This document shows, in pieces, positions 1 to 64,000 of a DNA stretch of 64,000 nt; the first letter of the stretch is position 1, and every line of letters begins with the position of its first letter. The notes beneath the pieces are model-generated. The model searched no databases. It was not told where the DNA came from and worked only from the letters and a program-made list of their open reading frames with translations. The position numbers and the translations under genes were made by a program. The stretch comes from Baekduia soli. GTDB taxonomy: Bacteria > Actinomycetota > Thermoleophilia > Solirubrobacterales > Solirubrobacteraceae. The stretch spans positions 3,720,001-3,784,000 of the forward strand of contig NZ_CP042430.1 in assembly GCF_007970665.1 (NCBI RefSeq), written 5' to 3'.

Positions 1-1
1 G

Positions 2-1321
2 TCGGGCGGCAAGCTCGACCGCCCGGGCCTGAACGTGATCCTCGCGCGCATCGAGTCGGGCGCCACCGACGGGATCGCCGTCGCGAAGCTCGACCGTCTC
101 AGCCGCGCCGGTGTCGCCGACGCCCTGAAGCTCGTGGAGCGCATTCAGGACGCCGGAGGAGTAGTTATCGCGGTCGACCTGAACCTCGACCCGACGACAC
201 CGACGGGCGAGCTGCTGATGACCCTGCTCTTGGCCCTCGCCCGCATGGAGCGCCGCCGCCTCAGTGACTCCTGGGAGGTCGCGAAGAGCCTCGCGCTGGA
301 GCGCGGCGCGAAGATCGGGCCAACGCCCTACGGATACCGCCGCGCCGACGATGGCACGCTCGCGCCGGACCCCGTCGAGGCGCCGCACGTCCGCGAGGCG
401 TTCCGGCTGGCTCGCCACAGCGTCCAGGCCGCGACCGACTACCTCGCCGAGCACGCGGAGGGCCGCACGTGGACCGTGTTCACCGTCCGCCGCTTCCTCG
501 GGCGCCGGAGCTACCTCGGCGAGCAGCACTACGCGGGCGAGGTCGTGCGCGATTCTCACGAGCCGCTCGTGTCGCTCGGCGCCTGGGAGCTGGCGCAGCA
601 CGAGGCGCCGCCGTCGCGCCGTCCCCCGGCCGCGTTCCCACTGTCGGGCGTCGCTACCTGCGGGACCTGCGGCGGGCCGATGGTCGGAGGGCGCGGCGGC
701 CGTGCGAAGGACGGCTCGGGCCTGCGCACCTACCGCTGCGCCGCCTCCATGAAGAAGCACCGCGGCGTCCCGTGCCCGGCCCCGGCGACGATGGTCGCGA
801 CCCGGCTGGAGGGCTACGTCGACGAGGTGCTCCGGGCCGCCTGGGCGGAGCGCGGCGCGCTCGTGACCGACGCCGACGGCGCCGAGGCCGAGCTGGGCAT
901 TGTGGAGGCCGAGCTGGCGGCCCTCCTCGCCGAGCGCGAGGCGTTCGCCGCCGATCTTGACGCGCGCCGCGCCCTGGGCGACGCATGGAGCGCGACCGCC
1001 GCGGCGATGACGGCCGCGATCGAGGCGACGCAGGCCCGCTACCGCCAGCTCGCCGAGGCATCGTCCCGCGCCGAGCGCACCGTGACCGGCGCCGAGCAGC
1101 TCGACGCCGCGGACCCCGTCGCATGGGGCGCCCTGGTCGCCGACGTCACAGACCGCGTCGTCGTTCATCGTGGCCGCGGGTCGGTCGAGTCCCGCGTGAG
1201 GGTCGAGGCCGCGTGGGACGTCGACGATCGCCCGGTCCCGGACGTCGAGGAGTCCTCGGACGTCGGGTCGGCGCCGCCGGTCACGGACGCGGACGCCCCG
1301 GCCTCGACGACTGACGCCTGA
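2..1321 (+). CDS. Large serine recombinase/integrase (5' end cut by window)
   Basis: Site-specific serine recombinase that would integrate and excise the island occupying the first 10.7 kb. The reading frame is open to the left edge, so the N-terminal tyrosine/serine catalytic region is missing. What remains shows the end of the resolvase fold (KLDRLSRAG, then LALARMERRRLSD), a recombinase domain around visible residues 105 to 200, and a zinc ribbon (CGTCGGPM, then YRC and PCPAP near residues 230 to 270). A long charged coiled-coil tail follows. This order is typical of phage and ICE integrases rather than small resolvases. The family is clear; the exact type of element is not. Confidence 0.9.
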   Translation, partial: SGGKLDRPGLNVILARIESGATDGIAVAKLDRLSRAGVADALKLVERIQDAGGVVIAVDLNLDPTTPTGELLMTLLLALARMERRRLSDSWEVAKSLALERGAKIGPTPYGYRRADDGTLAPDPVEAPHVREAFRLARHSVQAATDYLAEHAEGRTWTVFTVRRFLGRRSYLGEQHYAGEVVRDSHEPLVSLGAWELAQHEAPPSRRPPAAFPLSGVATCGTCGGPMVGGRGGRAKDGSGLRTYRCAASMKKHRGVPCPAPATMVATRLEGYVDEVLRAAWAERGALVTDADGAEAELGIVEAELAALLAEREAFAADLDARRALGDAWSATAAAMTAAIEATQARYRQLAEASSRAERTVTGAEQLDAADPVAWGALVADVTDRVVVHRGRGSVESRVRVEAAWDVDDRPVPDVEESSDVGSAPPVTDADAPASTTDA

Positions 1322-1477
1322 GCGCGTCGCGTAGCTCGATCCGCAGGGCCTAACGGGGAGCGGCGGCGCGCCACCTTCCTAGCGCGCGACAGCTTTCCGA
1401 CGCTCGTCCGACAGCTTCCCGACAGAGCCGACGGCGTCCCACTTGTGCTAGCCCTTGCCCTCGCCGATGCTGGCGGC

Positions 1478-1723
1478 ATGACCAACCACGCCGCCCTACT
1501 CGCCATCGTCGACCAGGAAGTCACCTCCCGGATCGAGGACCCGCACCCCGAGCGCCTCGTCGAGGCCCTCCACCTGCGCGCCGCGCTCGCCGCTGACGCG
1601 CGCCCCCTGCCGCCGGTAGCTGCCGCCACGCTGCGCCGCGTGCTCGACGAGGAGGGCGCGCTGAGTGCGCTCGCCGCCGCGGAGGCCCGCGAGGCCGCCG
1701 CGGCGCAGCTCCGCTCGGCCTGA
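1478..1723 (+). CDS. Small hypothetical protein of mobile island (81 aa)
   Basis: An acidic, alanine-rich, probably all-helical 81-residue protein starting MTNHAALLAIVDQEV. I do not recognise the family. An in-frame GTG lies upstream at 1445, but the ATG is preferred because the protein then begins with a regular helix. It follows the integrase by about 150 bp and is read in the same direction. It ends just before a strong inverted repeat that probably terminates transcription. Such short helical ORFs are common next to integrases in actinobacterial elements, but no function can be assigned. Confidence 0.55.
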   Translation: MTNHAALLAIVDQEVTSRIEDPHPERLVEALHLRAALAADARPLPPVAAATLRRVLDEEGALSALAAAEAREAAAAQLRSA

Positions 1724-1770
1724 GCGCCCTACTAGGGCCACGCGAGATTCTGGGCGCCCTACTAGGGCCA
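1724..1770. repeat. Two direct 17-bp copies of a CCCTACTAGGG motif
   Basis: The 17-bp unit gcgccctactagggcca occurs at 1724-1740 and 1754-1770, with 13 bp between copies. Each contains the palindrome CCCTA-C-TAGGG. A third, inverted copy lies at 1780-1795. The first copy overlaps the end of the preceding gene's stop region. This could be an operator or iteron set, or duplicated terminator arms. Confidence 0.7.
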
Positions 1771-1795
1771 AAAGGGCCGTGGCCCTAGTAGGGCG
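1755..1795. terminator. Perfect 16-bp inverted repeat, likely bidirectional terminator
   Basis: The arms 1755-1770 and 1780-1795 are perfectly complementary over 16 bp, with a 9-nt loop. The repeat sits between the plus-strand gene ending at 1723 and a possible minus-strand gene ending at 1817, where a two-way terminator would be expected. There is no clear T tract on either side, so an operator or recombination site is an alternative. Confidence 0.55.
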
Positions 1796-1803
1796 TTGGC
1801 CCA

Positions 1804-1818
1804 AGGTACGTAGTACCT
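1804..1818. promoter_or_regulatory. Palindrome AGGTAC-GTA-GTACCT
   Basis: A perfect 6+6 bp inverted repeat with a 3-bp centre lies directly after the 1755-1795 hairpin, at the stop codon of the possible minus-strand ORF. It may be a protein binding site or part of a recombination site. Nothing further can be shown. Confidence 0.4.
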
Positions 1819-2209
1819 AGCGCTTCCCACGGAGCCGTCTGGCGCTGTTCCGGGCCTGCTCGGATTGACGGAGCTGGAGGGCGAGGCTTAGGGCTAGGTC
1901 GGAGGCCGGGCTTCCGTTCCGACGCCAGCCCGCCCCTCGGGGGGACAGCACCCTAGCCCTCCCGCTTGTTCTCGGGCTTCGTCGGTGGATGACGCCGAGA
2001 ACCTGGGCGAGGGTGGGGGAACCGTCGCGACGGGACGGAGGAGGTTCGACCTCCTCCCGCGCGAGAGCGGACGCGAGGCCGATGCTGACGCTGGGCGACG
2101 ACGTCGCCTTCGTCGTCGAGCGCGAGGCTGGGCGGCGCCTGGCAGCCCTTCGGGACCTCGCCGCGCCCTGCCGGTTGAGCCTGGCGCGCAAGCCCTCATA
2201 CGCAGGCAT
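1817..2209 (-). CDS. Possible small basic protein (130 aa), weakly supported
   Basis: Minus-strand reading frame beginning MPAYEGLRARLNRQG, rich in Arg, Ala and Ser. It matches no family I know. Two things favour a gene: it ends next to the inverted-repeat terminator shared with the convergent gene, and an AT-rich pocket with repeated GCTATG motifs lies just upstream. Against it, composition resembles GC-rich antisense shadow frames and no strong ribosome binding site precedes the ATG. Treat as tentative. Confidence 0.25.
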   Translation of the reverse strand: MPAYEGLRARLNRQGAARSRRAARRRPASRSTTKATSSPSVSIGLASALAREEVEPPPSRRDGSPTLAQVLGVIHRRSPRTSGRARVLSPRGAGWRRNGSPASDLALSLALQLRQSEQARNSARRLRGKR

Positions 2210-2240
2210 AGGTCGTCGGATTTTCCTGTCCGCCTCTCCG

Positions 2241-2276
2241 GCTATGGTTCAGCTATGAATTGGTTACAGACATAGC
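2241..2276. promoter_or_regulatory. GCTATG repeat cluster in AT-rich pocket
   Basis: GCTATG occurs at 2241-2246 and 2252-2257, 11 bp apart (about one helical turn), with the inverse CATAGC at 2271-2276. The pocket is much more AT-rich than its surroundings. This resembles an operator/promoter for divergent genes, possibly bound by an island regulator such as the ribbon-helix-helix protein at 3492. Confidence 0.4.
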
Positions 2277-2630
2277 AAAGCACGAGGCCCGGGCCACGCA
2301 GGAGCAACCCTAGCAGCCCCGGGACCGAACGTCAAGACCGACACCCGCGAGGGCCATACCGTCGGCACCGGCCAAGGGATCGGCCGCGGTCGCGCCGAGA
2401 GGCGCTTGCACCGCGCGCAGGTCAGTCCAAGCGGGGGAGTCTGGAAAACGGAGGACTCCCACAACCCACGTATCACGACCGCGGCGGCTATCGAGGCCGC
2501 CGTCCGGGCTCACGACCCGACGCGGTCCTTCCCGCGCGCTGCACCACCGGCGCGCACCAGACCTCTCCGGGCCTTCGCGCCCGGCGAGGGTTCCCGCTTG
2601 GCTGTGGGCTCCAGGGCAACGGCGCGCCAG

Positions 2631-2657
2631 CGCCTCCGAGCTAGCTACTCGGAGGCG
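2631..2657. terminator. Perfect 10-bp stem hairpin
   Basis: CGCCTCCGAG (2631-2640) and CTCGGAGGCG (2648-2657) pair perfectly around a 7-nt loop, ctagcta. It lies about 70 bp upstream of the gene at 2726. It could be a terminator, an attenuator in the leader of that gene, or a binding site. No T tract follows. Confidence 0.45.
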
Positions 2658-2725
2658 GCGCCGCCGCCCCGACCCAGCGTAAGCCTCCGGGAGCCCCCCT
2701 CCACAGCCAACCGAAGGACCCCAAC

Positions 2726-3430
2726 ATGACTCCCGTTCCGGGCGACCGCCCCCGGCGCGGTCGGTCCCGCGTCAAGATCGACCTGTCGCACAGGTCGCGT
2801 TGGCGCATTGCCGACCTCGTCCCCCTGTTCCACCAGCTCGGGCTCCCGACCGACGTCGGCCTCGGGCAGGACTTCCCCGGCCTCCTCGACGGCCGCGCCG
2901 CCTTCGTCGAGCCCGAGCGTATGGCCTACGTCGAGGGCCGCCTCCGCCTCACCCTGCCGGAGCTGTACGCCGTCCGGCACGGACAGGAGCGCGACGACCT
3001 CACGAGCGCCGTCGAGGCCGTTTGGTTCGACCGCCTGCGCTTCGACGCCGGGCGCCTCGACCTGCCGCGCGTCCGCCGCGTCCATGAGCGCTGGAGGGCC
3101 GCACGGACGGCCGAGCTGACCGACAATCAGCGCCGCGTCCTCGACAGCATCATCCTGCTCGACGCCCTGCACCGCGGCGCCACCTGGCGCCCCGGCACAC
3201 CGGACGAGACCGGCATGATGCTCGCGCGTCGCTTCCTCGGCCCCTGGGCGTCTGACCCGAGGCCCGACCGGCACATCTCGCCGAAGACCGCCGAGCGTTG
3301 CGTCCAGCACCTCCTCGCCCTCGGGCTCCTCGCCGAGGTTCCGCAGGTCAGGGAAGCCGAGCCGGTCAGCAGGCATCGCGCGCCGCGCTTCTACCGCCTG
3401 ACGGCCTGTCCTGTCGAGATGGCGGCCTGA
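2726..3430 (+). CDS. Winged-helix-like island protein (234 aa)
   Basis: A 234-residue soluble protein of unknown exact family. Its C-terminal half reads like a winged helix-turn-helix: TDNQRRVLDSIILLDALH, then SPKTAERCVQHLLALGLL and a basic wing with RHRAPRFYRLT. This layout is used by element-encoded replication or regulatory proteins. The N-terminal half (LVPLFHQLGLPTDVGLGQDF onward) is not recognised. It is the largest plus-strand island gene after the integrase and leads a run of small genes, so a control or replication role is plausible but inferred. Confidence 0.7.
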   Translation: MTPVPGDRPRRGRSRVKIDLSHRSRWRIADLVPLFHQLGLPTDVGLGQDFPGLLDGRAAFVEPERMAYVEGRLRLTLPELYAVRHGQERDDLTSAVEAVWFDRLRFDAGRLDLPRVRRVHERWRAARTAELTDNQRRVLDSIILLDALHRGATWRPGTPDETGMMLARRFLGPWASDPRPDRHISPKTAERCVQHLLALGLLAEVPQVREAEPVSRHRAPRFYRLTACPVEMAA

Positions 3431-3491
3431 TCGACGCCCTTCTGGCCCCCGGGCCACCACCACCCGTTTACACGACCCCTAGGAGACTCCT

Positions 3492-3659
3492 ATGGCCTAC
3501 ATGGCCGACCCCATCATGTTGACCGCGCAGGTTCCGAGCGAGATGCGCGACGACCTCCGCCGGATCGCCGCCCGGCGCGATTCCAGCCTCTCGTGCGAGG
3601 TTCGTCGCGCCCTGCGCGCCCACTACGCCAGCGAGGCCCGCCGCCTGAAGCTGGACTGA
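3492..3659 (+). CDS. Ribbon-helix-helix (Arc/CopG-like) DNA-binding protein, 55 aa
   Basis: A short gene with a good ribosome binding site (aggag at 3481). It encodes a strand followed by two helices: IMLTAQVPSEMRDDLRRIAA, then SLSCEVRRALRAHYASEARR. This is the classic RHH pattern in which an antiparallel strand pair inserts into the major groove of operator DNA. Proteins of this size are usually dimeric autorepressors of plasmid or phage operons, or antitoxins. No toxin is evident beside it. It overlaps the next small ORF by one base, suggesting coupled translation. The structure call is good; the target is unknown. Confidence 0.75.
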   Translation: MAYMADPIMLTAQVPSEMRDDLRRIAARRDSSLSCEVRRALRAHYASEARRLKLD

Positions 3660-3769
3660 TGCGCCGAGTGACCCGCCGCGTTCTCTTGTCGATGGGTTCC
3701 GAGGAACACGCCCGCATCCTCACGCTCACCGGCCCCAGGCTGGAGGGCTACTCCCGGCGCCACGGCTAG
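3659..3769 (+). CDS. Possible 36-aa small protein coupled to RHH gene
   Basis: The ATG overlaps the TGA of the RHH gene (tgATG), a typical coupled arrangement. The product begins MRRVTRRVLLSMGSEEHAR and is basic at its N-terminus. It is too short to classify, and support rests on the overlap and the natural-looking composition. It might be a minor DNA-binding or accessory peptide of the island. Confidence 0.35.
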   Translation: MRRVTRRVLLSMGSEEHARILTLTGPRLEGYSRRHG

Positions 3770-4033
3770 ACCTTCCGCGTCGTCGAGTCGGTCCCTCCTC
3801 CAGTTCTCGCCGCCTGAACCCCGGCCGTCGATCACCCGCGCCGTCGGCGCCACGGCCGCCACCAAGCGGTCGAGCAGATGACCGGCGGCCCTCGCGTGCG
3901 CGTCACGGTCGCGCCGTTCGTCTCGTAGACCCGCACTACCCGCGCGCCAGAGGCGAACAGCCCTCGCCCTCTGGCGCCGTCCCCTTTCCCGCCGCATCCG
4001 CGGCACCTACACCCCCGCCCAAGGAGCACCGCC

Positions 4034-4371
4034 ATGTCCGAAGACCAGACCCCCGCGCCGCCCGCCGCCCCCCGGCGCCGAGCGTTGTGCAGCAGCTCGT
4101 GGCCCACAAGGTCGGGCTCCCTGACGCCCTCGCGGTCTCGATCAACCCGAGCGATGACGTCGCGTCCATGCTGACGCACGCCGAGCACATCAAGTCGCTC
4201 ATCGTGGCGCCCGCGCCCGACCCGGCCGACGGCTTCGACGGCGGCACGCGCCGCGAGCATCCGCGCGGCCCGAACAGCCGCGACGCCGTCGCCGCGTTCG
4301 CCAAGCGTGACCCGCGCGGTTTCAACGCCGCGGTAGAGCGTGGCGACATCGACCTGGCCAAGGTGCGCTGA
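4034..4371 (+). pseudogene. Small island gene with apparent frameshift
   Basis: A strong start (aaggag at 4021, ATG at 4034) opens a frame reading MSEDQTPAPPAAP, which soon departs from natural composition. From about 4085 a second frame continues convincingly (QQLVAHKVGLPDALAVSINP to the stop at 4371). Adding one base inside the C-rich run around 4070-4078 joins the two into one protein of about 112 residues. This is therefore one gene with a one-base deletion, either real or an assembly error. The product is acidic and not recognised. Its stop is followed 3 bases later by the next ATG. Confidence 0.5.
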
Positions 4372-4373
4372 CC

Positions 4374-4959
4374 ATGCCCGCCCAGACGAAGAGCACCAAC
4401 AAGGTCGACCCGATCGCCCAGCGCCGAGCAGCTCCGCGGCCAGCTCGCGACCGCGAGCGAGTACAAGTCCAGCGCACAGGCCGACGTGAAGGCCCTCGGG
4501 CTGAAGTACGGCGGCCTGACCGAGTCGGGTTTCAAGGTGCTGCACCGTGCCATCGCCGCGAAGTTCGTCGAGGTCGCCCGCGGCACGGCGACGGCCGCCG
4601 ACCTGGACGCCGCACATCAGGCGCTCGCGGACGCCGAGGCCGAGAAGGAAGCCGCGATCAATCGCGTCGGCGCGGCGAATGCCGCCATCCGCGACATCCG
4701 CGAGGAGATTGCGGCGCTCCACGCAGAGCACGCCGACGTCTTCGCGGCCGAGAGCGCGAAGCTCGCCGAGACCGCAGAGGCCGACCTCGCTGCGATGACC
4801 GACGCCTACAACAACGCCCGGGCCTCGTGGGAGGCCGCGCAGGCGAACTACGACGCCTGGACGGCCGACGTCCCCGAGATGTCGAGCGCCCCCGCCTGGC
4901 CGCTCCCGGGCGTCGCGATCCTGGCGACACCGTGTCGCCCCGTGGACGCCCGCGGCTAG
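4374..4959 (+). pseudogene. Coiled-coil island protein with apparent frameshift
   Basis: The ATG at 4374 begins MPAQTKSTNKVDPIAQ. Around 4420 the natural frame switches: from there the other frame reads AEQLRGQLATASEYKSSAQA and continues as a long alpha-helical, Ala/Glu-rich coiled coil to the stop at 4959. The two pieces together would give roughly 195 residues. It resembles short helical proteins of phage or plasmid modules, but no family is recognised. This is the second frame break within 400 bp. Near the 3' end a perfect palindrome, GGCGACAC-C-GTGTCGCC (4923-4939), lies inside the coding sequence. Confidence 0.5.
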
Positions 4960-4969
4960 CAGCACCGCA

Positions 4970-5005
4970 GGCCCCGGCCCCGAGCACCCCTCGGGCGCCG
5001 GGGCC
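4970..5005 (+). terminator. Hairpin terminator after coiled-coil gene
   Basis: A 15-bp stem (GGCCCCGGC plus CCCGAG pairing with CTCGGG and GCCGGGGCC) has a single bulged C at 4996 and a 5-nt loop. It starts 11 bp after the stop codon at 4959. No T tract follows, as is common in very GC-rich actinobacteria. Confidence 0.6.
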
Positions 5006-5171
5006 GCCGATCTTGACGGCCATCGCGCCGTCTCCCAGACCTCCGGCGGCCCCCTCGATTGCAAGGGCGAGGGCGCCAGCCGGAGAACAGTCCCCGGCGC
5101 GTCCCTGTGGGGCCGTCGCCGGTGGGTGGAGTAGTGCCACGCCCGGGCGGGCGTGTGTGTGCCAGCCCGAG

Positions 5172-5212
5172 CGGCACCGGACCCGGACCCTCTGCGGCCC
5201 GGTCCGGTGCCG
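5172..5212. repeat. Perfect 12-bp inverted repeat
   Basis: CGGCACCGGACC (5172-5183) pairs with GGTCCGGTGCCG (5201-5212) around a 17-nt loop. It sits in the leader region of the zinc-ribbon gene at 5328, and its role is unknown. It could be a second terminator or an RNA leader structure. Confidence 0.45.
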
Positions 5213-5327
5213 CCAGGCCGCCGCCTGCCCGTCTACACGGCGCCGCCCCCGAAGGCATACGCCGCCGCGCGTCCCTGCCCCTCCTCGCCCGTCCCTCGGG
5301 CCGAACACCGACCCCGGAGCATCCCCT

Positions 5328-5555
5328 ATGCCTCCCGCCCCTTCGCCTGTCTCTCGCCGCTGCCGCCGCTGTCGGCGTGTCCAGCCTGCCGCACTGTTCA
5401 CGACGCCCGCCCCAAACGACGGAACGTGCGCTCCGTGCTGGACCGCATGGGTCGAGGCGCACGAGCACCGCACCGACCACGCCGCCAGGTTCGCGGACTG
5501 GGTCGAGGGCCACCTGAGCGCCCGCCGTCGCGGTACGGGCGGCATGTTCTCGTGA
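5328..5555 (+). CDS. Small zinc-ribbon protein (75 aa)
   Basis: Starts MPPAPSPVSRRCRRCRR and carries a CxxC pair followed 20 residues later by CAPCW, a four-cysteine zinc ribbon or knuckle. The C-terminal half (WVEAHEHRTDHAARFADWV) is helical. Such compact zinc-binding proteins occur in phage and integrative elements as nucleic-acid binding or adaptor factors. The function is unknown. The stop overlaps the GTG start of the following gene, which supports both as coding. Confidence 0.6.
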   Translation: MPPAPSPVSRRCRRCRRVQPAALFTTPAPNDGTCAPCWTAWVEAHEHRTDHAARFADWVEGHLSARRRGTGGMFS

Positions 5556-5752
5556 CCGGCCGCCCTCGCGGATCCGCTCGCGGCGAGCAGCCCCGGAACG
5601 TCAAGCTCTCCAGCCACCGCAAGGCGGCGCCCTACCGAGCCTCGCCTATCCGCACGCGCTGGGTCGACCCGGCCTGCCTGACCTGGGGTGAGAACGCTCC
5701 CGACCTGGCGTCCGTCGACGAGCTACGCGCGCTCGATCCCGAGCCGGGGTGA
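5552..5752 (+). CDS. Small basic protein (66 aa) coupled to zinc-ribbon gene
   Basis: GTG start overlaps the preceding stop (GTGA). The N-terminus is strongly basic (MTGRPRGSARGEQPRNVKLS) and the C-terminus acidic (LASVDELRALDPEPG). No family is recognised. The tight overlap and natural composition argue for a real gene. After its stop, 5753 to 6000 holds only very short overlapping frames that I do not call. Confidence 0.5.
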   Translation: MTGRPRGSARGEQPRNVKLSSHRKAAPYRASPIRTRWVDPACLTWGENAPDLASVDELRALDPEPG

Positions 5753-6000
5753 GCGCCCACACGTCACGGCGCGACGCTCACAACCCACAGCCGTGCCGAC
5801 GCACCCTTTGCACATGGAAAGGAGAAGCAAGCCTCCGCCTGCGTCGTCACTCCTCGCACGCGAAAGCGCAGGCAAGTGAGCCCGCGAGCGACGCTGCGGC
5901 GTGGCATGGAAAAGCGGGCGCAGCCCGTATGAGGACGCGGCCCGCCGGGCCCGGGCGGTCCAACATCGAACGGATCGCCGAGCCCGGCCCCTGTACGCGC

Positions 6001-7122
6001 TCAGCCGATGCGCGCGGCGAGTAGGCAGAGATCGTCGGTGAGCGTCCCGTACGCGAACTCTGCGACGCGGGAGCGCAAGATGGCGATGACTTCAGCCGGC
6101 GAAGGATGGGCGACGTCGGCGAGCGCATGCCTGACGCCCGGCAGCCCGAACTGCTCGCCGTCCCGACGCGCCTCGGTCAGGCCATCCGTGTAGAGCAGCA
6201 GCCCCTCGCCGGCTTCGCATTGCCGTGAGCCCTCGAGGCATTCGAGGTGGGTGTCCAGGCCGAGGGGAACGCCCTGCTCGGCGCCGAGGAGCTCCTCGCC
6301 TGTGTCCAGCAGCATGGCGGGTGGATGCCCGGCGTAGGCCCATCGCAGGCGCCGCTCGCTCGGCAGGTACGTGAGGCACGCAGCGGTGACGAACTCCTCG
6401 GCCGTGCCTGCGCGTTCGGTCATGGCGGTGTTGACCCAGCTCAACAGGCGGGCCGGGTCGTCGGTGAACGGCGCCGTCGTCACAAACGCCGTGCGCACGA
6501 ACGCGGCACGCCTTCCCGCGTGGAGGCCGTGGCCGGCGGCATCGCCGACAACGAGCACGGTGGACTCCTGCGGTCCATCAGCGACAAGGTAGAAGTCTCC
6601 GCTGACGCGTTCGGCGGCGGCGGGCAGGAAGGCCGCGGCGAGGTCGAGGCCGGGGCGCTGCGGCAACTCGGGGGGCGTAAGCGCATCCCGGATCGCCCGC
6701 AGATCCTCAAGCTCGTGCTCGGCGGCCGCGAGCCGCGCGCGAAGCGCCACGAGGTCCTCTTCCCGCACATCGGCCTCTTGGCGCAGCCGAGCAATAAGCC
6801 TCTCGTGGCGGTGCTCGCGCTCGCCGATGTCATGAAGGTCCCGCTCGCGATCGACGGCCTCTCGCCGGAGGTCGCCGGCCTCAGACCGGAGGTCGACGGC
6901 CTCAGCCCGGAGGTCGACGGCCTCAGACCGGAGGTCGACGGCCTCAGACCGGAGGTCGACGGCCTCAGACCGGAGCTTGCGCACCAGTTCTTTGTCGTTT
7001 TCGGCGTCTGACGGCATCGGGCTCGGCGCGCATCTCTGCTCGTCCTGGCCAGGCGCTCGTTTATCCTCGCGCATGCTGGCTGTCGTGTCCACGGTGCGCC
7101 AGCGCACCCGATTCCGCTGCAC
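6001..7122 (-). CDS. SpoIIE/RsbU-type serine phosphatase with heptad-repeat coiled coil
   Basis: PP2C-like phosphatase of the SpoIIE family, which dephosphorylates anti-anti-sigma proteins in partner-switching systems. The phosphatase domain spans about residues 165 to 373, with metal-ligand motifs SGDFYLV, GDAAGHG and TLTDDL all present. Before it lies a long coiled coil (residues 45 to 145) that includes five LRSEAVD-like heptads encoded by 21-bp tandem repeats. There is no membrane segment, GAF or PAS domain, so the coiled coil is the only visible sensor or oligomerisation part. The first possible start is GTG 7122; ATG 7017 (MPSDAENDKELV) is an attractive alternative. It sits in the island as cargo, with no sigma-regulator partner beside it. 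Confidence 0.85.
   Translation of the reverse strand: MQRNRVRWRTVDTTASMREDKRAPGQDEQRCAPSPMPSDAENDKELVRKLRSEAVDLRSEAVDLRSEAVDLRAEAVDLRSEAGDLRREAVDRERDLHDIGEREHRHERLIARLRQEADVREEDLVALRARLAAAEHELEDLRAIRDALTPPELPQRPGLDLAAAFLPAAAERVSGDFYLVADGPQESTVLVVGDAAGHGLHAGRRAAFVRTAFVTTAPFTDDPARLLSWVNTAMTERAGTAEEFVTAACLTYLPSERRLRWAYAGHPPAMLLDTGEELLGAEQGVPLGLDTHLECLEGSRQCEAGEGLLLYTDGLTEARRDGEQFGLPGVRHALADVAHPSPAEVIAILRSRVAEFAYGTLTDDLCLLAARIG
6877..6981. repeat. 21-bp tandem repeat inside phosphatase gene
   Basis: About five copies of a 21-bp unit run head to tail from 6877; the first four are nearly identical and the fifth diverges. Each unit encodes seven residues (VDLRSEA and variants), so gain or loss of a unit keeps the frame and changes coiled-coil length by one heptad. 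Confidence 0.85.
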
Positions 7123-7127
7123 TTGAG

Positions 7128-7190
7128 GCGACAGTGGACTTGGCAGTCACCCTCCGAGCGACTGAGCCTCATCGGAGGGTGCGCTGTCGC
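7128..7190 (-). terminator. Nested hairpin upstream of phosphatase gene
   Basis: An inner 10-bp perfect stem (CACCCTCCGA 7148-7157 with TCGGAGGGTG 7172-7181) sits inside an outer 7-bp stem (GCGACAG 7128-7134 with CTGTCGC 7184-7190). On the minus strand it lies between the nuclease stop and the phosphatase start, so it could terminate one or attenuate the other. Confidence 0.5.
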
Positions 7191-7420
7191 TTTGGACGAA
7201 AAGCGATCACGCCTCGTAGCGCGCCTGCGCGTGTGCTTCATCGGACGGTCTCGCCGAATCGTCGGCCGGACCAGTCGGGCTGCGGCTGGCGCACGACCTG
7301 TCCGACTCAACCGGGCCGCCCGAAACACGGCCTCCCGGTGGACAGCTACCGACGCCGGGACCATGGAGGCCGGGGATCGGGAGGGCATCTGCAGACCTCC
7401 CGATCGCTCCGCGTCACGCC

Positions 7421-7445
7421 GGGCCGGGCCGGGCCGGGCCGGGCC
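7421..7445. repeat. Five tandem GGGCC units
   Basis: The pentamer GGGCC is repeated five times without interruption in non-coding DNA. It is a low-complexity run likely to vary in length. Confidence 0.8.
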
Positions 7446-7486
7446 ACGCCGTCTGCATCGAGAGGGCGGAGTTCCAGACGGACTAC

Positions 7487-8869
7487 TTACCGCAGCCGCT
7501 GCCGTAGGACCCTCCTGAGGTCAAAGCCGGTCGCGGGGCCGAGCGAGGCGACGTGACTGCTCGCGTGCGCCATGGTCGCGACCGCCACCTGCCGTCGCGC
7601 CGCGTCGAGAACCGCGTCCAGACCCTCGACGTACAGCGGCTTGATGGGCCTGGGCCTAGACCCCAGGAACATCGGAGTCCCCGCTTCGCGAACCATCTCG
7701 GCGATCACGCGCTTCGCGTCCGCCATCACGGTGCCGGTCGTGACAATCATCGCGCGCTGGGGGCTATACCGCGCGAGTCGGTAGTTGAAGGGGTAAGCGT
7801 CTCCGGGACCGAAATCGCGATCCTTCAATTCGAGGATCCAGACCTCATCGAGGAAGGACAGGACGATGTCTACCTCCTCGCCAGCCTCGGTCATGTTCCA
7901 GAAGATGGAATCCGCCGGGACGCCGGCCGATACCAGCCGCTCGGTTACGAACACCGTCATCCAGTGGCTTTTCTCGATCAAGGAGCGCCCCAGGGGCGAA
8001 ACCGAGTAGCCCTCCTTGAGGAGTTCGTCCGCGAATCGTCGATTGCAGCTCGGGTGGCGCAGATCCTTGACTGCTTCGAGTTCGGCAGGATCGTCGAACT
8101 CGGTCAGCGGGCTGCTGTCGGTCCGGCAAATCAAGAGGTGCTTCGTAGCGAGCAGGCCGCACCCTTTAAGACTTTCGATCGCCGCCTCCGCCTCGCCCTC
8201 TGGCAGACGGCGGGACCACTTCGCCAGGAGGTCGGTTGCTCGAACGAACCCGGCCTTGCTGATCTCAATCAACATCTCGCGCGCGAAATCGCTGGACAGG
8301 GTTTCAGCCCCGGTGGTCAAGGCCGCGTCCAGTTGCGCACGCGAGAACGACGCTGGCCCCTCATCTGTGTCCGACAGGATCTCGTGCAACCGACCGGTGG
8401 GCTCGTTGTCGATCTCGGTCCAGTCGAAGCGCATGTAGCGCGCGCGGCGTCCGTCCACACTCGACTTAATCGAAACCTCGACCGCGTCGGCGAACGGCCT
8501 CCAGACGTCGACAGCGTCGCGCGTTCCATCATTGACGACGACTCCCGTGATGAGAGTGGACTCGCCGTCGGGTGCGGCCACGGAGACGAAGTCAAACTCG
8601 CTTCCAGGGCGCCCGGGGCTCCCGAGGTCCAAGAAGAACATGTCGCCGTCCTTGAAGAAGACGTCGCCGACGGAGCCTCGCTGACCCAACCGCCCGCCTG
8701 CGAACCGGTACGACTTCTCGCTCGGCTCAATACCCGCATGCCTTAAGAACTCCTGCTCAGCGGCTAATACCGCAGGTTCCCATCCCTGCGAGCGAAGACA
8801 AAGCAGAACGGCCGGGAGCTTTTCTTGCTCCAGCTTGATCTCCGTCGCGGCTCGATGGGCGCTGATCAT
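7487..8869 (-). CDS. PD-(D/E)XK nuclease-like cargo protein (460 aa)
   Basis: A large protein with no full-length family I recognise. Near residues 330 to 350 it has a restriction-endonuclease-like core: an acidic strand EEVDIV (Asp about 334), then ELKD (Glu about 347, Lys about 349), matching the D-(E)xK metal site of PD-(D/E)XK nucleases. The middle part contains a helical region suggestive of a DNA-binding winged helix (SSDFAREMLIEISKAGFVRA). The N-terminal 200 residues are unassigned. ATG 8869 is chosen because upstream codons look non-coding and a -10-like TAAAGT lies 7 bp before it. Its composition is visibly less GC-rich than chromosomal neighbours. An anti-phage role is inferred from the nuclease core and island context. 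Confidence 0.65.
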   Translation of the reverse strand: MISAHRAATEIKLEQEKLPAVLLCLRSQGWEPAVLAAEQEFLRHAGIEPSEKSYRFAGGRLGQRGSVGDVFFKDGDMFFLDLGSPGRPGSEFDFVSVAAPDGESTLITGVVVNDGTRDAVDVWRPFADAVEVSIKSSVDGRRARYMRFDWTEIDNEPTGRLHEILSDTDEGPASFSRAQLDAALTTGAETLSSDFAREMLIEISKAGFVRATDLLAKWSRRLPEGEAEAAIESLKGCGLLATKHLLICRTDSSPLTEFDDPAELEAVKDLRHPSCNRRFADELLKEGYSVSPLGRSLIEKSHWMTVFVTERLVSAGVPADSIFWNMTEAGEEVDIVLSFLDEVWILELKDRDFGPGDAYPFNYRLARYSPQRAMIVTTGTVMADAKRVIAEMVREAGTPMFLGSRPRPIKPLYVEGLDAVLDAARRQVAVATMAHASSHVASLGPATGFDLRRVLRQRLR

Positions 8870-8899
8870 TCGACCTACTTTAGGCCGTGTCCGGACACG
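8870..8899 (-). promoter_or_regulatory. Promoter with 14-bp perfect palindrome before nuclease gene
   Basis: The palindrome CGTGTCCGGACACG covers 8886-8899, 17 bp upstream of the nuclease ATG. On the minus strand a -10-like TAAAGT follows it and ends 7 bp before the ATG, suggesting a leaderless transcript. A repressor on the palindrome would block the promoter. Confidence 0.5.
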
Positions 8900-9170
8900 C
8901 CGACGGGTCGCACGCGAGAGAGGTATCGACCTATCCCCCACGGGGGTGCCTCCCTCCTGGCAGCTCCCGGACACCGCGCCCTGGTCCAGCGTGGAGAAAA
9001 CTCGCAACCGCAGAGTTGCGATTTCCCCTGGGCCGAAGTCTCGTTTCCCGCGCCGTCACGGCGCAGAACGCCGTCCGGGCCCCGCAGTAGTTGCGCACGC
9101 AATCATCCCCGGGGCGAGAGCACCCCACCCTGCAGGCCGTCGCCGAACCCCGCCCCGAAAGGCCCCCGCC
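8900..9170. other. Intergenic region between divergent nuclease and terminase genes
   Basis: No gene recognised on either strand. It should contain the promoter for the plus-strand terminase cluster, but no clear -35/-10 pair stands out. The segment is more mixed in composition than the chromosomal part. Confidence 0.35.
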
Positions 9171-9497
9171 ATGCCCCAGCGCACCCCACCCCGCCACCTG
9201 TCGGCGCCCTCGCGGCGCTGGCTGGCGCACCTCAGCACCGACTACACCTTCACGGAGACCGAGTGGTCTCTCGCGCTCATGGCCGCGGAGACTCGCGACC
9301 GCGCCTCGACGGCGCGGCGCACGATGACCCGTGAGGGCCTGACGCTCACGACGCCGATCCTGTCCAAGAAGGGCGACATCGTGGGCCAGCGCGTGAGCGC
9401 GCATCCGGCCGCAGCCATCGCCCGGGACAACGTCGCGCTCTACTCACGCCTCGTCTCTCAGCTCGGCCTCGACGACGACGCCGAGGGTGGCGCCTGA
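9171..9497 (+). CDS. Phage small terminase subunit, P27 family (108 aa)
   Basis: Small terminase subunits recognise phage DNA and hand it to the large motor subunit for packaging. This protein matches the P27 pattern along its length: LSAPSRRWLAHLSTDY, a helical segment LALMAAETRDRASTARRTM, then REGLTL, and the diagnostic tail HPAAAIARDNVALYSRLVSQ followed by LGLD. Length is usual for the family. The start was chosen after cgaaagg. Its stop overlaps the next ATG. No large terminase follows, which is unusual for a prophage and points to a satellite or a remnant. Confidence 0.85.
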   Translation: MPQRTPPRHLSAPSRRWLAHLSTDYTFTETEWSLALMAAETRDRASTARRTMTREGLTLTTPILSKKGDIVGQRVSAHPAAAIARDNVALYSRLVSQLGLDDDAEGGA

Positions 9498-9787
9498 TGG
9501 CGCGTCGTCCGCGCCCGCGCCGCGCCGTCGTGGAGCCCGCGGCGCCCGTCGACTACCCGCCCGCGCTCGCCGTTGAGCTGGAGCGCCTCGACGCGCGCTA
9601 CCCCGAGGGCCACATGCGGGCCGTCCTGCTCCCGCTGATGCGGGCCGGGGCGATTCACGAGCACACCCACGGCGGAGCGCCCGACGACGGGTGCCACCTC
9701 TGCGCGACGCCCGCCTACCGCGCGGCCCACGGGCTGCGCCCCGCCCTAGCCCTGGCCCCTGAGCTGGCCGACATCGACGAGGAGTAG
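9497..9787 (+). CDS. Small protein with His/Cys cluster (96 aa)
   Basis: ATG overlaps the terminase stop (tgATG), so the two are probably translated together. Midway it contains HEHTHGGAPDDGCHLC, a histidine/cysteine group that could bind zinc, followed by PAYRAAHG. The N-terminus is basic and proline-rich, and the C-terminus acidic. I do not recognise the family. The placement directly after a small terminase gene suggests a packaging-module accessory, but this is inference. Confidence 0.6.
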   Translation: MARRPRPRRAVVEPAAPVDYPPALAVELERLDARYPEGHMRAVLLPLMRAGAIHEHTHGGAPDDGCHLCATPAYRAAHGLRPALALAPELADIDEE

Positions 9788-9796
9788 GACCCTAAC

Positions 9797-10081
9797 ATGA
9801 TTATCATGGTCTGCCATCGGGGCGGCCCGTCCCAGCGCGTCGAGCACCCCGTCTACGACTGGGACGCTCGCACCGTCACCGGCGCCGACCCCGACGCCTC
9901 GGGCGCCGTCGTGTCGTTCGACCTCGCGGCCGTTCTGCACGAGCACCTCGTGCGCGACGGCTCGGGCGAGCGCTCCCTGAGTTGCCGCCTGGTGCGGTCC
10001 GACGCCCGTAAGCAGCGCCGCCACGCCGCCTCGGCGAACCGCGCCGCCCGGCGCCAGCACCTCCAGCGCGAGCAGCCCTAG
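9797..10081 (+). CDS. Hypothetical island protein (94 aa)
   Basis: Follows the previous gene by 9 bp. It begins MIIMVCHRGGPSQRVEHPVYDW and ends in a highly basic helix (RSDARKQRRHAASANRAARR). The first half reads like a small beta structure and the tail like a nucleic-acid binding extension. No family recognised. It belongs to the same probable operon as the terminase subunit. Confidence 0.55.
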   Translation: MIIMVCHRGGPSQRVEHPVYDWDARTVTGADPDASGAVVSFDLAAVLHEHLVRDGSGERSLSCRLVRSDARKQRRHAASANRAARRQHLQREQP

Positions 10082-10186
10082 GCGCCAGGCCCGTCGCTCC
10101 CGGCTCCCGAGTCCGTCTCGGGGTCGGTCGCCGACCGACCTGAGCGCGGGGCGACCCCCGCGCCATACCTGCATGCCCTCTACGCC

Positions 10187-10216
10187 CCAGAACTAGCGCT
10201 TGAGTCCACGTTCTGG
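10187..10216. repeat. 30-bp hairpin repeat, copy 1
   Basis: Arms CCAGAAC (10187-10193) and GTTCTGG (10210-10216) enclose a 16-nt loop. It matches copy 2 at 10555-10584 in 28 of 30 positions. Both copies are followed by an accggt element and then a run of C (8 here). It lies 47 bp before the start at 10264. Confidence 0.85.
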
Positions 10217-10263
10217 GACGCGAGGCCCCGACCGGTACTACCCCCCCCAGGAGAGACCCTTCC

Positions 10264-10530
10264 ATGAGCCTGACCCCGTACGAGCGCGAGACGATCGTCA
10301 ACGGAAGCGACGCGGACAGCACCCTGTCCGTCTGGACCGCGCAGCGCAAGATCATCACGAAGCTGAAGAAGAACCCGGCGGCGACGCTGGTCGACGAGGG
10401 GAAGCACGAGGGCTCGGCCTGGGCGCAGTTCGAGGTCCCGGCCGACCTGCTGACGTTCCGCACGAAGCGCCGGGTCGGCGGCGCCGGGAACCCTGCGGCT
10501 CTCGCCGCTGCTCGCGCTGCGCGCCGCTGA
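10264..10530 (+). CDS. Hypothetical island protein (88 aa)
   Basis: Well-formed small gene with ggag upstream and product MSLTPYERETIVNGSDADST followed by a basic stretch (RKIITKLKKNP). The C-terminus is Arg/Ala-rich. Proteins opening this way are seen in actinobacterial mobile elements, but I cannot name a function. It is flanked on both sides by the same 30-bp hairpin repeat, the only gene in the island so framed. Confidence 0.65.
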   Translation: MSLTPYERETIVNGSDADSTLSVWTAQRKIITKLKKNPAATLVDEGKHEGSAWAQFEVPADLLTFRTKRRVGGAGNPAALAAARAARR

Positions 10531-10554
10531 GAGCCCAGGCATCGCGTCTGCGCC

Positions 10555-10584
10555 CTAGAACTAGCGCTGGAGTCCACGTTCTGG
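10555..10584. repeat. 30-bp hairpin repeat, copy 2
   Basis: Differs from copy 1 only at two positions. The change in the stem turns a C-G into a T-G pair, which in RNA would still be a G-U wobble, so the fold is kept. It is followed by accggt and a 14-base run of C. Confidence 0.85.
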
Positions 10585-10672
10585 GGAAGGGGGACACCGG
10601 TGCGGGCTACCCCCCCCCCCCCCTGCCTGGGGGTCCCCCGTTCGTTCCCCGTGACCCACCGCATCGACGTTC

Positions 10673-10713
10673 GCGCCCGATGGCCTTCCCGGCTGTCGGG
10701 CGCTTTCGTCTTT
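10673..10713 (+). terminator. Rho-independent terminator
   Basis: GCGCCCGA (10673-10680) pairs with TCGGGCGC (10696-10703), followed directly by tttcgtcttt. It is the clearest intrinsic terminator in the island and closes the plus-strand terminase gene cluster. Confidence 0.65.
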
Positions 10714-10891
10714 CTCGGGCGGCTCTGCGGTCCGTCCCGCCCCGTTGGGTTCAGGCGCCGCTACAGAACTGGTTGGTGCTGATCAAGTGGGGACTCTTGC
10801 GTCGGGGTGCGGGAGACGGGTGCGCCCGGCGCGGGCGCGATGCCCAGATGGTAGGCCCGACCGGCCCCGCGCGCCCGGCGGGCGTCCCGGG

Positions 10892-11332
10892 TCAGCCCCG
10901 GACGGCGCCGGAGCGCCGCGCGCCGACCCGTGCGGGCTCCGGCGCCGGGAGCCCCAGCCCGGCCAGCAGGCGTCCGCGGTCCTGCACGTCGAGCCACACG
11001 GGGAAGTCGGGGTCGACGACCACGAGCGAGCGCGAGGAGCGCTCGTACTCCAGGACGATCGGCTTCGTGCCGAGCTTGGCCTGCAGCGACGCGGCGGACT
11101 TCAGGGCCTGCGTCACGTTGCCCGGGTTCAGCGGGCCCGCCGGGTGGGCCCGGTCGATGGCCCGGCAGATGTGGCCCTGCCCGAGGCCGTCGCGCAACTC
11201 GCCCGGCGAGGCGGTCAGCACCGGCAGCAGCAGCCACCGGTGCAGCTCCATCTGCGTCGGATGGAACCCGCAGGCGAACGCCTCCAGGAACGCAAGGTAG
11301 TGCTCGGACCGGCGGTCGAGCGCCACCGGCAT
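10892..11332 (-). CDS. Hypothetical protein at end of Liv transporter operon (146 aa)
   Basis: The frame is open further upstream, but ATG 11332 (MPVALDRRSEHYLAFLEAF) is preferred because it starts 11 bp after the ABC gene stop. The protein is soluble and mainly helical with a terminal beta part (SRSLVVVDPDFPVWLDV). I do not recognise the family. Position as the last gene of a Liv-type ABC operon suggests it is co-expressed, perhaps as an accessory or regulatory protein. Confidence 0.6.
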   Translation of the reverse strand: MPVALDRRSEHYLAFLEAFACGFHPTQMELHRWLLLPVLTASPGELRDGLGQGHICRAIDRAHPAGPLNPGNVTQALKSAASLQAKLGTKPIVLEYERSSRSLVVVDPDFPVWLDVQDRGRLLAGLGLPAPEPARVGARRSGAVRG

Positions 11333-11342
11333 CACCCCAGCC

Positions 11343-12095
11343 TCAGAAGAGGTCCCAGTAGCTGTCGCGCCCGCGCAGCTCCTCCGCACGCTCCTCGAGG
11401 ATGATCCGCCCGCCGCGCATGAAGTACGCGCGGTCGACGACCCCGAGCGTCTGCACGACGTTCTGCTCGACCATGAGCACCGACAGCCCCTGCTCCTTGG
11501 CCAGGCGGCCGATGGCGTCCATCATCTGCTGCACCAGCGCCGGCGACAGGCCCAGGGAGGGCTCGTCGAGCAGCAGCAGCTTCGGGCCCGTCATGAGCGC
11601 GATCGCGATGCTCAGCATCCGCTGCTGGCCACCGCTCATCGTCCCGGCCAGCTGCTTGGAGCGCTCCTCGAGGATCGGGAACAGCTCGTAGGACTGCTGG
11701 ATGCGCTGGTCGATGACCTGGCGCGAGCTCTCGTTGTAGGCGCCGAGCCGCAGGTTGTCCAGGACGGTGAGGTCCTGGAACGTGAAGTGCTCGGCCGGGA
11801 TGAGCGTCATCCCGCGCTTGACGTTGACGATGCCCTTCGTGCCCGTGATCGCCTGGCCGTCGAACGTGATCGTCCCCGACGTCGGCTTCACACGGCCGAA
11901 GATCGAGTTGAGCATCGTCGTCTTGCCGGCGCCGTTGTGGCCGAAGAGGGCGACGATCTCGCCCTTGGCCACGGTCAGCCCGACGTCGAAGAGCACGGGG
12001 CGGCGGCCGTAGCCGGCCTGGAGCCCGTCGAGCTCCAGGAGCCGGGTGGCCAGCCCCGCGGGCGCGGCCCCGTCCAGGTGTTCAGGAGCTGCCAA
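11343..12095 (-). CDS. livF: ABC transporter ATPase, LivF type (250 aa)
   Basis: Cytoplasmic ATP-binding subunit of a branched-chain amino acid (HAAT) type importer. Walker A GHNGAGKT, signature MSGGQQRM and Walker B LLLLDEPS are intact. The typical LivF ending (MVEQNVVQTLGVVDRAYFM, then GRIILEE) is present. It starts at TTG 12095, overlapping the upstream fusion gene by 14 bp, so translation is probably coupled. Length fits the family. The transported ligand cannot be told; this family also serves amides and urea. Confidence 0.9.
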   Translation of the reverse strand: MAAPEHLDGAAPAGLATRLLELDGLQAGYGRRPVLFDVGLTVAKGEIVALFGHNGAGKTTMLNSIFGRVKPTSGTITFDGQAITGTKGIVNVKRGMTLIPAEHFTFQDLTVLDNLRLGAYNESSRQVIDQRIQQSYELFPILEERSKQLAGTMSGGQQRMLSIAIALMTGPKLLLLDEPSLGLSPALVQQMMDAIGRLAKEQGLSVLMVEQNVVQTLGVVDRAYFMRGGRIILEERAEELRGRDSYWDLF

Positions 12096-13851
12096 AGTAG
12101 ACCTCGCTCAAACGCTCCTGCTGCATCAGCTCGCTCATGGTTCCCTCGGCTGTGATCCGTCCCGCCTCCATGAAATAGACGCGGTCCGCCAGTCGCTCCA
12201 CGACGTGGAGGTTGTGCTCGACGATGCACACGCACTTGCCGCGTGCGCGCAGTCGCTCGATGAGGCCGAGCATGCGCTCGACGCCGTCGATGTCGATGCC
12301 CGACGCCGGCTCGTCCAGGAGCAGCACGTCGGCTTCGGTGGCCAGCAGGCGCGCCAGCGCCAGCAGCTTCTGATCGCCGAACGGCAGCGACCCGGCCTCT
12401 TCGTCGGCGTGCTCGGCGAGCCCGACGAACTGGAGGTGCTCCATCGCGCGGGTCGCGGCCTGGCGCTCGAACTTCCGGATGGCCAGCGGCCGGAAGAAGA
12501 CGTTGAACAGGCGCTCGCCCGGCTGGTGCGGGATGGCGAGCATGACGTTCTCCAGGACCGTCATGCGCGACCAGATGCGCACGTCCTGGTAGGAGCGCGA
12601 CATGCCCGACACCGCGATGCGGTTCGGCGTCCACTCGGTGATCTCGGTGTCTCCGAGGCTCACCGTGCCGGCATCGGGCGGGATGACCCGCGTGAGCAGG
12701 TTGAAGACCGTGGTCTTGCCCGCGCCGTTGGGCCCGATGAGGCCCGTGACCTGCCCGGTGCGCAGCTGGAGGCTGAGCTCGTCGGCGGCGCGGATGCCGC
12801 CGAAGTACTTGCGCAGGCCCTTGGCCTCCAGCGCGAGCTGACCGGTCGCCGCGGGCTGCCCGGCGCCGGCGGCCGCGGCCTCGGCGGCGGCCTCCTGGGC
12901 GTTGGAGTCCTCGGTGACGTCGGCCAGCTTGGCCACGTCGATGCCGCCGGCGGTCTTCGCGCTGCGCCGCCCGAGCAGCCGCCCGATCGTCCAGCGCTCC
13001 CGGATGAGGCCCTGGGGCAGCACCATCATGAAGATCACGATGAGCGACCCATAGATGAACGTGCGCACGAGGCCCGCGGTGTCGGGGTCCAGGTTGACCA
13101 CGTTCTGCAGGAACGGGTCGAGCAGGACGATGATCGTCGCGCCCAGGATCGACCCGTACAGGTTCGCGGTGCCGCCGATGACGATCATCGCGATGATCTG
13201 CATCGACTGCGACAGGTCGAAGCCGCCGGGCTGGATCGAGGCGTTGTAGTAGGACAACATCACGCCGGCGACGCCGGCCATCGCGGCGGTGACGCCGAAC
13301 ACGGTGACCTTGTAGCGGACGATGTTCTTGCCGACGCCGCGGGCGGCGACCTCGTCCTCGCGCAGGGCGCGCAGCACCCGGCCGAAGGGCGAGTTGACCA
13401 GGCGCGAGCAGATCGCCAGCACGATCAACGCCACGATCACCGAGAAGATGACGAAGTGCGATGGCTCCAGCAGCGATTGCCCGAAGATCGTCGGGAAGGG
13501 CAGCGAGGTCAGGCCCGTCGCACCGCCCAGCGCCGGGATCGCGCCGACCACGGCAAGCACCGCGGTCGAGAGGGCCAGCGTGAGCAGGATGAGGAACCGG
13601 ACGTCGAGGTAGAGCGCCGGGAGGCTGGCCAGGACGCCGAGCACGCCGGCGGCGAGGGCGCCGACCAGCAGGCCCGGGCCGAAGTGCCACCCGTGCGACG
13701 TGCCCAGGTAGGCGGCCATGTACCCGCCCACCGCGCCGAACGCGGCGTGGGCGACCGAGAGCTGGCCGGCGTAGCCGAGCAGCACGTTGAGCGACATCGC
13801 GTAGATCGCGTAGATCGCGATCAGGTTGATGTAGTTGTACGTGTTTGCCAT
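12082..13851 (-). CDS. Fused Liv permease-ATPase (LivM-LivG), 589 aa
   Basis: One polypeptide joins two usually separate importer parts. Residues 1 to about 320 are a LivM-type permease with eight or so membrane segments (LNVLLGYAGQLSVAHAAFGA is the family hallmark). After an Ala-rich linker, residues 345 to 589 are a LivG-type ATPase with Walker A GPNGAGKT and Walker B LLLDEPASG. The signature motif reads LPFGDQK rather than LSGGQ, a variant usual in LivG. The fusion ties one ATPase to one permease. It lies between livH and livF in the same operon, 7 bp after livH. Confidence 0.92.
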   Translation of the reverse strand: MANTYNYINLIAIYAIYAMSLNVLLGYAGQLSVAHAAFGAVGGYMAAYLGTSHGWHFGPGLLVGALAAGVLGVLASLPALYLDVRFLILLTLALSTAVLAVVGAIPALGGATGLTSLPFPTIFGQSLLEPSHFVIFSVIVALIVLAICSRLVNSPFGRVLRALREDEVAARGVGKNIVRYKVTVFGVTAAMAGVAGVMLSYYNASIQPGGFDLSQSMQIIAMIVIGGTANLYGSILGATIIVLLDPFLQNVVNLDPDTAGLVRTFIYGSLIVIFMMVLPQGLIRERWTIGRLLGRRSAKTAGGIDVAKLADVTEDSNAQEAAAEAAAAGAGQPAATGQLALEAKGLRKYFGGIRAADELSLQLRTGQVTGLIGPNGAGKTTVFNLLTRVIPPDAGTVSLGDTEITEWTPNRIAVSGMSRSYQDVRIWSRMTVLENVMLAIPHQPGERLFNVFFRPLAIRKFERQAATRAMEHLQFVGLAEHADEEAGSLPFGDQKLLALARLLATEADVLLLDEPASGIDIDGVERMLGLIERLRARGKCVCIVEHNLHVVERLADRVYFMEAGRITAEGTMSELMQQERLSEVYFGSS

Positions 13852-13857
13852 GACGCT

Positions 13858-14811
13858 CTATGCCTCTCCGGCGCTGACGGCGGCCGGCGTCGTCGCCGGG
13901 CGCTTGAGCTGGAACAGATGGGGACGCCACGCCCTGGCCGCCTTGAAGACCAGGTAGATGAGCAGGACCGCGAAGACGACGACCTGCTGCCACTGGACGT
14001 TCAGCACCTGGGCGCTGATGCCCTCGAGGATGCCGATGGCCGTGCCGATGGCCATGATCCGCAGCGGGGAGCGCCCGAGCCCGGCCGCGAAGGCCACGAC
14101 GAACGCGTAGAAGACGGGCTGCAGGCCCATGTTGGGCGTGCCGGTCGAGCGCATCGACGCGATGATCGCCGTGACGCCGCCCAGCAGCGCCGAGATGACG
14201 AACACCACGAGGTAGGTCCGGTTGCTGTCGATGCCGACGGCCTCGGCCATCCCGGGGTTGACCTGCACCGCGCGGATCCGGCGGCCCACTGGGGTGTACT
14301 TCAACAGGGCCCAGATGGCCACGCCGCAGGTCCAGACCGCGATGACGCCGATCAGGTCGAGCTTGGTGAACGTGACCTTGCCGATGTGCAGCGGCGAGTT
14401 GGAGATCCAGGCGAGGGTCTCGCCGCCGCTGGACTCCGGGCCCACGATCCAGCTCACGAGGTTCGGGACGGCGATGGTGACGCCGAAGGAGGCCACGAAG
14501 ATCGCCAGCAGCGCCTGTGACGCGGCGCGCCGCTCGACGTTGCGGTAGATCAGGGTCTCGAGCAGGCAGTTGAACAGCGCGGCGCCGGCCATCGCGATGA
14601 TGATGGCCAGGACCACGGGCAGGCCGGTGTGGTTGACCAGCCACGGGGTGAAGAACCCCACGAGCGCGTACGCGGCGGCCCACGCGAAGTGGAACCGCCC
14701 CGTCACGGCGACGATCAGACCGAAGCTGAGTCCCAGCAGGCCGTAGGAGGACCCGTTGATGAGCCCGTCGACCGCGTACTGGAAGAAGCCGGTGAGGGAG
14801 GCGAGGATCAT
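13858..14811 (-). CDS. livH: Liv-type ABC permease, LivH (317 aa)
   Basis: Integral membrane permease with about eight hydrophobic helices and the LivH opening GLINGSSYGLLGLSFGLI. A GTG exists upstream at 14841, but it falls inside the hairpin at 14839-14865. ATG 14811 (MILASLTGFFQYAVDG), with gagggga before it, is the better start. It is followed by the LivM-LivG fusion and preceded by the substrate-binding protein gene, the standard operon order. Confidence 0.92.
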   Translation of the reverse strand: MILASLTGFFQYAVDGLINGSSYGLLGLSFGLIVAVTGRFHFAWAAAYALVGFFTPWLVNHTGLPVVLAIIIAMAGAALFNCLLETLIYRNVERRAASQALLAIFVASFGVTIAVPNLVSWIVGPESSGGETLAWISNSPLHIGKVTFTKLDLIGVIAVWTCGVAIWALLKYTPVGRRIRAVQVNPGMAEAVGIDSNRTYLVVFVISALLGGVTAIIASMRSTGTPNMGLQPVFYAFVVAFAAGLGRSPLRIMAIGTAIGILEGISAQVLNVQWQQVVVFAVLLIYLVFKAARAWRPHLFQLKRPATTPAAVSAGEA

Positions 14812-14838
14812 GTCGCCCGTCCCCTCGTCGGCAGGGGC

Positions 14839-14865
14839 CACCCACCCGGCAGAGCCGGGTGGGTG
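14839..14865 (-). terminator. 12-bp stem hairpin between binding protein and livH
   Basis: CACCCACCCGGC and GCCGGGTGGGTG pair perfectly around an AGA loop. It lies between the substrate-binding protein stop (14895) and livH. This placement is typical of a partial terminator or mRNA-stabilising hairpin that lets the binding protein be made in excess over the permeases. Confidence 0.7.
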
Positions 14866-14894
14866 CAGCGTCGATCAGAGCGTCGCGTCATCTA

Positions 14895-16310
14895 TCAGAC
14901 CTTCTGGAAGTCGGCGGCCTTGATGCCGTAGGTCGCCAGGGGGGTGATGTCGGCGACGTTGCCCGTGCCCTTGTCCTGGAACAGCTGCATCGTCAGGGCA
15001 CTCGGCGAGTGCGTCTTGGGGTCGATGACGATCTTGCCGACCTCCGTCGCCGTGCCGCCGTAGACATGCGGGAACGAGGGGTCGGCCTCCAGGGCCTTCA
15101 CGTAGTCGTCGCCGTTGTTGATGTCACCGCCGGCCGCCAGGATCCGCTCCATGAGCGTCGCGACGGCGAACGCGGTGATGTAGTCGCCCGCGTTGTAGTA
15201 GTTGGGGGTCTCGCCGTTGTGGTCCTTCTTCCAGTTCTCGACGAAGAACTTCGTCCAGGGGCTGGGGCCGTTGACGTCGAGGTAGTCGAACCCGAAGTAC
15301 CAGTCCTTCCACGCCGCGCCGGCGAGCTTGGTCACCACCGACGTGTGGTCCACGCCCGCGTTGATGCACTTGACGCCCTGGCGCAGCATCTCCTTGGCCT
15401 GGTAGGCCGGGTCCGTGCCGAACGTCGTCCAGATGACGACATCGGGGTTGAGCTGCTTGACCTTCTGGATCGTCGAGGAGTAGTCGGTGGCGCCCAGCGG
15501 GGCCAGGAGCTCGCCGGCCTTCTGCACGCCGTACTGCGAGTACAGCTTCTTGGTGTAGTCCGACACCGCGTTGTTGTACGGCGGTGCGATGACCGGCTGG
15601 ACCAGCACGTACTTCTTCTTGCTGGGGAACGTCTCGCTCAGGTACTTGAAGATGCCGTCGAGGCAGTCGGTCGGGTAGCCGGCGCGGAAGCCGTAGCAAT
15701 AGGGCTGCGGCGCGAACGGGCCCGGGATCGGGCCTGCGCCGCCGCCGGGATCCGGCGTGAACATCTTGTACTGCTTGGCGAACGGCACGATCGCGCCGAA
15801 GCCGAAGATGTAGGAGCTGATCAGCACCGGCACCTTCGACAGGCCCGCCTGCCGGCCCGCGGCCGCCTCGGCCTGCGGCACCCCCGACTTGTTGTCGTAG
15901 TACTTCGTGTCGAACTGCACCTTGTTGTTCGTCCACTCGGCGACGTGCTGGGCGCCGTACTTGAAGCCCGCCGTCTGCTGCAGGCCGTACACCGACCCGG
16001 CGCCCGAGATCGCGAACTGCCCGGCGATCTTGAACGTGCCCGGCCCCTTGGCCAGCAGGTTGGTCGGCTTGCCCAGGATCTTCTGCAGCTCCTGGCCCGT
16101 CGCGCTGCCCGCCGCGGCCGGCTTCGGCTTGGAGCCGCTGCCCACCGTGCTCGAGACGTCGCTGCCGCTGCTCTTCTTGCTGCTGCCGCAGGCCGCGAGC
16201 ACCCCGCCGGCGGCCACCATCGAGCCCGCCGCGGCCGTGCGCGCGACGAACCGGCGCCGCGTTTGCGCGCCGACAACCCCCGACACATCCAGTTTGTGCG
16301 AATCGCCCAT
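14895..16310 (-). CDS. Liv-type substrate-binding lipoprotein (471 aa)
   Basis: Periplasmic-binding-like receptor that captures the ligand for the downstream importer. The N-terminus has twin arginines (TRRRFVARTAAAGSM) and a lipobox LAACG, so it is probably Tat-exported and lipid-anchored. The body is a type I binding fold (for example GADVVIWTTFGTDPAYQAKE-like segments in the second lobe). Several Tyr/Trp-rich stretches near residues 320 to 360 may line the pocket. It is transcribed first in the operon and separated from livH by a hairpin. The ligand is unknown. Confidence 0.9.
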   Translation of the reverse strand: MGDSHKLDVSGVVGAQTRRRFVARTAAAGSMVAAGGVLAACGSSKKSSGSDVSSTVGSGSKPKPAAAGSATGQELQKILGKPTNLLAKGPGTFKIAGQFAISGAGSVYGLQQTAGFKYGAQHVAEWTNNKVQFDTKYYDNKSGVPQAEAAAGRQAGLSKVPVLISSYIFGFGAIVPFAKQYKMFTPDPGGGAGPIPGPFAPQPYCYGFRAGYPTDCLDGIFKYLSETFPSKKKYVLVQPVIAPPYNNAVSDYTKKLYSQYGVQKAGELLAPLGATDYSSTIQKVKQLNPDVVIWTTFGTDPAYQAKEMLRQGVKCINAGVDHTSVVTKLAGAAWKDWYFGFDYLDVNGPSPWTKFFVENWKKDHNGETPNYYNAGDYITAFAVATLMERILAAGGDINNGDDYVKALEADPSFPHVYGGTATEVGKIVIDPKTHSPSALTMQLFQDKGTGNVADITPLATYGIKAADFQKV

Positions 16311-16511
16311 GTGTGATCTCTCCTCCGTACCGCAGAACAGGTTTGCGGCCGTCCATCCCGGACGTCACCGCGGCGCACGCAGACAGCACCGCCCGGGCAC
16401 CTCAGGCGCCTCGTTCCGGCTGCACGATCCTTGTGTGGGGGCGAACCTCGCACTGCCGAGAGCCCTGCGCAAGGGTCACTATCAGTTCCGCTAGGGCTGG
16501 GAGGGATCCTG

Positions 16512-16540
16512 CGTTGTGCAGCGACAACGCGCCGACAACG
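16512..16540. promoter_or_regulatory. CGTTGT-N6-ACAACG palindrome plus extra half-site
   Basis: A perfect 6+6 bp inverted repeat (16512-16529) and a further ACAACG at 16535-16540 lie in the divergent region between the Liv operon and the CoA-transferase-like genes. This looks like an operator for a dimeric repressor that could control one or both sides. Confidence 0.5.
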
Positions 16541-16583
16541 ACCCTCGCCGTGGCCGCCGCCGATGGGGGTAGGGTGGCGCCGC

Positions 16584-17429
16584 ATGGTCCCCGCCGACGG
16601 CAAGCTCGTGGCCCTGGCCGACGTGGCCGGCCTGGTGCCCGACGGCGCGAGCGTCGCACTCGGCGGGTTCTCGCTCGAGGGCGCCCCGATGGCCTTCTGC
16701 GCCGAGCTCGTGCGGGCCGGTGCCCGCGACCTCGAGCTCGTCGTGCCGGTGGGCGGGATGAACGTCGACTGGCTGCTGGCGGCCGGCTGCGCACGGCGGG
16801 TCCTGACGGCGCTCGTCGGCTTCGAGGGCTTCGGGCTGGCCCCGTGGTTCCGGCGCGCCGCCGAGCAGGGCCTCGTCGAGGTCGAGGACTGGAGCGAGCA
16901 CACGATGCTCAGCGCCCTGCAGGCCGCGATCCTGGGCGTGCCCTACATGCCGACGCTGGCCGGCCTGGGCACCGACCTGCCGGCTCGGCTGCCCGGGCGC
17001 ATGTGGGAGCTGGCCGACGAGCGCAGCGGGCGCCGGTTCATCGCCTGCGGACCCCTGGCGCCCGACGTCGCCGTCGTCCACGTCCACGAGGCCGACCGGC
17101 TGGGCAACGCCCGCGTCCTGCCGCGCTCGGTCTGGCTCGACGGCGAGCTGGTCAAGGCGGCCCGCACGGTGATCGTCACGGCCGAGCGCATCGTCGACAC
17201 CGAGGTCTTCCGGGCCGCGCCCGAGCGGACCTCCTACCCGGGCTTCGCCGTCGACCACGTCGTGGCGGCGCCGGGCGGCGCGTGGCCCACGGCGTCGGGA
17301 CCCGGCGCGGCCCCCGACGCCGCCTTCTACCGCGACTACGTGCGCGCGGCGCGCGACCCCGCCGCGTTCCGCGCGCTGTTCGCGCAGCGCGTCGCCCCGC
17401 TGCCGCCGTCGTCCCTCGTGCCGGCATGA
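16584..17429 (+). CDS. CoA-transferase-fold enzyme, alpha subunit (GctA/IpdA-like)
   Basis: Family I CoA-transferase alpha chain of 281 residues. The opening VALGGFSLEGAPMAFCAELV matches the glutaconate CoA-transferase and IpdA group. IpdA-IpdB of actinobacteria instead hydrolyse a ring in steroid breakdown, so transferase versus hydrolase activity is open. The start ATG 16584 follows ggtaggg. The stop overlaps the beta-chain ATG (ATGA), giving equal production of both chains. The divergent Liv operon may import a related acid, which is inference. Confidence 0.8.
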   Translation: MVPADGKLVALADVAGLVPDGASVALGGFSLEGAPMAFCAELVRAGARDLELVVPVGGMNVDWLLAAGCARRVLTALVGFEGFGLAPWFRRAAEQGLVEVEDWSEHTMLSALQAAILGVPYMPTLAGLGTDLPARLPGRMWELADERSGRRFIACGPLAPDVAVVHVHEADRLGNARVLPRSVWLDGELVKAARTVIVTAERIVDTEVFRAAPERTSYPGFAVDHVVAAPGGAWPTASGPGAAPDAAFYRDYVRAARDPAAFRALFAQRVAPLPPSSLVPA

Positions 17430-18211
17430 GCGACGACCACACGCTCGACGAGCTGGTCGTGACCGCCCTGGCCCGGTGTCTGGACGACGAGACCCGGGCG
17501 TTCAACGGCGCCGCGTCGTTCGTGCCCGTCGTCGCGTTCCTGCTGGCCCGCGCGACGCACGCCCCGAGGCTGCTGTGGGCGGCCGCGTCGATCGGCGTGG
17601 ACGCACGGCCCTCCGAGATCCCCGACTCGACGCTGTCGGGCTCGCTGTGGGAGGGCGCGTCGATGCTGCAGTCCTCCCCCTACGACTTCTGGGGCCGGGC
17701 GTTCACCGGGCGCCTGAACACGTTCTGCTTCCGCGGCGCGCAGATCGACGCGTTCGGCAACGTCAACAACACCGTCATCGGCGACTACGAGGCACCGCGG
17801 GTGCGGCTGCCCGGCGGCGGCGGGATGTCGGACCTCGGCGGCGTCATCCCGCGCCTGCTGCTGTGGACGACGACCCACGACCGCCGCACGTTCGTCGACC
17901 GCCTGGACTTCCGCTCCGGCCTGGGCTGGGGCGACGGCGGCGACCATCGCGAGCGGCTCGGCCTGCCCGGCGGCCCGCTCGCGTGCGTGACCGACCTGGC
18001 CGTGCTGGACTTCCACCCCGTGTCGCGGCGCATGCGCCTGCGGAGCGTGCACCCCGGCGGCACCGTCGACGACGTCGTCGACGCGACCGGGTTCGACCTC
18101 GTCATCGAGGGCGACGTGCCCGAGACGCGGGCCCCCACCGCGCAGGAGGTGGCGCTCATCCGCCGCCTGGACCCGACGGGCGCCCGGCGGCGCGAGTTCC
18201 AACGCACCTGA
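17426..18211 (+). CDS. CoA-transferase-fold enzyme, beta subunit (GctB/IpdB-like)
   Basis: Partner of the preceding alpha chain, 261 residues. Recognisable segments include GAQIDAFGNVNNTVIGDYEA and LPGGGGMSDLGGVIPR, typical of the beta chain of glutaconate CoA-transferase and IpdB-like proteins. In true transferases an active-site Glu in the beta chain forms the acyl-CoA intermediate. In the corresponding region here I cannot place it with certainty, which leaves room for an IpdB-like hydrolase. Start ATG overlaps the alpha-chain stop. Confidence 0.8.
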   Translation: MSDDHTLDELVVTALARCLDDETRAFNGAASFVPVVAFLLARATHAPRLLWAAASIGVDARPSEIPDSTLSGSLWEGASMLQSSPYDFWGRAFTGRLNTFCFRGAQIDAFGNVNNTVIGDYEAPRVRLPGGGGMSDLGGVIPRLLLWTTTHDRRTFVDRLDFRSGLGWGDGGDHRERLGLPGGPLACVTDLAVLDFHPVSRRMRLRSVHPGGTVDDVVDATGFDLVIEGDVPETRAPTAQEVALIRRLDPTGARRREFQRT

Positions 18212-18238
18212 GCACGCCGACCTGGGATGCTGCGCGCC

Positions 18239-18676
18239 ATGCAGCGCGTCCACGTCGTCCAGGACTTCCCGCAGAGCGTGCAGGAGCTCTTCGCCCACCT
18301 CAGCGAGCAGGAGAACCTCGAGCCGCTGTTCGGGGCCAGGATCCGACGGCTGAGCGACGGCACCGACGGCACCCGCAACGGTGCCGGAGCATCGCGGGAG
18401 CTCAAGGTCGGCCCGCTGCCGGGCTTCGTGGAGACCAACGTGGAGGTCGTCCCGGACCAGCTCATCCGCTACCGGATCACCAGGGGCGGCATCCTCAAGC
18501 ACCACGAGGGCGTCATGCGCTTCACGCCCCAGGGCACGGGCTCGCGCCTGGACTACACGATCGACTTCGACGGGAAGCTGCCCGGGATCGGACCGCTCGT
18601 GCAGGCCATGCTCACGCGCAACGTCACCAACGGCCTGCGCCGCTACGCCCGCCAGGGCGTGCCGCCGGCGTCCTAG
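18239..18676 (+). CDS. SRPBCC-family protein (145 aa)
   Basis: Small START/Bet v1-like fold protein: opening VHVVQDFPQSVQELFAHLSE, then the paired strands LIRYRITRGGILKHHEGVM and the long C-terminal helix VQAMLTRNVTNGLRRYARQ. Members bind hydrophobic ligands or act as cyclases, and many are uncharacterised. ATG 18239 is preferred to ATG 18227 by alignment to the family opening. It follows the CoA-transferase pair by 27 bp on the same strand and is convergent with the oxidase at 18680. Confidence 0.75.
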   Translation: MQRVHVVQDFPQSVQELFAHLSEQENLEPLFGARIRRLSDGTDGTRNGAGASRELKVGPLPGFVETNVEVVPDQLIRYRITRGGILKHHEGVMRFTPQGTGSRLDYTIDFDGKLPGIGPLVQAMLTRNVTNGLRRYARQGVPPAS

Positions 18677-18679
18677 CCG

Positions 18680-20080
18680 TCACCGCCCGGGCGGCGGGTC
18701 CCGGCGCGCGAGCTTCTTGCCGGGGTTGAGCCGGCCGTGTGGGTCGAAGAGGCGCTTGACGCCCTCGTGGAGGTCGAGCGCCGCCGGCGCCCACTGGCGC
18801 TCGAGCTGGCCGCGCTTGACCCAGCCCAGCCCATGCTCGCCCGACACCGAGCCGCCGAGGGCCACGGCCGCGGCGAAGAGGTCCTCGGCGGCGGCCTGCG
18901 CGCGCATGAGCTCGGCGGCGTCGTCGCGGCGCACCAGCAGCGTCGCGTGCACGTTGCCGTCGCCCGCGTGGCCCCAGCTGCAGGCCGGCAGGCCGTGACG
19001 GGCACCGATCTCCACCGTGGCGGCGATGACGTCGCGCAGGCGCTCGAACGGGACGACGACGTCCTCGCCCATCTTGCCGCCGCGGTGGGCCGCGACCGCC
19101 GTCGAGACCCCGTCGCGCCAGCGCCACAGCGCCTCGACGTCGCCGCGCGCCTGCGGCGCGTGCAGCGCGAGCGCGCCGTCGCCGAGGACCTCGACGAGCT
19201 CGGAACGCACGCGCGCGGCCTCCGCGGCGCTCCCGTCGGCCTCGGCGATCACGAGCATCCTCGCCGGCGCCGGCAGCGCGGCGGGGAACGCCGCGCCCGC
19301 GGCCTCCAGCGTCCCGGCGTCGAGGTACTCGAGGATCGCGGGCGTCAGCCCGGAGGCGACGATGGCGTCGATCGCGTCGCAGCCCGCGCCGACCGAGTCG
19401 AACGCCGCGGCGACCGGCAGCCGCGCCTCGGGCATCGGGGTCAGCGCCAGCCACGCGGCGGTGATGACGGCCAGCGTGCCCTCCGAGCCCACGAGCAGCG
19501 ACCGCAGGTCGTAGCCCGCGACGTCCTTGCGCAGCGGGCCGCCCACCGTCAGGACCTCCCCGGAGGCCAGCACGGCCTCCAGGCCGGTCACCCAGCGACC
19601 GGTCACCCCGTACTTGAACGCGTGCGGGCCGCCCGCGTTGGTGGCCACGTTGCCGCCGATCTGGGACTGCTCGGCCGCGCCGGGGTCGGGCGGGAACAGC
19701 AGGCCGCTCTCGCGGGCCAGGCGGTGGACGTGCCCGGTGGTCAGGCCGGCCTCGACGTGCATCCGCCAGCGCTCGGGCTCCAGCGCGCGCACGGCGGTCA
19801 GGCGCTCCAGGCCGAGGACGACCTCACCGCCGAGCGGGACGGCGCCCGCGGCCAGGCCCGTCCCTCCCCCGCGCGGCACGACGGCCACGCCGAGCCGGTC
19901 GCAGCAGCGCAGCGCGGCGGCCACGCCGGCGGTGTCGGCGGGCAGCACGACCGCCGCGGGCGTCCCGTGCACGCCGTGGGCCTCGGTCGCGTCGTGGCCG
20001 TAGTGGCGTAGGTCGCCATCGGGCACGGCGGCGCCGCCGAGCTCGCGCCGCAGGTCGGCGGCCAGGGCCCGCGCGCTCAC
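18680..20080 (-). CDS. FAD-linked oxidase, GlcD/D-2-hydroxyacid dehydrogenase type (466 aa)
   Basis: Flavoprotein oxidising a 2-hydroxy acid (glycolate, D-lactate or D-2-hydroxyglutarate). FAD-binding N-terminal domain shows VVPRGGGTGLAAGAV and PDPGAAEQSQIGGNVATNAG. The C-terminal domain ends with the metal-site motifs WGHAGDGNVHATLL and SVSGEHGLGWVKRG. Length fits GlcD-like enzymes. GTG 20080 overlaps the stop of the upstream oxidase (GTGA). The neighbouring L-2-hydroxyglutarate oxidase-like gene hints that this enzyme might handle the D form, which is inference. Confidence 0.85.
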   Translation of the reverse strand: MSARALAADLRRELGGAAVPDGDLRHYGHDATEAHGVHGTPAAVVLPADTAGVAAALRCCDRLGVAVVPRGGGTGLAAGAVPLGGEVVLGLERLTAVRALEPERWRMHVEAGLTTGHVHRLARESGLLFPPDPGAAEQSQIGGNVATNAGGPHAFKYGVTGRWVTGLEAVLASGEVLTVGGPLRKDVAGYDLRSLLVGSEGTLAVITAAWLALTPMPEARLPVAAAFDSVGAGCDAIDAIVASGLTPAILEYLDAGTLEAAGAAFPAALPAPARMLVIAEADGSAAEAARVRSELVEVLGDGALALHAPQARGDVEALWRWRDGVSTAVAAHRGGKMGEDVVVPFERLRDVIAATVEIGARHGLPACSWGHAGDGNVHATLLVRRDDAAELMRAQAAAEDLFAAAVALGGSVSGEHGLGWVKRGQLERQWAPAALDLHEGVKRLFDPHGRLNPGKKLARRDPPPGR

Positions 20081-21309
20081 GCCGCGTGCCGGCCCAGGGC
20101 GAAGGCGGCGTCGGCGCGGTCGGCGATGCGCCCGGCGATCGCCAGGCACGAGGTCGCCGCGGGCGACGGCGCGTTGCGGACGTGCACGGCGTCGGCCGTC
20201 TCGGAGAACACGAAGTCGTCGACGAGCGTCCCGTCGCGGGCCACGGCCTGGGCGCGCACGCCGGCCCAGCCGGGCTGCACGTCGTCCGGGCCCAGCGCCG
20301 GGACATAGCGGGCGCAGGCGGCCACGAACGCTCGCCGGCTGGCCTGCATCCGCAGCTCGGCCGCCCCCGTGCGCCACCACCGTGCCGCCAGGCGCCACGT
20401 GCCCGGCCAGCCCAGCGTGTCGCGCAGGTCGGCGGTGCGCAGCGTCCGCAGCGCGTAGGCGTCGCGTGCCCCGGCCATCAGGGCGGTCGGGCCCAGCAGG
20501 ACCTCGCCGGAGATCGTGCGCGTCAGGTGCACGCCCAGGAACGGCAGCCGCGGGTCCGACACCGGGTAGATGAGCCCGCGGACCAGGTCCCGCGCGTGCG
20601 GGGCCAGGCGCAGGTACTGCCCGCGGAAGGGCACGATCCGCGGGTCGGCCGGTGCGCCGCCCGCGCGCGCGAGGCGGTCGGCCCACAACCCCGCGCAGAA
20701 GACCACGCGGCGCGCGACGACGTCAGGCGCCCCGTCGCGGGCCAGGACGACCGCGCCGGCGCGGCGGGTCACGCCGGTCACCTCGGCCCCCAGCAGCAGC
20801 TCGCCGCCGGCCTGCGCGACGTCGGCGGCCAGCGCGGCGGCCACGCCGGGGAAGTCGACGATGCCGGTCGCCGGCGAGTGCAGCGCGGCGATGCCCGTCG
20901 CGTGGGGCTCGAGCTCGGCCAGACCCGCGGCGTCGACGCGGCGCAGGCCCGGCACGCCGTTGGCGCGGCCGCGGCGCTCGAGCTCGTCCAGGCGGCCCAG
21001 CTCGGCGGGCTCGACCGCGACGATGACCTTGCCGCAGCGCTCGGCGCGCACGCCGCGCGCCTCGCAGTAGGCGTACAGGCGACGGGCGCCCTCGACGCAG
21101 AGCTGCGCCTTGGCCGACCCGGGCGCATAGTAGATGCCCGCGTGCACGACGCCGGAGTTGTGGCCGCTCTGATGCGCGGCGACGCGGGCCTCGCGGTCGA
21201 GGACCGCCAGGCGCAGTCCCGGGTGGCGGGTCAGCAGCTCGCGCGCGGTCGCCAGCCCGACCAGGCCGGCGCCGACGACCGCGACGTCATGTCCGCCCGG
21301 GGCGGTCAG
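20077..21309 (-). CDS. lhgO: L-2-hydroxyglutarate oxidase-like FAD protein, probable CTG start (410 aa)
   Basis: DAO-fold flavoprotein that oxidises L-2-hydroxyglutarate to 2-oxoglutarate. It shows the dinucleotide motif VVGAGLVGLATARELL, the family segment SGHNSGVVHAGIYYAPGS, and RGQYLRL and VPALGPDDVQPGWAGVRAQ near the C-terminus. No ATG, GTG or TTG exists in frame close to the conserved start. The best candidate is CTG 21309, whose last bases form the TGA of the upstream gene (CTGA), the same overlap geometry as other coupled genes here. Its own stop overlaps the next GTG. Function is well supported; the start is tentative. Confidence 0.8.
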   Translation of the reverse strand: MTAPGGHDVAVVGAGLVGLATARELLTRHPGLRLAVLDREARVAAHQSGHNSGVVHAGIYYAPGSAKAQLCVEGARRLYAYCEARGVRAERCGKVIVAVEPAELGRLDELERRGRANGVPGLRRVDAAGLAELEPHATGIAALHSPATGIVDFPGVAAALAADVAQAGGELLLGAEVTGVTRRAGAVVLARDGAPDVVARRVVFCAGLWADRLARAGGAPADPRIVPFRGQYLRLAPHARDLVRGLIYPVSDPRLPFLGVHLTRTISGEVLLGPTALMAGARDAYALRTLRTADLRDTLGWPGTWRLAARWWRTGAAELRMQASRRAFVAACARYVPALGPDDVQPGWAGVRAQAVARDGTLVDDFVFSETADAVHVRNAPSPAATSCLAIAGRIADRADAAFALGRHAA

Positions 21310-21680
21310 ATCTGGGACTCGACGAGCATGCGGATGGCATCGAGCGTGGCGGCCACGTCGTGATCGCGCTCGGAGGAGTGCGACGTCTCGAGGTAGAGCG
21401 TCAGGCGCGAGCCCTCGCCGTCGGGGTCGACCTGCATGACGCCGCGGTAGCCGCTGGGCGCACTCCACTGGATCCGGCGCTGGCGCGGGTCGGCCGCGAA
21501 CGTCGCCTCGCCGTGCTGCTCGTGGCCGCCGTAGCGCGCGTCGACCTCGACGCGGCCGTCGCCCTTCTCCCGCGCCGCCGTCATCTGCGGCACGAACCTC
21601 GGCAGGTTCGAGACGTCGGAGATCGCCGCGTAGACGGCATCCGGGGTCGCTGCAACGTGCTCCGTGTGCTCGTGCTGCAT
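21306..21680 (-). CDS. SRPBCC-family protein (124 aa)
   Basis: Coenzyme-Q-binding/START-like small protein beginning MQHEHTEHVAATPDAVYAAI, with DVSNLPRFVPQMTAAREKGD and the C-terminal helix DVAATLDAIRMLVESQI. A clear gaggag precedes the ATG. It is the first gene of an overlapping three-gene unit with the two FAD oxidases. Such proteins often bind a hydrophobic ligand; the role beside oxidases is unknown. Confidence 0.8.
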   Translation of the reverse strand: MQHEHTEHVAATPDAVYAAISDVSNLPRFVPQMTAAREKGDGRVEVDARYGGHEQHGEATFAADPRQRRIQWSAPSGYRGVMQVDPDGEGSRLTLYLETSHSSERDHDVAATLDAIRMLVESQI

Positions 21681-21979
21681 GCGGGCTCCTCCAGGCGAGA
21701 GATCCGGTGACCCGCGCAGCGTACTCCCACGCCCGCGCACGGCGGGCGCGGGCGTGGGCGCGGGAGGGCCGGTGGGCTTCGGCGGCACGTTCCCCGGCGA
21801 CGAGCCGGACCGCGCCGGGGACCTGGAGGCGCTGCGCGAGCTGTTCTTCCGCAAGGCGCTGCCGGCCCACCAGGGCCGCGTGTGCGCGGCACCGCTGGCC
21901 GCCCGGCCACGACGCCGCCGCGGTCGCCGCGCTTCGCGTCGCCGACCTGCCGGACGCCCGCTGCCCGACCGAGCGCGCC
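21681..21979. other. Gap between ligA and SRPBCC gene; possible degraded ORF
   Basis: No intact gene. On the plus strand a fragment from GTG 21771 reads MGFGGTFPGDEPDRAGDLEA and on to FFRKALPAHQGRV. It then seems to continue in another frame (GHDAAAVAALRVADLPDARC) up to the ligA stop. This may be a decayed small gene. The stretch also has the GC-rich repeat of cccgcgc-like words near 21735. Confidence 0.3.
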
Positions 21980-23995
21980 TCAGGTCACGCCCGCGTCGGC
22001 CAGCCAGGCCCAGAGCCTGGCCTGGTCGACGACCTCGACCCCCAGCTTCTCGGCCTTGGCCGTCTTGGACGCGCCGACGTCGGCGCCCGCGAGCAGGTGG
22101 TCGGTGCTCGCCGAGACCGACGAGGCCGCGGTCGCGCCGGCGCTCTCGACCAGGCGGGTGACCTCGGGGCGGCTGACCTTGGCGCCCGACCGCGGGTCGG
22201 TGAACGCGCCGGTGATCACGACGGTCGCGCCCTTCAGCGGCGAGTCGCCGGCGGCGGCCACGTCGACGGGCCGGTCCTCGTCCAGGACGTCGAGGACGAC
22301 GCCGTGGGTGCGCAGCGCCTCGATGTCCGCGCGCACCTCCGGGCGGGCCAGGAACGCGACGATGCTCTCGGCGACCTTGGCGCCGATGTCGCGGACCGCC
22401 TCCAGGTCGGCGGCCGTGGCGGCCATGAGGTCCTCGATGCGCTCGTAGCCGGCGAGGCAGAGCCGCTTGGCCACGCCCTCGGACGCCATGGGGATCGCCA
22501 GGCCGATGAGCGCGCGGCGCAGGCCGAGGCCCTTGGAGCGCTCGATGGCCGCCACCATGTTGGCGGCGCTGACCTCGCCCATCCGCTCGTAGCCGACGAG
22601 CTGCTGCGCGGTGATGGCATAGAAGTCGCTGCGCCGGCGCAGCAGGCCGTCGTCGGCCAGCTTCTCGATCCAGACGTCGCCGACGCCCTCCATGTCGGCC
22701 GCCGCGCGCGAGGCCCAGTGCATGAGCCGGCGCGTCGCCTGGGCCGGGCACTGCAGGTTCAGGCACCAGCGCTCCTCCCCCGCGCCGCGCACCTCGAGCT
22801 CCGAGTCGCAGGACGGGCAGCGCTCGGGCGGCGCGATGACCTGCTCGCTGCCGTCGCGGTCCTCGGGGATCGAGCGCCCGGCGAACGGGATGACGTCGCC
22901 GCGGCGCACGACGGCGACGGTGTCGCCGATGCGCAGGTCGCGCTCGCGGATGAGCCTGGGGTTGTGCAGCGTGACGTTCTCCACGGTCACGCCGCCCACG
23001 AACACGGGCGCCACGCGGGCGCGCGGCGGGACCCGGCCGATCTTGCCCACCGGCCACTCGACGGCCAGCAGCTTGGTCAGGCGCTCCTCGGGCGGGTACT
23101 TGAACGCGATGGCGCCGCGCGGCTCGGCGCTGGTGGACCCCGCGGCGTCGAAGGCCGCCGGATCGTGCAGGCGCACGACGGCGCCGTCGATGTCGTAGTC
23201 CAGGCCGTCGCGCCGGGCACCGATCGCGTGCACGGCCTTCATCACCGAGTCGGCGTCGGCGCAGACGACCTGCGCGGCGGCCTCGATGCCGAGCCCCTGC
23301 ACGTCGATCGCGGCGCCGTCGCGGTCGGCGCCGAAGGCGACGAAGCGCAGCAGTCGGCCGCCGGCCGCGGCGGCCTCGGGGTCCTTCTGCATCAGCGTCC
23401 CGGCGGCGCCGCTGCGCGGGTTGGTCAGCGGCCGCTCGGGATGGGTGTCGTTGTAGGCCGTCCACGTCGAGCGCGTCATGACCGCCTCGCCGCGCACCTC
23501 CACCCGGCCGGGCGCGTCGACGCGGGCCGGCAGCTCCGGGATGACGTGGCGCACCTTGTCGGTGACGAGCTCGCCCACCTCGCCGTTGCCGCGCGTGGCG
23601 ACGTGCTCGAGCTCCCCGTCGCGGTACACGACGCTCAGCGACAGGCCGTCGAGCTTCTCCGAGACCCGGAAGGCCTGGCCGGCGAAGCGCTCGCAGAACG
23701 CCCGGATCTGCTCCTCCCCGGTCGCCTTGGCCAGCGAGAGCATCGGGCGGGCGTGGCGGATCGTCGGCCCGGTGAGCTGCGACGGCGCGTTGACGCGCCC
23801 CAGCGGGCTGTCGGCCGGCTCCAGCGCGGGGTGCTCGGCGACCAGGACGGCCAGCTCGTCCTTGAGCGCGTCGTAGTCGGCATCGGGCAGGGGGCTGTCC
23901 CCGGCGCCGTAGTAGAGGTCGTTGAGCCGGCGCACCTCCGCGGCCAGCTCGTCGATGCGGGCGCGGGCGGCCTCGGGGGATCGCTTGGGCGGCAC
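21980..23995 (-). CDS. ligA: NAD-dependent DNA ligase (671 aa)
   Basis: Seals nicks in replication and repair using NAD+. Domain Ia has LNDLYYGAGDSPLPDADYDA for NMN binding. The adenylated lysine is in VSEKLDGLSL (about residue 114). An OB fold, a four-cysteine zinc finger (CPSCDSE, WCLNLQCPA), helix-hairpin-helix repeats and a C-terminal BRCT domain (GATVVITGAFTDPRSGAKVS) follow. All expected parts are present at normal length. GTG 23995 is preferred; ATG 24061 would add 22 residues. It is divergent from the sigma-factor gene at 24095. Confidence 0.95.
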   Translation of the reverse strand: MPPKRSPEAARARIDELAAEVRRLNDLYYGAGDSPLPDADYDALKDELAVLVAEHPALEPADSPLGRVNAPSQLTGPTIRHARPMLSLAKATGEEQIRAFCERFAGQAFRVSEKLDGLSLSVVYRDGELEHVATRGNGEVGELVTDKVRHVIPELPARVDAPGRVEVRGEAVMTRSTWTAYNDTHPERPLTNPRSGAAGTLMQKDPEAAAAGGRLLRFVAFGADRDGAAIDVQGLGIEAAAQVVCADADSVMKAVHAIGARRDGLDYDIDGAVVRLHDPAAFDAAGSTSAEPRGAIAFKYPPEERLTKLLAVEWPVGKIGRVPPRARVAPVFVGGVTVENVTLHNPRLIRERDLRIGDTVAVVRRGDVIPFAGRSIPEDRDGSEQVIAPPERCPSCDSELEVRGAGEERWCLNLQCPAQATRRLMHWASRAAADMEGVGDVWIEKLADDGLLRRRSDFYAITAQQLVGYERMGEVSAANMVAAIERSKGLGLRRALIGLAIPMASEGVAKRLCLAGYERIEDLMAATAADLEAVRDIGAKVAESIVAFLARPEVRADIEALRTHGVVLDVLDEDRPVDVAAAGDSPLKGATVVITGAFTDPRSGAKVSRPEVTRLVESAGATAASSVSASTDHLLAGADVGASKTAKAEKLGVEVVDQARLWAWLADAGVT

Positions 23996-24094
23996 GCCCC
24001 CGATCCTGAAGGACGGGGCGGCCGGAGCGAGCAACGAGCGCCCGGAGGCTGAGAAGGGCATGCCGGCGACGGGCGCACGACCTAGGATGGGCCG

Positions 24095-25096
24095 ATGGCC
24101 ACCCGTATCGATGCACCCGCGACGCAGGCCCGGCCCGCCGACCACGCGCTGGAGGCCGAGCTCGAGCGCCACCGGCGCGAGCTGACGGGCTACAGCTACC
24201 GCATGCTGGGCTCCTGGTTCGAGGCCGAGGACGCCGTGCAGGAGACGATGGTGCGCGCGTGGCGCAGCCTCGATGCGCTGCAGGCGCGCCCGGCCCTGCG
24301 CTCGTGGCTGTACCGGATCGCCACGAACGTCTGCGTCGACATGCTCCAGAGCCCGCAGCGGCGGGCGCGCCCCATGGACCTCGTCGAGTCCACGACCGCC
24401 GACTCCGCGCTGCCCGTGCCGCTGCCCGAGTCGGCCTGGGTCCAGCCCGTGCCCGACGGCCAGGTGCTGGCCTCCGACGGCGACCCGGCCGAGGTCGCCG
24501 CGGCGCGCGAGACGATCCGCCTGGCGTTCGTGGCCGCGCTCCAGCACCTCCCGGCGCGCCAGCGCGCGGTCCTCATCCTGCGCGAGGTGCTGCGCTGGCA
24601 GGCCTCCGAGGTCGCCGAGCTGCTCGACACCACCACGGCGTCGGTCAACAGCGCGCTGCAGCGCGCGCGGGCCACGCTCGACGCCCTGGACCTCGACAGC
24701 GCCGCCCCGCTGAGCGTCGACGACGACGAGCAGGCCGCGCTGCTGGCCCGCTACGTCGACTGCTTCGAGCGCTACGACATCACCGCGCTGGTCTCCCTGC
24801 TGCACGAGGACGCGACGTTCTCCATGCCGCCGCACCCGATGTGGCTGCGCGGCCCGGAGGAGGTCGCGGGCTGGATGCTCGGGACGGGCGCCGGCTGCGA
24901 GGGCTCGAGGCTGATCCCGACGCGCGCCAACGGGTGCCCGGCCGTCGCGATCTACAAGCCGGCCGGGCCCGGCGTGCACGAGCCGTTCAACATCGCGCTG
25001 CTCGAGATCTCGGGCGGCCGGATCGCGGCCATCCACCACTACCTGTTCCCCGAGCTGTTCGAGGCCTTCGGGCTGCCGACCCGGCTCGAGGCCTAG
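24095..25096 (+). CDS. ECF RNA polymerase sigma factor, SigG-like, with SnoaL-type tail (333 aa)
   Basis: Group IV sigma factor. Region 2 is at about residues 25 to 95 (LTGYSYRMLGSWFEAEDAVQ, then LRSWLYRIATNVCVDML). Region 4 lies at 145 to 205 (LPARQRAVLILREVLRWQAS, then TTASVNSALQRAR). A C-terminal SnoaL/NTF2-like domain (about 215 to 333) may regulate activity by ligand or by masking region 4. No anti-sigma gene is adjacent, consistent with this subgroup. Its TAG stop directly abuts the next reading frame. Confidence 0.9.
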   Translation: MATRIDAPATQARPADHALEAELERHRRELTGYSYRMLGSWFEAEDAVQETMVRAWRSLDALQARPALRSWLYRIATNVCVDMLQSPQRRARPMDLVESTTADSALPVPLPESAWVQPVPDGQVLASDGDPAEVAAARETIRLAFVAALQHLPARQRAVLILREVLRWQASEVAELLDTTTASVNSALQRARATLDALDLDSAAPLSVDDDEQAALLARYVDCFERYDITALVSLLHEDATFSMPPHPMWLRGPEEVAGWMLGTGAGCEGSRLIPTRANGCPAVAIYKPAGPGVHEPFNIALLEISGGRIAAIHHYLFPELFEAFGLPTRLEA

Positions 25097-25972
25097 GGCC
25101 CGGCCACGCTCCCCGAGGGCATCTCGGTCGGGCACTGGACCGACCCCCGAGGCCGGACGGGCTGCACCGTCGTGCTGGCCCCGGCCGGCGCCGTGGCGGG
25201 CGCCGACGTCCGCGGCGGCGCGCCGGGAACGCTGGGCACCGACGCGCTGCGGCCCGGGATGCTCGTGCAGGAGGCCCACGCGATCCTGCTGACCGGCGGC
25301 AGCGCGTTCGGGCTCGACGCGGCGGCCGGCGTCATGGCCCACCTCGAGCAGGGCGGCCACGGCCTGGCCATCGGCCCCGTGCGCGTCCCCATCGTCGCCG
25401 GCGCGGTGATCTTCGACCTTCTCACGAGCGACGCGTCGGCCCGGCCCGGCGCCGCGGCGGGCACGGCGGCCTGCCGCGCCGCGACGCGCGAGCCCGCCGT
25501 CGGCGCGGTCGGGGCGGGCACCGGCGCCACGGTGGCCAAGGCCGCCGGCGCGGCGGGCACGGCGCCCGGCGGCTTCGGCCTGGCCGGCGCGCGGGCCGGC
25601 GACGCGACCGTCGCGGCGGCGATGGTCGCCAACGGCGTCGGCGGCGTCTGGGACGACGAGCGCCACACGTGGATCGCGCCGCTGGCCGGCTGGGATCACG
25701 CGTCCGGCCTCATGCCGGGCGCCAACACGACGATCGGCGTCGTGGTCACCGACGCGCGGCTGACCAAGGAGCAGGCCAACCGCGTGGCGACCGTCGCCCA
25801 CGACGGGATCGCGCGCGCCGTGCGCCCGGCGCACACCCGCTACGACGGCGACACGATGTTCTGCCTGGCCACGGGCGCCGTCGACGCGCCCGCCGACGCC
25901 GTGGAGGCCGTCGCCGCGCAGGTCGTGGCCGCGGCGATCGCCGCGGGCGTGCGCGCCGCGGGCGCCGCCTAG
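25097..25972 (+). CDS. P1-family (DmpA-type) aminopeptidase without a normal start codon
   Basis: Self-cleaving Ntn-type peptidase of family S58. Hallmarks include VRGGAPGT, HAILLTGGSAFGLDAAAGVM and the autocleavage region LMPGANTTIGVVVTDARL. The conserved N-terminus (LPEGISVGHWTDPRGRTGCT) is encoded directly after the sigma-factor stop at 25094-25096. No ATG, GTG, TTG or CTG lies between that stop and GTG 25172, and a start at 25172 would delete the conserved segment. Hence the start is unknown: a rare codon, a base error or a damaged gene. The 3' end overlaps the convergent PIN gene at a shared CTAG. Confidence 0.75.
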   Translation, partial: GPATLPEGISVGHWTDPRGRTGCTVVLAPAGAVAGADVRGGAPGTLGTDALRPGMLVQEAHAILLTGGSAFGLDAAAGVMAHLEQGGHGLAIGPVRVPIVAGAVIFDLLTSDASARPGAAAGTAACRAATREPAVGAVGAGTGATVAKAAGAAGTAPGGFGLAGARAGDATVAAAMVANGVGGVWDDERHTWIAPLAGWDHASGLMPGANTTIGVVVTDARLTKEQANRVATVAHDGIARAVRPAHTRYDGDTMFCLATGAVDAPADAVEAVAAQVVAAAIAAGVRAAGAA

Positions 25973-26400
25973 CCGGCGGCCAGCAGCCGCGGACGCAGGT
26001 CGTGCGCCCAGTCCCAGCAGGTCACGACGGGCAGGGCCTCGGCCACGGCGGCGCGCAGCGCGCGGTCCTCGGTGACCAACGGGACGGCTGCCAGGGCCGC
26101 GGCGGAGGCGATGCGCGCGTCGTCGCGGTCCACCCCGGGCGCCGCGCGCAGCCGGGCCAGCATCAGGGCGTGCGCGGGGTCGTCCTCGTCGGGCCCCGGC
26201 ACGACGAGCACCCGGACGCGGCGCAGGGCGACGCGGCGGGCCGGGTCGGGCGTGGCGGCGATCTGCAGCACGCTCTCGTGGGCGGCCAGCAGCTGCACGC
26301 GGCCGGCCGACGTCGCCCGGTCCACCCGCGCGGTCAGGCCCTCCTCGGCGGCGATCGCGTCGAAGATCATCGAGTCGATGAGGCACCGCAGGACCGTCAC
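25969..26400 (-). CDS. PIN-domain protein (143 aa)
   Basis: PIN-fold ribonuclease-like protein. Acidic metal ligands appear as LIDSMIFD near the N-terminus, GVDRDDARIASAA in the middle and LVTEDRALR toward the end, the expected order. Many PIN proteins are VapC toxins, but no antitoxin gene precedes it and the GTG start has no small upstream partner, so a stand-alone nuclease role is equally likely. It converges with the peptidase gene and shares the CTAG stop. Confidence 0.7.
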   Translation of the reverse strand: MTVLRCLIDSMIFDAIAAEEGLTARVDRATSAGRVQLLAAHESVLQIAATPDPARRVALRRVRVLVVPGPDEDDPAHALMLARLRAAPGVDRDDARIASAAALAAVPLVTEDRALRAAVAEALPVVTCWDWAHDLRPRLLAAG

Positions 26401-26589
26401 GACCGCCGATCATGGCCGATGCCCGGACACGGGCTCCCGGCCATAGGTCCGGGTCGCGTCACCCCGGGCGCTGAGCGGCTCTGCCCAAGGTCTAGGTTTC
26501 GGCGCGATCGCGTGACCGGGGGCGCGCCGACTGCCACCATGGCGCCGCGACGCTGTCCTACGCAACGCTCGGCAAGGAGCCCTTTGAGG

Positions 26590-27885
26590 ATGCACACCCG
26601 TTCGATGCTCGCGGCCACCGCCCTGGCCGCCGCGGTGACCGGCCTGACGGCCCAGGCGGCCATGGCCGGGACCGTCAGGACCCAGAGCGTCTCCGGCGTC
26701 CAGCGCCTGGAGTTCAGCGACACCGTCATCAGGAACGGCGTCAACGTCGGTGAGCCCAACGCGCTGACGGTCACGCTGGCGGGCGGCGTCTACACGGTCA
26801 CCGACACCAGGACCGCCCCGACCGCCGGGCCCGGCTGCGCCCCGGCCGGAGCGCACGCGGTCAGCTGCCCCGCGGCCGCCATCAGCCTGCTCGCCTTCCC
26901 GCTCGGGCCCCAGAACGACACGTTCAACAACCAGACCCCCACCCCGGCCCGGATCACGAGCGGCCTGGGCAGCGACACCATCATCAACTCGGGCAACGGC
27001 GACGACGTCATCGACATCGCCGGCAACGAGATCGACTTCGTGACCTCCTGCGGCGCGGGCAACGACACGGTGCACATCGACCGCCGCGACACCGTGGCGG
27101 CCGGCTCGGGCTGCGAGACCATCAACGGCGTGACCACCCCGACGCCGCCCAGCGGCGACGGCACGCCCACCCCGACGGGGCCGAGCACCCCGCCCGTGCA
27201 GGCGTCGCCGCCCGGCACGACCGCCCCGGTCTCGGCCGAGTCGATCCCGCCGACCAACAAGCCCGGCGCCTGCCGCGTGCTCTACCTCGGCACGCCCGGC
27301 GTCGACCGCATCCTCGGCTCCAACGACGGTGACCTCGAGTTCGGCTTCGGCGGCAACGACTACCTCGACGGCCAGGCCGGCGACGACTGCCTGTACGGCA
27401 ACGACGGCAACGACACGGTCATCGGCGACGACGGGCTCGACCTGCTCGTCGGCGGCGCCGGCGCCGACAGGCTCTACGGCGGCAACGGCAACGACCGCGA
27501 GTACGGCAACGCCGGCTCGGACAAGCTGTACGGCAACAACGGCGACGACCGGCTCTCCGCCGCCGCCGGCAACGACCAGGCCTACGGCGGCGCCGGCAAC
27601 GACGCGCTCTACGGGGCCACGGGCAAGGACCGCCTCTCCGGCGGGACGGGCCGCGACCACCTGTCGGGCGGCAGCGGCGCCGACCAGCTGTTCGGCGGCG
27701 CGGGCAACGACGTGATCCTGGCCGGCAGCGGCCGCGACCTCGTCAGCGCCGGCGCGGGCAACGACCACATCAGCGCCCACGACCACGAGCGCGACATCGT
27801 GCGCTGCGGCGCCGGCAGCGACCACGTCGTCGCCGACCACATCGACGTGCTCGAGGGCTGCGAGCACGTCACCTACCGCAACTAG
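26590..27885 (+). CDS. Secreted calcium-binding repeat (RTX-like) protein (431 aa)
   Basis: Sec signal peptide of about 26 residues (MHTRSMLAATALAAAVTGLT, then QAAMA-G). A beta-rich region with a few GxGxD motifs follows, then a Pro/Thr-rich linker (residues 180 to 230). A long array of nonapeptide repeats of the GGxGxDxLY kind (about 240 to 425) binds Ca2+ and folds as a beta roll. Cysteines occur at intervals (CLYGNDGND, RCGAGSD, EGCEHV). There is no type I secretion tail, so export is probably by Sec and the protein surface-associated or released. Start is supported by aaggag at 26574 and it has its own terminator. Confidence 0.88.
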   Translation: MHTRSMLAATALAAAVTGLTAQAAMAGTVRTQSVSGVQRLEFSDTVIRNGVNVGEPNALTVTLAGGVYTVTDTRTAPTAGPGCAPAGAHAVSCPAAAISLLAFPLGPQNDTFNNQTPTPARITSGLGSDTIINSGNGDDVIDIAGNEIDFVTSCGAGNDTVHIDRRDTVAAGSGCETINGVTTPTPPSGDGTPTPTGPSTPPVQASPPGTTAPVSAESIPPTNKPGACRVLYLGTPGVDRILGSNDGDLEFGFGGNDYLDGQAGDDCLYGNDGNDTVIGDDGLDLLVGGAGADRLYGGNGNDREYGNAGSDKLYGNNGDDRLSAAAGNDQAYGGAGNDALYGATGKDRLSGGTGRDHLSGGSGADQLFGGAGNDVILAGSGRDLVSAGAGNDHISAHDHERDIVRCGAGSDHVVADHIDVLEGCEHVTYRN

Positions 27886-27909
27886 CGCCCGCAGGGCCCC
27901 CGCCCGCGT

Positions 27910-27937
27910 CCGCCGGCCGTCACCCGACGGCCGGCGG
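27910..27937 (+). terminator. Terminator hairpin after calcium-binding protein gene
   Basis: CCGCCGGCCGTC and GACGGCCGGCGG pair perfectly over 12 bp around an ACCC loop, 25 bp after the stop. No T tract. The position isolates the secreted-protein gene from the NYN gene downstream. Confidence 0.7.
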
Positions 27938-27977
27938 GCGCCGCGGCGTGCGGGGCGCGATCCCCTAGGCTCGCGGC

Positions 27978-28553
27978 GTGGACGCATCCCCGGCCCCCGA
28001 GACGTTCCTGCTCGTCGACGGCGAGAACATCGACGCGACGCTGGGCGGCAGCCTGCTGGGCCGCCGCCCCGCGCCCGAGGAGCGCCCCCGCTGGGACCGC
28101 GTGCTCGAGCACGCCCGCTCGGTCTGGGACCAGCCCGTGCGCGGGCTCTTCTTCCTCAACGGCTCCGGGCACCTGCCCATGTCGTTCGTGCAGGCGCTGG
28201 CGGCGCTGGACTACCGCCCCGTGCTGCTCAGCGGCCCGGCCGAGGTCAAGGTCGTCGACGTCGCGATCCAGCGCACGCTCGACGCACTGGCCCAGCGGGC
28301 CGCCGGCGACGTGCTGCTGGCCAGCCACGACGGGGACTTCGCGCCCCAGGTGGCCGCGCTGCTCACCGATCCCGGGCGGCGCGTCGGCGTGCTGGGCTTC
28401 CGCGAGCTCATCAGCGGCGCGCTGGCCGAGCTGACGGCCGATGGCCTGGCGCTCTACGACCTCGAGGACGACGTCGGGGCGTTCACGGTGACGCTGCCGC
28501 GCGTGCGCGTCATCCCCATCGAGCGCTTCGACCCCTGGACGCTGCTGGGCTAG
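27978..28553 (+). CDS. NYN-domain protein (191 aa)
   Basis: Member of the NYN/LabA-like PIN superfamily, putative RNases. Acidic catalytic residues show as LLVDGENID, EVKVVDVAI and LLASHDGDFAPQV, in the expected order. It is a stand-alone domain with no RNA-binding extension. The start is GTG 27978. Its stop shares a CTAG palindrome with the convergent MYG1 gene. Confidence 0.85.
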   Translation: MDASPAPETFLLVDGENIDATLGGSLLGRRPAPEERPRWDRVLEHARSVWDQPVRGLFFLNGSGHLPMSFVQALAALDYRPVLLSGPAEVKVVDVAIQRTLDALAQRAAGDVLLASHDGDFAPQVAALLTDPGRRVGVLGFRELISGALAELTADGLALYDLEDDVGAFTVTLPRVRVIPIERFDPWTLLG

Positions 28554-29449
28554 GCGCCGTCGCCGTCCAGCGCGAGCGTGGCGAGGGCCATGATCGCCTC
28601 GCGCGTGCGGGCCGAGACGTAGAAGCGCGCCGGGTGGCAGAACATCGCGCCGGGCACGCCGGTGGCCTCGGCCAGCGCGTCGTCGCTCAGTCCGGCCCAG
28701 GCGGCGGGCAGGTCGCGCCGGTTGGCGAAGTCACCGGCCTTGACCGGGACGGCCTGCATGCCCCAGCCGTCGGACTTGGGGTAGACGACGTACAGCGCGC
28801 CGGGCGCCCCGGCCACGACGAGCTCCCGCCACGGCATGTTGCGGTCCAGCTCGACGATGCGCGGGTCCTGGGCGCGGGCGATCGCGTCGCGCACGAGCCG
28901 CCGCGCCCGGCCGAAGGCCGCCGCGCCGGCCAGCTCGCGCTCCAGGATGCCCTCGGCGACGTCGACGGCCTGCGCGAAGCGCGCGTCCTGGGCGGCGTCG
29001 TCGAGCTCCTCGTCCCAGGCCGGGTTCATCGCGGCGACCACCCCGCTGACGGTCATGGGCCGCACGTCGCCGACCTCGGAGCGCACGATGGTCTGGCCCG
29101 TGTCGTTGGCGTCGACGCCCTGCACGAGACGCTCGTCGATCGACGCCGCGGCCTCCTCGTCGCCCCCGGCCAGCGCGACGCCGTGCGCGCGCCACACCAG
29201 GCCGAAGCTCGCGTAGCGGATGCCGTTGGGCCGCTCGCCGGCGCCGCCGCGCTGGTGGTGGTCGAAGTCGCCGGTCGCGGGATCCGAGCGGCCGCCCACG
29301 TCGACCCGGACGTCGGCGGCCGCGACCACCGCCTCGTCGCGGCTGCGCACGAGCTCCAGCGGGCCCACGGCCAGCCGCAGCGCGGCGATGGCGAAGACGT
29401 CGTCGGCGTGGAAGTTGCCGGGATGGGTCACGACCTGCATGACCCCCAA
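28550..29449 (-). CDS. MYG1/UPF0160-family protein (299 aa)
   Basis: Homologue of eukaryotic MYG1, a DHH-like exonuclease family. The metal-binding motifs THPGNFHADDVFAIAALRL and DVGGRSDPATGDFDHHQ are intact. The C-terminal part has YVVYPKSDGWGMQAVPV and MFCHPARFYVSARTREAI, characteristic of the family. In mitochondria MYG1 acts on RNA; the bacterial role is not established. The gene overlaps the NYN gene tail to tail by four bases. Confidence 0.88.
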   Translation of the reverse strand: MGVMQVVTHPGNFHADDVFAIAALRLAVGPLELVRSRDEAVVAAADVRVDVGGRSDPATGDFDHHQRGGAGERPNGIRYASFGLVWRAHGVALAGGDEEAAASIDERLVQGVDANDTGQTIVRSEVGDVRPMTVSGVVAAMNPAWDEELDDAAQDARFAQAVDVAEGILERELAGAAAFGRARRLVRDAIARAQDPRIVELDRNMPWRELVVAGAPGALYVVYPKSDGWGMQAVPVKAGDFANRRDLPAAWAGLSDDALAEATGVPGAMFCHPARFYVSARTREAIMALATLALDGDGA

Positions 29450-29560
29450 CGTAGCCGGGCGGGCGCGGCGGGCGCCCCGCGGTCACCTTGACCGTTCATA
29501 TGCACGTCAAGGCGACCACGACCGTCACGGAACGCGCACACGCCACGCGGCGCGCCCGGG

Positions 29561-30466
29561 TCACGCAGGCGCCGAGGCGAGCACCACCGGGTTGCCCGAC
29601 GGGTCGTTCAGCAGGTGCCCGCCGTCGACGGGCTCGGCGGGCGCGCCGGCGGCGGCCACCCGGTCCAGCGTCGCCTGCAGGGCCGGACCGGCGGGGAGCA
29701 CGACGGTCATCCGGCGCAGCGTCGCGCTGCCCTGCGGCGCCGGACCCGCGCCGGCGCTCTCCCACGAGTTGGCCCCGATGTGATGGTGGTAGCCGCCGGC
29801 GGCCAGGAACGCCGCCTGGCGCCCGAGCTGGGCCATGAGGCCGAAGCCCAGCGTGTCGCAGTAGAACGCCACGGCCGCGGGCACGTCGGCGACGCGCAGG
29901 TGCACGTGGCCCATCACCGTCCCGGCCGCGAGCGCGTCGAACGGCTCGCGGGCCGGGTCGGCCAGCTCCCCGAGCAGCCCGTCGACGTCGAGCGCCATCG
30001 TCGTCATGCGCTCGCCCACGCGGCCCTCCCACACCTCGCGGGGACGGTCCCAGTAGACCTCGATGCCGTGCCCGTCGGGGTCGGAGAGGTAGATCGCCTC
30101 GCTGACGAAGTGGTCGGCCATCCCGGCCAGCGCCACGCGGGTGCGCGCGGCGTGCGCCAGCCAGGCGGCCAGGTCGCGGCGCGCGGGCACCAGCAGCGCG
30201 AAGTGGTACAGGCCGGTGGCCCGGCCCACGGGCGGGGCGCCGGGGACCTCGTCGAGGACGAGCAGGTCCTCCCCGCCGGTGCCCAGCGCGGCGCGCGCAC
30301 CCTCGCGGCGGTGCACCCGTAGCCCGAGCGACGTCTCGTACCAGGCCACGGAGCGTCCGAGGTCGGCGACGACCAGGCCCACCGGCCCCATGCGCGTCCC
30401 CGGCGCGATCGCGGCGTGCAGCGCGTGGGCGGAGGCGTCGAGCTCCTCGGGATCGCGGGGCACCAT
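29561..30466 (-). CDS. VOC-superfamily ring-cleavage dioxygenase-like protein (301 aa)
   Basis: Two tandem vicinal-oxygen-chelate units, as in CatE-type catechol 2,3-dioxygenases. Metal-ligand segments: GLYHFALLVP and DPDGHGIEVYWD in the first, MGHVHLRVADVPAAVAFYCD and YHHHIGANSW in the second. ATG 30466 (MVPRDPEELDASAHALH) is preferred over a start 18 bp upstream. The substrate is unknown. It is divergent from the SDR gene. Confidence 0.8.
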   Translation of the reverse strand: MVPRDPEELDASAHALHAAIAPGTRMGPVGLVVADLGRSVAWYETSLGLRVHRREGARAALGTGGEDLLVLDEVPGAPPVGRATGLYHFALLVPARRDLAAWLAHAARTRVALAGMADHFVSEAIYLSDPDGHGIEVYWDRPREVWEGRVGERMTTMALDVDGLLGELADPAREPFDALAAGTVMGHVHLRVADVPAAVAFYCDTLGFGLMAQLGRQAAFLAAGGYHHHIGANSWESAGAGPAPQGSATLRRMTVVLPAGPALQATLDRVAAAGAPAEPVDGGHLLNDPSGNPVVLASAPA

Positions 30467-30540
30467 GGGCACATCCCACCACACCGGCGCCTCCGTGCAC
30501 CGTCGCTTCCGCCAGGGCGGCCGGGGATAGCCTGGCCGGC

Positions 30541-31329
30541 ATGCTCGAGGACAAGGTGTGCGTCGTGACCGGGTCGGGGCGCGGCATCGGCCGCGCCACC
30601 GCGGTCGAGATGGCCCGGCGGGGCGCCAAGGTCGTGGTCTCCGACGTGGGCGAGAACGCCGACGAGACGCTCGAGGCCGTCCGCGACGCCGGCGGCGACG
30701 CGATCTACATCCGCTGCGACATCACGCGCTTCGACGAGGTCAAGGCGCTGATGGACGGCGCGGCCGAGCACTTCGGCGGCATCGACGTCCTGCACAACAA
30801 CGCCGGCGTCCACGAGTCCGACCTGCACGGCTCCAGCACCGTCGACACGCTGCCCGACGAGATCTGGGAGCTCGTCTTCAACGTCAACATCCGCGGCGTC
30901 TTCTGGACCACCAAGGCGGCGGCGCCCCACCTGCGCGCGTCGACGCGCGGCCCGTCCATCGTCAACTGCGCCTCGACGGGCGGCCTGCTCGGCTACCCCA
31001 ACTCGTCGGCCTACTGCGCGTCCAAGGGCGCCGTCGTCAACTTCACGCGCGCGACCGCCGTCGACCTCGCCGCCGACGGGGTGCGCTGCAACTGCTACTG
31101 CCCCGGCAGCGTCCAGACTCCGATGATCGAGGGCTTCATGGCGGCCGCGGCCGACGACCCGTCGGCGATGAGCGGCCTCGTGGGCGCCCAGCTCATCGAC
31201 CGCATCGGGCAGCCGGAGGAGATCGCCCGACTCGTGTGCTTCCTGGCCTCCGACGACGCCTCGTTCATCAACGGCGCGGTCTACGTCATCGACGGCGGCA
31301 AGCTCGCCTGGCGCGGCACGCGCGGCTGA
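30541..31329 (+). CDS. Short-chain dehydrogenase/reductase (262 aa)
   Basis: NAD(P)-dependent oxidoreductase of the classical SDR type: cofactor motif TGSGRGIG, NNAG, catalytic Ser in NCASTGG and YCASK as the YxxxK pair. An acidic residue after the second strand (SDVGEN) suggests NAD preference. The C-terminal IDRIGQPEEIARLVCFLASD and INGAVYVIDGG segments are normal. The substrate is unknown. Confidence 0.9.
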   Translation: MLEDKVCVVTGSGRGIGRATAVEMARRGAKVVVSDVGENADETLEAVRDAGGDAIYIRCDITRFDEVKALMDGAAEHFGGIDVLHNNAGVHESDLHGSSTVDTLPDEIWELVFNVNIRGVFWTTKAAAPHLRASTRGPSIVNCASTGGLLGYPNSSAYCASKGAVVNFTRATAVDLAADGVRCNCYCPGSVQTPMIEGFMAAAADDPSAMSGLVGAQLIDRIGQPEEIARLVCFLASDDASFINGAVYVIDGGKLAWRGTRG

Positions 31330-31335
31330 GCCCGC

Positions 31336-31590
31336 TCACCCCGCCAGCAGGCGGGCGAGCTCGGGATGCTCGTCCAGCAGCCCGGCCAGCACGCCCGCCA
31401 GCTCGGGCGTCAGGAAGACCCCGACACGCTCGCCGTCGCGCCGGGCGTCGGCCCACGTGTCGCGCAGCGCCAGGCGCTCACGCAGCCCCGCGGCGCCCGC
31501 GCCGGCGTCGCGCGCGGCGGGCTCGACCACGCCGTCGCGCAGGGCCTGCCACGCGGCGGCGGTCATCCACAGGGGCTCCCAGGCGGCCAT
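31336..31590 (-). CDS. Hypothetical protein (84 aa)
   Basis: Small soluble protein MAAWEPLWMTAAAWQALRDG with a middle RERLALRDTWADARRDGERV and a leucine-rich C-terminus (GVFLTPELAGVLAGLLDEHP). It is helical with no motif I can name. It ends 7 bp from the convergent SDR stop and the composition is natural, so I accept it as a gene of unknown function. Confidence 0.55.
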   Translation of the reverse strand: MAAWEPLWMTAAAWQALRDGVVEPAARDAGAGAAGLRERLALRDTWADARRDGERVGVFLTPELAGVLAGLLDEHPELARLLAG

Positions 31591-31687
31591 GGCCCCAGCC
31601 TAGGCGGCGGGGCGGGTAGCCGCACCGCCGGGACGGGTGCCGTCACGGCTGCCCGGCGTGCGGCGCGCCGTGACACTGGGAGGATCC

Positions 31688-32698
31688 ATGCTCGCCCCGT
31701 CCTCCCCACTGCCCGTCAAGGGCCCGGACGCCGCCACGATCGCGCGGCGCGCGCTGGTGGCGCTGGCGCTGGCCGGGGCCGCGGCCGTCGCGCTGGTGCT
31801 GGCCGGTCGCCCGGCGCGGGCGATCGGCGACGCGCTGGACCGGGCGCTGCACGCCGACGCGCGCTGGGTGGCGGCCGCCGCCGGCTTCGAGGTCCTGTCC
31901 TTCGCGGGCTACGTCGTGCTGCTCTGGCTCGTCACCGGGCGGGCGACCCCGCGGATGGACCTGCGCGCCAGCGTCCAGGTGACGCTCGGCGGGGCTGCCG
32001 CGACGCGCCTGATGCCGACCGGCGGCGTGGGCGGCGCCGCGCTGACGCTGTGGATCCTGCGCCGCACCGGCCTGGACGCCCGGCGCGCGGGCCGCACGCT
32101 GCTGACGTTTCTCGTCCTGCTCTACGCCGTGTTCCTGGCGTCCATCGCGGTCTCCGGCGCGCTGCTGGCCGCGGGGGTCGGCGCCGTGCGCGGCCCGCTC
32201 GGCCTGACCGCCGTGCCGGCCGCCCTGGCGACGGCCGGGATCCTCGTGCCGCTGGGCCTGGGGCTCGCGCACCGCGAGGACGCGGTGCCCGCCACGGGAC
32301 GGGTGCGCTCCCTCGCTCGCCTGCTCGGCGCGGCCGTGCACGACGCGCTGGGCCTCGCCCGCCGGGCCGACCCGCGCCTGCTCGGCGCCCTGGCCTGGTG
32401 GACGTTCGACGCCGCCGTGCTGTGGGCCATGCTCGACGCGTTCGGCGCCGCGGTGCCGTTCGCCGTCGTCGTGCTGGCCTACTTCGTCGGCCAGGCCGGC
32501 AACCTCGTGCCGGTGCCCGGCGCGGTCAGCGGCGGGATCGCGGGCGTGCTGCTGGCCTTCGGCGTGGACGCCGACCTCGCCCTGGTCTCCGTGCTCGGCT
32601 ACCGCGCCGTGGCGATCTGGCTTCCGGCGCCGTTCGGCCTGCTCGCCCTCGGCGCGCTGCGCCACACCGTCGCGCGCTGGGCGCCCGCGGCGGCCTGA
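31688..32698 (+). CDS. UPF0104/lysylphosphatidylglycerol-synthase-like membrane protein (336 aa)
   Basis: Multi-pass membrane protein with about seven hydrophobic helices. It matches the flippase-like N-terminal domain of MprF (UPF0104): RLMPTGGVGGAALTLWILRR in one loop and YFVGQAGNLVPVPGAVSGGI in another. No synthase domain is attached. Such stand-alone proteins may move lipids or glycolipids; the substrate is unknown. ATG 31688 follows ggagg. It is the first of three members in this window. Confidence 0.82.
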   Translation: MLAPSSPLPVKGPDAATIARRALVALALAGAAAVALVLAGRPARAIGDALDRALHADARWVAAAAGFEVLSFAGYVVLLWLVTGRATPRMDLRASVQVTLGGAAATRLMPTGGVGGAALTLWILRRTGLDARRAGRTLLTFLVLLYAVFLASIAVSGALLAAGVGAVRGPLGLTAVPAALATAGILVPLGLGLAHREDAVPATGRVRSLARLLGAAVHDALGLARRADPRLLGALAWWTFDAAVLWAMLDAFGAAVPFAVVVLAYFVGQAGNLVPVPGAVSGGIAGVLLAFGVDADLALVSVLGYRAVAIWLPAPFGLLALGALRHTVARWAPAAA

Positions 32699-32708
32699 GC
32701 GCGGCGGC

Positions 32709-32960
32709 TCAGTCCGACCACAGCGCGAGGTGCACGCCGACGGCGGCCGGGTCAATGCCGGTCCCGCGGCACGCGCCCTCGACGAGCCGCCCGGCCCGCG
32801 CGACGGCCGCCTGGTCATCGTCGGCGTCGGGGAGCCGGAGCATCACGTCCTGGGCGTCCTGCTCCATCGACTCCCGGCCCGGCAGCGTGAACGAGCGCAG
32901 CTGGGCCGTGACGATCTCGCGGTCCTCGTCGGACTCGAAGGTCAGGTAGACGTCGGCCAT
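32709..32960 (-). CDS. Hypothetical small protein (83 aa)
   Basis: Begins MADVYLTFESDEDREIVTAQ, continuing with LRLPDADDDQAAVARAGRLV. Acidic, probably an alpha/beta fold. No family recognised. ATG 32960 is chosen over an upstream start at 33002 that adds an unnatural N-terminus. Confidence 0.6.
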   Translation of the reverse strand: MADVYLTFESDEDREIVTAQLRSFTLPGRESMEQDAQDVMLRLPDADDDQAAVARAGRLVEGACRGTGIDPAAVGVHLALWSD

Positions 32961-33028
32961 CCCATGATCCTCGCAGCCGCGCCAAGCGCGCGCGGCGCGC
33001 ATCGCGTCCGAGCCGCTCGAGCCCGCCC

Positions 33029-33298
33029 TCAGGCGGCGTAGCGGCTCGCCGCGCGGGCCCGGGCCTTGGCGGCCTCGACCTCACGGTCCTTGGGCGGCGC
33101 GGAGGTCACGAGCGCGTCGAGCAGGTGCCGGGAGGCGTGGGCGATCTCGGCCACGGCGCGGTTGAAGGCCTCCGCGTTGGCCTGCGACGGCTTCGTGAAG
33201 CCGCTGATCTTGCGGACGTACTGCAGGGCCGCGTCGTGGACCTCCTCGTCGGTGGCCGGCGGCGCGAAGTTGTGGAGCGGGCGGATGTTGCGGCACAT
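33029..33298 (-). CDS. DUF2277-family protein (89 aa)
   Basis: Near-complete match to the conserved DUF2277 pattern: MCRNIRPLHNFAPPATDEEV, ALQYVRKISGFTKPSQANAE, then LLDALVTSAPPKDREVEAAK. Widespread in actinobacteria with no known function. The family start MCRNIR sets ATG 33298. The gene is divergent from the phosphoesterase with 38 bp between starts, so both promoters are compact. Confidence 0.88.
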   Translation of the reverse strand: MCRNIRPLHNFAPPATDEEVHDAALQYVRKISGFTKPSQANAEAFNRAVAEIAHASRHLLDALVTSAPPKDREVEAAKARARAASRYAA

Positions 33299-33336
33299 GG
33301 CGCAAGCGTAGACGGCGTCTGTGCTCAACTGGGGCG

Positions 33337-33897
33337 ATGCGTCTGCTCGTGGTCGCAGACCAAGCGCCCCATCTCCCCCTCCCCGCCCTCGTCCGCGCGC
33401 ATGCGCCCGACGCCGTGGTCACGCTCGGGGACCTGGCGGCCGACGTCCTGGATCCCCTGTGGCGCTACGAGGTGCCCATCCTCGGCGTCTACGGCAACCA
33501 CGACGACGGCCGCTACCTCGGCGCCGCCAACACCACCGACCTGCACCTGGCCACGGCGACGCTCGGCGGCCTGACGTTCACGGGCTTCCAGGGCTGCGTG
33601 CGCTACAAGCGCGGCGCGCCGCTGCAGTACAGCCAGCGCGAGGCCTCGCGCCTGGCCCGCGGCCTGCCGCGCGCCGACGTCCTGGTGACCCACTCGCCGC
33701 CGCGCGGGGTCCACGAGGAGCCCGGCGATCGCGCCCACGAGGGCTTCGACGGGCTGCGGGCCTACGTCGAGGCCGTCCAGCCGCGCCTGCACCTGCACGG
33801 CCACACGCCCGCCCCGCCCCGGGCCACGGTGCGCATCGGCGCCACGCCGGTCATGCACGTCGTGGGCCACCGCCTCGTCGAGCTGCCCGGCGGCTGA
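33337..33897 (+). CDS. Metallophosphoesterase (186 aa)
   Basis: Calcineurin-like phosphoesterase of small size. Metal ligands: DQ near the N-terminus (LLVVADQAPHLPL, where DxH is usual), LGDLAAD, GVYGNHDDG, LVTHSPPRGVHEE and LHGHTPAPP. The first motif reads DQA rather than DxH, a possible change in one metal ligand. The substrate is unknown. Start ATG 33337. Confidence 0.82.
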   Translation: MRLLVVADQAPHLPLPALVRAHAPDAVVTLGDLAADVLDPLWRYEVPILGVYGNHDDGRYLGAANTTDLHLATATLGGLTFTGFQGCVRYKRGAPLQYSQREASRLARGLPRADVLVTHSPPRGVHEEPGDRAHEGFDGLRAYVEAVQPRLHLHGHTPAPPRATVRIGATPVMHVVGHRLVELPGG

Positions 33898-33903
33898 CCT
33901 GGC

Positions 33904-34320
33904 TCAGCCCGCGGCGGCCCACCCCGACCAGCGCCGCACGTCGACGGCGAGCACCGGGCCGGCGGGCGGGACCTCGCGGTAGGGCGCGTAGCGCCCAGCC
34001 AGCAGCCCGACGGCGAGCTCGCCCTCCGGCGCGGCGGCGTCCAGGACGCGGGCCTCGCCGTCGGCGCGCGCCCACCACAGCCGCCCCCAGTCCTCGTCGT
34101 AGACGTCGGCCAGCACGCTGACCTGCGGGTTGGCGGCCACGTTGGCCAGGCGCCGCAGCGCCCGGGTGCGCTTGGGCTTGTGGTCGACGGCGTGGTAGAT
34201 CGTCTCGCCCGCCACGGCGAACGTGATCGGCACGAGGTGCGGCCGTCCCTGGGCGTCGGCGGTGGCCAGGCGCGCGACCCGCGCGGCGGCGAGGCGGTCG
34301 CGGGCCTGGGCGGCGGTCAT
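33904..34320 (-). CDS. PPOX-class F420-dependent oxidoreductase-like protein (138 aa)
   Basis: Split-barrel flavin/deazaflavin-binding fold: RLAAARVARLATADAQGRPH, LVPITFAVAGETIYHAVDHK, then RLANVAANPQVSVLADVYD. This matches the short F420-dependent family (TIGR03668 type). Its ATG overlaps the stop of the luciferase-like gene (ATGA), so the two F420-related proteins are translated together. The substrate is unknown. Confidence 0.82.
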   Translation of the reverse strand: MTAAQARDRLAAARVARLATADAQGRPHLVPITFAVAGETIYHAVDHKPKRTRALRRLANVAANPQVSVLADVYDEDWGRLWWARADGEARVLDAAAPEGELAVGLLAGRYAPYREVPPAGPVLAVDVRRWSGWAAAG

Positions 34321-35156
34321 TCGCCGTTGAGCTCGCGGACCGCGCCCTCGAAGGCGTCCAGGGTGCGCTCGACCTCGCCACGCGCCGCCGAGGGGACCCA
34401 GCACACCGCGCGCGCGACGCCCGCCTCGCGCATGCGCTCGAGCTCGCGGGGATCGGCGGGGGCGCCGAACATGATGACCGGGATCGTGCGGCCCGCCGCC
34501 TCGGCGCGCTCGCGCAGCTCGGGCATGCGGTCCAGGACGTCGCCGCGGTTGTGGTTGGGGAACCACGCGTCGCCGAAGGCCAGGACGCGGTCCAGCACCG
34601 TCGGGCCGTTGCCGCCGACGAGGATCGGCGGGTGCGGCCACTGCGCGGGCTTGGGCCAGGACCACATCGGGTCGAAGTCGACGTGCTTGCCGTGGTAGCT
34701 GGCCTCGTCCTGGGTCCAGATGGCCTTCATCGCCTCGACGCGCTCGCGCAGGATCGCCATGCGCACGCGGGCGTCCGTGCCGTGGTCGGCCATCTCCTCC
34801 CGGTTCCAGCCGGCGCCGACGCCGAACTCGAAGCGCCCGCCGGAGAGGTGGTCGATGCTGGCGACCTCCTTGGCGGTGTGGATCGGGTCGCGCTGGATGA
34901 CCAGGCAGATCGCGCTGGCGATGCGCAGCCGCGTCGTGGCGACGGCCGCGGCGGTCAGCGCGACGAACAGGTCGTAGGTGTGGAAGTACTTGCGCGGCAG
35001 CGGGCCGCCGCCGGGGTACGGACTCTCGCGGCTGACGGGGATGTGCGAGTGCTCCGGGAAGTACAGCCCCGCGTGCCCGCGCTCCTCGACCAGGCGGGCG
35101 ATCTCGCCGGGTCCGATCGCGTCGTGGGTGGGGAAGAAGCCGACTCCGGTGTCCAT
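34317..35156 (-). CDS. F420-dependent luciferase-like oxidoreductase (279 aa)
   Basis: TIM-barrel LLM-class protein of the actinobacterial F420 group (TIGR03619-like): VGFFPTHDAIGPGEIARLVE, FPEHSHIPVSRESPYPGG, LSGGRFEFGVGAGWNREEM and HPPILVGGNGPTVLDRVLAF. Typically oxidises or reduces organic substrates with coenzyme F420. Coupled to the split-barrel gene downstream. The upstream 670 bp carry no clear gene. Confidence 0.85.
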   Translation of the reverse strand: MDTGVGFFPTHDAIGPGEIARLVEERGHAGLYFPEHSHIPVSRESPYPGGGPLPRKYFHTYDLFVALTAAAVATTRLRIASAICLVIQRDPIHTAKEVASIDHLSGGRFEFGVGAGWNREEMADHGTDARVRMAILRERVEAMKAIWTQDEASYHGKHVDFDPMWSWPKPAQWPHPPILVGGNGPTVLDRVLAFGDAWFPNHNRGDVLDRMPELRERAEAAGRTIPVIMFGAPADPRELERMREAGVARAVCWVPSAARGEVERTLDAFEGAVRELNGE

Positions 35157-35828
35157 GGGCAGAGCCTAGTGTCATGGTGGTTGCCGCGGTCCTGGCCGGA
35201 GTTCGATCCACCCGCTGGTGGCTGCGGTCAAAGGGCAGACCGGCTGCGGATCAGGGTGCCGGTGGCGCCACGCGAGCGGGTGACGCGGCGCCGCCCGCTC
35301 CACTCGTGAGTGCGCGCCGCTTCCAGCCGGCTTGCCGCCGTCAACGATCAGATACTCGCCCGGATCGGGCGGTGATCCCTTGGGGCGGGCTGGGGATACC
35401 AGACATCGCCCCGCGGAACCGGCGAGCCGGCCTGACTTGCGCACAAGCACGAGGTTCATCATCACCACGTGCTCTGAGACGCTGATGCTGTTGGAGAGGT
35501 TCACCTCCGCAACGGTGAGGCCGTCCTGGCGATCCGCTCCGCGGTCAGATGTCCGAGGGTCGTGAACCGGCCGTGCCTTCGTGCCGACCGCCCAGCGACC
35601 GCTGTGGTGCCGTGCGGCATCCGGCTGCCCGATCTCTCATGCACGACGTCGGGCTTGGCGGCTGCTCTATCTCCCCTCCTCGCACCTGCGCTGATATTCG
35701 GGTCTCCTCGGCTTCTCCACGCGACCGTCCCGATCGTCTAGGTTCGTGAAGCGGTGCTGTCAGACCCTCTGTCGATCCGGTACGACGAGTGTCTCGTCTG
35801 CGACGACGAGCGTTTGTCCTGAGCAGCG
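35157..35828. other. 672-bp gap, possibly decayed DNA before the formate/formamide block
   Basis: No convincing gene on either strand; the frames present look fragmentary (for example SPPDPGEYLIVDGGKPAG on the minus strand). Composition is more mixed than in flanking genes. It separates ordinary chromosome from the 35.8 to 47.7 kb block and may mark an old insertion or deletion scar. The promoter for the gene at 35829 must be at its right end. Confidence 0.4.
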
Positions 35829-36986
35829 ATGCTCGATCGTGATGGTCCTGAACGGAGGGTGAGCACCGGCGTCCCGGCCCTCGACGACGTACTCGGGGGG
35901 CTGTTCTGGGGGGACAACGTCGTGTGGGAGTTGGACGGCGCCTCGGCCGACCCGTTCTACCGGGCCATCCTGCGCCTCGAGGATGCCTTCGATGCGAGCA
36001 CGTGGATCGCAGTCCGCGGTGCGCCCAGCCGGCTCGTACCGGACTTCCCACGACTCGAGACCGTCGGCATCTCGCCCGAGTACACGTCGATCGAGCCGAG
36101 CGACCTGCTGCGCGAGATCCGCAGTCGGTGCGAAGCCGGCAAGCGCAACCTGCTGCTGTTCGCGCCTCTGGATCGGATGGTGTGCGCGTGGGGCGCCGAG
36201 CTCACGCGCGGCTTCTTCGCGCGCTGCTGTCCGCTGCTGCTCGACGTGGGAGCCATCGCCTACTGGTCGATGGATCTGCGGGAGACGCCTGCGGCGGTTC
36301 AGGACACCGTCGAGGCGGTGACGCAATGCGTGCTGCATCTGGACAAGCACAGCGTGCGCGTGGCCAAGGCCGAGGGCCGCGATCCGAGCGTCAGGGGCTC
36401 GCTGCTGCACTGGCACGACGAACAGGAGGGCCCCGTCCTCTTCGAGGCCGACGTCATCGGTCGGGTGGCAGCGTCGCTGCGGACGCTGCGGCGATCCCGC
36501 AACATCACACAACGACAGCTGGCGCAGACGGCAGGGGTGACGTCAAGTGCGATCTCGCAGGCCGAGCGGGCCGAGCGCGGTCTATCGCTGACGACGCTCG
36601 TACGCTTGAGCTCGGAGCTCGGACTGACGGTGGACGACCTGCTCCACGGCGAAGACCCGTCGACCTATCAGATCGGACGACGCATCGGGGACCCGCGCCG
36701 CGCCCCCGAGCCCGCCATCACCCTGCTCGGAGGGGTCGGGTCCGAGGTGAGAGTCGATCTGGTGCATCTTGCCGCTCGACAGGCCGGAGCGCCGATTGGA
36801 CGCCACAGCGGCCGGGGGATCGTTGCGGTGTCGTGCGGGCTCGTCCAGGTTGGGTTGGGGAACCATACGCCGACGATCCGCGGCGGCGAAGTACTGGTCG
36901 CCGATTGCGCGCACATCGATGGCTGGCGCAACCTCGGCGACCGCGAGGCCGTTCTGTTCTGGATCGCCATCGCAGAGCGCGCGTGA
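35829..36986 (+). CDS. Regulator with degenerate KaiC/RecA-like domain, XRE HTH and cupin (385 aa)
   Basis: Residues 10 to 205 resemble the KaiC/RAD55 core: STGVPALDDVLGGLFWGDNV matches the usual TGIPGLDELLGGG opening. The P-loop that should follow is replaced by ELDGASADP, so ATP binding is doubtful. Residues 215 to 272 are an XRE helix-turn-helix (RNITQRQLAQTAGVTSSAIS). Residues 290 to 385 form a small-molecule-binding cupin barrel. XRE-cupin repressors are common; the RecA-like front is not. It converges with the DUF190 gene and heads the C1 gene block. Its ligand and targets are unknown. Confidence 0.75.
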   Translation: MLDRDGPERRVSTGVPALDDVLGGLFWGDNVVWELDGASADPFYRAILRLEDAFDASTWIAVRGAPSRLVPDFPRLETVGISPEYTSIEPSDLLREIRSRCEAGKRNLLLFAPLDRMVCAWGAELTRGFFARCCPLLLDVGAIAYWSMDLRETPAAVQDTVEAVTQCVLHLDKHSVRVAKAEGRDPSVRGSLLHWHDEQEGPVLFEADVIGRVAASLRTLRRSRNITQRQLAQTAGVTSSAISQAERAERGLSLTTLVRLSSELGLTVDDLLHGEDPSTYQIGRRIGDPRRAPEPAITLLGGVGSEVRVDLVHLAARQAGAPIGRHSGRGIVAVSCGLVQVGLGNHTPTIRGGEVLVADCAHIDGWRNLGDREAVLFWIAIAERA

Positions 36987-37019
36987 GCTGCGATCGTCCG
37001 GCTGGCTCGCGGTACCCGG

Positions 37020-38495
37020 TCACCGCGTCCGGCGCAGCGTCACGAGCGACCGAGTGCCCCGTGGCGCCCGGGCGAGGAGCTCCATCTTCATGATCGAGCC
37101 ATGCGGGACGATCACGGCCCGTGGCGGAAGGCGACCGCCGCCGGGGACCTTCAGCAGCTCGTCGTAGTGCTCGGGGTGGGGATACAGGGTGAGAAACCCG
37201 TCGCCCGGTCCGGCCTCGACGGCGAACAGGAAGAACTGCTCGCCGTCGGCCAGCGTCACGCGCACGATCGGCTCGCGGCCTCCGCGCTGGCGGGTGAACT
37301 CCTGCACCCGGCCGAGGAGCGCGTCCAGCCAGCCCGACTCCTCCGCGCGCATCTCCCCGCCCGCCATCCTGTCGAGCGCCGCCTCACCGCCAACGTCCTC
37401 CGAGGGTCGCCGGCTCACGGTGGCCTCCTCGGCCACGTCGAGGCTGCCGTGGACGGTCTCGCCCGAGCGCTCCCGGTAGCCGGGCACGAGCAGCGAGGTC
37501 ACGATCCCGTGGTGCGCGGTCAGCTCATCGATGACGGGCCAGACCTCGGCCACCTTCTCGGGACGATCGATGTACACCGTGTAGGTCGGCCGGTCGCTCT
37601 TCACGCGGCCGAGTCTGTCGCCGTGCGGCTCCTCGTCGCTGGAGAAACCCCAGTCGCCGAGGATCGTGGTGGCGCCCGCGGCGCCGACCTCACGTAGGCG
37701 CCGGGTCAGCTCGCTGTAGAGCGCCCGACCATTGACCTCCGCCGTCCGCCGCGTGTACACGCGGATCGCCTGCCACACGTCCCGACGCGACCCATGCCCG
37801 TTCGCCACGCACGGCGGGGGCTCCAGCAGTTCGCCGTCGTGCTTGACCTGCGCGATGCCCTCGAGCGTCACCACCGGCTCGACGAACAGCTCGTGCAGGT
37901 GCGCCAGCGATCGTCGCAGCAGCGCGGGCGGTCCGACCGCGACGATCACCATCGGCGTGTTGCTGTTGGTCGCAAAGAGCCGTGCCCGTTGGCGGCGGCC
38001 ACCGAGCAGCCCGTCCACGCCGGGCAGCACGATCGCTCCGGGGGCGCCGTGGCGCCTCAGCAGCGCCACGGCCTCGCGGTACGCGGGACGGCCGCCGACC
38101 CGCTCGCCCGCGCCGCAGAAGATCGTGAGCTTCGCGGCCCTGCCCGGCCCTTCCGGGAACTCGGCGCCGGCCACGTCGGCGCCGGTGGCCAGGCGCGCCC
38201 GCTCGAGCGTCACCAGGCCGCGAGGCACGGCCCGGTCGACGTCCTCCAGCGCGCCGCGGATGCGGTCGGGGGCATCCACCGCCACCGCCAGCAGCGGCAG
38301 GTCCGTGGAGATGTCGGGGAAGCGCTCGGCGTGGATGCGACGATTGAGTCCGAACCCCTCGATCCCCCGCAGCAGCACGGTGCACGTGAGCCCGTGCTCG
38401 GCCAAGCCGCCCATCAGGGCGTCGCTGGCCAGCATGGATCCGATGGTGAGCGACTCGCCGAAGTAGACCGAGAGCTTCAGGGCGTCGGTGATCAT
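37020..38495 (-). CDS. Double DUF190 (PII-like) protein (491 aa)
   Basis: DUF190 proteins are PII-like trimers often encoded with CrcB channels. Here two DUF190 units (about residues 5 to 110 and 115 to 215) open the protein: LKLSVYFGESLTIGSMLASD and KLTIFCGAGERVGGRPAYRE. A third related stretch lies near 260 to 360 (TTILGDWGFSSDEEPHGDR, then YTVYIDRPEKVAEVWPVIDE). A C-terminal extension of 120 residues has no clear family. The ATG overlaps the stop of crcB. Probably senses a ligand and adjusts fluoride export; inference from linkage. Confidence 0.82.
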   Translation of the reverse strand: MITDALKLSVYFGESLTIGSMLASDALMGGLAEHGLTCTVLLRGIEGFGLNRRIHAERFPDISTDLPLLAVAVDAPDRIRGALEDVDRAVPRGLVTLERARLATGADVAGAEFPEGPGRAAKLTIFCGAGERVGGRPAYREAVALLRRHGAPGAIVLPGVDGLLGGRRQRARLFATNSNTPMVIVAVGPPALLRRSLAHLHELFVEPVVTLEGIAQVKHDGELLEPPPCVANGHGSRRDVWQAIRVYTRRTAEVNGRALYSELTRRLREVGAAGATTILGDWGFSSDEEPHGDRLGRVKSDRPTYTVYIDRPEKVAEVWPVIDELTAHHGIVTSLLVPGYRERSGETVHGSLDVAEEATVSRRPSEDVGGEAALDRMAGGEMRAEESGWLDALLGRVQEFTRQRGGREPIVRVTLADGEQFFLFAVEAGPGDGFLTLYPHPEHYDELLKVPGGGRLPPRAVIVPHGSIMKMELLARAPRGTRSLVTLRRTR

Positions 38496-38863
38496 CGGAT
38501 CGCGTGCCCGATGATCCACCCCAGCCCGGTGGTGGCCAGGCCGGCGAGCATCGATCCGAGCAGGTACAGCCACATCGTCGCCCAGTCGCCGTCCTCGCCC
38601 AGGCGCTGGGCCTCCACCATCCACGTCGAGAACGTCGTATAGGCACCCAGGAGGCCGGTGCCGAACACCAGCAGCACGTCGCCGTGCACGGCGAGGCCCG
38701 TGAGCAGCCCGAGAACCGAGCCGCCCGTGAGGTTCACGACGAACGTGCCGAAGGGGAAGTCGCTCGGGCGGCGCGACGTGACCACGCCGGCCACGGAGAA
38801 CCGCGCATAGGCACCGAGCGCGCCGAACACGCCGACGCCGATCCAGGTCAGCACGGTGATCAT
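38492..38863 (-). CDS. crcB: CrcB/Fluc fluoride channel, second subunit (123 aa)
   Basis: Four-helix membrane protein forming a dual-topology fluoride channel. Family motif GTGLLGAYTTFSTWMVEA is present, with GTFVVNLTGGSVLG for the polar track. The start overlaps the stop of the neighbouring crcB copy and its stop overlaps the DUF190 start, giving a three-gene coupled unit. Two different CrcB chains suggest a heterodimer with fixed opposite orientation. Confidence 0.92.
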   Translation of the reverse strand: MITVLTWIGVGVFGALGAYARFSVAGVVTSRRPSDFPFGTFVVNLTGGSVLGLLTGLAVHGDVLLVFGTGLLGAYTTFSTWMVEAQRLGEDGDWATMWLYLLGSMLAGLATTGLGWIIGHAIR

Positions 38864-39279
38864 CCGTAGCGACGCCTCCGGGCGATCACGGTCGCGACGG
38901 CCGCCAGCACCATCCCGGCGACGAGCGAGGCCGCGGCGTAGCCGAACGCCAGCCCGACGTGGCCGCCCTTGGCCAGCGTGATGGTCTCGACCTGGAAGGT
39001 CGAGAAGGTCGTGAGCGCGCCGCAGAAGCCGGTGCCGATCAGCAACCGCCAGTAGCGCGTCGGCGCGACCATCTCGGAGAGCCGGGTCGTCACCCAGGCG
39101 AGCACCAGCACGCCCGCGATGTTCACGGCGAACGTCGCCCACGGCCATCCGCCCGAGCCGTGCGGGACGGCCTTGGACATCCCCGCGCGCGCGAGCGCGC
39201 CGACCGCGCCCCCGGCGAGGATCGAGAGCACGCGCAGCCGGGCCACGGTCATGGCGCCGGACCGACCTCGTCGGTCCAT
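38860..39279 (-). CDS. crcB: CrcB/Fluc fluoride channel, first subunit (139 aa)
   Basis: Homologue of the next gene: ATFAVNIAGVLVLAWVTTRL and GTGFCGALTTFSTFQVETIT carry the channel motifs. ATG 39252 (MTVARLRVLS) is a plausible alternative start, shortening the N-terminus by nine residues. It is the first gene of the crcB-crcB-DUF190 unit. A hairpin at 39372-39398 separates it from the formamidase genes upstream. Confidence 0.9.
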   Translation of the reverse strand: MDRRGRSGAMTVARLRVLSILAGGAVGALARAGMSKAVPHGSGGWPWATFAVNIAGVLVLAWVTTRLSEMVAPTRYWRLLIGTGFCGALTTFSTFQVETITLAKGGHVGLAFGYAAASLVAGMVLAAVATVIARRRRYG

Positions 39280-39371
39280 GACCGCCTTCCCCGGCGTCGC
39301 CCCGCCGGGCGGTCGCGTGAGTGTGCTCCGACAGGCGCATGCCGTCTCACGCGTCCATCTTCCCTGCTTCC

Positions 39372-39398
39372 GGGCCCGCCGTCAGAGACGACGGGCCC
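39372..39398 (-). terminator. Hairpin terminator between fmdB and crcB
   Basis: On the minus strand GGGCCCGTCGTC pairs with GACGGCGGGCCC over 12 positions with one G-U pair and a 3-nt loop. It lies 60 bp after the restored fmdB end and about 90 bp before crcB, so it likely ends the formamidase transcript. Confidence 0.6.
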
Positions 39399-39457
39399 AG
39401 ATCACCCGGCGATCCATCGCCCGGTCAGCCGCATCAGGCCGACCTCCAGGGCCATGG

Positions 39458-39750
39458 TCATGGCCTGGGCAGCCGCCGGAGCGTCGGGGTCAGGGGGAGC
39501 ACCGGCGTGCGCTTGCGTGCGCCGGCCGGGGCAGCGAGGTCACGATCTCCGGCTCGTGCCGGCTCTTCTCGGCGTGCTCGATCGCAGCGACCAGCGCCCT
39601 TGGCGCGGAGGACGAGAGCATGGGCTTCGAGAACACCCGTCTCGCATCGCCCCGGCACAAGGGGCACGCGACCGACTCCGGCGCCGTACCGATCGGCCGC
39701 GTGATGTCGAATGCCCCGTCCCGGTCGCATTGATACTCATAGAAGGCCAA
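39458..39750 (-). pseudogene. fmdB: FmdB-type zinc-ribbon protein with apparent frameshift near C-terminus
   Basis: FmdB-family putative regulator: MAFYEYQCDRDGAFDITRPI with CPLCRG completing the zinc ribbon. The intact frame ends at 39490 after a short unnatural tail. Shifting frame near 39525 restores the usual proline-rich ending (AGARKRTPVLPLTP, then LRRLPRP) with a stop at 39458. This implies one missing base in a short C/G run. The core domain is unaffected, so the protein may work either way. It lies directly downstream of the formamidase gene. Confidence 0.7.
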
Positions 39751-39786
39751 GGCGGTCCTTTCGTCTGGCGATTGCCCACGCCATGT

Positions 39787-41039
39787 TCAGTTGGCCGACT
39801 TGGGCACCTGCATGCCCTGCTTGACCTGATGCGGCTTCCCGCTCGACGGAGCGACGTCGAAGTCGAAGATCCGCCTCGGGATGTAGACCGTCGCACACGA
39901 GTTGGGGATGTCCACCACCCCGGAGAACCGCCCTCGATCGGCGCCGAACCCAGGATCATGTACGCCTGGATGTCGGTGTAGCCGAACTTCATGAGGTAGT
40001 CGATGGCGTGGTGGCAGGCCCGCTCATAGGACAGCTGCGAGTCGAGGTAGTGCTGCTTTCCGTCGAGGTCGACCGACACGCCGGAGAAGGCGATCCACTC
40101 GGAGTACTGCGGATCGCGCAGGCCGGGCATGAAGATCGCGTTCTCCGAGACGCCGAAGGTCTCCATGCCGCCCTTGATGAGATCGACGTGCAGGTCCATG
40201 AACCCGCCCATCTCGATCGCGCCGCAGAACGTGATCTCGCCATCGCCCTGGGAGAAGTGCAGGTCGCCGAAGGACAGGTTCGCTCCCTCGACGAAGACCG
40301 GGTAGAAGACCCGGGTTCCCGCCGTGAAGTTCTTGATGTCCTGGTTTCCGCCGTTCTCACGCGGCGGGGCGGTCCGGGCGGCCTCGCCGGCGACTCGGTC
40401 GAACTCCGCGCCGCTGAGGCTCCCGAGGATGGCGCTGTCCGGAAGCGGCGGCAACGCCAGCGGCGGGACGCGGCCGGGGTCGGTCGCGATCAGATCGGTC
40501 TCGCGCTTGGTCCACTTCGCGAGCAGCTCGGCCGACGGTGCGGTGCCCATCAGACCCGGATGGTGGATGCCCACGTAGGAGCATTCGGGAATGTGACGGG
40601 AGGTGGCCACGTCGCCGGTGAAGTCCCAGATCACCTTGTAGGCATCGGGGAACCGCTCGGTGAGGAAGCCGCCGCCGTTGGTCTTCGCGAACACGCCCGT
40701 GTAGCCCCAGCCCATGCCGGAGAACGGTCCTTCGTCCTCCTGATCGCACGCATCGATCTCGAGGATGTCGACGATGAGCAGGTCGCCGGGCTGCGCGCCC
40801 TCGACGCGGAACGGTCCGCTGAGGACGTGGACCCCGGGAAGCGGGGCGTTGCGAACATCGTCGGCGGAGTCATCGTTGTGAATGGCGCCGTCGAACCACT
40901 CACGGCAGTCCGCGCGGAAGACGTCGCCCGGCTTGACGCTCACCACCGGGGGAATGTCGGGATGCCACCGATTGTGCCCGACGTGCTTCTGGTCGGTGAA
41001 CTTCTTGGTGTTGTCCAGCGGGTACAGGTTCTGGGGCAT
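39787..41039 (-). pseudogene. fmdA: Formamidase with apparent frameshift
   Basis: Acetamidase/formamidase family, hydrolysing formamide to formate and ammonia. Strong family segments: KHVGHNRWHPDIPPVVSVKP, GVHVLSGPFRVEGAQPGDLL, SYVGIHHPGLMGTAPS and DLHFSQGDGEITFCGAIEMG. After LGSAPIEG (near 39930) the frame becomes nonsense and runs on to 39540. Adding one base there restores FSGVVDIPNSCATVYIPRRI and the end VPKSAN with a stop at 39787. The full enzyme would be about 417 residues, the usual length. Lies 107 bp after the AmiS-like channel gene. Real decay or a sequencing error cannot be told apart here. Confidence 0.85.
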
Positions 41040-41146
41040 GGCAACTCAATTCCTCTGTCCAGCGGGTTGTCTGTGAAGTGTCGGCTGAGATCTGACGGCG
41101 CCGGCCGTCGATCACCGCCTGGTGAGATGGGGCGGCGGGCCGGCGA

Positions 41147-41818
41147 TCATGCGCCGGAGTAGGCCGTGGGAGGCGGCGCGACCGCGTCGACGGCGGCCCA
41201 CCGTGGCTTCAGCATCACCAAGAAGATGATGAACGTGGCGAGCGAGACGGCTCCGATGACGATGGGAAGGGTCGACGTGATCGCCGACGGGATGTTGAGC
41301 AGGATGATCGCGGGAACCAGACCGGTGTAGATCCCCTGCGCGGCACACCATGCCCCGGTGAATCTCGTCAAGCCCGTCTTGCCGAGCCCGAGCACGAACC
41401 AGAAGAGGAGCCACAGCACGGCCCAACTGGCCCAGAGGACGCCCAGGAGGTAGCCAACGTCGTGGTCGCCGGGCGACAGGGCGGCGTAATTGGCGAAGTT
41501 CCAGTAGGAGTAGACGCAGGCGGCGATGGCCACGAAGAGGCAGAACCAGCCAAGTCCGGTGCCATCCAGGCTGAAGGCGTTGTTCATGGCGACGTACAAG
41601 TACGTGAAGCCGAAGAGGAACAACCCCGACGCACCCACGATGACCCCCTGATCTCCGTGTGCCGTGAAGATCAGGTAGAAGGGCGTGACAACCTGCAGGA
41701 TTCCGACGAACAGGTTCATCGGGATCATCGACGTGCCCCTCACGAGGCCGACCAAGGCCAACCCGTTGACGAACAAGACGGCACCTACGTAGAGCAGCCC
41801 GACTGCAGCCACGAGCAC
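41147..41818 (-). CDS. AmiS/UreI-family amide or urea channel (223 aa)
   Basis: Membrane protein with six to seven hydrophobic helices: opening VAAVGLLYVGAVLFVNGLAL, then VTPFYLIFTAHGD, AFSLDGTGLGWFCLFVAIAA, YSYWNFANYAALSPGDHDVG and WLLFWFVLGLGKTGLTRFTG. These match the AmiS/UreI family that conducts short amides and urea. Its location before formamidase argues for formamide uptake. The start is GTG 41818. A 490-bp non-coding leader with alternative hairpins lies upstream. Confidence 0.88.
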   Translation of the reverse strand: MLVAAVGLLYVGAVLFVNGLALVGLVRGTSMIPMNLFVGILQVVTPFYLIFTAHGDQGVIVGASGLFLFGFTYLYVAMNNAFSLDGTGLGWFCLFVAIAACVYSYWNFANYAALSPGDHDVGYLLGVLWASWAVLWLLFWFVLGLGKTGLTRFTGAWCAAQGIYTGLVPAIILLNIPSAITSTLPIVIGAVSLATFIIFLVMLKPRWAAVDAVAPPPTAYSGA

Positions 41819-42309
41819 ACCTCACATCGCTGTCGAAAATGGCGAGGCACCTTGGGGGTCGCCACGTCGTTGCCTCGGAGCGCCACCGGACATGCCGAGG
41901 GCGAAAGCACGGGACCCGAGAGGCAGCGGCCCTGCCAGCGATTGGATACGACCGTCAGCGCGGCGTCAACGGTCGCACAGCAGCGCTGTCGGGTTCGTCG
42001 CGCCGCGCTCGGAGCTTGAGCGCCGCTGCCTCCCCGTGCCGACAGGCCTCCGGTGCGGGGGTCCTGAGCGACGCGGACGGCACCGCGCGCGTCGAGCCAA
42101 CGGCCCCGTGGTCGCTTCGAGCGCACCACGTCGCGACCGCTGCGCCGACCGCCGGTGCCCGAAAGGCCGCCATACATGCGCGCTATCGGCGCGCCGGAGC
42201 GACCCACCGGGCGGGCGCGCCGGGTGGAGGCGGCGCTGAAGCAGCGCTGTAGGTCGCCGGCGCCAGCGTCCCCCGCCTGATCAGGGCACGATTCCCGCGG
42301 GCGAGGACG
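41819..42309. other. 490-bp non-coding region upstream of amide channel
   Basis: No gene supported. It should contain the promoter of the amide-channel/formamidase operon. Near the gene it has overlapping inverted repeats (41841-41877). I compared it by eye with the guanidine and other common riboswitch patterns and found no match. Confidence 0.4.
41841..41877 (-). promoter_or_regulatory. Overlapping alternative hairpins in leader of amide-channel gene
   Basis: CGAGGCA (41843-41849) can pair with TGCCTCG (41871-41877). The overlapping GGCGA (41841-41845) can pair with TCGCC (41859-41863). The two stems exclude each other, as in attenuators. They lie 23 to 59 bp before the GTG. Weak support. 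Confidence 0.3.
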
Positions 42310-43220
42310 TCAGCTGGGCATCGTGATCCGTTCGAAGGAGGAGTCGAGCTCGAGCCGCTCGAAGCTCGACATCAGCTCGGCGACCACGGGGGACGGATGG
42401 TCTTCGGCCCGCGTCACGAGCCCGATCGTGGGCTCGATGACCGGGGCGACCAGCGCGACGGATCGAACCTCAGGCGGCAGCGGGTGGGCGAGAAGCCAGG
42501 TGTCTGCGGTGATGCCGGGCAGCCCGGTGCGGGCATGGGCCATGAGGGTCGACACCGAGTTCGTCTCGACCACCGGCCGCGGGCCTTGCCGGTCGCGGCG
42601 GCGAAGGCGGCGTCGACGATCCGGCGGTGCTGCATGTCGGGGGTCAAGAGACAGAGCGGGAGCTCTGCGGCAGCGGCCCAGGTGGTCGTCGCCCCCGCGG
42701 TGCTCTCGCCGGCGCAGACGAGGAGGAGGCGCTCATGCCAGAGCTCGAGCGTGTCGACATCGGTCAGCGGATCGTCGTCGAGGTAGGTCAGGCCGGCGTC
42801 GAGCTCGCCCGCCCGGAGCCCGGCCGCGATCTCACGTGAGGACATCGACCGGATCTCGATGCGCATGCGCGGGTGCCGGCGACGAAGGCGGGAGGTGACG
42901 TGGACGGACGCCGGGAGCGAGGTCGGAATCGCTCCGAGGCGCAGCGTTCCCTCCAGGCCGCCGCGCAGGCGCTGGACCTCCTCGGTGAGCCCTTCGGCGC
43001 CGGCCAGCGCACGGCGCGCCCACACGAGCACCCGCTCACCCTCATGGGTGAAGCCCTCGAAGCGCCGGCCGCGTCGCACGAGCATCACGCCGAGCTCGTC
43101 CTCCAACCGGCGCAGAGCGGCGGACAATGCCGGTTGCGAGACGTGGCACGCCTGCGATGCACGGCCGAAGTGGCGCTCGCGATCGAGCGCGGCGAGGTAC
43201 TCGAGTTGGCGCAGGAGCAC
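42310..43220 (-). pseudogene. LysR-family regulator with apparent frameshift
   Basis: LysR-type activator. HTH: LEYLAALDRERHFGRASQAC followed by HVSQPALSAALRRLEDEL. The effector domain is in frame to ATGKARG near 42580. There the natural sequence jumps frame and resumes as PVVETNSVSTLMAHARTGLP, ending at 42310. One missing base in a G/C-rich run explains it; the rejoined protein is about 303 residues, the normal length. GTG 43220 (MLLRQLEYL) is chosen as start. It is divergent from the formate dehydrogenase operon, which it probably activates. Confidence 0.82.
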
Positions 43221-43229
43221 CCGCCGATC

Positions 43230-43244
43230 ATAGTTGGTGGTTAT
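43230..43244. promoter_or_regulatory. LysR-type T-N11-A box
   Basis: ATAGTTGGTGGTTAT has the ATA-N9-TAT ends and the T-N11-A spacing of LysR binding sites. It lies in the 84-bp region between the LysR start and the formate dehydrogenase start, where the activator should bind. Confidence 0.5.
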
Positions 43245-43304
43245 CGCTGGATCCATCGCGTTGCTTGGCGCGCCGCGACGCGCGTCGTCACCATCAGGTC
43301 ACGT

Positions 43305-44957
43305 ATGTCTCGCAATCTGGTCGAGCAGATTCGCCGCCGGCACGAGCAGGGGATTCCGAGCGCGCTGGCGCTTCTCAAGGCTGCGATGGACGCTCGTGGC
43401 GTGCTCACCGACGACGACCTCCGAGACGTGGCGGAGCGCTCCGGCATGCCCGAGGCGACGGTCTATGGGATCTCGACGTTCTATGAGGACCTGCTCCAGC
43501 CACGCGGCAGGCGCCACGTGCGGGTCTGCACCGGCACCGCGTGCTTCGCCGCGACCGGCGACGCCCACGTCGAGGCGCTGCGCGACGGCCTCGGCCTCGC
43601 GGTCGGTGAGCGCAGCCCCGACGGCGGCGTATCGCTGGCCGAGACCGTGTGTCTGGGCTTCTGCCACGCGTCGCCCGCCGTTCGCGACGGCGACCTGATC
43701 GACGCGGGCGTCGGCGTCGTCGAGCGCGTGCTGGCCGGTGCGACGCGGCAGGCCGAGGAGCCTGCGCCGACGAGTCTGCTCGCCGAGCCGGTGCTCACCG
43801 CACCCGGCACCTGGGAGGGCCTGCGGATCGCCCTGAGCGACGCGACGCCGGAATCGCTGCTGGAGGAGGTCAAGGCGGCCGAGCTTCGGGGCCGCGGCGG
43901 CGCCGGCTTCCCCGCCGGGACGAAGTGGCAGTTCGCGCGCGCCGCCGCAGGTGAGCAGAAGTACATCGTCGCCAACGGCGATGAGGGCGACCCGGGCTCC
44001 TACATCGACAAGGTCCTGATGGAGTCCAACCCGCAGCTGCTGCTCGAAGGCCTGGCGCTCGCCGGCTACGCGGTCGGCGCATCCCATGGGTTCGTCGTGA
44101 CCCGCAGCGAGTACCCGCGGTCCAAGCCCGCGCTCGAGGCTGCGGCGACGCGGGCCTGCGCCGAGGGGGTGCTCGGCGAGGACATCCTCGGGAGCGGGTT
44201 CTCGTTCCACGTGACGATCGTCGAAGGCGCCGGCTCCTACGTCGTCGGCGAGGAGACGGCGCTGCTCGCCTGCCTGCAGGGACTGCGCGGAACCGTCTCG
44301 GCGCGGCCGCCGTTTCCGGCCGAACGCGGGCTCTTCGGACGGCCCACCGTCGTCAACAACGTCGAGACGCTGTGCAACGTGCCCTTCATCGCCGAGCACG
44401 GCGCCGACGCCTACCGCGCGCTCAGCCCGGGCGCGACGCCGGGCAGCAAGCTGGTCTGCTTCAACGAACGCTTCGTGCGCCCCGGGGTCTACGAGGTGCC
44501 GTTCGGCATGACGGTGCGCGACTTGTGCGAGGACGTCGCCGGCGGCCTGCGCGACGGTCGCGAGATCAAGGCGCTGCAGATCGGCGGCCCGCTGGCCGGC
44601 ATCCTGCCCGCCTCGAGGCTCGACACCAGGTTCGACTTCGCCGAGCTCGCCGCCGAGGGCTGCATGGTCGGCCACGGCAGCATCGTCGCCTTCGACGACA
44701 CCACGAGCATGCGTGCGCTCGCGCGCCACCTGCTGCACTTCGGTGCCGCGGAGAGCTGTGGCACGTGCTTCCCGTGCCGCATCGGCCTACGTCGGGCGCA
44801 CGAGATGTTCGCCGACGGCAAGCCGGTCGACCGGGCGCTGCTGGACGAGCTGCTGGAGACCCTGGAGGTCGCGAGCCTCTGCGCCCACGGCAGCGGCATG
44901 CCGGCTCCCATCCGCAGCCTCCTGGCGCACTTCCCGCACGAGCTGGGCCTCGCATGA
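43305..44957 (+). CDS. fdsB: NAD-dependent formate dehydrogenase beta subunit (NuoE-NuoF fusion, 550 aa)
   Basis: Diaphorase subunit passing electrons from formate oxidation to NAD+. Residues 1 to 150 are NuoE-like with a [2Fe-2S] set at C75, C80, C116 and C120. Residues 170 to 550 are NuoF-like, with the FMN/NADH motif RGRGGAGFPAGTKW, GDEGDPGSYIDKVLMESNP, and the [4Fe-4S] motif ESCGTCFPCRIG. The NuoE-NuoF fusion is typical of soluble FdsB and HoxF-like proteins. The stop overlaps the next start (ATGA). ATG 43305 is the family start. Confidence 0.92.
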   Translation: MSRNLVEQIRRRHEQGIPSALALLKAAMDARGVLTDDDLRDVAERSGMPEATVYGISTFYEDLLQPRGRRHVRVCTGTACFAATGDAHVEALRDGLGLAVGERSPDGGVSLAETVCLGFCHASPAVRDGDLIDAGVGVVERVLAGATRQAEEPAPTSLLAEPVLTAPGTWEGLRIALSDATPESLLEEVKAAELRGRGGAGFPAGTKWQFARAAAGEQKYIVANGDEGDPGSYIDKVLMESNPQLLLEGLALAGYAVGASHGFVVTRSEYPRSKPALEAAATRACAEGVLGEDILGSGFSFHVTIVEGAGSYVVGEETALLACLQGLRGTVSARPPFPAERGLFGRPTVVNNVETLCNVPFIAEHGADAYRALSPGATPGSKLVCFNERFVRPGVYEVPFGMTVRDLCEDVAGGLRDGREIKALQIGGPLAGILPASRLDTRFDFAELAAEGCMVGHGSIVAFDDTTSMRALARHLLHFGAAESCGTCFPCRIGLRRAHEMFADGKPVDRALLDELLETLEVASLCAHGSGMPAPIRSLLAHFPHELGLA

Positions 44958-45598
44958 TCACCCTGACCGTCGATGGCATCGAGACCACCGTCGGCGTCGG
45001 TGCCACGGTGCTCGAGGCGGCGCGCTCGGTGCAGCGCCACGTGCCGACGCTGTGCTTCGATGACCGCCAGGCACCGTTCGGGGCGTGCCGCGTCTGCCTG
45101 GTCGCCGTCGAGGGCGCGCCTGGACCGGTCGCCGCCTGCACCACTCCGGTACGAGACGGCATGGTCGTCGACACCCAGGACGAGCGGGCGCGGCGCATCG
45201 CCGCCAACGTCGTCGAGCTCGTGCTGTCCGAGCTCCCCCACGCGCCCGCCGAGCACACCGAGCTCGCGACCGTGGCCCGCCACTTCCGCCTCGGCGCGCC
45301 GCGCTGGACCGGCGCCGTGCACCCCACCCGTCACGAGGACGACCATCCCTACCTCGCCTTCCGCCACGAGCTGTGCATCTCGTGCGGACGCTGCGTGCGC
45401 GCCTGCGACGAGGTCCAGGGAACCTTCGCCCTCACCGCCGCCGGACGCGGCTTCCAGGCCAACGTCGCCGCCGGCCTGGACGAAGGCTTCCGTCTCTCGG
45501 CCTGCGTGGCGTGCGGCGCCTGCGCCGACACCTGTCCCACCGACGCGATCGACGAGGTCGTGTTGCTGTCCATGCTCGAACCCGAACCCGAGAACTGA
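44954..45598 (+). CDS. Iron-sulfur subunit of formate dehydrogenase (HoxU/NuoG-N-like, 214 aa)
   Basis: Electron-transfer subunit. The N-terminal half is a [2Fe-2S] ferredoxin (LCFDDRQAPFGACRVCLVAV, later AACTTP). A His/Cys segment is followed by two [4Fe-4S] motifs: CISCGRCVRACDEV and CVACGACADTCPTDA. In FdsA-type enzymes this region is the N-terminus of the catalytic chain; here it is a separate protein as in HoxU. It lies between the diaphorase and catalytic genes, so it should bridge them. Confidence 0.9.
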   Translation: MITLTVDGIETTVGVGATVLEAARSVQRHVPTLCFDDRQAPFGACRVCLVAVEGAPGPVAACTTPVRDGMVVDTQDERARRIAANVVELVLSELPHAPAEHTELATVARHFRLGAPRWTGAVHPTRHEDDHPYLAFRHELCISCGRCVRACDEVQGTFALTAAGRGFQANVAAGLDEGFRLSACVACGACADTCPTDAIDEVVLLSMLEPEPEN

Positions 45599-45600
45599 CC

Positions 45601-47685
45601 ATGTCCACCGACCGCTTTGACTCCACCGTCACCACGACCTGCGGCTACTGCGGCGTCGGCTGCCGCCTGGAGGCCCATGCCCGCGGTGGCAAGATCGCCT
45701 CCATCAGCCCGGCGCTCGACGGCCCCGCCAACAAGGGACACACCTGCCTGAAGGGCCGCTTCGCTCACCAGTTCTCGCGCCATCGCAACCGGCTGACCAC
45801 ACCGCTCATCCGCGAGGGCGGTGCGCTGCGCATCGCCACCTGGGAGGAAGCGCTCGGCCGCATCGTCTCCGAGTTGACCCGCATCAAGGCGCAGCACGGC
45901 CCGGACGCGATCGCCGGCCTGGCGTCGTCGCGAGCCACCAACGAGGACTGCTACGCCATGCAGCGGTTCATGCGCGCGGCGATCGGCACGCACAACATCG
46001 ACAACTGCTCGCGGGTGTGTCACTCCCCCACCTCATTCGGGCTGCGCAAGTCGCTCGGCCTGTCGGGTGCCACCGGCGGCTTCGACGACATCGAGGCCGC
46101 GGACGCGGCCATCCTGCTCGGCGCCAACGCCACCGAGAGCCACCCGGTGGCCGGGGCGCGCATCAAGCAGGCCGCCCTCCGCGGCATGCAGCTCGTGACG
46201 ATCGACCCGCGCCGGATCGAGCTCTCCGGCTACGCCGTCCTGCACCTCAGCCCGCGACCGGGCACCAACGCCGCGGTCATGCTCGGTCTCGCCCACGTCG
46301 TCGCGCGCGACGGACTGGTCGATCACGAGTTCCTCGCCGCGCGCACGGAGGGCTACGACGCGGTGCGAGCGCTCATCGCCGACTACACGCCGGCCGACGT
46401 GGAGCGCATCAGCGGTGTGCCGGCCGCCGACCTCGAGGCCGCGGCCCACATCTACGGGGAGGCCGGCGAGGCGTCGATCCTCTGGGGGCTCGGGGTCACG
46501 GAGCACAAGTACGGCTCAGAGGTCGTCCGGCTCATCTGCAACCTCGCGCTGATGTGCGGCAAGCTGGGTCGCCGCGGCTCCGCCCTACTTCCGATGCGCG
46601 GCCAGAACAACGTCCAGGGGTCGTCGGACATGGGGGCCCTGCCCGACACGTTCACGGCCTACCAGTCGGTGCAGGACGAGGAGGTCGCTCGGCGCTTCGA
46701 GGAGCGCTGGGGGGTGACGATGAGGCGCGAGAACGGCTACACGATCCCGCAGATGTTCGACGCGGCCGTCGCCGGCGACCTCAGGGCGATGTGGATCTTC
46801 GGCGAGGACGTCGCCCAGACCGACCCCGACACCACGCATGTGATCCACGCGCTGCAGTCACTGGAGTTCCTGGTCTGCCAAGAGATCTTCGAGACCGAGA
46901 CGACGAAGTACGCCGATGTGATCCTGCCCGCCTCGGCCTTCCTCGAGAAGGAGGGCACGTTCACCAACGCCGAACGCCGCATCCAACTCGTCGCCCCCGC
47001 CATCACCCCGCCCGGCGGTGCCAAGACCGACTTCGAGATCATCACCACGGTCTCCAGGGCGATGGGTCACGACATGGGCTTCGAGACCCCCGAGGACGCC
47101 ATGCGTGAAGTCGCGGCGCTGACGCCGCACTGGGCCGGCGTCACCTACGAGCGCATCGGCCGAGGCGGCCTGCAGTGGCCCGTGGCTGCCGACGGCACCG
47201 ATTCGCCGATCCTCTACCAGGACCACTTCGAGCTGCCCGGCGGCAAGGCGCAGTTCGCCGCGCTGCCCTACAAGCCTCCGGGCAGCGAGGCCAGCGAGCA
47301 GTTCCCGCTCGTGCTGGTCACCGGCAGGCGCCTGGAGCACTACAACGCCGGCACGATGACCCGGCGCACCGGCAACCTCGACCTCATGGACCACGACGTC
47401 CTCGAGATCCACCCCGACGACGCCGCGCGTCTCTGGATCTCCGACGGCGCTTTGGTGTCGGTCCGCAGCGCGTTCGGTCGCATCGAGTTGGCGGCGCGGG
47501 TCACCGACCGGATCGAGGCCGGCCACGTGTTCACCGCCTTCCACTTCCCCGAGGTGCGCACCAACCTGCTCGTGGGCGGGTCGGCGGACATCAACACCTC
47601 CTGCCCGGAGTACAAGGTGGTGGCCGTCGACGTCCGCCCCGTGCAGGAGGTGCCCGCACGCACGCCCGCGGTGCCGACCGTGTGA
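45601..47685 (+). CDS. fdhF: Formate dehydrogenase catalytic (molybdopterin) subunit (694 aa)
   Basis: Oxidises formate to CO2 at a Mo/W-bis-MGD centre. An N-terminal [4Fe-4S] motif (CGYCGVGC, then GHTCLKG) is followed by the metal ligand in NCSRVCHSP. Cys140 takes the place of the selenocysteine at the same number in E. coli FdhF, and it is a normal TGT codon. The C-terminal dinucleotide-binding domain has LVTGRRLEHYNAGTMTRRTG. Compared with FdsA the iron-sulfur N-terminus is absent and supplied by the preceding gene. No fdhD or fdsD is seen in the operon, so maturation factors must lie elsewhere. Confidence 0.92.
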   Translation: MSTDRFDSTVTTTCGYCGVGCRLEAHARGGKIASISPALDGPANKGHTCLKGRFAHQFSRHRNRLTTPLIREGGALRIATWEEALGRIVSELTRIKAQHGPDAIAGLASSRATNEDCYAMQRFMRAAIGTHNIDNCSRVCHSPTSFGLRKSLGLSGATGGFDDIEAADAAILLGANATESHPVAGARIKQAALRGMQLVTIDPRRIELSGYAVLHLSPRPGTNAAVMLGLAHVVARDGLVDHEFLAARTEGYDAVRALIADYTPADVERISGVPAADLEAAAHIYGEAGEASILWGLGVTEHKYGSEVVRLICNLALMCGKLGRRGSALLPMRGQNNVQGSSDMGALPDTFTAYQSVQDEEVARRFEERWGVTMRRENGYTIPQMFDAAVAGDLRAMWIFGEDVAQTDPDTTHVIHALQSLEFLVCQEIFETETTKYADVILPASAFLEKEGTFTNAERRIQLVAPAITPPGGAKTDFEIITTVSRAMGHDMGFETPEDAMREVAALTPHWAGVTYERIGRGGLQWPVAADGTDSPILYQDHFELPGGKAQFAALPYKPPGSEASEQFPLVLVTGRRLEHYNAGTMTRRTGNLDLMDHDVLEIHPDDAARLWISDGALVSVRSAFGRIELAARVTDRIEAGHVFTAFHFPEVRTNLLVGGSADINTSCPEYKVVAVDVRPVQEVPARTPAVPTV

Positions 47686-47708
47686 CGGCCGGGGGCACGG
47701 TGGCCGTC
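47684..47708 (+). terminator. Weak hairpin after formate dehydrogenase operon
   Basis: GACGGCC (47684-47690) pairs with GGCCGTC (47702-47708), starting inside the stop codon. It could terminate the operon but lacks a T tract. Confidence 0.35.
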
Positions 47709-47757
47709 GTCGAACGCGACGGTCGGCACGACGAGGTGGCCGTCGAGGAGCGTGCGC

Positions 47758-48072
47758 CTAGCCGTCCAGGGGCCCGCGGACGGCCGGGCGCGGGCTGCGC
47801 TGAACCACGTGCACCGCGACCCGGGCCGGGCGCGAGGGCGACGCCAGCGACAGGAAGTCGCGCGTCGCCGCGGCGTGGTGGCAGAACGGGCAGGCCAGCG
47901 GCGCCGTGGGCGACAGCACGCCCGCTCCGGGGCTGACGGGCGCGTCGCAGGACGGACAGGCCAGCGTGCCCGTCGCCATGCGCCATGAGCGCACCGCGCG
48001 ATGACGCTCGTGCAGGCCGACCGCCTCCGGGCGGATCGGCTCGGCGCCCTCGATCCCACGTTCCAGGCCCAT
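47758..48072 (-). CDS. Small zinc-ribbon protein (104 aa)
   Basis: Contains TGTLACPSCDAPVSPGAG and ACPFCHHAAATRD, four cysteines in CxxC pairs that should bind zinc. The tail is Arg/Pro-rich. Start ATG 48072 (MGLERGIEGAEPIRPEAVGL) is preferred. No specific family is recognised. It lies divergent to the ABC-F gene with about 50 bp between starts. Confidence 0.6.
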   Translation of the reverse strand: MGLERGIEGAEPIRPEAVGLHERHRAVRSWRMATGTLACPSCDAPVSPGAGVLSPTAPLACPFCHHAAATRDFLSLASPSRPARVAVHVVQRSPRPAVRGPLDG

Positions 48073-48119
48073 CCACAGGAGTCTAGGCCGGACATCGCAC
48101 ACCCGGCCTGTCCGGCAGG

Positions 48120-49943
<1,824 letters not shown>

Positions 49944-49948
49944 GGCCG

Positions 49949-51124
49949 GTGGCCGGGGCTGCGGGCCGCCCCGCGGTCCTGGGCGGCATGGGGCCGTTCC
50001 TGCTCGGCGCCGCCGCGATGTTCACGGCGATGTACTCCACGCAGGCGATCCTGCCCCAGCTGGGGCGCGACTTCGGCGTCTCGCCGTCGCAGGCGGGCCT
50101 GACGGTATCGGTCGTCATCGGGGCGCTGGCCGCGGGTGCATGGCTGTGGGGTCCGCTGTCGGATCGCATCGGGCGCCGCGCGTCGCTCGTGCTGGCCAGC
50201 GCGCTGCTCGTCGTGCCCTCGCTGCTGGTCGCCGTGGCCCCGACGTTCGGGCTCCTGCTCGCCGCCCGCGTCCTGCAGGGCCTGTGCATGCCGGGCCTGC
50301 TGACGGTCGGCGTGCCCTACGTCACCGAGGCGTTCACCGCCCGGATCGGCACCCGGGCGATGGGCTACTACGTCTCCTCGCTGGTCGTCGGCGGCTTCGT
50401 CGGACGCGTCGGGGTCGCGCTGGCCACGGCGCTCGTGGGCTGGCGGGTCGCGCTGGGCGCCGTGGCCGCCCTCCCCCTGCTGGCCACCGTCGTCATGCGC
50501 CGCTCGCTGCCGCCCGAGCCCGACCTGCCCCGCAGCTCGGGCCTGTCGGGCGCGACGCTGCGCCGCCTGCTGGGCAACCGCGCGCTCATCGCGGCGACCG
50601 TCGCGGGCAGCGCGTCGTTCGGCTCGTTCCTCGGCGTGTTCTCCTACCTGGACTTCCGCCTGGAGCGCGCGCCGTTCGGGCTGTCGGCCGCGCAGATCGG
50701 CCTCGTCTTCGGGCTGTGGATCATGGGCGCCGCGGGCCCGGCGGCGGGCCGGCTGGCCGGGCACGTCGGCTGGCGGGCGGTCGCCGGGGGCGCCCTGGGC
50801 CTGGCGGCCACCGGGATCACGATCTCGCTGGTGCCCGTCCTGGCGGTGGTCGTCGCCGGGCTGGCGCTCGTCGCCCTGGGCAACTTCTGCTGCGTGACCG
50901 CCGCCCAGCTCGGCGTGGCGGCCTCGACCGACCGCGACCGGGGGATCGCCTCGGCGCTGTACTTCTCGGTGTACTACGTCGCCGGCGCGCTGGGCGGCTA
51001 CGTCCCGGGCCTGGCCTGGGAGGCCTGGGGCTGGGTGGGCGTGTGGGTGCTCGTGCTCGCCGCGCAGCTGACCGGGATCGCCGTCGTGGGCGCCACGGCG
51101 GTCAGGGGCCGTCGATCACCGTGA
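49949..51124 (+). CDS. Major facilitator superfamily exporter (391 aa)
   Basis: Twelve-helix transporter of the YnfM/arabinose-efflux type. The loop motif GPLSDRIGRRASLVLASALL between helices 2 and 3 is diagnostic. Two six-helix halves are visible, with a central loop RRSLPPEPDLPRSSGLSGAT. GTG 49949 with gagg before it is preferred; ATG 49988 is an alternative. It follows the ABC-F gene by 5 bp on the same strand. Its end overlaps the convergent dehydrogenase by 23 bp. The substrate is unknown. Confidence 0.85.
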   Translation: MAGAAGRPAVLGGMGPFLLGAAAMFTAMYSTQAILPQLGRDFGVSPSQAGLTVSVVIGALAAGAWLWGPLSDRIGRRASLVLASALLVVPSLLVAVAPTFGLLLAARVLQGLCMPGLLTVGVPYVTEAFTARIGTRAMGYYVSSLVVGGFVGRVGVALATALVGWRVALGAVAALPLLATVVMRRSLPPEPDLPRSSGLSGATLRRLLGNRALIAATVAGSASFGSFLGVFSYLDFRLERAPFGLSAAQIGLVFGLWIMGAAGPAAGRLAGHVGWRAVAGGALGLAATGITISLVPVLAVVVAGLALVALGNFCCVTAAQLGVAASTDRDRGIASALYFSVYYVAGALGGYVPGLAWEAWGWVGVWVLVLAAQLTGIAVVGATAVRGRRSP

Positions 51125-52142
51125 TGCCCGCGGCGGCCTCGGCGGTGCCCATCGCCGCCAGCGCCGCCGGCGCCGCGTCGAGCCCGATGCGCCGGCGCAC
51201 GAGCCGGCCCGGGGCCACCGCCCCGGAGGCCACGAGCGCCAGGAGCTCGGGGTAGCGGTCCACGGCCATGCCGTGCACGCCGAGCACCTCCAGCTCGCGG
51301 GCGATGACCGCCGCCATCGGCACGGGCGGCGCGGCCTCGGCGCCCGTGAGCAGCCCGACCTGCAGATGGCGCCCGCGCTTGCGCAGGCCGAGCACGGAGG
51401 CCGCGCACGTGGCGGCGCTGCCCACGGCGTCGATCGACGCGTGCGCGCCGCCGCCGGTGAGCTCGCGCACCCGGTCGGCGACGTCGCCGTCGCGCGCATC
51501 GAGCAGGTGGACGGCGCCGAGCCCGCGGGCCAGCTCCAGGGCGCGCGGGTCGACGTCGGCGGCCACGACGCCGGCCCCGAGCGCGGTGGCGAGCATGACG
51601 GCCGAGAGCCCGACGCCGCCGCAGCCGTGGACGGCGACCCACTCGCCGGCGGCGACCCGCCCGCGCACCGTGACGGCAGCGTGGGCGGTCATGAACCGGC
51701 AGCCCAGCGCCGCCACGTCGGCGAACGCGACGTCGTCGGGCAGCGCGACGACGTTGAGGTCGGCGACGGGGATCGCGACGAGGCGCGCGAACGTGCCCGG
51801 CGCGCTGAAGCCGGGCTGGTGGTCGACGTCGCAGAGCTGGGTGTGCCCCTGCCGGCACGGCTCGCAGCGCCCGCAGCCGCAGCAGAACGGCGCGGTCACC
51901 CGGTCGCCGGGCGCCACGTCACGGACGCCGGCGCCGACGGCCACGACGACCCCGGCGAACTCGTGGCCCGGGATGTGGGGCAGCCGGATCGCCGGGTCGT
52001 GGCCCATCCAGCCGTGCCAGTCGCTGCGGCACAGCCCGGTGGCCCGGACCTCGACGAGCGCCCCGCCGGGCGGCGGCTCGGGGTCGGGCACCTCGCGCAC
52101 CGACGGCGGCGCGCCGAAGGCGTCCACCACCACCGCGCGCAC
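51102..52142 (-). CDS. Zinc-dependent alcohol dehydrogenase (346 aa)
   Basis: Medium-chain dehydrogenase: catalytic zinc ligands in TGLCRSDWHGWMGHDP and PGHEFAGVV, structural zinc lobe CGCGRCEPCRQGHTQLC, Rossmann motif VHGCGGVGLSAV. The group is close to AdhP-like or zinc-alcohol dehydrogenases of actinobacteria. The acid after the second strand (ADVDPRA) favours NAD. The substrate is unknown. Overlaps the MFS gene at the 3' end. Confidence 0.88.
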   Translation of the reverse strand: MRAVVVDAFGAPPSVREVPDPEPPPGGALVEVRATGLCRSDWHGWMGHDPAIRLPHIPGHEFAGVVVAVGAGVRDVAPGDRVTAPFCCGCGRCEPCRQGHTQLCDVDHQPGFSAPGTFARLVAIPVADLNVVALPDDVAFADVAALGCRFMTAHAAVTVRGRVAAGEWVAVHGCGGVGLSAVMLATALGAGVVAADVDPRALELARGLGAVHLLDARDGDVADRVRELTGGGAHASIDAVGSAATCAASVLGLRKRGRHLQVGLLTGAEAAPPVPMAAVIARELEVLGVHGMAVDRYPELLALVASGAVAPGRLVRRRIGLDAAPAALAAMGTAEAAAGITVIDGP

Positions 52143-52145
52143 GGG

Positions 52146-52787
52146 CTAGGACTCGGCCACGGCCGGCGCCGTGGCCGGGACGCGGCGCACCAGGCGCCAC
52201 GTCAGCCACAGACCGAGGGCGAACAGCGGCAGGCCCATCGCGGTCTTGGCGACGCCGAGCAGGACGACGGCGCCGGCCAGGTAGAGCGGCAGCTGGACGA
52301 GCAGCCGGACCCCGAACAGCGCCGCCCACATCCACGTCGCGCGGGTGAACGCCCGCGCCCGCGGCGGGTCCTCGCGCCAGCCGCGGCCCTCGCCGTCGAG
52401 CTGGGCGACGACGACCCCGACGAGCGGGCGGCGCACCGCGATCGAGCCCAGCAGCAGCGCGGCGTAGCCCGCGTTGGCCAGCAGGCCGGGCAGGAAGAAG
52501 TTCTCCGCGCGGCCGCTGCGGGCGGCGACGAACGCGGCGATCGCGACGCCGACCAGGCCCGACAGCGCGTGGCGCGGCGACTCGCGCTTGACCAGCCGGA
52601 CGACGGAGAGCACGAGGGCCAGCGCGACCGCGATGACGGCGGCGACCGTCGTGTCCGAGCCCGTGGCCGCGTAGCCCGCCACGTAGGCCACGCCCGGCAG
52701 CGAGGACTCCGCGACGCCCAGCGGCCCTCCGACCGCCAGCGCGAGGTCGGTCGGGGCGGCGCGCCGCGGGGCGGGCTCGGGCTCCAT
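52146..52787 (-). CDS. DUF3159-family membrane protein (213 aa)
   Basis: Six-helix membrane protein found in actinobacteria: GGPLGVAESSLPGVAYVAGY, SGRAENFFLPGLLANAGYAA, FTRATWMWAALFGVRLLVQL. The function is unknown. ATG 52787 (MEPEPAPRRAAPTD) is preferred over one six codons upstream. It lies 3 bp after the dehydrogenase start region in the same direction, so transcription may continue into that gene. Confidence 0.78.
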   Translation of the reverse strand: MEPEPAPRRAAPTDLALAVGGPLGVAESSLPGVAYVAGYAATGSDTTVAAVIAVALALVLSVVRLVKRESPRHALSGLVGVAIAAFVAARSGRAENFFLPGLLANAGYAALLLGSIAVRRPLVGVVVAQLDGEGRGWREDPPRARAFTRATWMWAALFGVRLLVQLPLYLAGAVVLLGVAKTAMGLPLFALGLWLTWRLVRRVPATAPAVAES

Positions 52788-52865
52788 CGCACGATGATGG
52801 CGCACCGGACCGCCACGTGGCGACCCCGGGCGGCTGCCGACCGGCCCGCGGACTAGGTTGGCGGT

Positions 52866-53525
52866 GTGCTCCGGTTGGCTCGCCGCGAACCTTCAGCGGT
52901 CCTGCTCGCCGCCCAGCTCGCGGGGGTGCTCCTGTACCCGTTCATGGAGGGTCACGGCGCCGGGCGGGCGCTCTTCAGCGCGTTCGGCATCGCGATCCTG
53001 GCGCTCGTCGTGCGCGCGGTCCGCTCCTCGCCGGGCCAGACGTGGTTCGGCGTCCTGCTCGCGCTGCCCGCGACGGTGCTGCTGATCATCGAGGCCGCCG
53101 GCGGCAGCGACGCGCTGATCCCGTGGTCCTCGGGGCTGGAGGCCGTTCTGTACCTCTACGCCGCGGGCGGCCTCATCGCCTACATGCTGGCCGACCACGT
53201 CATCACCCGCGACGAGTTGTTCGCCGTCGGCGCGACGTTCACGCTCGTGGCCTGGGGCTTCGCCTACGCCTACACGGTCTGCCAGGCCGTCGACCCGCAC
53301 AGCTTCACCGCCGCCGTCGACCCGTCCTCCCCCCGCAGCTGGATGGAGCTGCTCTTCCTGAGCTTCACGACGCTGTCGAGCACGGGCCTCAGCGACGTCG
53401 TCCCGATCCGGCCGTTCGCGCGCAGCCTCGTCATGCTCGAGCAGCTCGCCGGGCTGGCCTACGTCGCCATGGTGGTCTCGCGGCTGGTCGGGCTGCTCGT
53501 CCTGCGCCGCGCCGAGGCCGACTGA
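52866..53525 (+). CDS. Putative ion channel with altered selectivity filter (219 aa)
   Basis: Membrane protein with about six hydrophobic helices. The last two flank a pore-like loop: LLFLSFTTLSSTGLSDVVPI. In potassium channels this region reads TTVGYGDxxP; here the filter is STGLSD. The overall plan (outer helix, pore helix, filter, inner helix) is kept. It may conduct an ion with different selectivity or be non-conducting. GTG 52866. It converges with the hydrolase gene, with only 3 bp between stops. Confidence 0.65.
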   Translation: MLRLARREPSAVLLAAQLAGVLLYPFMEGHGAGRALFSAFGIAILALVVRAVRSSPGQTWFGVLLALPATVLLIIEAAGGSDALIPWSSGLEAVLYLYAAGGLIAYMLADHVITRDELFAVGATFTLVAWGFAYAYTVCQAVDPHSFTAAVDPSSPRSWMELLFLSFTTLSSTGLSDVVPIRPFARSLVMLEQLAGLAYVAMVVSRLVGLLVLRRAEAD

Positions 53526-53528
53526 CCG

Positions 53529-55800
53529 TCAGCCGACCGCCCCGCCCGGACGGTTGGCCGTCGGGGCGTAGACGCGGCAGGGCTCGCCGCGCAGCGACGG
53601 GCAGGGCGGCAGCGGCGTCGGGACGGTGACGCCCGCGACGACGGGCAGCACCAGGCGCGAGGGCATCGCGGCCGAGTGCGCGAGGCGCACGGTCGCGCGC
53701 CCCCGGGGCACCGTGTCGCCGAACGCCCACACGGGCTGGTCGCCCGAGGGCGCCGAGACCGTCACGCGGATGCGCGAGCCCGCCCGGTACACGTGGCCCT
53801 GGACGTACAGCGGCACCGTGACGCGGCTCCAGCGCCCGCTCGGCAGTGCCGCGGCGTCGGCGCGGCGCAGGCTCAGCACGGGCGTCAGCGTCGCGCTGCG
53901 CGCCGCGTCGAGCTTGCGCCGGCTCGCCCGCAGCCAGCCGTTCTGCACGAACGTCTCCCCGCCGTCGGGACGCACCTCGGAGATCCCGACCTGGAGGTCG
54001 ACGTCGGGCACCGACGCCTTGATCCAGGCCTCCAGCGCCCCGCCGCCCACGACCGTCGTGTCGGCCGCCAGCGGGTCGGAGACGTAGGACAGCGACGTGC
54101 CCTCGGGGCTGGGCAGCCAGCGGTAGACCGGGGTCGCGGTCCACAGGCCGCCAGGGCCGGCCGACGTGTTGCCGATGAAGCTCGTGGCCGGCCGCGCGCC
54201 CTTGTTGTAGGTGTAGGCATCGGCGGCGGCCGTCGCGGGCGGCGCGGCCGTCAGCGTGCCGCCCGCGCCGAGGTACCACGAGCCGGCCCTCGTGCCGGGC
54301 AGCGGGTAGCCGGCGAAGGACTGCTCGAACCCGGCGAACGGGGCGCCGGGGACCGCGCCGCCCGCGCCGTTGTCGAACAGGATCCGCACGGGCGGCAGGG
54401 CCTCGAACGCGCTCAGCGCCGAGGCGTAGTCCGGCTGGGCCTGGATCGGGTCGTCGGGCAGCTGGACGTCGGGGATGCCCATCGCCGAGGAGAACACCAC
54501 GGGCGCCAGCGCCCGCGTCGCGACGGGCAGGTTGGGCGCACGCCGCGCCACGTAGAGCTCGAGGAAGTCGAACCAGCGGTTGAACGTCGCGGGGTCCAGC
54601 GAGTCGATGTGCGTGCCGTTGGTGAACGTGAACCACGCGCGCCGGGTGCCCGTGAAGTGCTGGGCGAGGTCGGGGCAGTGCCCGCCGGTCTGCTCGTCGG
54701 TGAACTGGCAGGCCAGGAACACGGGCGTGCGGATCTTGCTCACGAACGTGATCGGCGCCAGCGGATCGGCGACCTTGGGCCGGTAGTAGCGGTTGGCCCG
54801 CGTCTTGGCCAGCAGGTCGATGGCCTGCGCGTGCAGGACCTGGTTGGCCTTGCAGGTCCTGTCGCCCTGGCGGATCCGCTTCAGCGCCCAGGCTTGGCCG
54901 CCGGTGGCCGACGCCGGGCGGGCGTCGTGCACGCGGTCCTTGGCCCACGGACAGCGCGAAGCCCGTGTTGAGGATCCCGCCCGGGTACAGCGTCGTCGCC
55001 GTGTCGTCGATGACCGACAGGGGCGTGATCGCCGCCAGGCTCGGCGGGTCGGTGGCGGCCACGAAGAGCTGGCTGATGCCGCCGTAGGAGATGCCCATCA
55101 TGCCGACCTTGTGGTGCAGCACCCACGGCTGGCGTGCGACGGTCTCGATCACGTCGTAGCCGTCGAGGCCCTGCAGCGGCTCGAAGTAGTCGAACGCGCC
55201 GCCCGAGCAGCCCGTGCCGCGCATGTTGACGTCGACGACCGCGTAGCCCAGCAGCGTCGCAACCTGCGCGATCGAGCTCTCGCCGCCGTCGGGGTTGGCG
55301 TAGCCGTAGCCCGAGTACTCGATCAGCGTGGGGAACGGCCCGGCGCCGCCGGCCGCGGGCAGGTGGACGTCGATGGCCAGCTTCGTGCCGTCGCGCATGG
55401 TCAGGTAGCCGTAGCCGTCGGCCGGGACCTTCTGGCGGTACACCGCGGTGCTCAGCGGCGCCGACCGGCGCGAGAGCACCGTGAAGGCGGCCGACCGCCG
55501 GGCCGTGGCGCCCGCGCCGCGGCGCACGCGGTAGCCCGCGCCCGGCGCGACGTCGCGGAACACCGCGCCGCCCAGGCGGCCGGCCCGCTGCGCGGCGACC
55601 TGGCGGCCGCGGCGGTCCAGGAGTCCCAGCCGCGCGCCCGGCGTCGCGCCCGTGACCTGGACCTGCTCGACGCTGCCGCGCACGGTGAACGTCGCCGCGC
55701 CGGCGACGCCGGCGCCCACGGCCAGCGACGCCGCCAGGACGACCACGAGCACACCGAGCGCGCGCCGGAGAGATGGGAACGGTGTGGGCGACGGCGTCAT
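53529..55800 (-). pseudogene. CocE/NonD-type serine hydrolase with apparent frameshift
   Basis: Secreted X-Pro dipeptidyl-peptidase/cocaine-esterase-like hydrolase. A signal peptide (LRRALGVLVVVLAASLAVGA) is followed by a small beta domain, then the alpha/beta hydrolase with the nucleophile elbow GMMGISYGGISQLF. At about 54948 the frame breaks: removing one base turns FALSVGQGP into FALSWAKDR and continues through QAWALKRIRQGDRTCKANQV to a C-terminal jelly-roll ending at 53529. The rejoined protein is about 756 residues. This is an inserted base, unlike the deletions in the formamidase locus. Real inactivation or assembly error cannot be decided from sequence alone. Confidence 0.8.
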
Positions 55801-55882
55801 GGCGCCACCCTCTCACGCGGCGCTCCCGCGCGCTGGGGCCTGCGCCTGAAGGCCGCCATGGACGGCCTGTGATCATTGGGGG

Positions 55883-56941
55883 GTGAGGCCCTCCAGCCCC
55901 ACCGCCGCGACCGAGCCACCCGAGCGCCCGTCGGAGGGGCTGCCCGGCGAGTTCGACCTGCGGCGGCTGGCCGTGCGCACGGCCGAGGTCGTCGTGGCGC
56001 TCGGGGTGTTCGTCGCCATCGCCCTGCTCGCCCCCGGCCTGGGCGAGGTCCGCGACCTGCTGAGCCGCGCGTCGCCCGGATGGCTGGCGCTGACGATCGT
56101 CTTCGAGGTCTTCTCGGCCTTGTCCTACGTGTTGATGTTCCGGCCGGCGTTCTGCTCGACGATGCGCTGGCGCTCGGCGCTGGAGATCGGGCTGTCGGAG
56201 GTCGGGACGGGATCGATCATCCCCGCGTCGGGCGCGGGCGGCATGGCCCTGGGCGCCTGGGTGCTCACGCGCGCCGGGATGTCGCCGGAGACGATCGCCC
56301 GGCGCTCCGTGGCGTTCCTGCTGCTCAAGAGCTCGATCAACTTCGCCGCGGTCGTGCTCGGCGGCGTGCTCGTCTTCGCCGGGGTCCTGGGCCCGGCCCA
56401 GCCCACCTGGCTGACGCTGGGTCCCGCCGGCCTGGCCGCGCTGGTCATCGCGCTCGTCACGCTCATCCCGCGCCTGCCGGAGGGCCGGCGCGCCGCCGAC
56501 CACGAGCCGCGCGCCCGCCGCCTGTGGTCGGCCACGCGTCGCGCGCTCGTGCAGGGCACGGCCGAGGCGGGGGTGCTCCTGCACCGGCGCGACCCCGCCC
56601 TGTGGGCCGGCGTGATCGGCTACTGGGCCTGGGACAACCTCGCGCTGTGGGCGGCGTTCCGGGCCGTCGGCGTGGCGCCCGGCGTCAGCGTGATCCTGCT
56701 CGGCTACCTCATCGGCCAGCTCGGCGGGCTGCTGCCCATCCCGGGGGGCATCGGCGGCATCGACGGCGGCCTGATCGGCACGCTGATCGTCTACGGGGCC
56801 GCGGCGTCGCCGGCGGCCGCCGCGGTGCTCGCCTACCGCATCGTGCTGTTCTGGATCCCGCTGATCCTCGGCGCCGCGGCGTTCATCGCCCTGCGGCGCA
56901 GCATGACCCGCCCCGAGGGCCTGGTCATCACCGCGCGCTAG
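55883..56941 (+). CDS. UPF0104/lysylphosphatidylglycerol-synthase-like membrane protein (352 aa)
   Basis: Second stand-alone MprF flippase-like protein: GTGSIIPASGAGGMALGAWV and YLIGQLGGLLPIPGGIGGID are the conserved loops. About seven or eight helices. GTG 55883 with ggggtg context. Its TAG stop (56939-56941) is part of the CTAG duplicated by the IS481 insertion, so the element joined exactly at the stop codon without altering the protein. Confidence 0.82.
   Translation: MRPSSPTAATEPPERPSEGLPGEFDLRRLAVRTAEVVVALGVFVAIALLAPGLGEVRDLLSRASPGWLALTIVFEVFSALSYVLMFRPAFCSTMRWRSALEIGLSEVGTGSIIPASGAGGMALGAWVLTRAGMSPETIARRSVAFLLLKSSINFAAVVLGGVLVFAGVLGPAQPTWLTLGPAGLAALVIALVTLIPRLPEGRRAADHEPRARRLWSATRRALVQGTAEAGVLLHRRDPALWAGVIGYWAWDNLALWAAFRAVGVAPGVSVILLGYLIGQLGGLLPIPGGIGGIDGGLIGTLIVYGAAASPAAAAVLAYRIVLFWIPLILGAAAFIALRRSMTRPEGLVITAR
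56938..56941. repeat. CTAG target-site duplication, left copy
   Basis: CTAG abuts the left end of the IS element. Read on plus it holds the TAG of the UPF0104 gene; read on minus it holds the TAG of the transposase gene. The matching right copy is 58022-58025. Confidence 0.85.
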
Positions 56942-57906
56942 GTGTTCTGCCTCAGGTCGTTCCGAACGCGGGTGATGGGCGGCCGGTTGCCGAGCGAGCT
57001 GTGGTTCCGCTCGTTGTTGTAGTGGTGCAGCCAGTGTGGCAGCGCTGCGGCTCTGGCGTCGCTTGAGCGGTAGCGCTGTCCCAGGCCCCATTCGCGTTTG
57101 AGGGTCTGCTGGTAGCGCTCGACCTTGCCGTTGTGGCGCGGCGTGCGGGGCGCGATCGTGCGATGCCGGATGCCGTGGCTGTCAAACAGGGCGGCCAGCG
57201 CCTTGTTGTGGGTGTAGGTCCAGGCGTTGTCGGTCTGCCAGCGCTCGATGATGATGCCGTGCGCAGCGAAGAACGCGATCGCCCGCTCGGTGAAGCCGAT
57301 GACGGTGGCGGCCTTCTCGTCGCGGTGCAGCTCGGTGTAGGCCAGGCGGCTGTGGTCGTCGATCGCGCTGTGGGCGAACTCGTAGCCGACACGCTGGCGC
57401 TTCTCGGCGCCCGTGCGGTGACGGTTGCCGGTGACGGCATGGCCGGGTGAGGAGAACCGCGCGAAACGCTTGACGTCGTTTTGGATCAACGCCCCAGGGC
57501 ACGGCCACTCAAAGCGCTGCACCGCCTCTCGGGGCGCCGGCGGCTGGCGCGACATGCCGCGCCGCTTCAGACAGCGCGAGACCGTCGCGTGCGCGATGCC
57601 GAGCTCGGAGGCGATCAGGCGCGGCCCCCAGCCCGTCCGCGTCCGCGCCTGGCAGACACGGTCGTGCAGCTCGTCGCTGGACCGCGTCGGCTGGCGATGC
57701 GGCGTCGAGGGTCGATCCTGCGCCCACGCGCCCGACGCTCGCTCGGCGTCTGAGGCGTTGCGGTACCGGTCGATCCAGTACTGCACCGTCGACACGCTCA
57801 CCCGCCGACGGGCCGCTGCCTGGCGTCGAGGAAGTCCCTCGCCAAGACACCAATCAACCAGCTCGACACGCTGCCAGCTGGGCAGCCACCTACGCTTGCA
57901 CTGCAT
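56938..57906 (-). CDS. IS481-family transposase (322 aa)
   Basis: DDE-type integrase-fold transposase. The N-terminal HTH part has QRVELVDWCLGEGLPRRQAA and a second helix-turn-helix near residue 100. Catalytic residues are D144 in IQNDVKRF, D226 in WQTDNAWTY and E263 in HNGKVERYQ. The 36-residue gap between the last two is normal. All are intact, so the protein looks active. The final codons (QNT) reach the very end of the element and the stop TAG comes from the target CTAG. The start codon lies in an inverted repeat arm. Confidence 0.93.
   Translation of the reverse strand: MQCKRRWLPSWQRVELVDWCLGEGLPRRQAAARRRVSVSTVQYWIDRYRNASDAERASGAWAQDRPSTPHRQPTRSSDELHDRVCQARTRTGWGPRLIASELGIAHATVSRCLKRRGMSRQPPAPREAVQRFEWPCPGALIQNDVKRFARFSSPGHAVTGNRHRTGAEKRQRVGYEFAHSAIDDHSRLAYTELHRDEKAATVIGFTERAIAFFAAHGIIIERWQTDNAWTYTHNKALAALFDSHGIRHRTIAPRTPRHNGKVERYQQTLKREWGLGQRYRSSDARAAALPHWLHHYNNERNHSSLGNRPPITRVRNDLRQNT
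56942..56968. repeat. IS481 terminal inverted repeat, left
   Basis: Starts GTG, shares TGCCTC and CGTTCCGAACG with the right end. The inner part CGTTCCGAACG is itself a palindrome, a probable transposase binding core. Confidence 0.88.
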
Positions 57907-57975
57907 CCGGGCTGATGACCTCCGAGGCCGTTGGATCCTTGAGAAGACCCACAGCCTCTGTCTCAGCCCGGATGC
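57903..57975 (-). promoter_or_regulatory. 13-bp inverted repeat masking the transposase start
   Basis: GCATCCGGGCTGA at 57903-57915 is perfectly complementary to TCAGCCCGGATGC at 57963-57975. The transposase ATG is in the proximal arm, and ggagg sits in the loop side nearby. A transcript entering from outside would fold and hide the start. Confidence 0.75.
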
Positions 57976-57994
57976 CTCAACTTCAGCCCTCAGA

Positions 57995-58021
57995 CGTTCG
58001 GAACGTCCCGAGGCACGTCAC
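57995..58021. repeat. IS481 terminal inverted repeat, right
   Basis: Reads GTGACGTGCCTC then GGGACGTTCCGAACG on the minus strand, matching the left end at 22 of 27 positions. The CTAG at 58022-58025 follows directly. Confidence 0.88.
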
Positions 58022-58025
58022 CTAG
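58022..58025. repeat. CTAG target-site duplication, right copy
   Basis: Second copy of the CTAG found at 56938-56941. It now lies between the IS and the small gene ending at 58041. Confidence 0.85.
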
Positions 58026-58040
58026 GCGCGTCGCTGCGGG

Positions 58041-58217
58041 CTAGACGTGCTGCTCGCGGCGGGCGCGGTCGGCCAGCGCGTCGCGCAGGTCGCCGAGCTG
58101 GGCCTGGCGGCGCAGGAGGTCGAGGCGCTGCGGCGAGGTGAGCTTGGACCCCGCGAGCTTGTCCGCGACGCCGTCGAGTTCCTTGAGCACGGTGGACCGG
58201 TCGAGAGTGCGTCGCAT
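58041..58217 (-). CDS. Small helical protein (58 aa)
   Basis: MRRTLDRSTVLKELDGVADK, then SPQRLDLLRRQAQLGDLRDA and a basic end RARREQHV. Predicted two-helix protein with a regular hydrophobic pattern. No family is recognised. Natural composition, clear ATG and stop, and a position that was convergent with the UPF0104 gene before the IS arrived make it a credible gene. Confidence 0.6.
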   Translation of the reverse strand: MRRTLDRSTVLKELDGVADKLAGSKLTSPQRLDLLRRQAQLGDLRDALADRARREQHV

Positions 58218-58295
58218 GACTCAAGGGTAGTGCACCGGCGCGACGCCGCAGCACCCGGACTTGCTTTGCCGCGGCAGAGGACTAGCCTCCCCCCC

Positions 58296-58562
58296 ATGGA
58301 TGACGAGGCGATTCGCACGCTCGTGAGGCGCCTGTCGCGACCCCACCCCGAGGGCGGCAAGGTGATCGAGCGCGCCGCGGTGCTCGCCGCGGGCACCGAT
58401 GCCAACGAGGTGCTGGCGTGGATCACGGCCAACGCCGGCGAGCCCGAGGCGCAGGGCGCCGTCAGCGCCGGCCGCGGGCTGCACAGCGCCCGCGTCGACC
58501 AGAGCCGGACCGCGGCCAACCGCGCGCCGCTGCGCTACGTCTTCCCGCCCGGCACCCTGTGA
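58296..58562 (+). CDS. Hypothetical protein (88 aa)
   Basis: MDDEAIRTLVRRLSRPHPEG followed by GKVIERAAVLAAGTDANEVL and a C-terminal SRTAANRAPLRYVFPPGTL. Small alpha-helical protein, unrecognised. Its TGA overlaps the GTG of the next gene, so the two form a coupled pair. Confidence 0.62.
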   Translation: MDDEAIRTLVRRLSRPHPEGGKVIERAAVLAAGTDANEVLAWITANAGEPEAQGAVSAGRGLHSARVDQSRTAANRAPLRYVFPPGTL

Positions 58563-58780
58563 GGCAGGTGGTCGGGGTCTCCGCCGACCTCGTGGTCGAG
58601 GGCGTGGCGGGCGAGGACGGGGAGCGCTTTGCGGGACGGGTGATCGCCATGGTCTGCGACGAGGTCGCCGACCAGGCGCCGTCGGCCACGGCGACGTGGC
58701 TGCTGGTCGCCGACGACCGCCGGCCCGCGCCCCTGTGGGTGGCGATGACCGACGTGCAGGGTCAGCGCCTCGGGCGCTGA
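58559..58780 (+). CDS. Hypothetical protein (73 aa)
   Basis: GTG start overlaps the preceding stop (GTGA). Product VVGVSADLVVEGVAGEDGER, then WLLVADDRRPAPLWVAMTDV; looks like a small beta-rich domain. Unknown function. Its end overlaps the convergent UPF0104 gene by 19 bp. Confidence 0.6.
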   Translation: MRQVVGVSADLVVEGVAGEDGERFAGRVIAMVCDEVADQAPSATATWLLVADDRRPAPLWVAMTDVQGQRLGR

Positions 58781-59772
58781 GCCGCGACGGCACGCTCGCG
58801 ACCGGCCGGCACCAGCCGCACCCACAGCCGATCACCCGTCGCCCAGGCCGCGAAGCACAGGCCGCCGACGGTGCCCGTCGCCGTCGCCAGGACGCCCGCC
58901 GCGGCCGCGGCGGCCACGCCGTCGTGGCCGAGGATGAGCACGACGGCGCCCGCGCCCACGCTGGGCCCGATCGGCAGCTGGCCGAGCACGACCATCGCGA
59001 TGAGCACCGCGACGGAGTCCAGCAGCGAGGCCGGCACCCCGACCGCGTTGAGCAGCAGCCAGTTGCGCAGGATCTGCGCGAAGACGGCGACGAGGACGAA
59101 GGCCAGCAGGCGGCGGCCGCCGTGCATGCTGCGCAGCACCGCCAGCCCGCGCCACAGCGGCCGCGCGGTGCGGCCCGAGAGATGGCCGAGGCCGGCGGTC
59201 AGCGCGCCCATGACCGCGACGAGGATGATCGGCACCCACCACGGCAGCCCGAGCGGGCCGATGAGCGTGAACGACGTCAGCGCCGCCAGCCCGGCCTCCG
59301 TGGCCAGGATCGGGACCTCGGCGGCCACGAGCGTCGACACCGACGGGGCCTCGGCCGGGCACGAGCGCCGCAGCGCCGCGATGCGCGCGGCGACGCCGAC
59401 CTGGGTGTTGAACAGGCTGCCGACGTAGCCCATGCTCGACGCCCGGTAGAGCAGGCGCCGGCGCACGGTCCCGCCGGCGGCCTCGATCGTCGTATGCCAT
59501 GCCTCGCTGCGGGCCAGCAGCGCGAGGACCTGCAGCGCGGCGGCGACGGCGAGCACGCCGAGCGAGGCCTGCGAGAGCGCCGCGGTGAAGTCGGCTCGGC
59601 GGCCCGCGAGCACGACGACCAGCACCGCGGTCGCCAGCAGCGTCCCCGTGATCGTGGTCAGGCGCCGGTGGCGCCCGAGCAGCCCCCGGAGCGCCGCCAG
59701 GCGCCGCGCGACCGGCTCGATCGCCCGACGGGCGGGGTGCTCTCGCGCCGCGGACGGCGCGGCACCGTTCAT
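58762..59772 (-). CDS. UPF0104-like membrane protein (336 aa)
   Basis: Third MprF-flippase-like protein, more divergent: YRASSMGYVGSLFNTQVGVA and VVLGQLPIGPSVGAGAVVLI are the positions of the conserved loops. Eight or so helices. ATG 59772 overlaps the stop of the zinc-ribbon gene upstream (ATGA), so expression is coupled to it. The substrate is unknown, presumably a lipid-linked molecule. Confidence 0.72.
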   Translation of the reverse strand: MNGAAPSAAREHPARRAIEPVARRLAALRGLLGRHRRLTTITGTLLATAVLVVVLAGRRADFTAALSQASLGVLAVAAALQVLALLARSEAWHTTIEAAGGTVRRRLLYRASSMGYVGSLFNTQVGVAARIAALRRSCPAEAPSVSTLVAAEVPILATEAGLAALTSFTLIGPLGLPWWVPIILVAVMGALTAGLGHLSGRTARPLWRGLAVLRSMHGGRRLLAFVLVAVFAQILRNWLLLNAVGVPASLLDSVAVLIAMVVLGQLPIGPSVGAGAVVLILGHDGVAAAAAAGVLATATGTVGGLCFAAWATGDRLWVRLVPAGRERAVAAQRPRR

Positions 59773-59963
59773 GCGGAGGCGGGGACCCGCGGCGCCTCGG
59801 GCGCCGAGACCGGCGCGGCGCGGTCGCCCCAGCGGCGCGGGTCGGCGACCGTGGCGCAGCGCGGGCAGGTGTCCGACTGGCCCGGCATGGGCCCGGCGCA
59901 GTGCGCGCACAGGCGCGGGCGGTGGCGGTTGCGTGCGCCCTGGGCGACGGTATGGCTCGTCAT
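59769..59963 (-). CDS. Small zinc-ribbon protein (64 aa)
   Basis: MTSHTVAQGARNRHRPRLCA with CAHCAGPMPGQSDTCPRCAT, a four-cysteine ribbon. The tail is Pro/Ala-rich. Translationally coupled to the membrane protein that follows. No family name can be given; perhaps a rubredoxin-like or adaptor domain. Confidence 0.62.
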   Translation of the reverse strand: MTSHTVAQGARNRHRPRLCAHCAGPMPGQSDTCPRCATVADPRRWGDRAAPVSAPEAPRVPASA

Positions 59964-60082
59964 GGCTCGTCCTTCGCTGCCCCTCTGGGAGGTCGCATCG
60001 AGAGAAGAAGGGAAGAGAGCCCCCGGGCGATGTGCTGCACCCCACAGGATAGGACCGCGGGCAAGCCGCGGCGGCCGCGCGG

Positions 60083-60922
60083 TCAGCCCGCCGCGCCGGC
60101 GCCGGCCGCGGCCGGCTCGGCGATGACCTCGAAGCCCTCCAGGCCCAGCGCGCCGAAGGACGTGATGAGCGCCACGTCGACGGCGTCGCGGCCGCGGCCG
60201 ACGACGACGCGCCCTGTGCGCGGCGTGTTGTTGCGGGCGTCGAAGGTGTGCCAGCGACCGTCGAGGTGGACCTCGAACCAGGCGGCGAAGTCCATGGCCT
60301 CGGGCGGCTCGGGCACGCCGATGTTCGGGATGTAGCCGAAGACGTAGCGGGCCGGGATGTTCAGCGCGCGGCAGAACGCGATGGCCAGGTGGGCGAAGTC
60401 GCGGCAGACGCCCTGCCCGGCGCGAAGCGCGTCGGAGGAGGTCGTCCACGGGTTGGACCCGCCGGGCGTGAACTCGAGGTGGCCGTGGACGAAGTCCACG
60501 ACGGCCTGCACACGCGACCAGCCCGGCGCGAGGTCGCCGAAGCGCTCCCAGGCCTCCGTCCCCAGCTCGTCGGGCAGGCAGAACCGGCTCGGCATGACGT
60601 AGCGCAGGTGGTCGTCGGCGACGTACATGATCGGCGTCTCGGCGGCGGCCGGGTCGATCGCGTCGTGCGGTGCGGCGAGCACGACCTCGGCCGAGTAGGC
60701 GATGCGCGACCGGCCGGCGGGCACCATGAACCGCTCGCAGCGGTTGCCGTAGCCGTCGAGGTAGGCGTGGTGGGCGTCGGGGCCGTCCCAGCGCTCGCTG
60801 CGGACGGCCAGGGCGGGGTCCGCAGCGGGCGCGACCTGCAGCACCGCCGACACCGGCGCCGGCGCGTCGACGTCGAAGACGCAGCCGACGGCGAGGGTGA
60901 GCGGGGCGGGCGCGAGGGGCAT
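60083..60922 (-). CDS. Transglutaminase-like cysteine peptidase-fold protein (279 aa)
   Basis: N-terminal beta domain (LAVGCVFDVDAPAPVSAVLQ) and a C-terminal transglutaminase core. The catalytic triad is visible as Cys in GQGVCRDFAHLAIAFCRALN, His in WFEVHLDGRWHTFDARNN (second His) and Asp in FDARN. This matches bacterial transglutaminase-like proteins that may act as proteases or amidases. The gene has its own promoter region and is divergent from 61040. Confidence 0.85.
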   Translation of the reverse strand: MPLAPAPLTLAVGCVFDVDAPAPVSAVLQVAPAADPALAVRSERWDGPDAHHAYLDGYGNRCERFMVPAGRSRIAYSAEVVLAAPHDAIDPAAAETPIMYVADDHLRYVMPSRFCLPDELGTEAWERFGDLAPGWSRVQAVVDFVHGHLEFTPGGSNPWTTSSDALRAGQGVCRDFAHLAIAFCRALNIPARYVFGYIPNIGVPEPPEAMDFAAWFEVHLDGRWHTFDARNNTPRTGRVVVGRGRDAVDVALITSFGALGLEGFEVIAEPAAAGAGAAG

Positions 60923-61039
60923 CGGCCGCCGAGGATGGCACGTCGGCCCCGGCGCACCCTGGGCGCATGGGCGAGGAGCCCGGCGCAGGTCCTGGATCGG
61001 CGGTCCAGCCGCGCGGGCCCGCCGGATAGCCTCGCACGC

Positions 61040-61561
61040 GTGACCGCCCACGACCCCGCCGCCGTGCGCGACGTGCTGCAGGGACTGCAGGACGCCTTCG
61101 CCCAGGCGAAGGCGCAGCGGCTGGACGCCGTGCGCCGGCTCGGCCGGCTGCGGCCCTCCGGCGGTGACGACACGGCCCGCCGGGTCCTGGCCGAGGCCGT
61201 GCTGCGGCGCGAGGCCGCCGACGGCGGGGACCGTCCGCTGTCGCAGCGGCTGGCGGTCGTCGCGGCCGAGGCCGGTCGTGCCCGGGCCGCCCGGCGCGAC
61301 CTGTCGGGCGACGCGCCGGCGCTCGCGCTGGCCGACGAGATCGACGCCACGTGGACGGACGCCTTGGCGACCGGCGACCGCCTCGCGGCCGGCCTGCAGG
61401 GCCGCGCCGACCCCCCGCTGGCCGCGGCGTTCGGGGCCTACGTGGCCGCGTTGCGCGCCCTGCACGAGCTCGATCCCGGCGCCGGCGCGGCGACCGTGGG
61501 CGCCGCCGTCGACGGCTACCACGCGGCGCTGGCGACGCTGGAGCGCGCCGCCGGGCTCTAG
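61040..61561 (+). CDS. Hypothetical helical protein (173 aa)
   Basis: Starts GTG, MTAHDPAAVRDVLQGLQDAF; alanine- and arginine-rich throughout, all-helical, with a possible DinB-like bundle shape but no metal ligands visible. I do not recognise the family. Natural codon use and position 10 bp before the hydrolase support it. Confidence 0.55.
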   Translation: MTAHDPAAVRDVLQGLQDAFAQAKAQRLDAVRRLGRLRPSGGDDTARRVLAEAVLRREAADGGDRPLSQRLAVVAAEAGRARAARRDLSGDAPALALADEIDATWTDALATGDRLAAGLQGRADPPLAAAFGAYVAALRALHELDPGAGAATVGAAVDGYHAALATLERAAGL

Positions 61562-61570
61562 GGTCTGACC

Positions 61571-62431
61571 ATGCCTCTCAGCGCAGCGGTGGACGGGTTC
61601 CGGCTGGCCTACGACCGTGCGGGGTCCGGGCCACCCGTCGTGCTCCTGCACGGCTGGCCCGGCGACCGCCAGGACCACCGCGAGGTCGTCCCGCTCCTGA
61701 CCGGCGCCGCCGACGTGGTGGTGCCCGACCTGCGCGGCTTCGGCGAGTCCGACAAGCACCCCGCCGACCCCAAGGAGGCCTACGGCGCGCCGGCCCAGGT
61801 GCGCAGCGTGCTCGGCCTCATGGACGAGCTGGGGCTCGAGGACGTCGTGCTCTCGGGCTACGACGTCGGCAGCCGCGTGGCCCAGGCCGTCGCGCGGGCG
61901 GCGCCCGGGCGCGTCCGCGCCCTGGTCGTCACGCCGCCGCTGCCCGGCGCCGGCCACCGGGTCCTGCGCCCGGAGTCCCAGCCCGAGTTCTGGTACCAGT
62001 CCTTCCACCGGATCGCGCTCTCCGAGGTCCTGCTGGACGGCAATGCCGACGGGGTCCTGGCCTACCTGCGCCACTTCTGGAACCACTGGTCGGCGCCGGG
62101 CTGGGAGCCCGACGAGGACGCGCTGCGCCGGCTGGCCGCCCACTACGCGCCGCCCGGCGCGTTCACCGCCTCCATCGGCTGGTACCGCGCCGGCTCGGGC
62201 ATGGTGGCCACCAGCCTGAGCGAGACCGTCCCCGAGGCCGCCGACCGCATCGCGGTCCCGACGACCGTCCTGTGGCCCGAGCACGACCCGATCTTCCCGC
62301 GCGAATGGGCCGACCGCCTCGGCGAGTTCTTCGCCGAGGTGACCGTGCTCGACCTGCCCGGCAGCGGGCACTTCGCGCCGCTGGAGACGCCCGACGGCGT
62401 CGCGCGTGCCATCCTCGCCGCCCTGGCGTAG
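61571..62431 (+). CDS. Alpha/beta hydrolase, epoxide hydrolase/dehalogenase-like (286 aa)
   Basis: HG oxyanion motif LLHGWPGDRQDHREVV and nucleophile elbow SGYDVGSRVAQ, where the aspartate would be the nucleophile as in epoxide hydrolases and haloacetate dehalogenases. Acid and base: EHDPIFP and PGSGHFAPLE. Thus a hydrolase of epoxides or haloacids is likelier than an esterase. ATG 61571 is preceded by tctagggtctgacc. The substrate is unknown. Confidence 0.85.
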   Translation: MPLSAAVDGFRLAYDRAGSGPPVVLLHGWPGDRQDHREVVPLLTGAADVVVPDLRGFGESDKHPADPKEAYGAPAQVRSVLGLMDELGLEDVVLSGYDVGSRVAQAVARAAPGRVRALVVTPPLPGAGHRVLRPESQPEFWYQSFHRIALSEVLLDGNADGVLAYLRHFWNHWSAPGWEPDEDALRRLAAHYAPPGAFTASIGWYRAGSGMVATSLSETVPEAADRIAVPTTVLWPEHDPIFPREWADRLGEFFAEVTVLDLPGSGHFAPLETPDGVARAILAALA

Positions 62432-62441
62432 GCTGGCCGCG

Positions 62442-62837
62442 ATGCCCACCGGACCGTCCCTCGTCACCGGCGTCGACTTCGTCTCGGTGCCCAGCCGGGA
62501 CTTCGACGCGGTCGTCGCGTTCTACGGCGAGACGCTCGGCCTGCCGCGCTCGGCCTATGTCCCCGACCGGGGCTTCGCGGAGTTCGAGACCGGCAACCTG
62601 ACGCTCAGCGTCATCCACTCCGAGCGGATGGGCCTGGAGTTCCACCGCCAGCCCAACCCCGTCGCCCTGCACGTCGACGACGTCGCGGCGGCGCGCGCGC
62701 AGCTCGAGGGACGGGGCGTCGCGTTCCACGGCGACGTCCTGGACACCGGCGTCTGCCACATGGCCTTCTTCTCGGACCCCGACGGCAACGCCCTCATGCT
62801 CCACCACCGCTACGCCCCGCGCACGCCGCCGGCGTGA
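62442..62837 (+). CDS. VOC/glyoxalase-fold protein (131 aa)
   Basis: Single-module glyoxalase/bleomycin-resistance-like protein: VDFVSVPSRDFDAVVAFYGE, then PVALHVDDVAAARAQLEGRG and MAFFSDPDGNALMLHHRY with the C-terminal metal-ligand region. ATG 62442 is preferred to 62406. It lies directly after the hydrolase gene, 10 bp away, and may be co-transcribed with it. The substrate is unknown. Confidence 0.8.
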   Translation: MPTGPSLVTGVDFVSVPSRDFDAVVAFYGETLGLPRSAYVPDRGFAEFETGNLTLSVIHSERMGLEFHRQPNPVALHVDDVAAARAQLEGRGVAFHGDVLDTGVCHMAFFSDPDGNALMLHHRYAPRTPPA

Positions 62838-62864
62838 GCCGGGCGCGCGCGAACGACGGCGGTC

Positions 62865-63908
62865 TCAGCCGGCCGGGACGGCGCCGGCCTCGCGCCGGGC
62901 GACCTCGGCGCGCACGACGGGCGCGACCTCGGTCCCGAAGCGCTCGATGGAGCGCAGCACGTCGCGATGGGCGACCGCGCCGACGCTCATCTGGCCGATG
63001 TAGCGGTCGTGGCCGAAGACCTCGTGCTCGTGCAGGATCTTCTCGGCCACCTGCTCGGCCGCGCCGACGGCCAGCGCCCCGCGCGGGGAGCGCAGCGCCT
63101 CGTACTCGGCGCGGCCCGACGGCGGCCAGCCGCGCTCGCGCCCGATCCGGTTCATCATCGCCAGGTAGGGGGCGGCGAACGCCGCGTCGGCCTGCGCGCT
63201 CGTCTCGCCGACGAAGGCGTGGGTGTTGATCGCGACGCGCGTCTGCGCGGGATCGTGGCCGGCCGCGCGGGCGGCGCCGCGGTAGAGCTCGACGAGCGGC
63301 GCGAAGCGTTCGTACTGGCCGCCGATGATCGCGATCGTCAGCGGCAGCCCGAGCGTGCCGGCGCGGACGACCGACTGCGGCGAGCCGCCGACGGCCACCC
63401 AGACCGGGAGGCGCTCCTGGACGGGCCGGGGCCAGACGCCGGCGTCCTGCAGCGGGGCGCGCAGGCGCCCCGACCACGTGACGTGGGTGCTGTCGCGCAG
63501 GCGCAGGAGCAGGTCGAGCTTCTCGGCGTAGAGGTCGTCGTAGTCGTCGAGGTCGTAGCCGAAGAGCGGGAAGGACTCGATGAACGAGCCACGGCCGGCC
63601 ATGATCTCCGCCCGCCCACCCGAGAGCAGGTCGACCTCGGCGAACTGCTGGAAGACGCGCACCGGGTCGTCCGAGCTCAGCACGGTGACGGCGCTGGAGA
63701 GCCGGATGTCCTTCGTGCGCATCGCGACCGCCGCCAGCGCGACGGCGGGCGAGGAGATGAGGAAGTCCTCGCGGTGGTGCTCGCCGATCGCGAAGACGTC
63801 GAGCCGGAGCTGGTCGGCGAGCTCGGCCTCCTCGATGAGCTCCTGCATCCGCTGCTGCGGGCTCACACCAGAGGCGAGGTCGGCGAAGGTGGCGAGTCCG
63901 AGATCCAT
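62865..63908 (-). CDS. Luciferase-like monooxygenase (347 aa)
   Basis: LLM-class flavin-dependent TIM barrel: [60 protein letters not shown] and [20 protein letters not shown]. Belongs to the LLM group that uses FMNH2 or F420 with organic substrates. ATG 63908 lies 6 bp after a -10-like TATGCT, so the message may be leaderless. The substrate is unknown. Confidence 0.87.
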
Positions 63909-63914
63909 GCCGAC

Positions 63915-63942
63915 AGCATAGCGCGCTAGTTGTCTGCGCAAC
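63915..63942 (-). promoter_or_regulatory. Leaderless-type promoter with GTTG-N6-CAAC palindrome
   Basis: On the minus strand TTGCGC (63941-63936) and TATGCT (63920-63915), 15 bp apart, precede the ATG by 6 bp. The spacing is short. Two palindromes overlap: GTTG-N6-CAAC (63929-63942) and TAGCGCGCTA (63919-63928), either of which could be an operator. Confidence 0.45.
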
Positions 63943-64000
63943 GACCTCTGGGGTGGACCGGTTCGCCGGACCGTCCGCCGGCGCCCGCTCGTGCTGCGGA

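Follow-up and report, generated by a model that had tools for sequence, protein, structure and literature searches.

We analyzed a window of 64,000 nucleotides of Baekduia soli DNA, which contains a gene for a predicted nuclease. Its C-terminal half appears to be an effector of the Can2/Card1 type, and its N-terminal part is a different, fast-evolving putative sensor. We infer that the protein probably serves as a mobile one-gene defense. A bolder reading, which we put forward tentatively, would make it a candidate one-gene immune system, spread as island cargo over five phyla, in which a Can2/Card1-type module carries a new sensor fold and infection is sensed directly, without a cyclic nucleotide made by Cas10; this reading also takes in a related, catalytically dead chromosomal branch of Chloroflexota and Nitriliruptorales. 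The gene is present in one copy in the genome of B. soli. The sequence-only reading had claimed a 460-residue open reading frame with a D..ExK core and a lower GC content than the chromosome. The ATG-started frame lies at 7487-8869 on the minus strand, its GC content is 0.638 (GC3 0.798) compared with 0.737 in the part of the window past 11 kb (0.74 for the chromosome), and the core is seen as E332-x-D334-x12-E347-x-K349. The gene had also been described as alone in its island, which is correct in the sense that it is monocistronic and flanked by genes for a SpoIIE-type phosphatase and a small-terminase-like protein. A short tandem GGGCC repeat (window 7420-7447) lies directly 3' of the stop codon.

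7487..8869, minus strand: nuclease gene, 460 residues (ATG at 8869, stop at 7487-7489)
8405..8869, minus strand: putative sensor domain, residues 1-155, predicted order beta-alpha-alpha-beta-beta-beta-alpha
8096..8329, minus strand: winged-helix domain, residues 181-258 (model and structure alignment)
8024..8128, minus strand: Cys cluster C248, H272, and C275 with the invariant E282, residues 248-282
7610..7996, minus strand: PD-(D/E)XK nuclease core, residues 292-420 (model, Foldseek, and VIA-align)
7823..7876, minus strand: active-site motif E332-x-D334-x12-E347-x-K349 (alignment of 18 members)

An AlphaFold model built from 12 sequences (pLDDT 83.7, pTM 0.79) predicted three parts: an alpha/beta domain at the N terminus, a winged helix that bears a Cys cluster, and a PD-(D/E)XK nuclease, the core of which has the order alpha-beta-beta-beta-alpha-beta. 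Foldseek assigned VC1899 (E 3.4e-5), Cdn1 (5.2e-5), and Can2 as the top PDB matches (E range 3.4e-5 to 8e-4). VIA-align gave Z scores of 15.4 for Cdn1 (213 residues aligned, 3.5 A), 14.1 for Can2, 12.3 for VC1899, and 10.5 for Card1; these top matches cover both the winged helix and the nuclease (model residues ~155-432), and matches to single domains reached up to Z ~10. Comparison with the viral structures in BFVD detected only generic phage endonucleases. These data suggest that the C-terminal half adopts a PD-(D/E)XK nuclease fold and is kin to Cdn1, Can2, and Card1, and the fold that the sequence-only reading had proposed to look for was found in the model and by both structure comparisons. 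The proposed kinship with Can2/Card1 rests on the predicted structure; phmmer and profile searches of PDB sequences returned nothing relevant and no Can2/Card1. At position 272 of the Cys cluster, the window copy has His and all other members in the 18-row alignment have Cys. Pfam zinc-finger matches to this region were weak, and the cluster is a possible metal site.

When the N-terminal domain was modeled by itself, its pLDDT was 80. Foldseek found no PDB match for it at E <= 0.001, and the best VIA score against the PDB was Z 7.5, a value that unrelated structures also reach. Bet v 1, Mediator (Med18/20), and phosphoglucomutase C-terminal domains were among the VIA matches, all with scores at the chance level (Z <=7.5), and the domain was left unassigned. 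CARF, SRA, YTH, and PUA folds were absent among the matches listed for the domain. It had been stated that the N-terminal 200 residues match nothing; this holds for residues ~1-155, but residues 180-260 form the winged helix. Mean pairwise identity is 24% in the N-terminal domain versus 56% in the nuclease, and the former is the fastest-changing globular part. A sensor exposed to shifting selection would be expected to diverge in this way, and relaxed constraint could also have produced the difference. Since the front half has no known fold match, unlike that of Can2/Card1, the protein may be an unrecognized single-gene defense.

The gene had been regarded as cargo of a mobile island, and an island with attL and attR was indeed found at efp. 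It is of the serine-recombinase type, sits in the 5' end of efp, and measures ~11.0 kb, since it is bounded by the cores AACTGATTGGTGCT and AACTGGTTGGTGCT.

Window -254 to -241: attL core AACTGATTGGTGCT, inside efp
1..1321, plus strand: large serine recombinase, beginning 167 nt before the window
6001..7122, minus strand: SpoIIE-type phosphatase, island gene (E 4e-39)
9171..9497, plus strand: small-terminase-like gene (phrog_83 E 0.0015; PF05119 E 0.0013, a match below cut-off that came from a longer reading of the frame)
10767..10780 (L033 17746-17759), no strand: attR core AACTGGTTGGTGCT, near-identical to the attL core

In genus relatives, synteny ends at window -241, inside efp, and the uninterrupted site GAGCTGGTTGGTGCTGATCAAG was seen in one such relative (two overlapping loci). 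The insertion point falls within the first few codons of the gene for elongation factor P (efp), for which the island provides a new 5' end (MAAPKAGAYRVVFV-STNQ...); the recombinase starts divergently from this new end, ~33 bases apart. The N terminus of the SpoIIE-type phosphatase is a heptad run, (LRSEAVD)n. Another phage-like small protein is encoded in the island (phrog_1709, E 8e-4), and no capsid or other packaging genes were recognized among the island proteins scanned. It is possible that the island comes from a phage, a satellite, or a prophage remnant. With regard to type II restriction-modification, a methyltransferase was not found among the island proteins scanned.

None of Pfam, NCBIfam, PADLOC, and PHROGs, in the versions searched, recognized the window nuclease. 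A search by sequence through 296 genomes of its own phylum detected the family in three, its own genome counted, and a profile made from the two relatives recovered 13 loci in Actinomycetota, Chloroflexota, Pseudomonadota, Bacillota, and Bacteroidota, whereas a scan of genome contigs with the single nuclease sequence gave none. Samples of the own phylum and of Chloroflexota yielded additional relatives. The family is rare and scattered over five phyla. No relatives were found by tblastn against plasmids and phages or in two IMG/VR scans. In most loci the GC content of the nuclease gene is lower than that of its surroundings, as in Amycolatopsis (0.51 versus 0.73) and Chloroflexales (0.44 versus 0.59). 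A partner gene common to the homolog loci was not found, the neighbors varying by locus, and therefore the nuclease probably acts alone. Several homolog loci contain defense-type neighbors, given here as raw occurrences and not as an enrichment.

L019 3523-5142: Lamassu LmuB (E 1e-177), near the Mucilaginibacter homolog
Neighbors of one homolog: HEPN_AbiU2 and HSDR_N with a weak Mrr_cat match
Neighbors of one homolog: HEPN_Swt1 and NACHT, adjoining an integrase and Replic_Relax
Neighbors of a homolog: HEPN/RES
Neighbor of a homolog: NERD

Speaking against a defense role, several copies have housekeeping surroundings, for example in Salinispora (near tig) and Amycolatopsis (near a histidinol dehydrogenase gene). 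A gene of weak DpnII-MboI similarity (L019 2285-3502) lies between LmuB and the Mucilaginibacter homolog, and the Caldilineae copy (L017 8001-9147) is broken into two overlapping frames by a frameshift or an assembly error. The sequence-only reading had named two outcomes that would speak against it, a predicted structure lacking the restriction-endonuclease fold and homologs always in housekeeping contexts. Since the PD-(D/E)XK fold was predicted and homologs of the catalytically intact branch were found in defense-rich places, neither outcome was obtained for this branch.

The main rival to our reading is a solitary modification-dependent type IV (Mrr-like) enzyme, for which neither a second messenger nor a dimer switch is needed. 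Its N-terminal domain and/or its winged helix with the Cys cluster would read modified bases, and the PD-(D/E)XK domain would cut. The one-gene, sporadic, and mobile distribution without a methyltransferase partner is consistent with such an enzyme, as are weak Mrr_cat matches in 5 of the 14 members (best E 4.5e-4) and one weak PADLOC mREase_IV match (E 0.005). Moreover, the winged helices of some type IV enzymes sense N6-methyladenine (PMC11037411). However, the combined winged-helix/nuclease arrangement fits Cdn1/Can2 best, the window nuclease itself has no Mrr_cat match, and a known modified-base reader was not recognized in the N-terminal domain because this domain has no confident PDB match. 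We regard a type IV enzyme as unlikely, although it deserves more weight than the other alternatives.

The active site was compared in an alignment of 18 members. In the sporadic branch, none of the 12 members has lost E332, D334, E347, or K349, and the invariant positions of the alignment include R197, C248, C275, E282, W303, D350, and F353. The four catalytic residues are spaced like E308, D310, E323, and K325 of Cdn1, of which the first three are essential and K325 is conserved (PMC12825302). The set is partly lost in six members, which belong to two chromosomal groups and together lie on one side of a branch supported at 98/95. One group is from Chloroflexota, and its flanks are alike between genomes (syntenic); the other is from Nitriliruptorales/Actinomycetota, where one copy lies beside rpe and the other does likewise by its translated neighbor. 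The catalytic residues are accordingly kept by the mobile branch and lost by the chromosomal branch, and the loss of the active site in this sister branch, a point against our main reading, indicates that the scaffold also serves a purpose other than catalysis.

L025-L030; L022 7962-8888; L023 768-2285: homologs of the pseudoenzyme branch, with lost catalytic residues
8886..8899, no strand: perfect 14-bp palindrome CGTGTCCGGACACG, 17-30 nt upstream of the nuclease ATG
8877..8882, minus strand: TAAAGT (TANNNT type), possible -10 element of a leaderless promoter, from the sequence only

The perfect 14-bp palindrome that had been noticed upstream of the gene is present, and it is the sole occurrence of CGTGTCCGGACACG in the 5.2-Mb genome with up to one mismatch allowed. 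The window contains 24 perfect 14-bp palindromes, and five first-order Markov simulations gave 15-34; at the density in the window, the chance of finding one within 50 bases before a start is ~2%. A palindrome like CGTGTCCGGACACG was not seen in the upstream regions of 11 homologs. With its frequency at the chance level and its absence from these regions, it was rejected as a conserved operator, and the tight control that had been proposed on its account is unsupported. The proposed leaderless-type promoter survived in part: TAAAGT, which sits at 8882-8877, 7 nt 5' of the ATG, fits it, but an SD-like AGG also stands before the ATG, and a consensus scan found no sigma-70 promoter. The promoter assignments are thus suggestive. 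The winged helix, the palindrome at the promoter, and the catalytically dead homologs in Chloroflexota (syntenic) and Nitriliruptorales could all point to a protein with a regulatory or DNA-maintenance role for the island or the host. The winged helix of such a protein would bind DNA, and its nuclease activity would be a side function or lacking. It is improbable that the window protein is of this kind, however, as the four active-site residues are kept throughout the sporadic branch (12/12) and the upstream regions of homologs do not share the palindrome.

CRISPR ancillary nucleases are commonly thought to be gated by CARF domains. A layout of CARF, then a winged helix, then an effector is common (PMC4012209). 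When a ligand occupies the N-terminal CARF dimer of Can2 or Cdn1, the nuclease domains are rearranged and the active site is opened or made complete (PMC7969007; PMC12825302). PF09002 (Card1_endonuc) gave no match to the window nuclease at E <= 1, was not among the families listed for the 14 members or in its own genome, and was not found in 119 genomes of the phylum of Thermanaeromonas. The N-terminal order in the predicted model (beta-alpha-alpha-beta-beta-beta-alpha) is not that of the Rossmann-type CARF of Can2/Card1. The window nuclease has neither a CARF domain nor the PF09002 signature and was therefore not filed in the Can2/Card1 family. A Can2/Card1 member with a much altered CARF, still binding a cyclic nucleotide from another defense system, is highly improbable: the closest folds are Cdn1, Can2, and VC1899, the last of which is an orphan CARF nuclease that cA4 does not activate (PMC7969007), but the predicted N-terminal order shows no Rossmann alternation, the alignments to Can2, Cdn1, Card1, and Can1 chains start at model residues 153-161 (those to Can2, Cdn1, and Card1 at 154-161), and a search of the genome with one Cas10 palm model found no such domain.

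According to our preferred reading, a Can2/Card1-type effector half joined to another sensor, the protein would be a metal-dependent PD-(D/E)XK nuclease built like Can2, Card1, and Cdn1, with the CARF sensor replaced. A homodimer may be kept inactive until the N-terminal domain meets an infection signal, which could be some component of the phage or a small molecule. Activation would bring the two nuclease halves together in the manner of Cdn1, and they would cleave phage DNA, phage RNA, or both, and perhaps host nucleic acids as well, so that mobile islands would carry a self-sufficient one-gene defense. A cyclic oligoadenylate of type III systems is unlikely in this host because the Cas10-Cmr2 palm domain (PF22335, one model) was not found in its genome; cas genes were likewise not found among the scanned neighbors of homologs. 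If the preferred reading is correct, the family is a new single-gene defense candidate missing from the searched versions of Pfam, NCBIfam, PADLOC, and PHROGs, and its N-terminal part is a new sensor domain. The same nuclease half with another gate would then represent an effector module exchanged between signaling contexts.

Among known systems, EndoMS/NucS and AF1548-type nucleases resemble the window nuclease in the nuclease core only (Z 8.8-10.1 over ~100 residues); they have other accessory domains, whereas the window family is scattered and mobile. Mrr-like type IV enzymes share a winged helix with PD-(D/E)XK and occur as solitary mobile genes, and 5 of the 14 family members show weak Mrr_cat similarity to them, but the window nuclease has an extra N-terminal alpha/beta domain of ~155 residues and its whole-module fold best fits Cdn1/Can2. 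Can2, Card1, Cdn1, and VC1899 (DUF1887, PF09002) are similar in the order of sensor, winged-helix-like region, and PD-(D/E)XK domain, in the E-x-D...E-x-K site with the Cdn1 spacing, and in the fold over residues 155-432. Unlike these proteins, the window nuclease lacks a CARF domain in the predicted model and has a Cys cluster between the winged helix and the nuclease.
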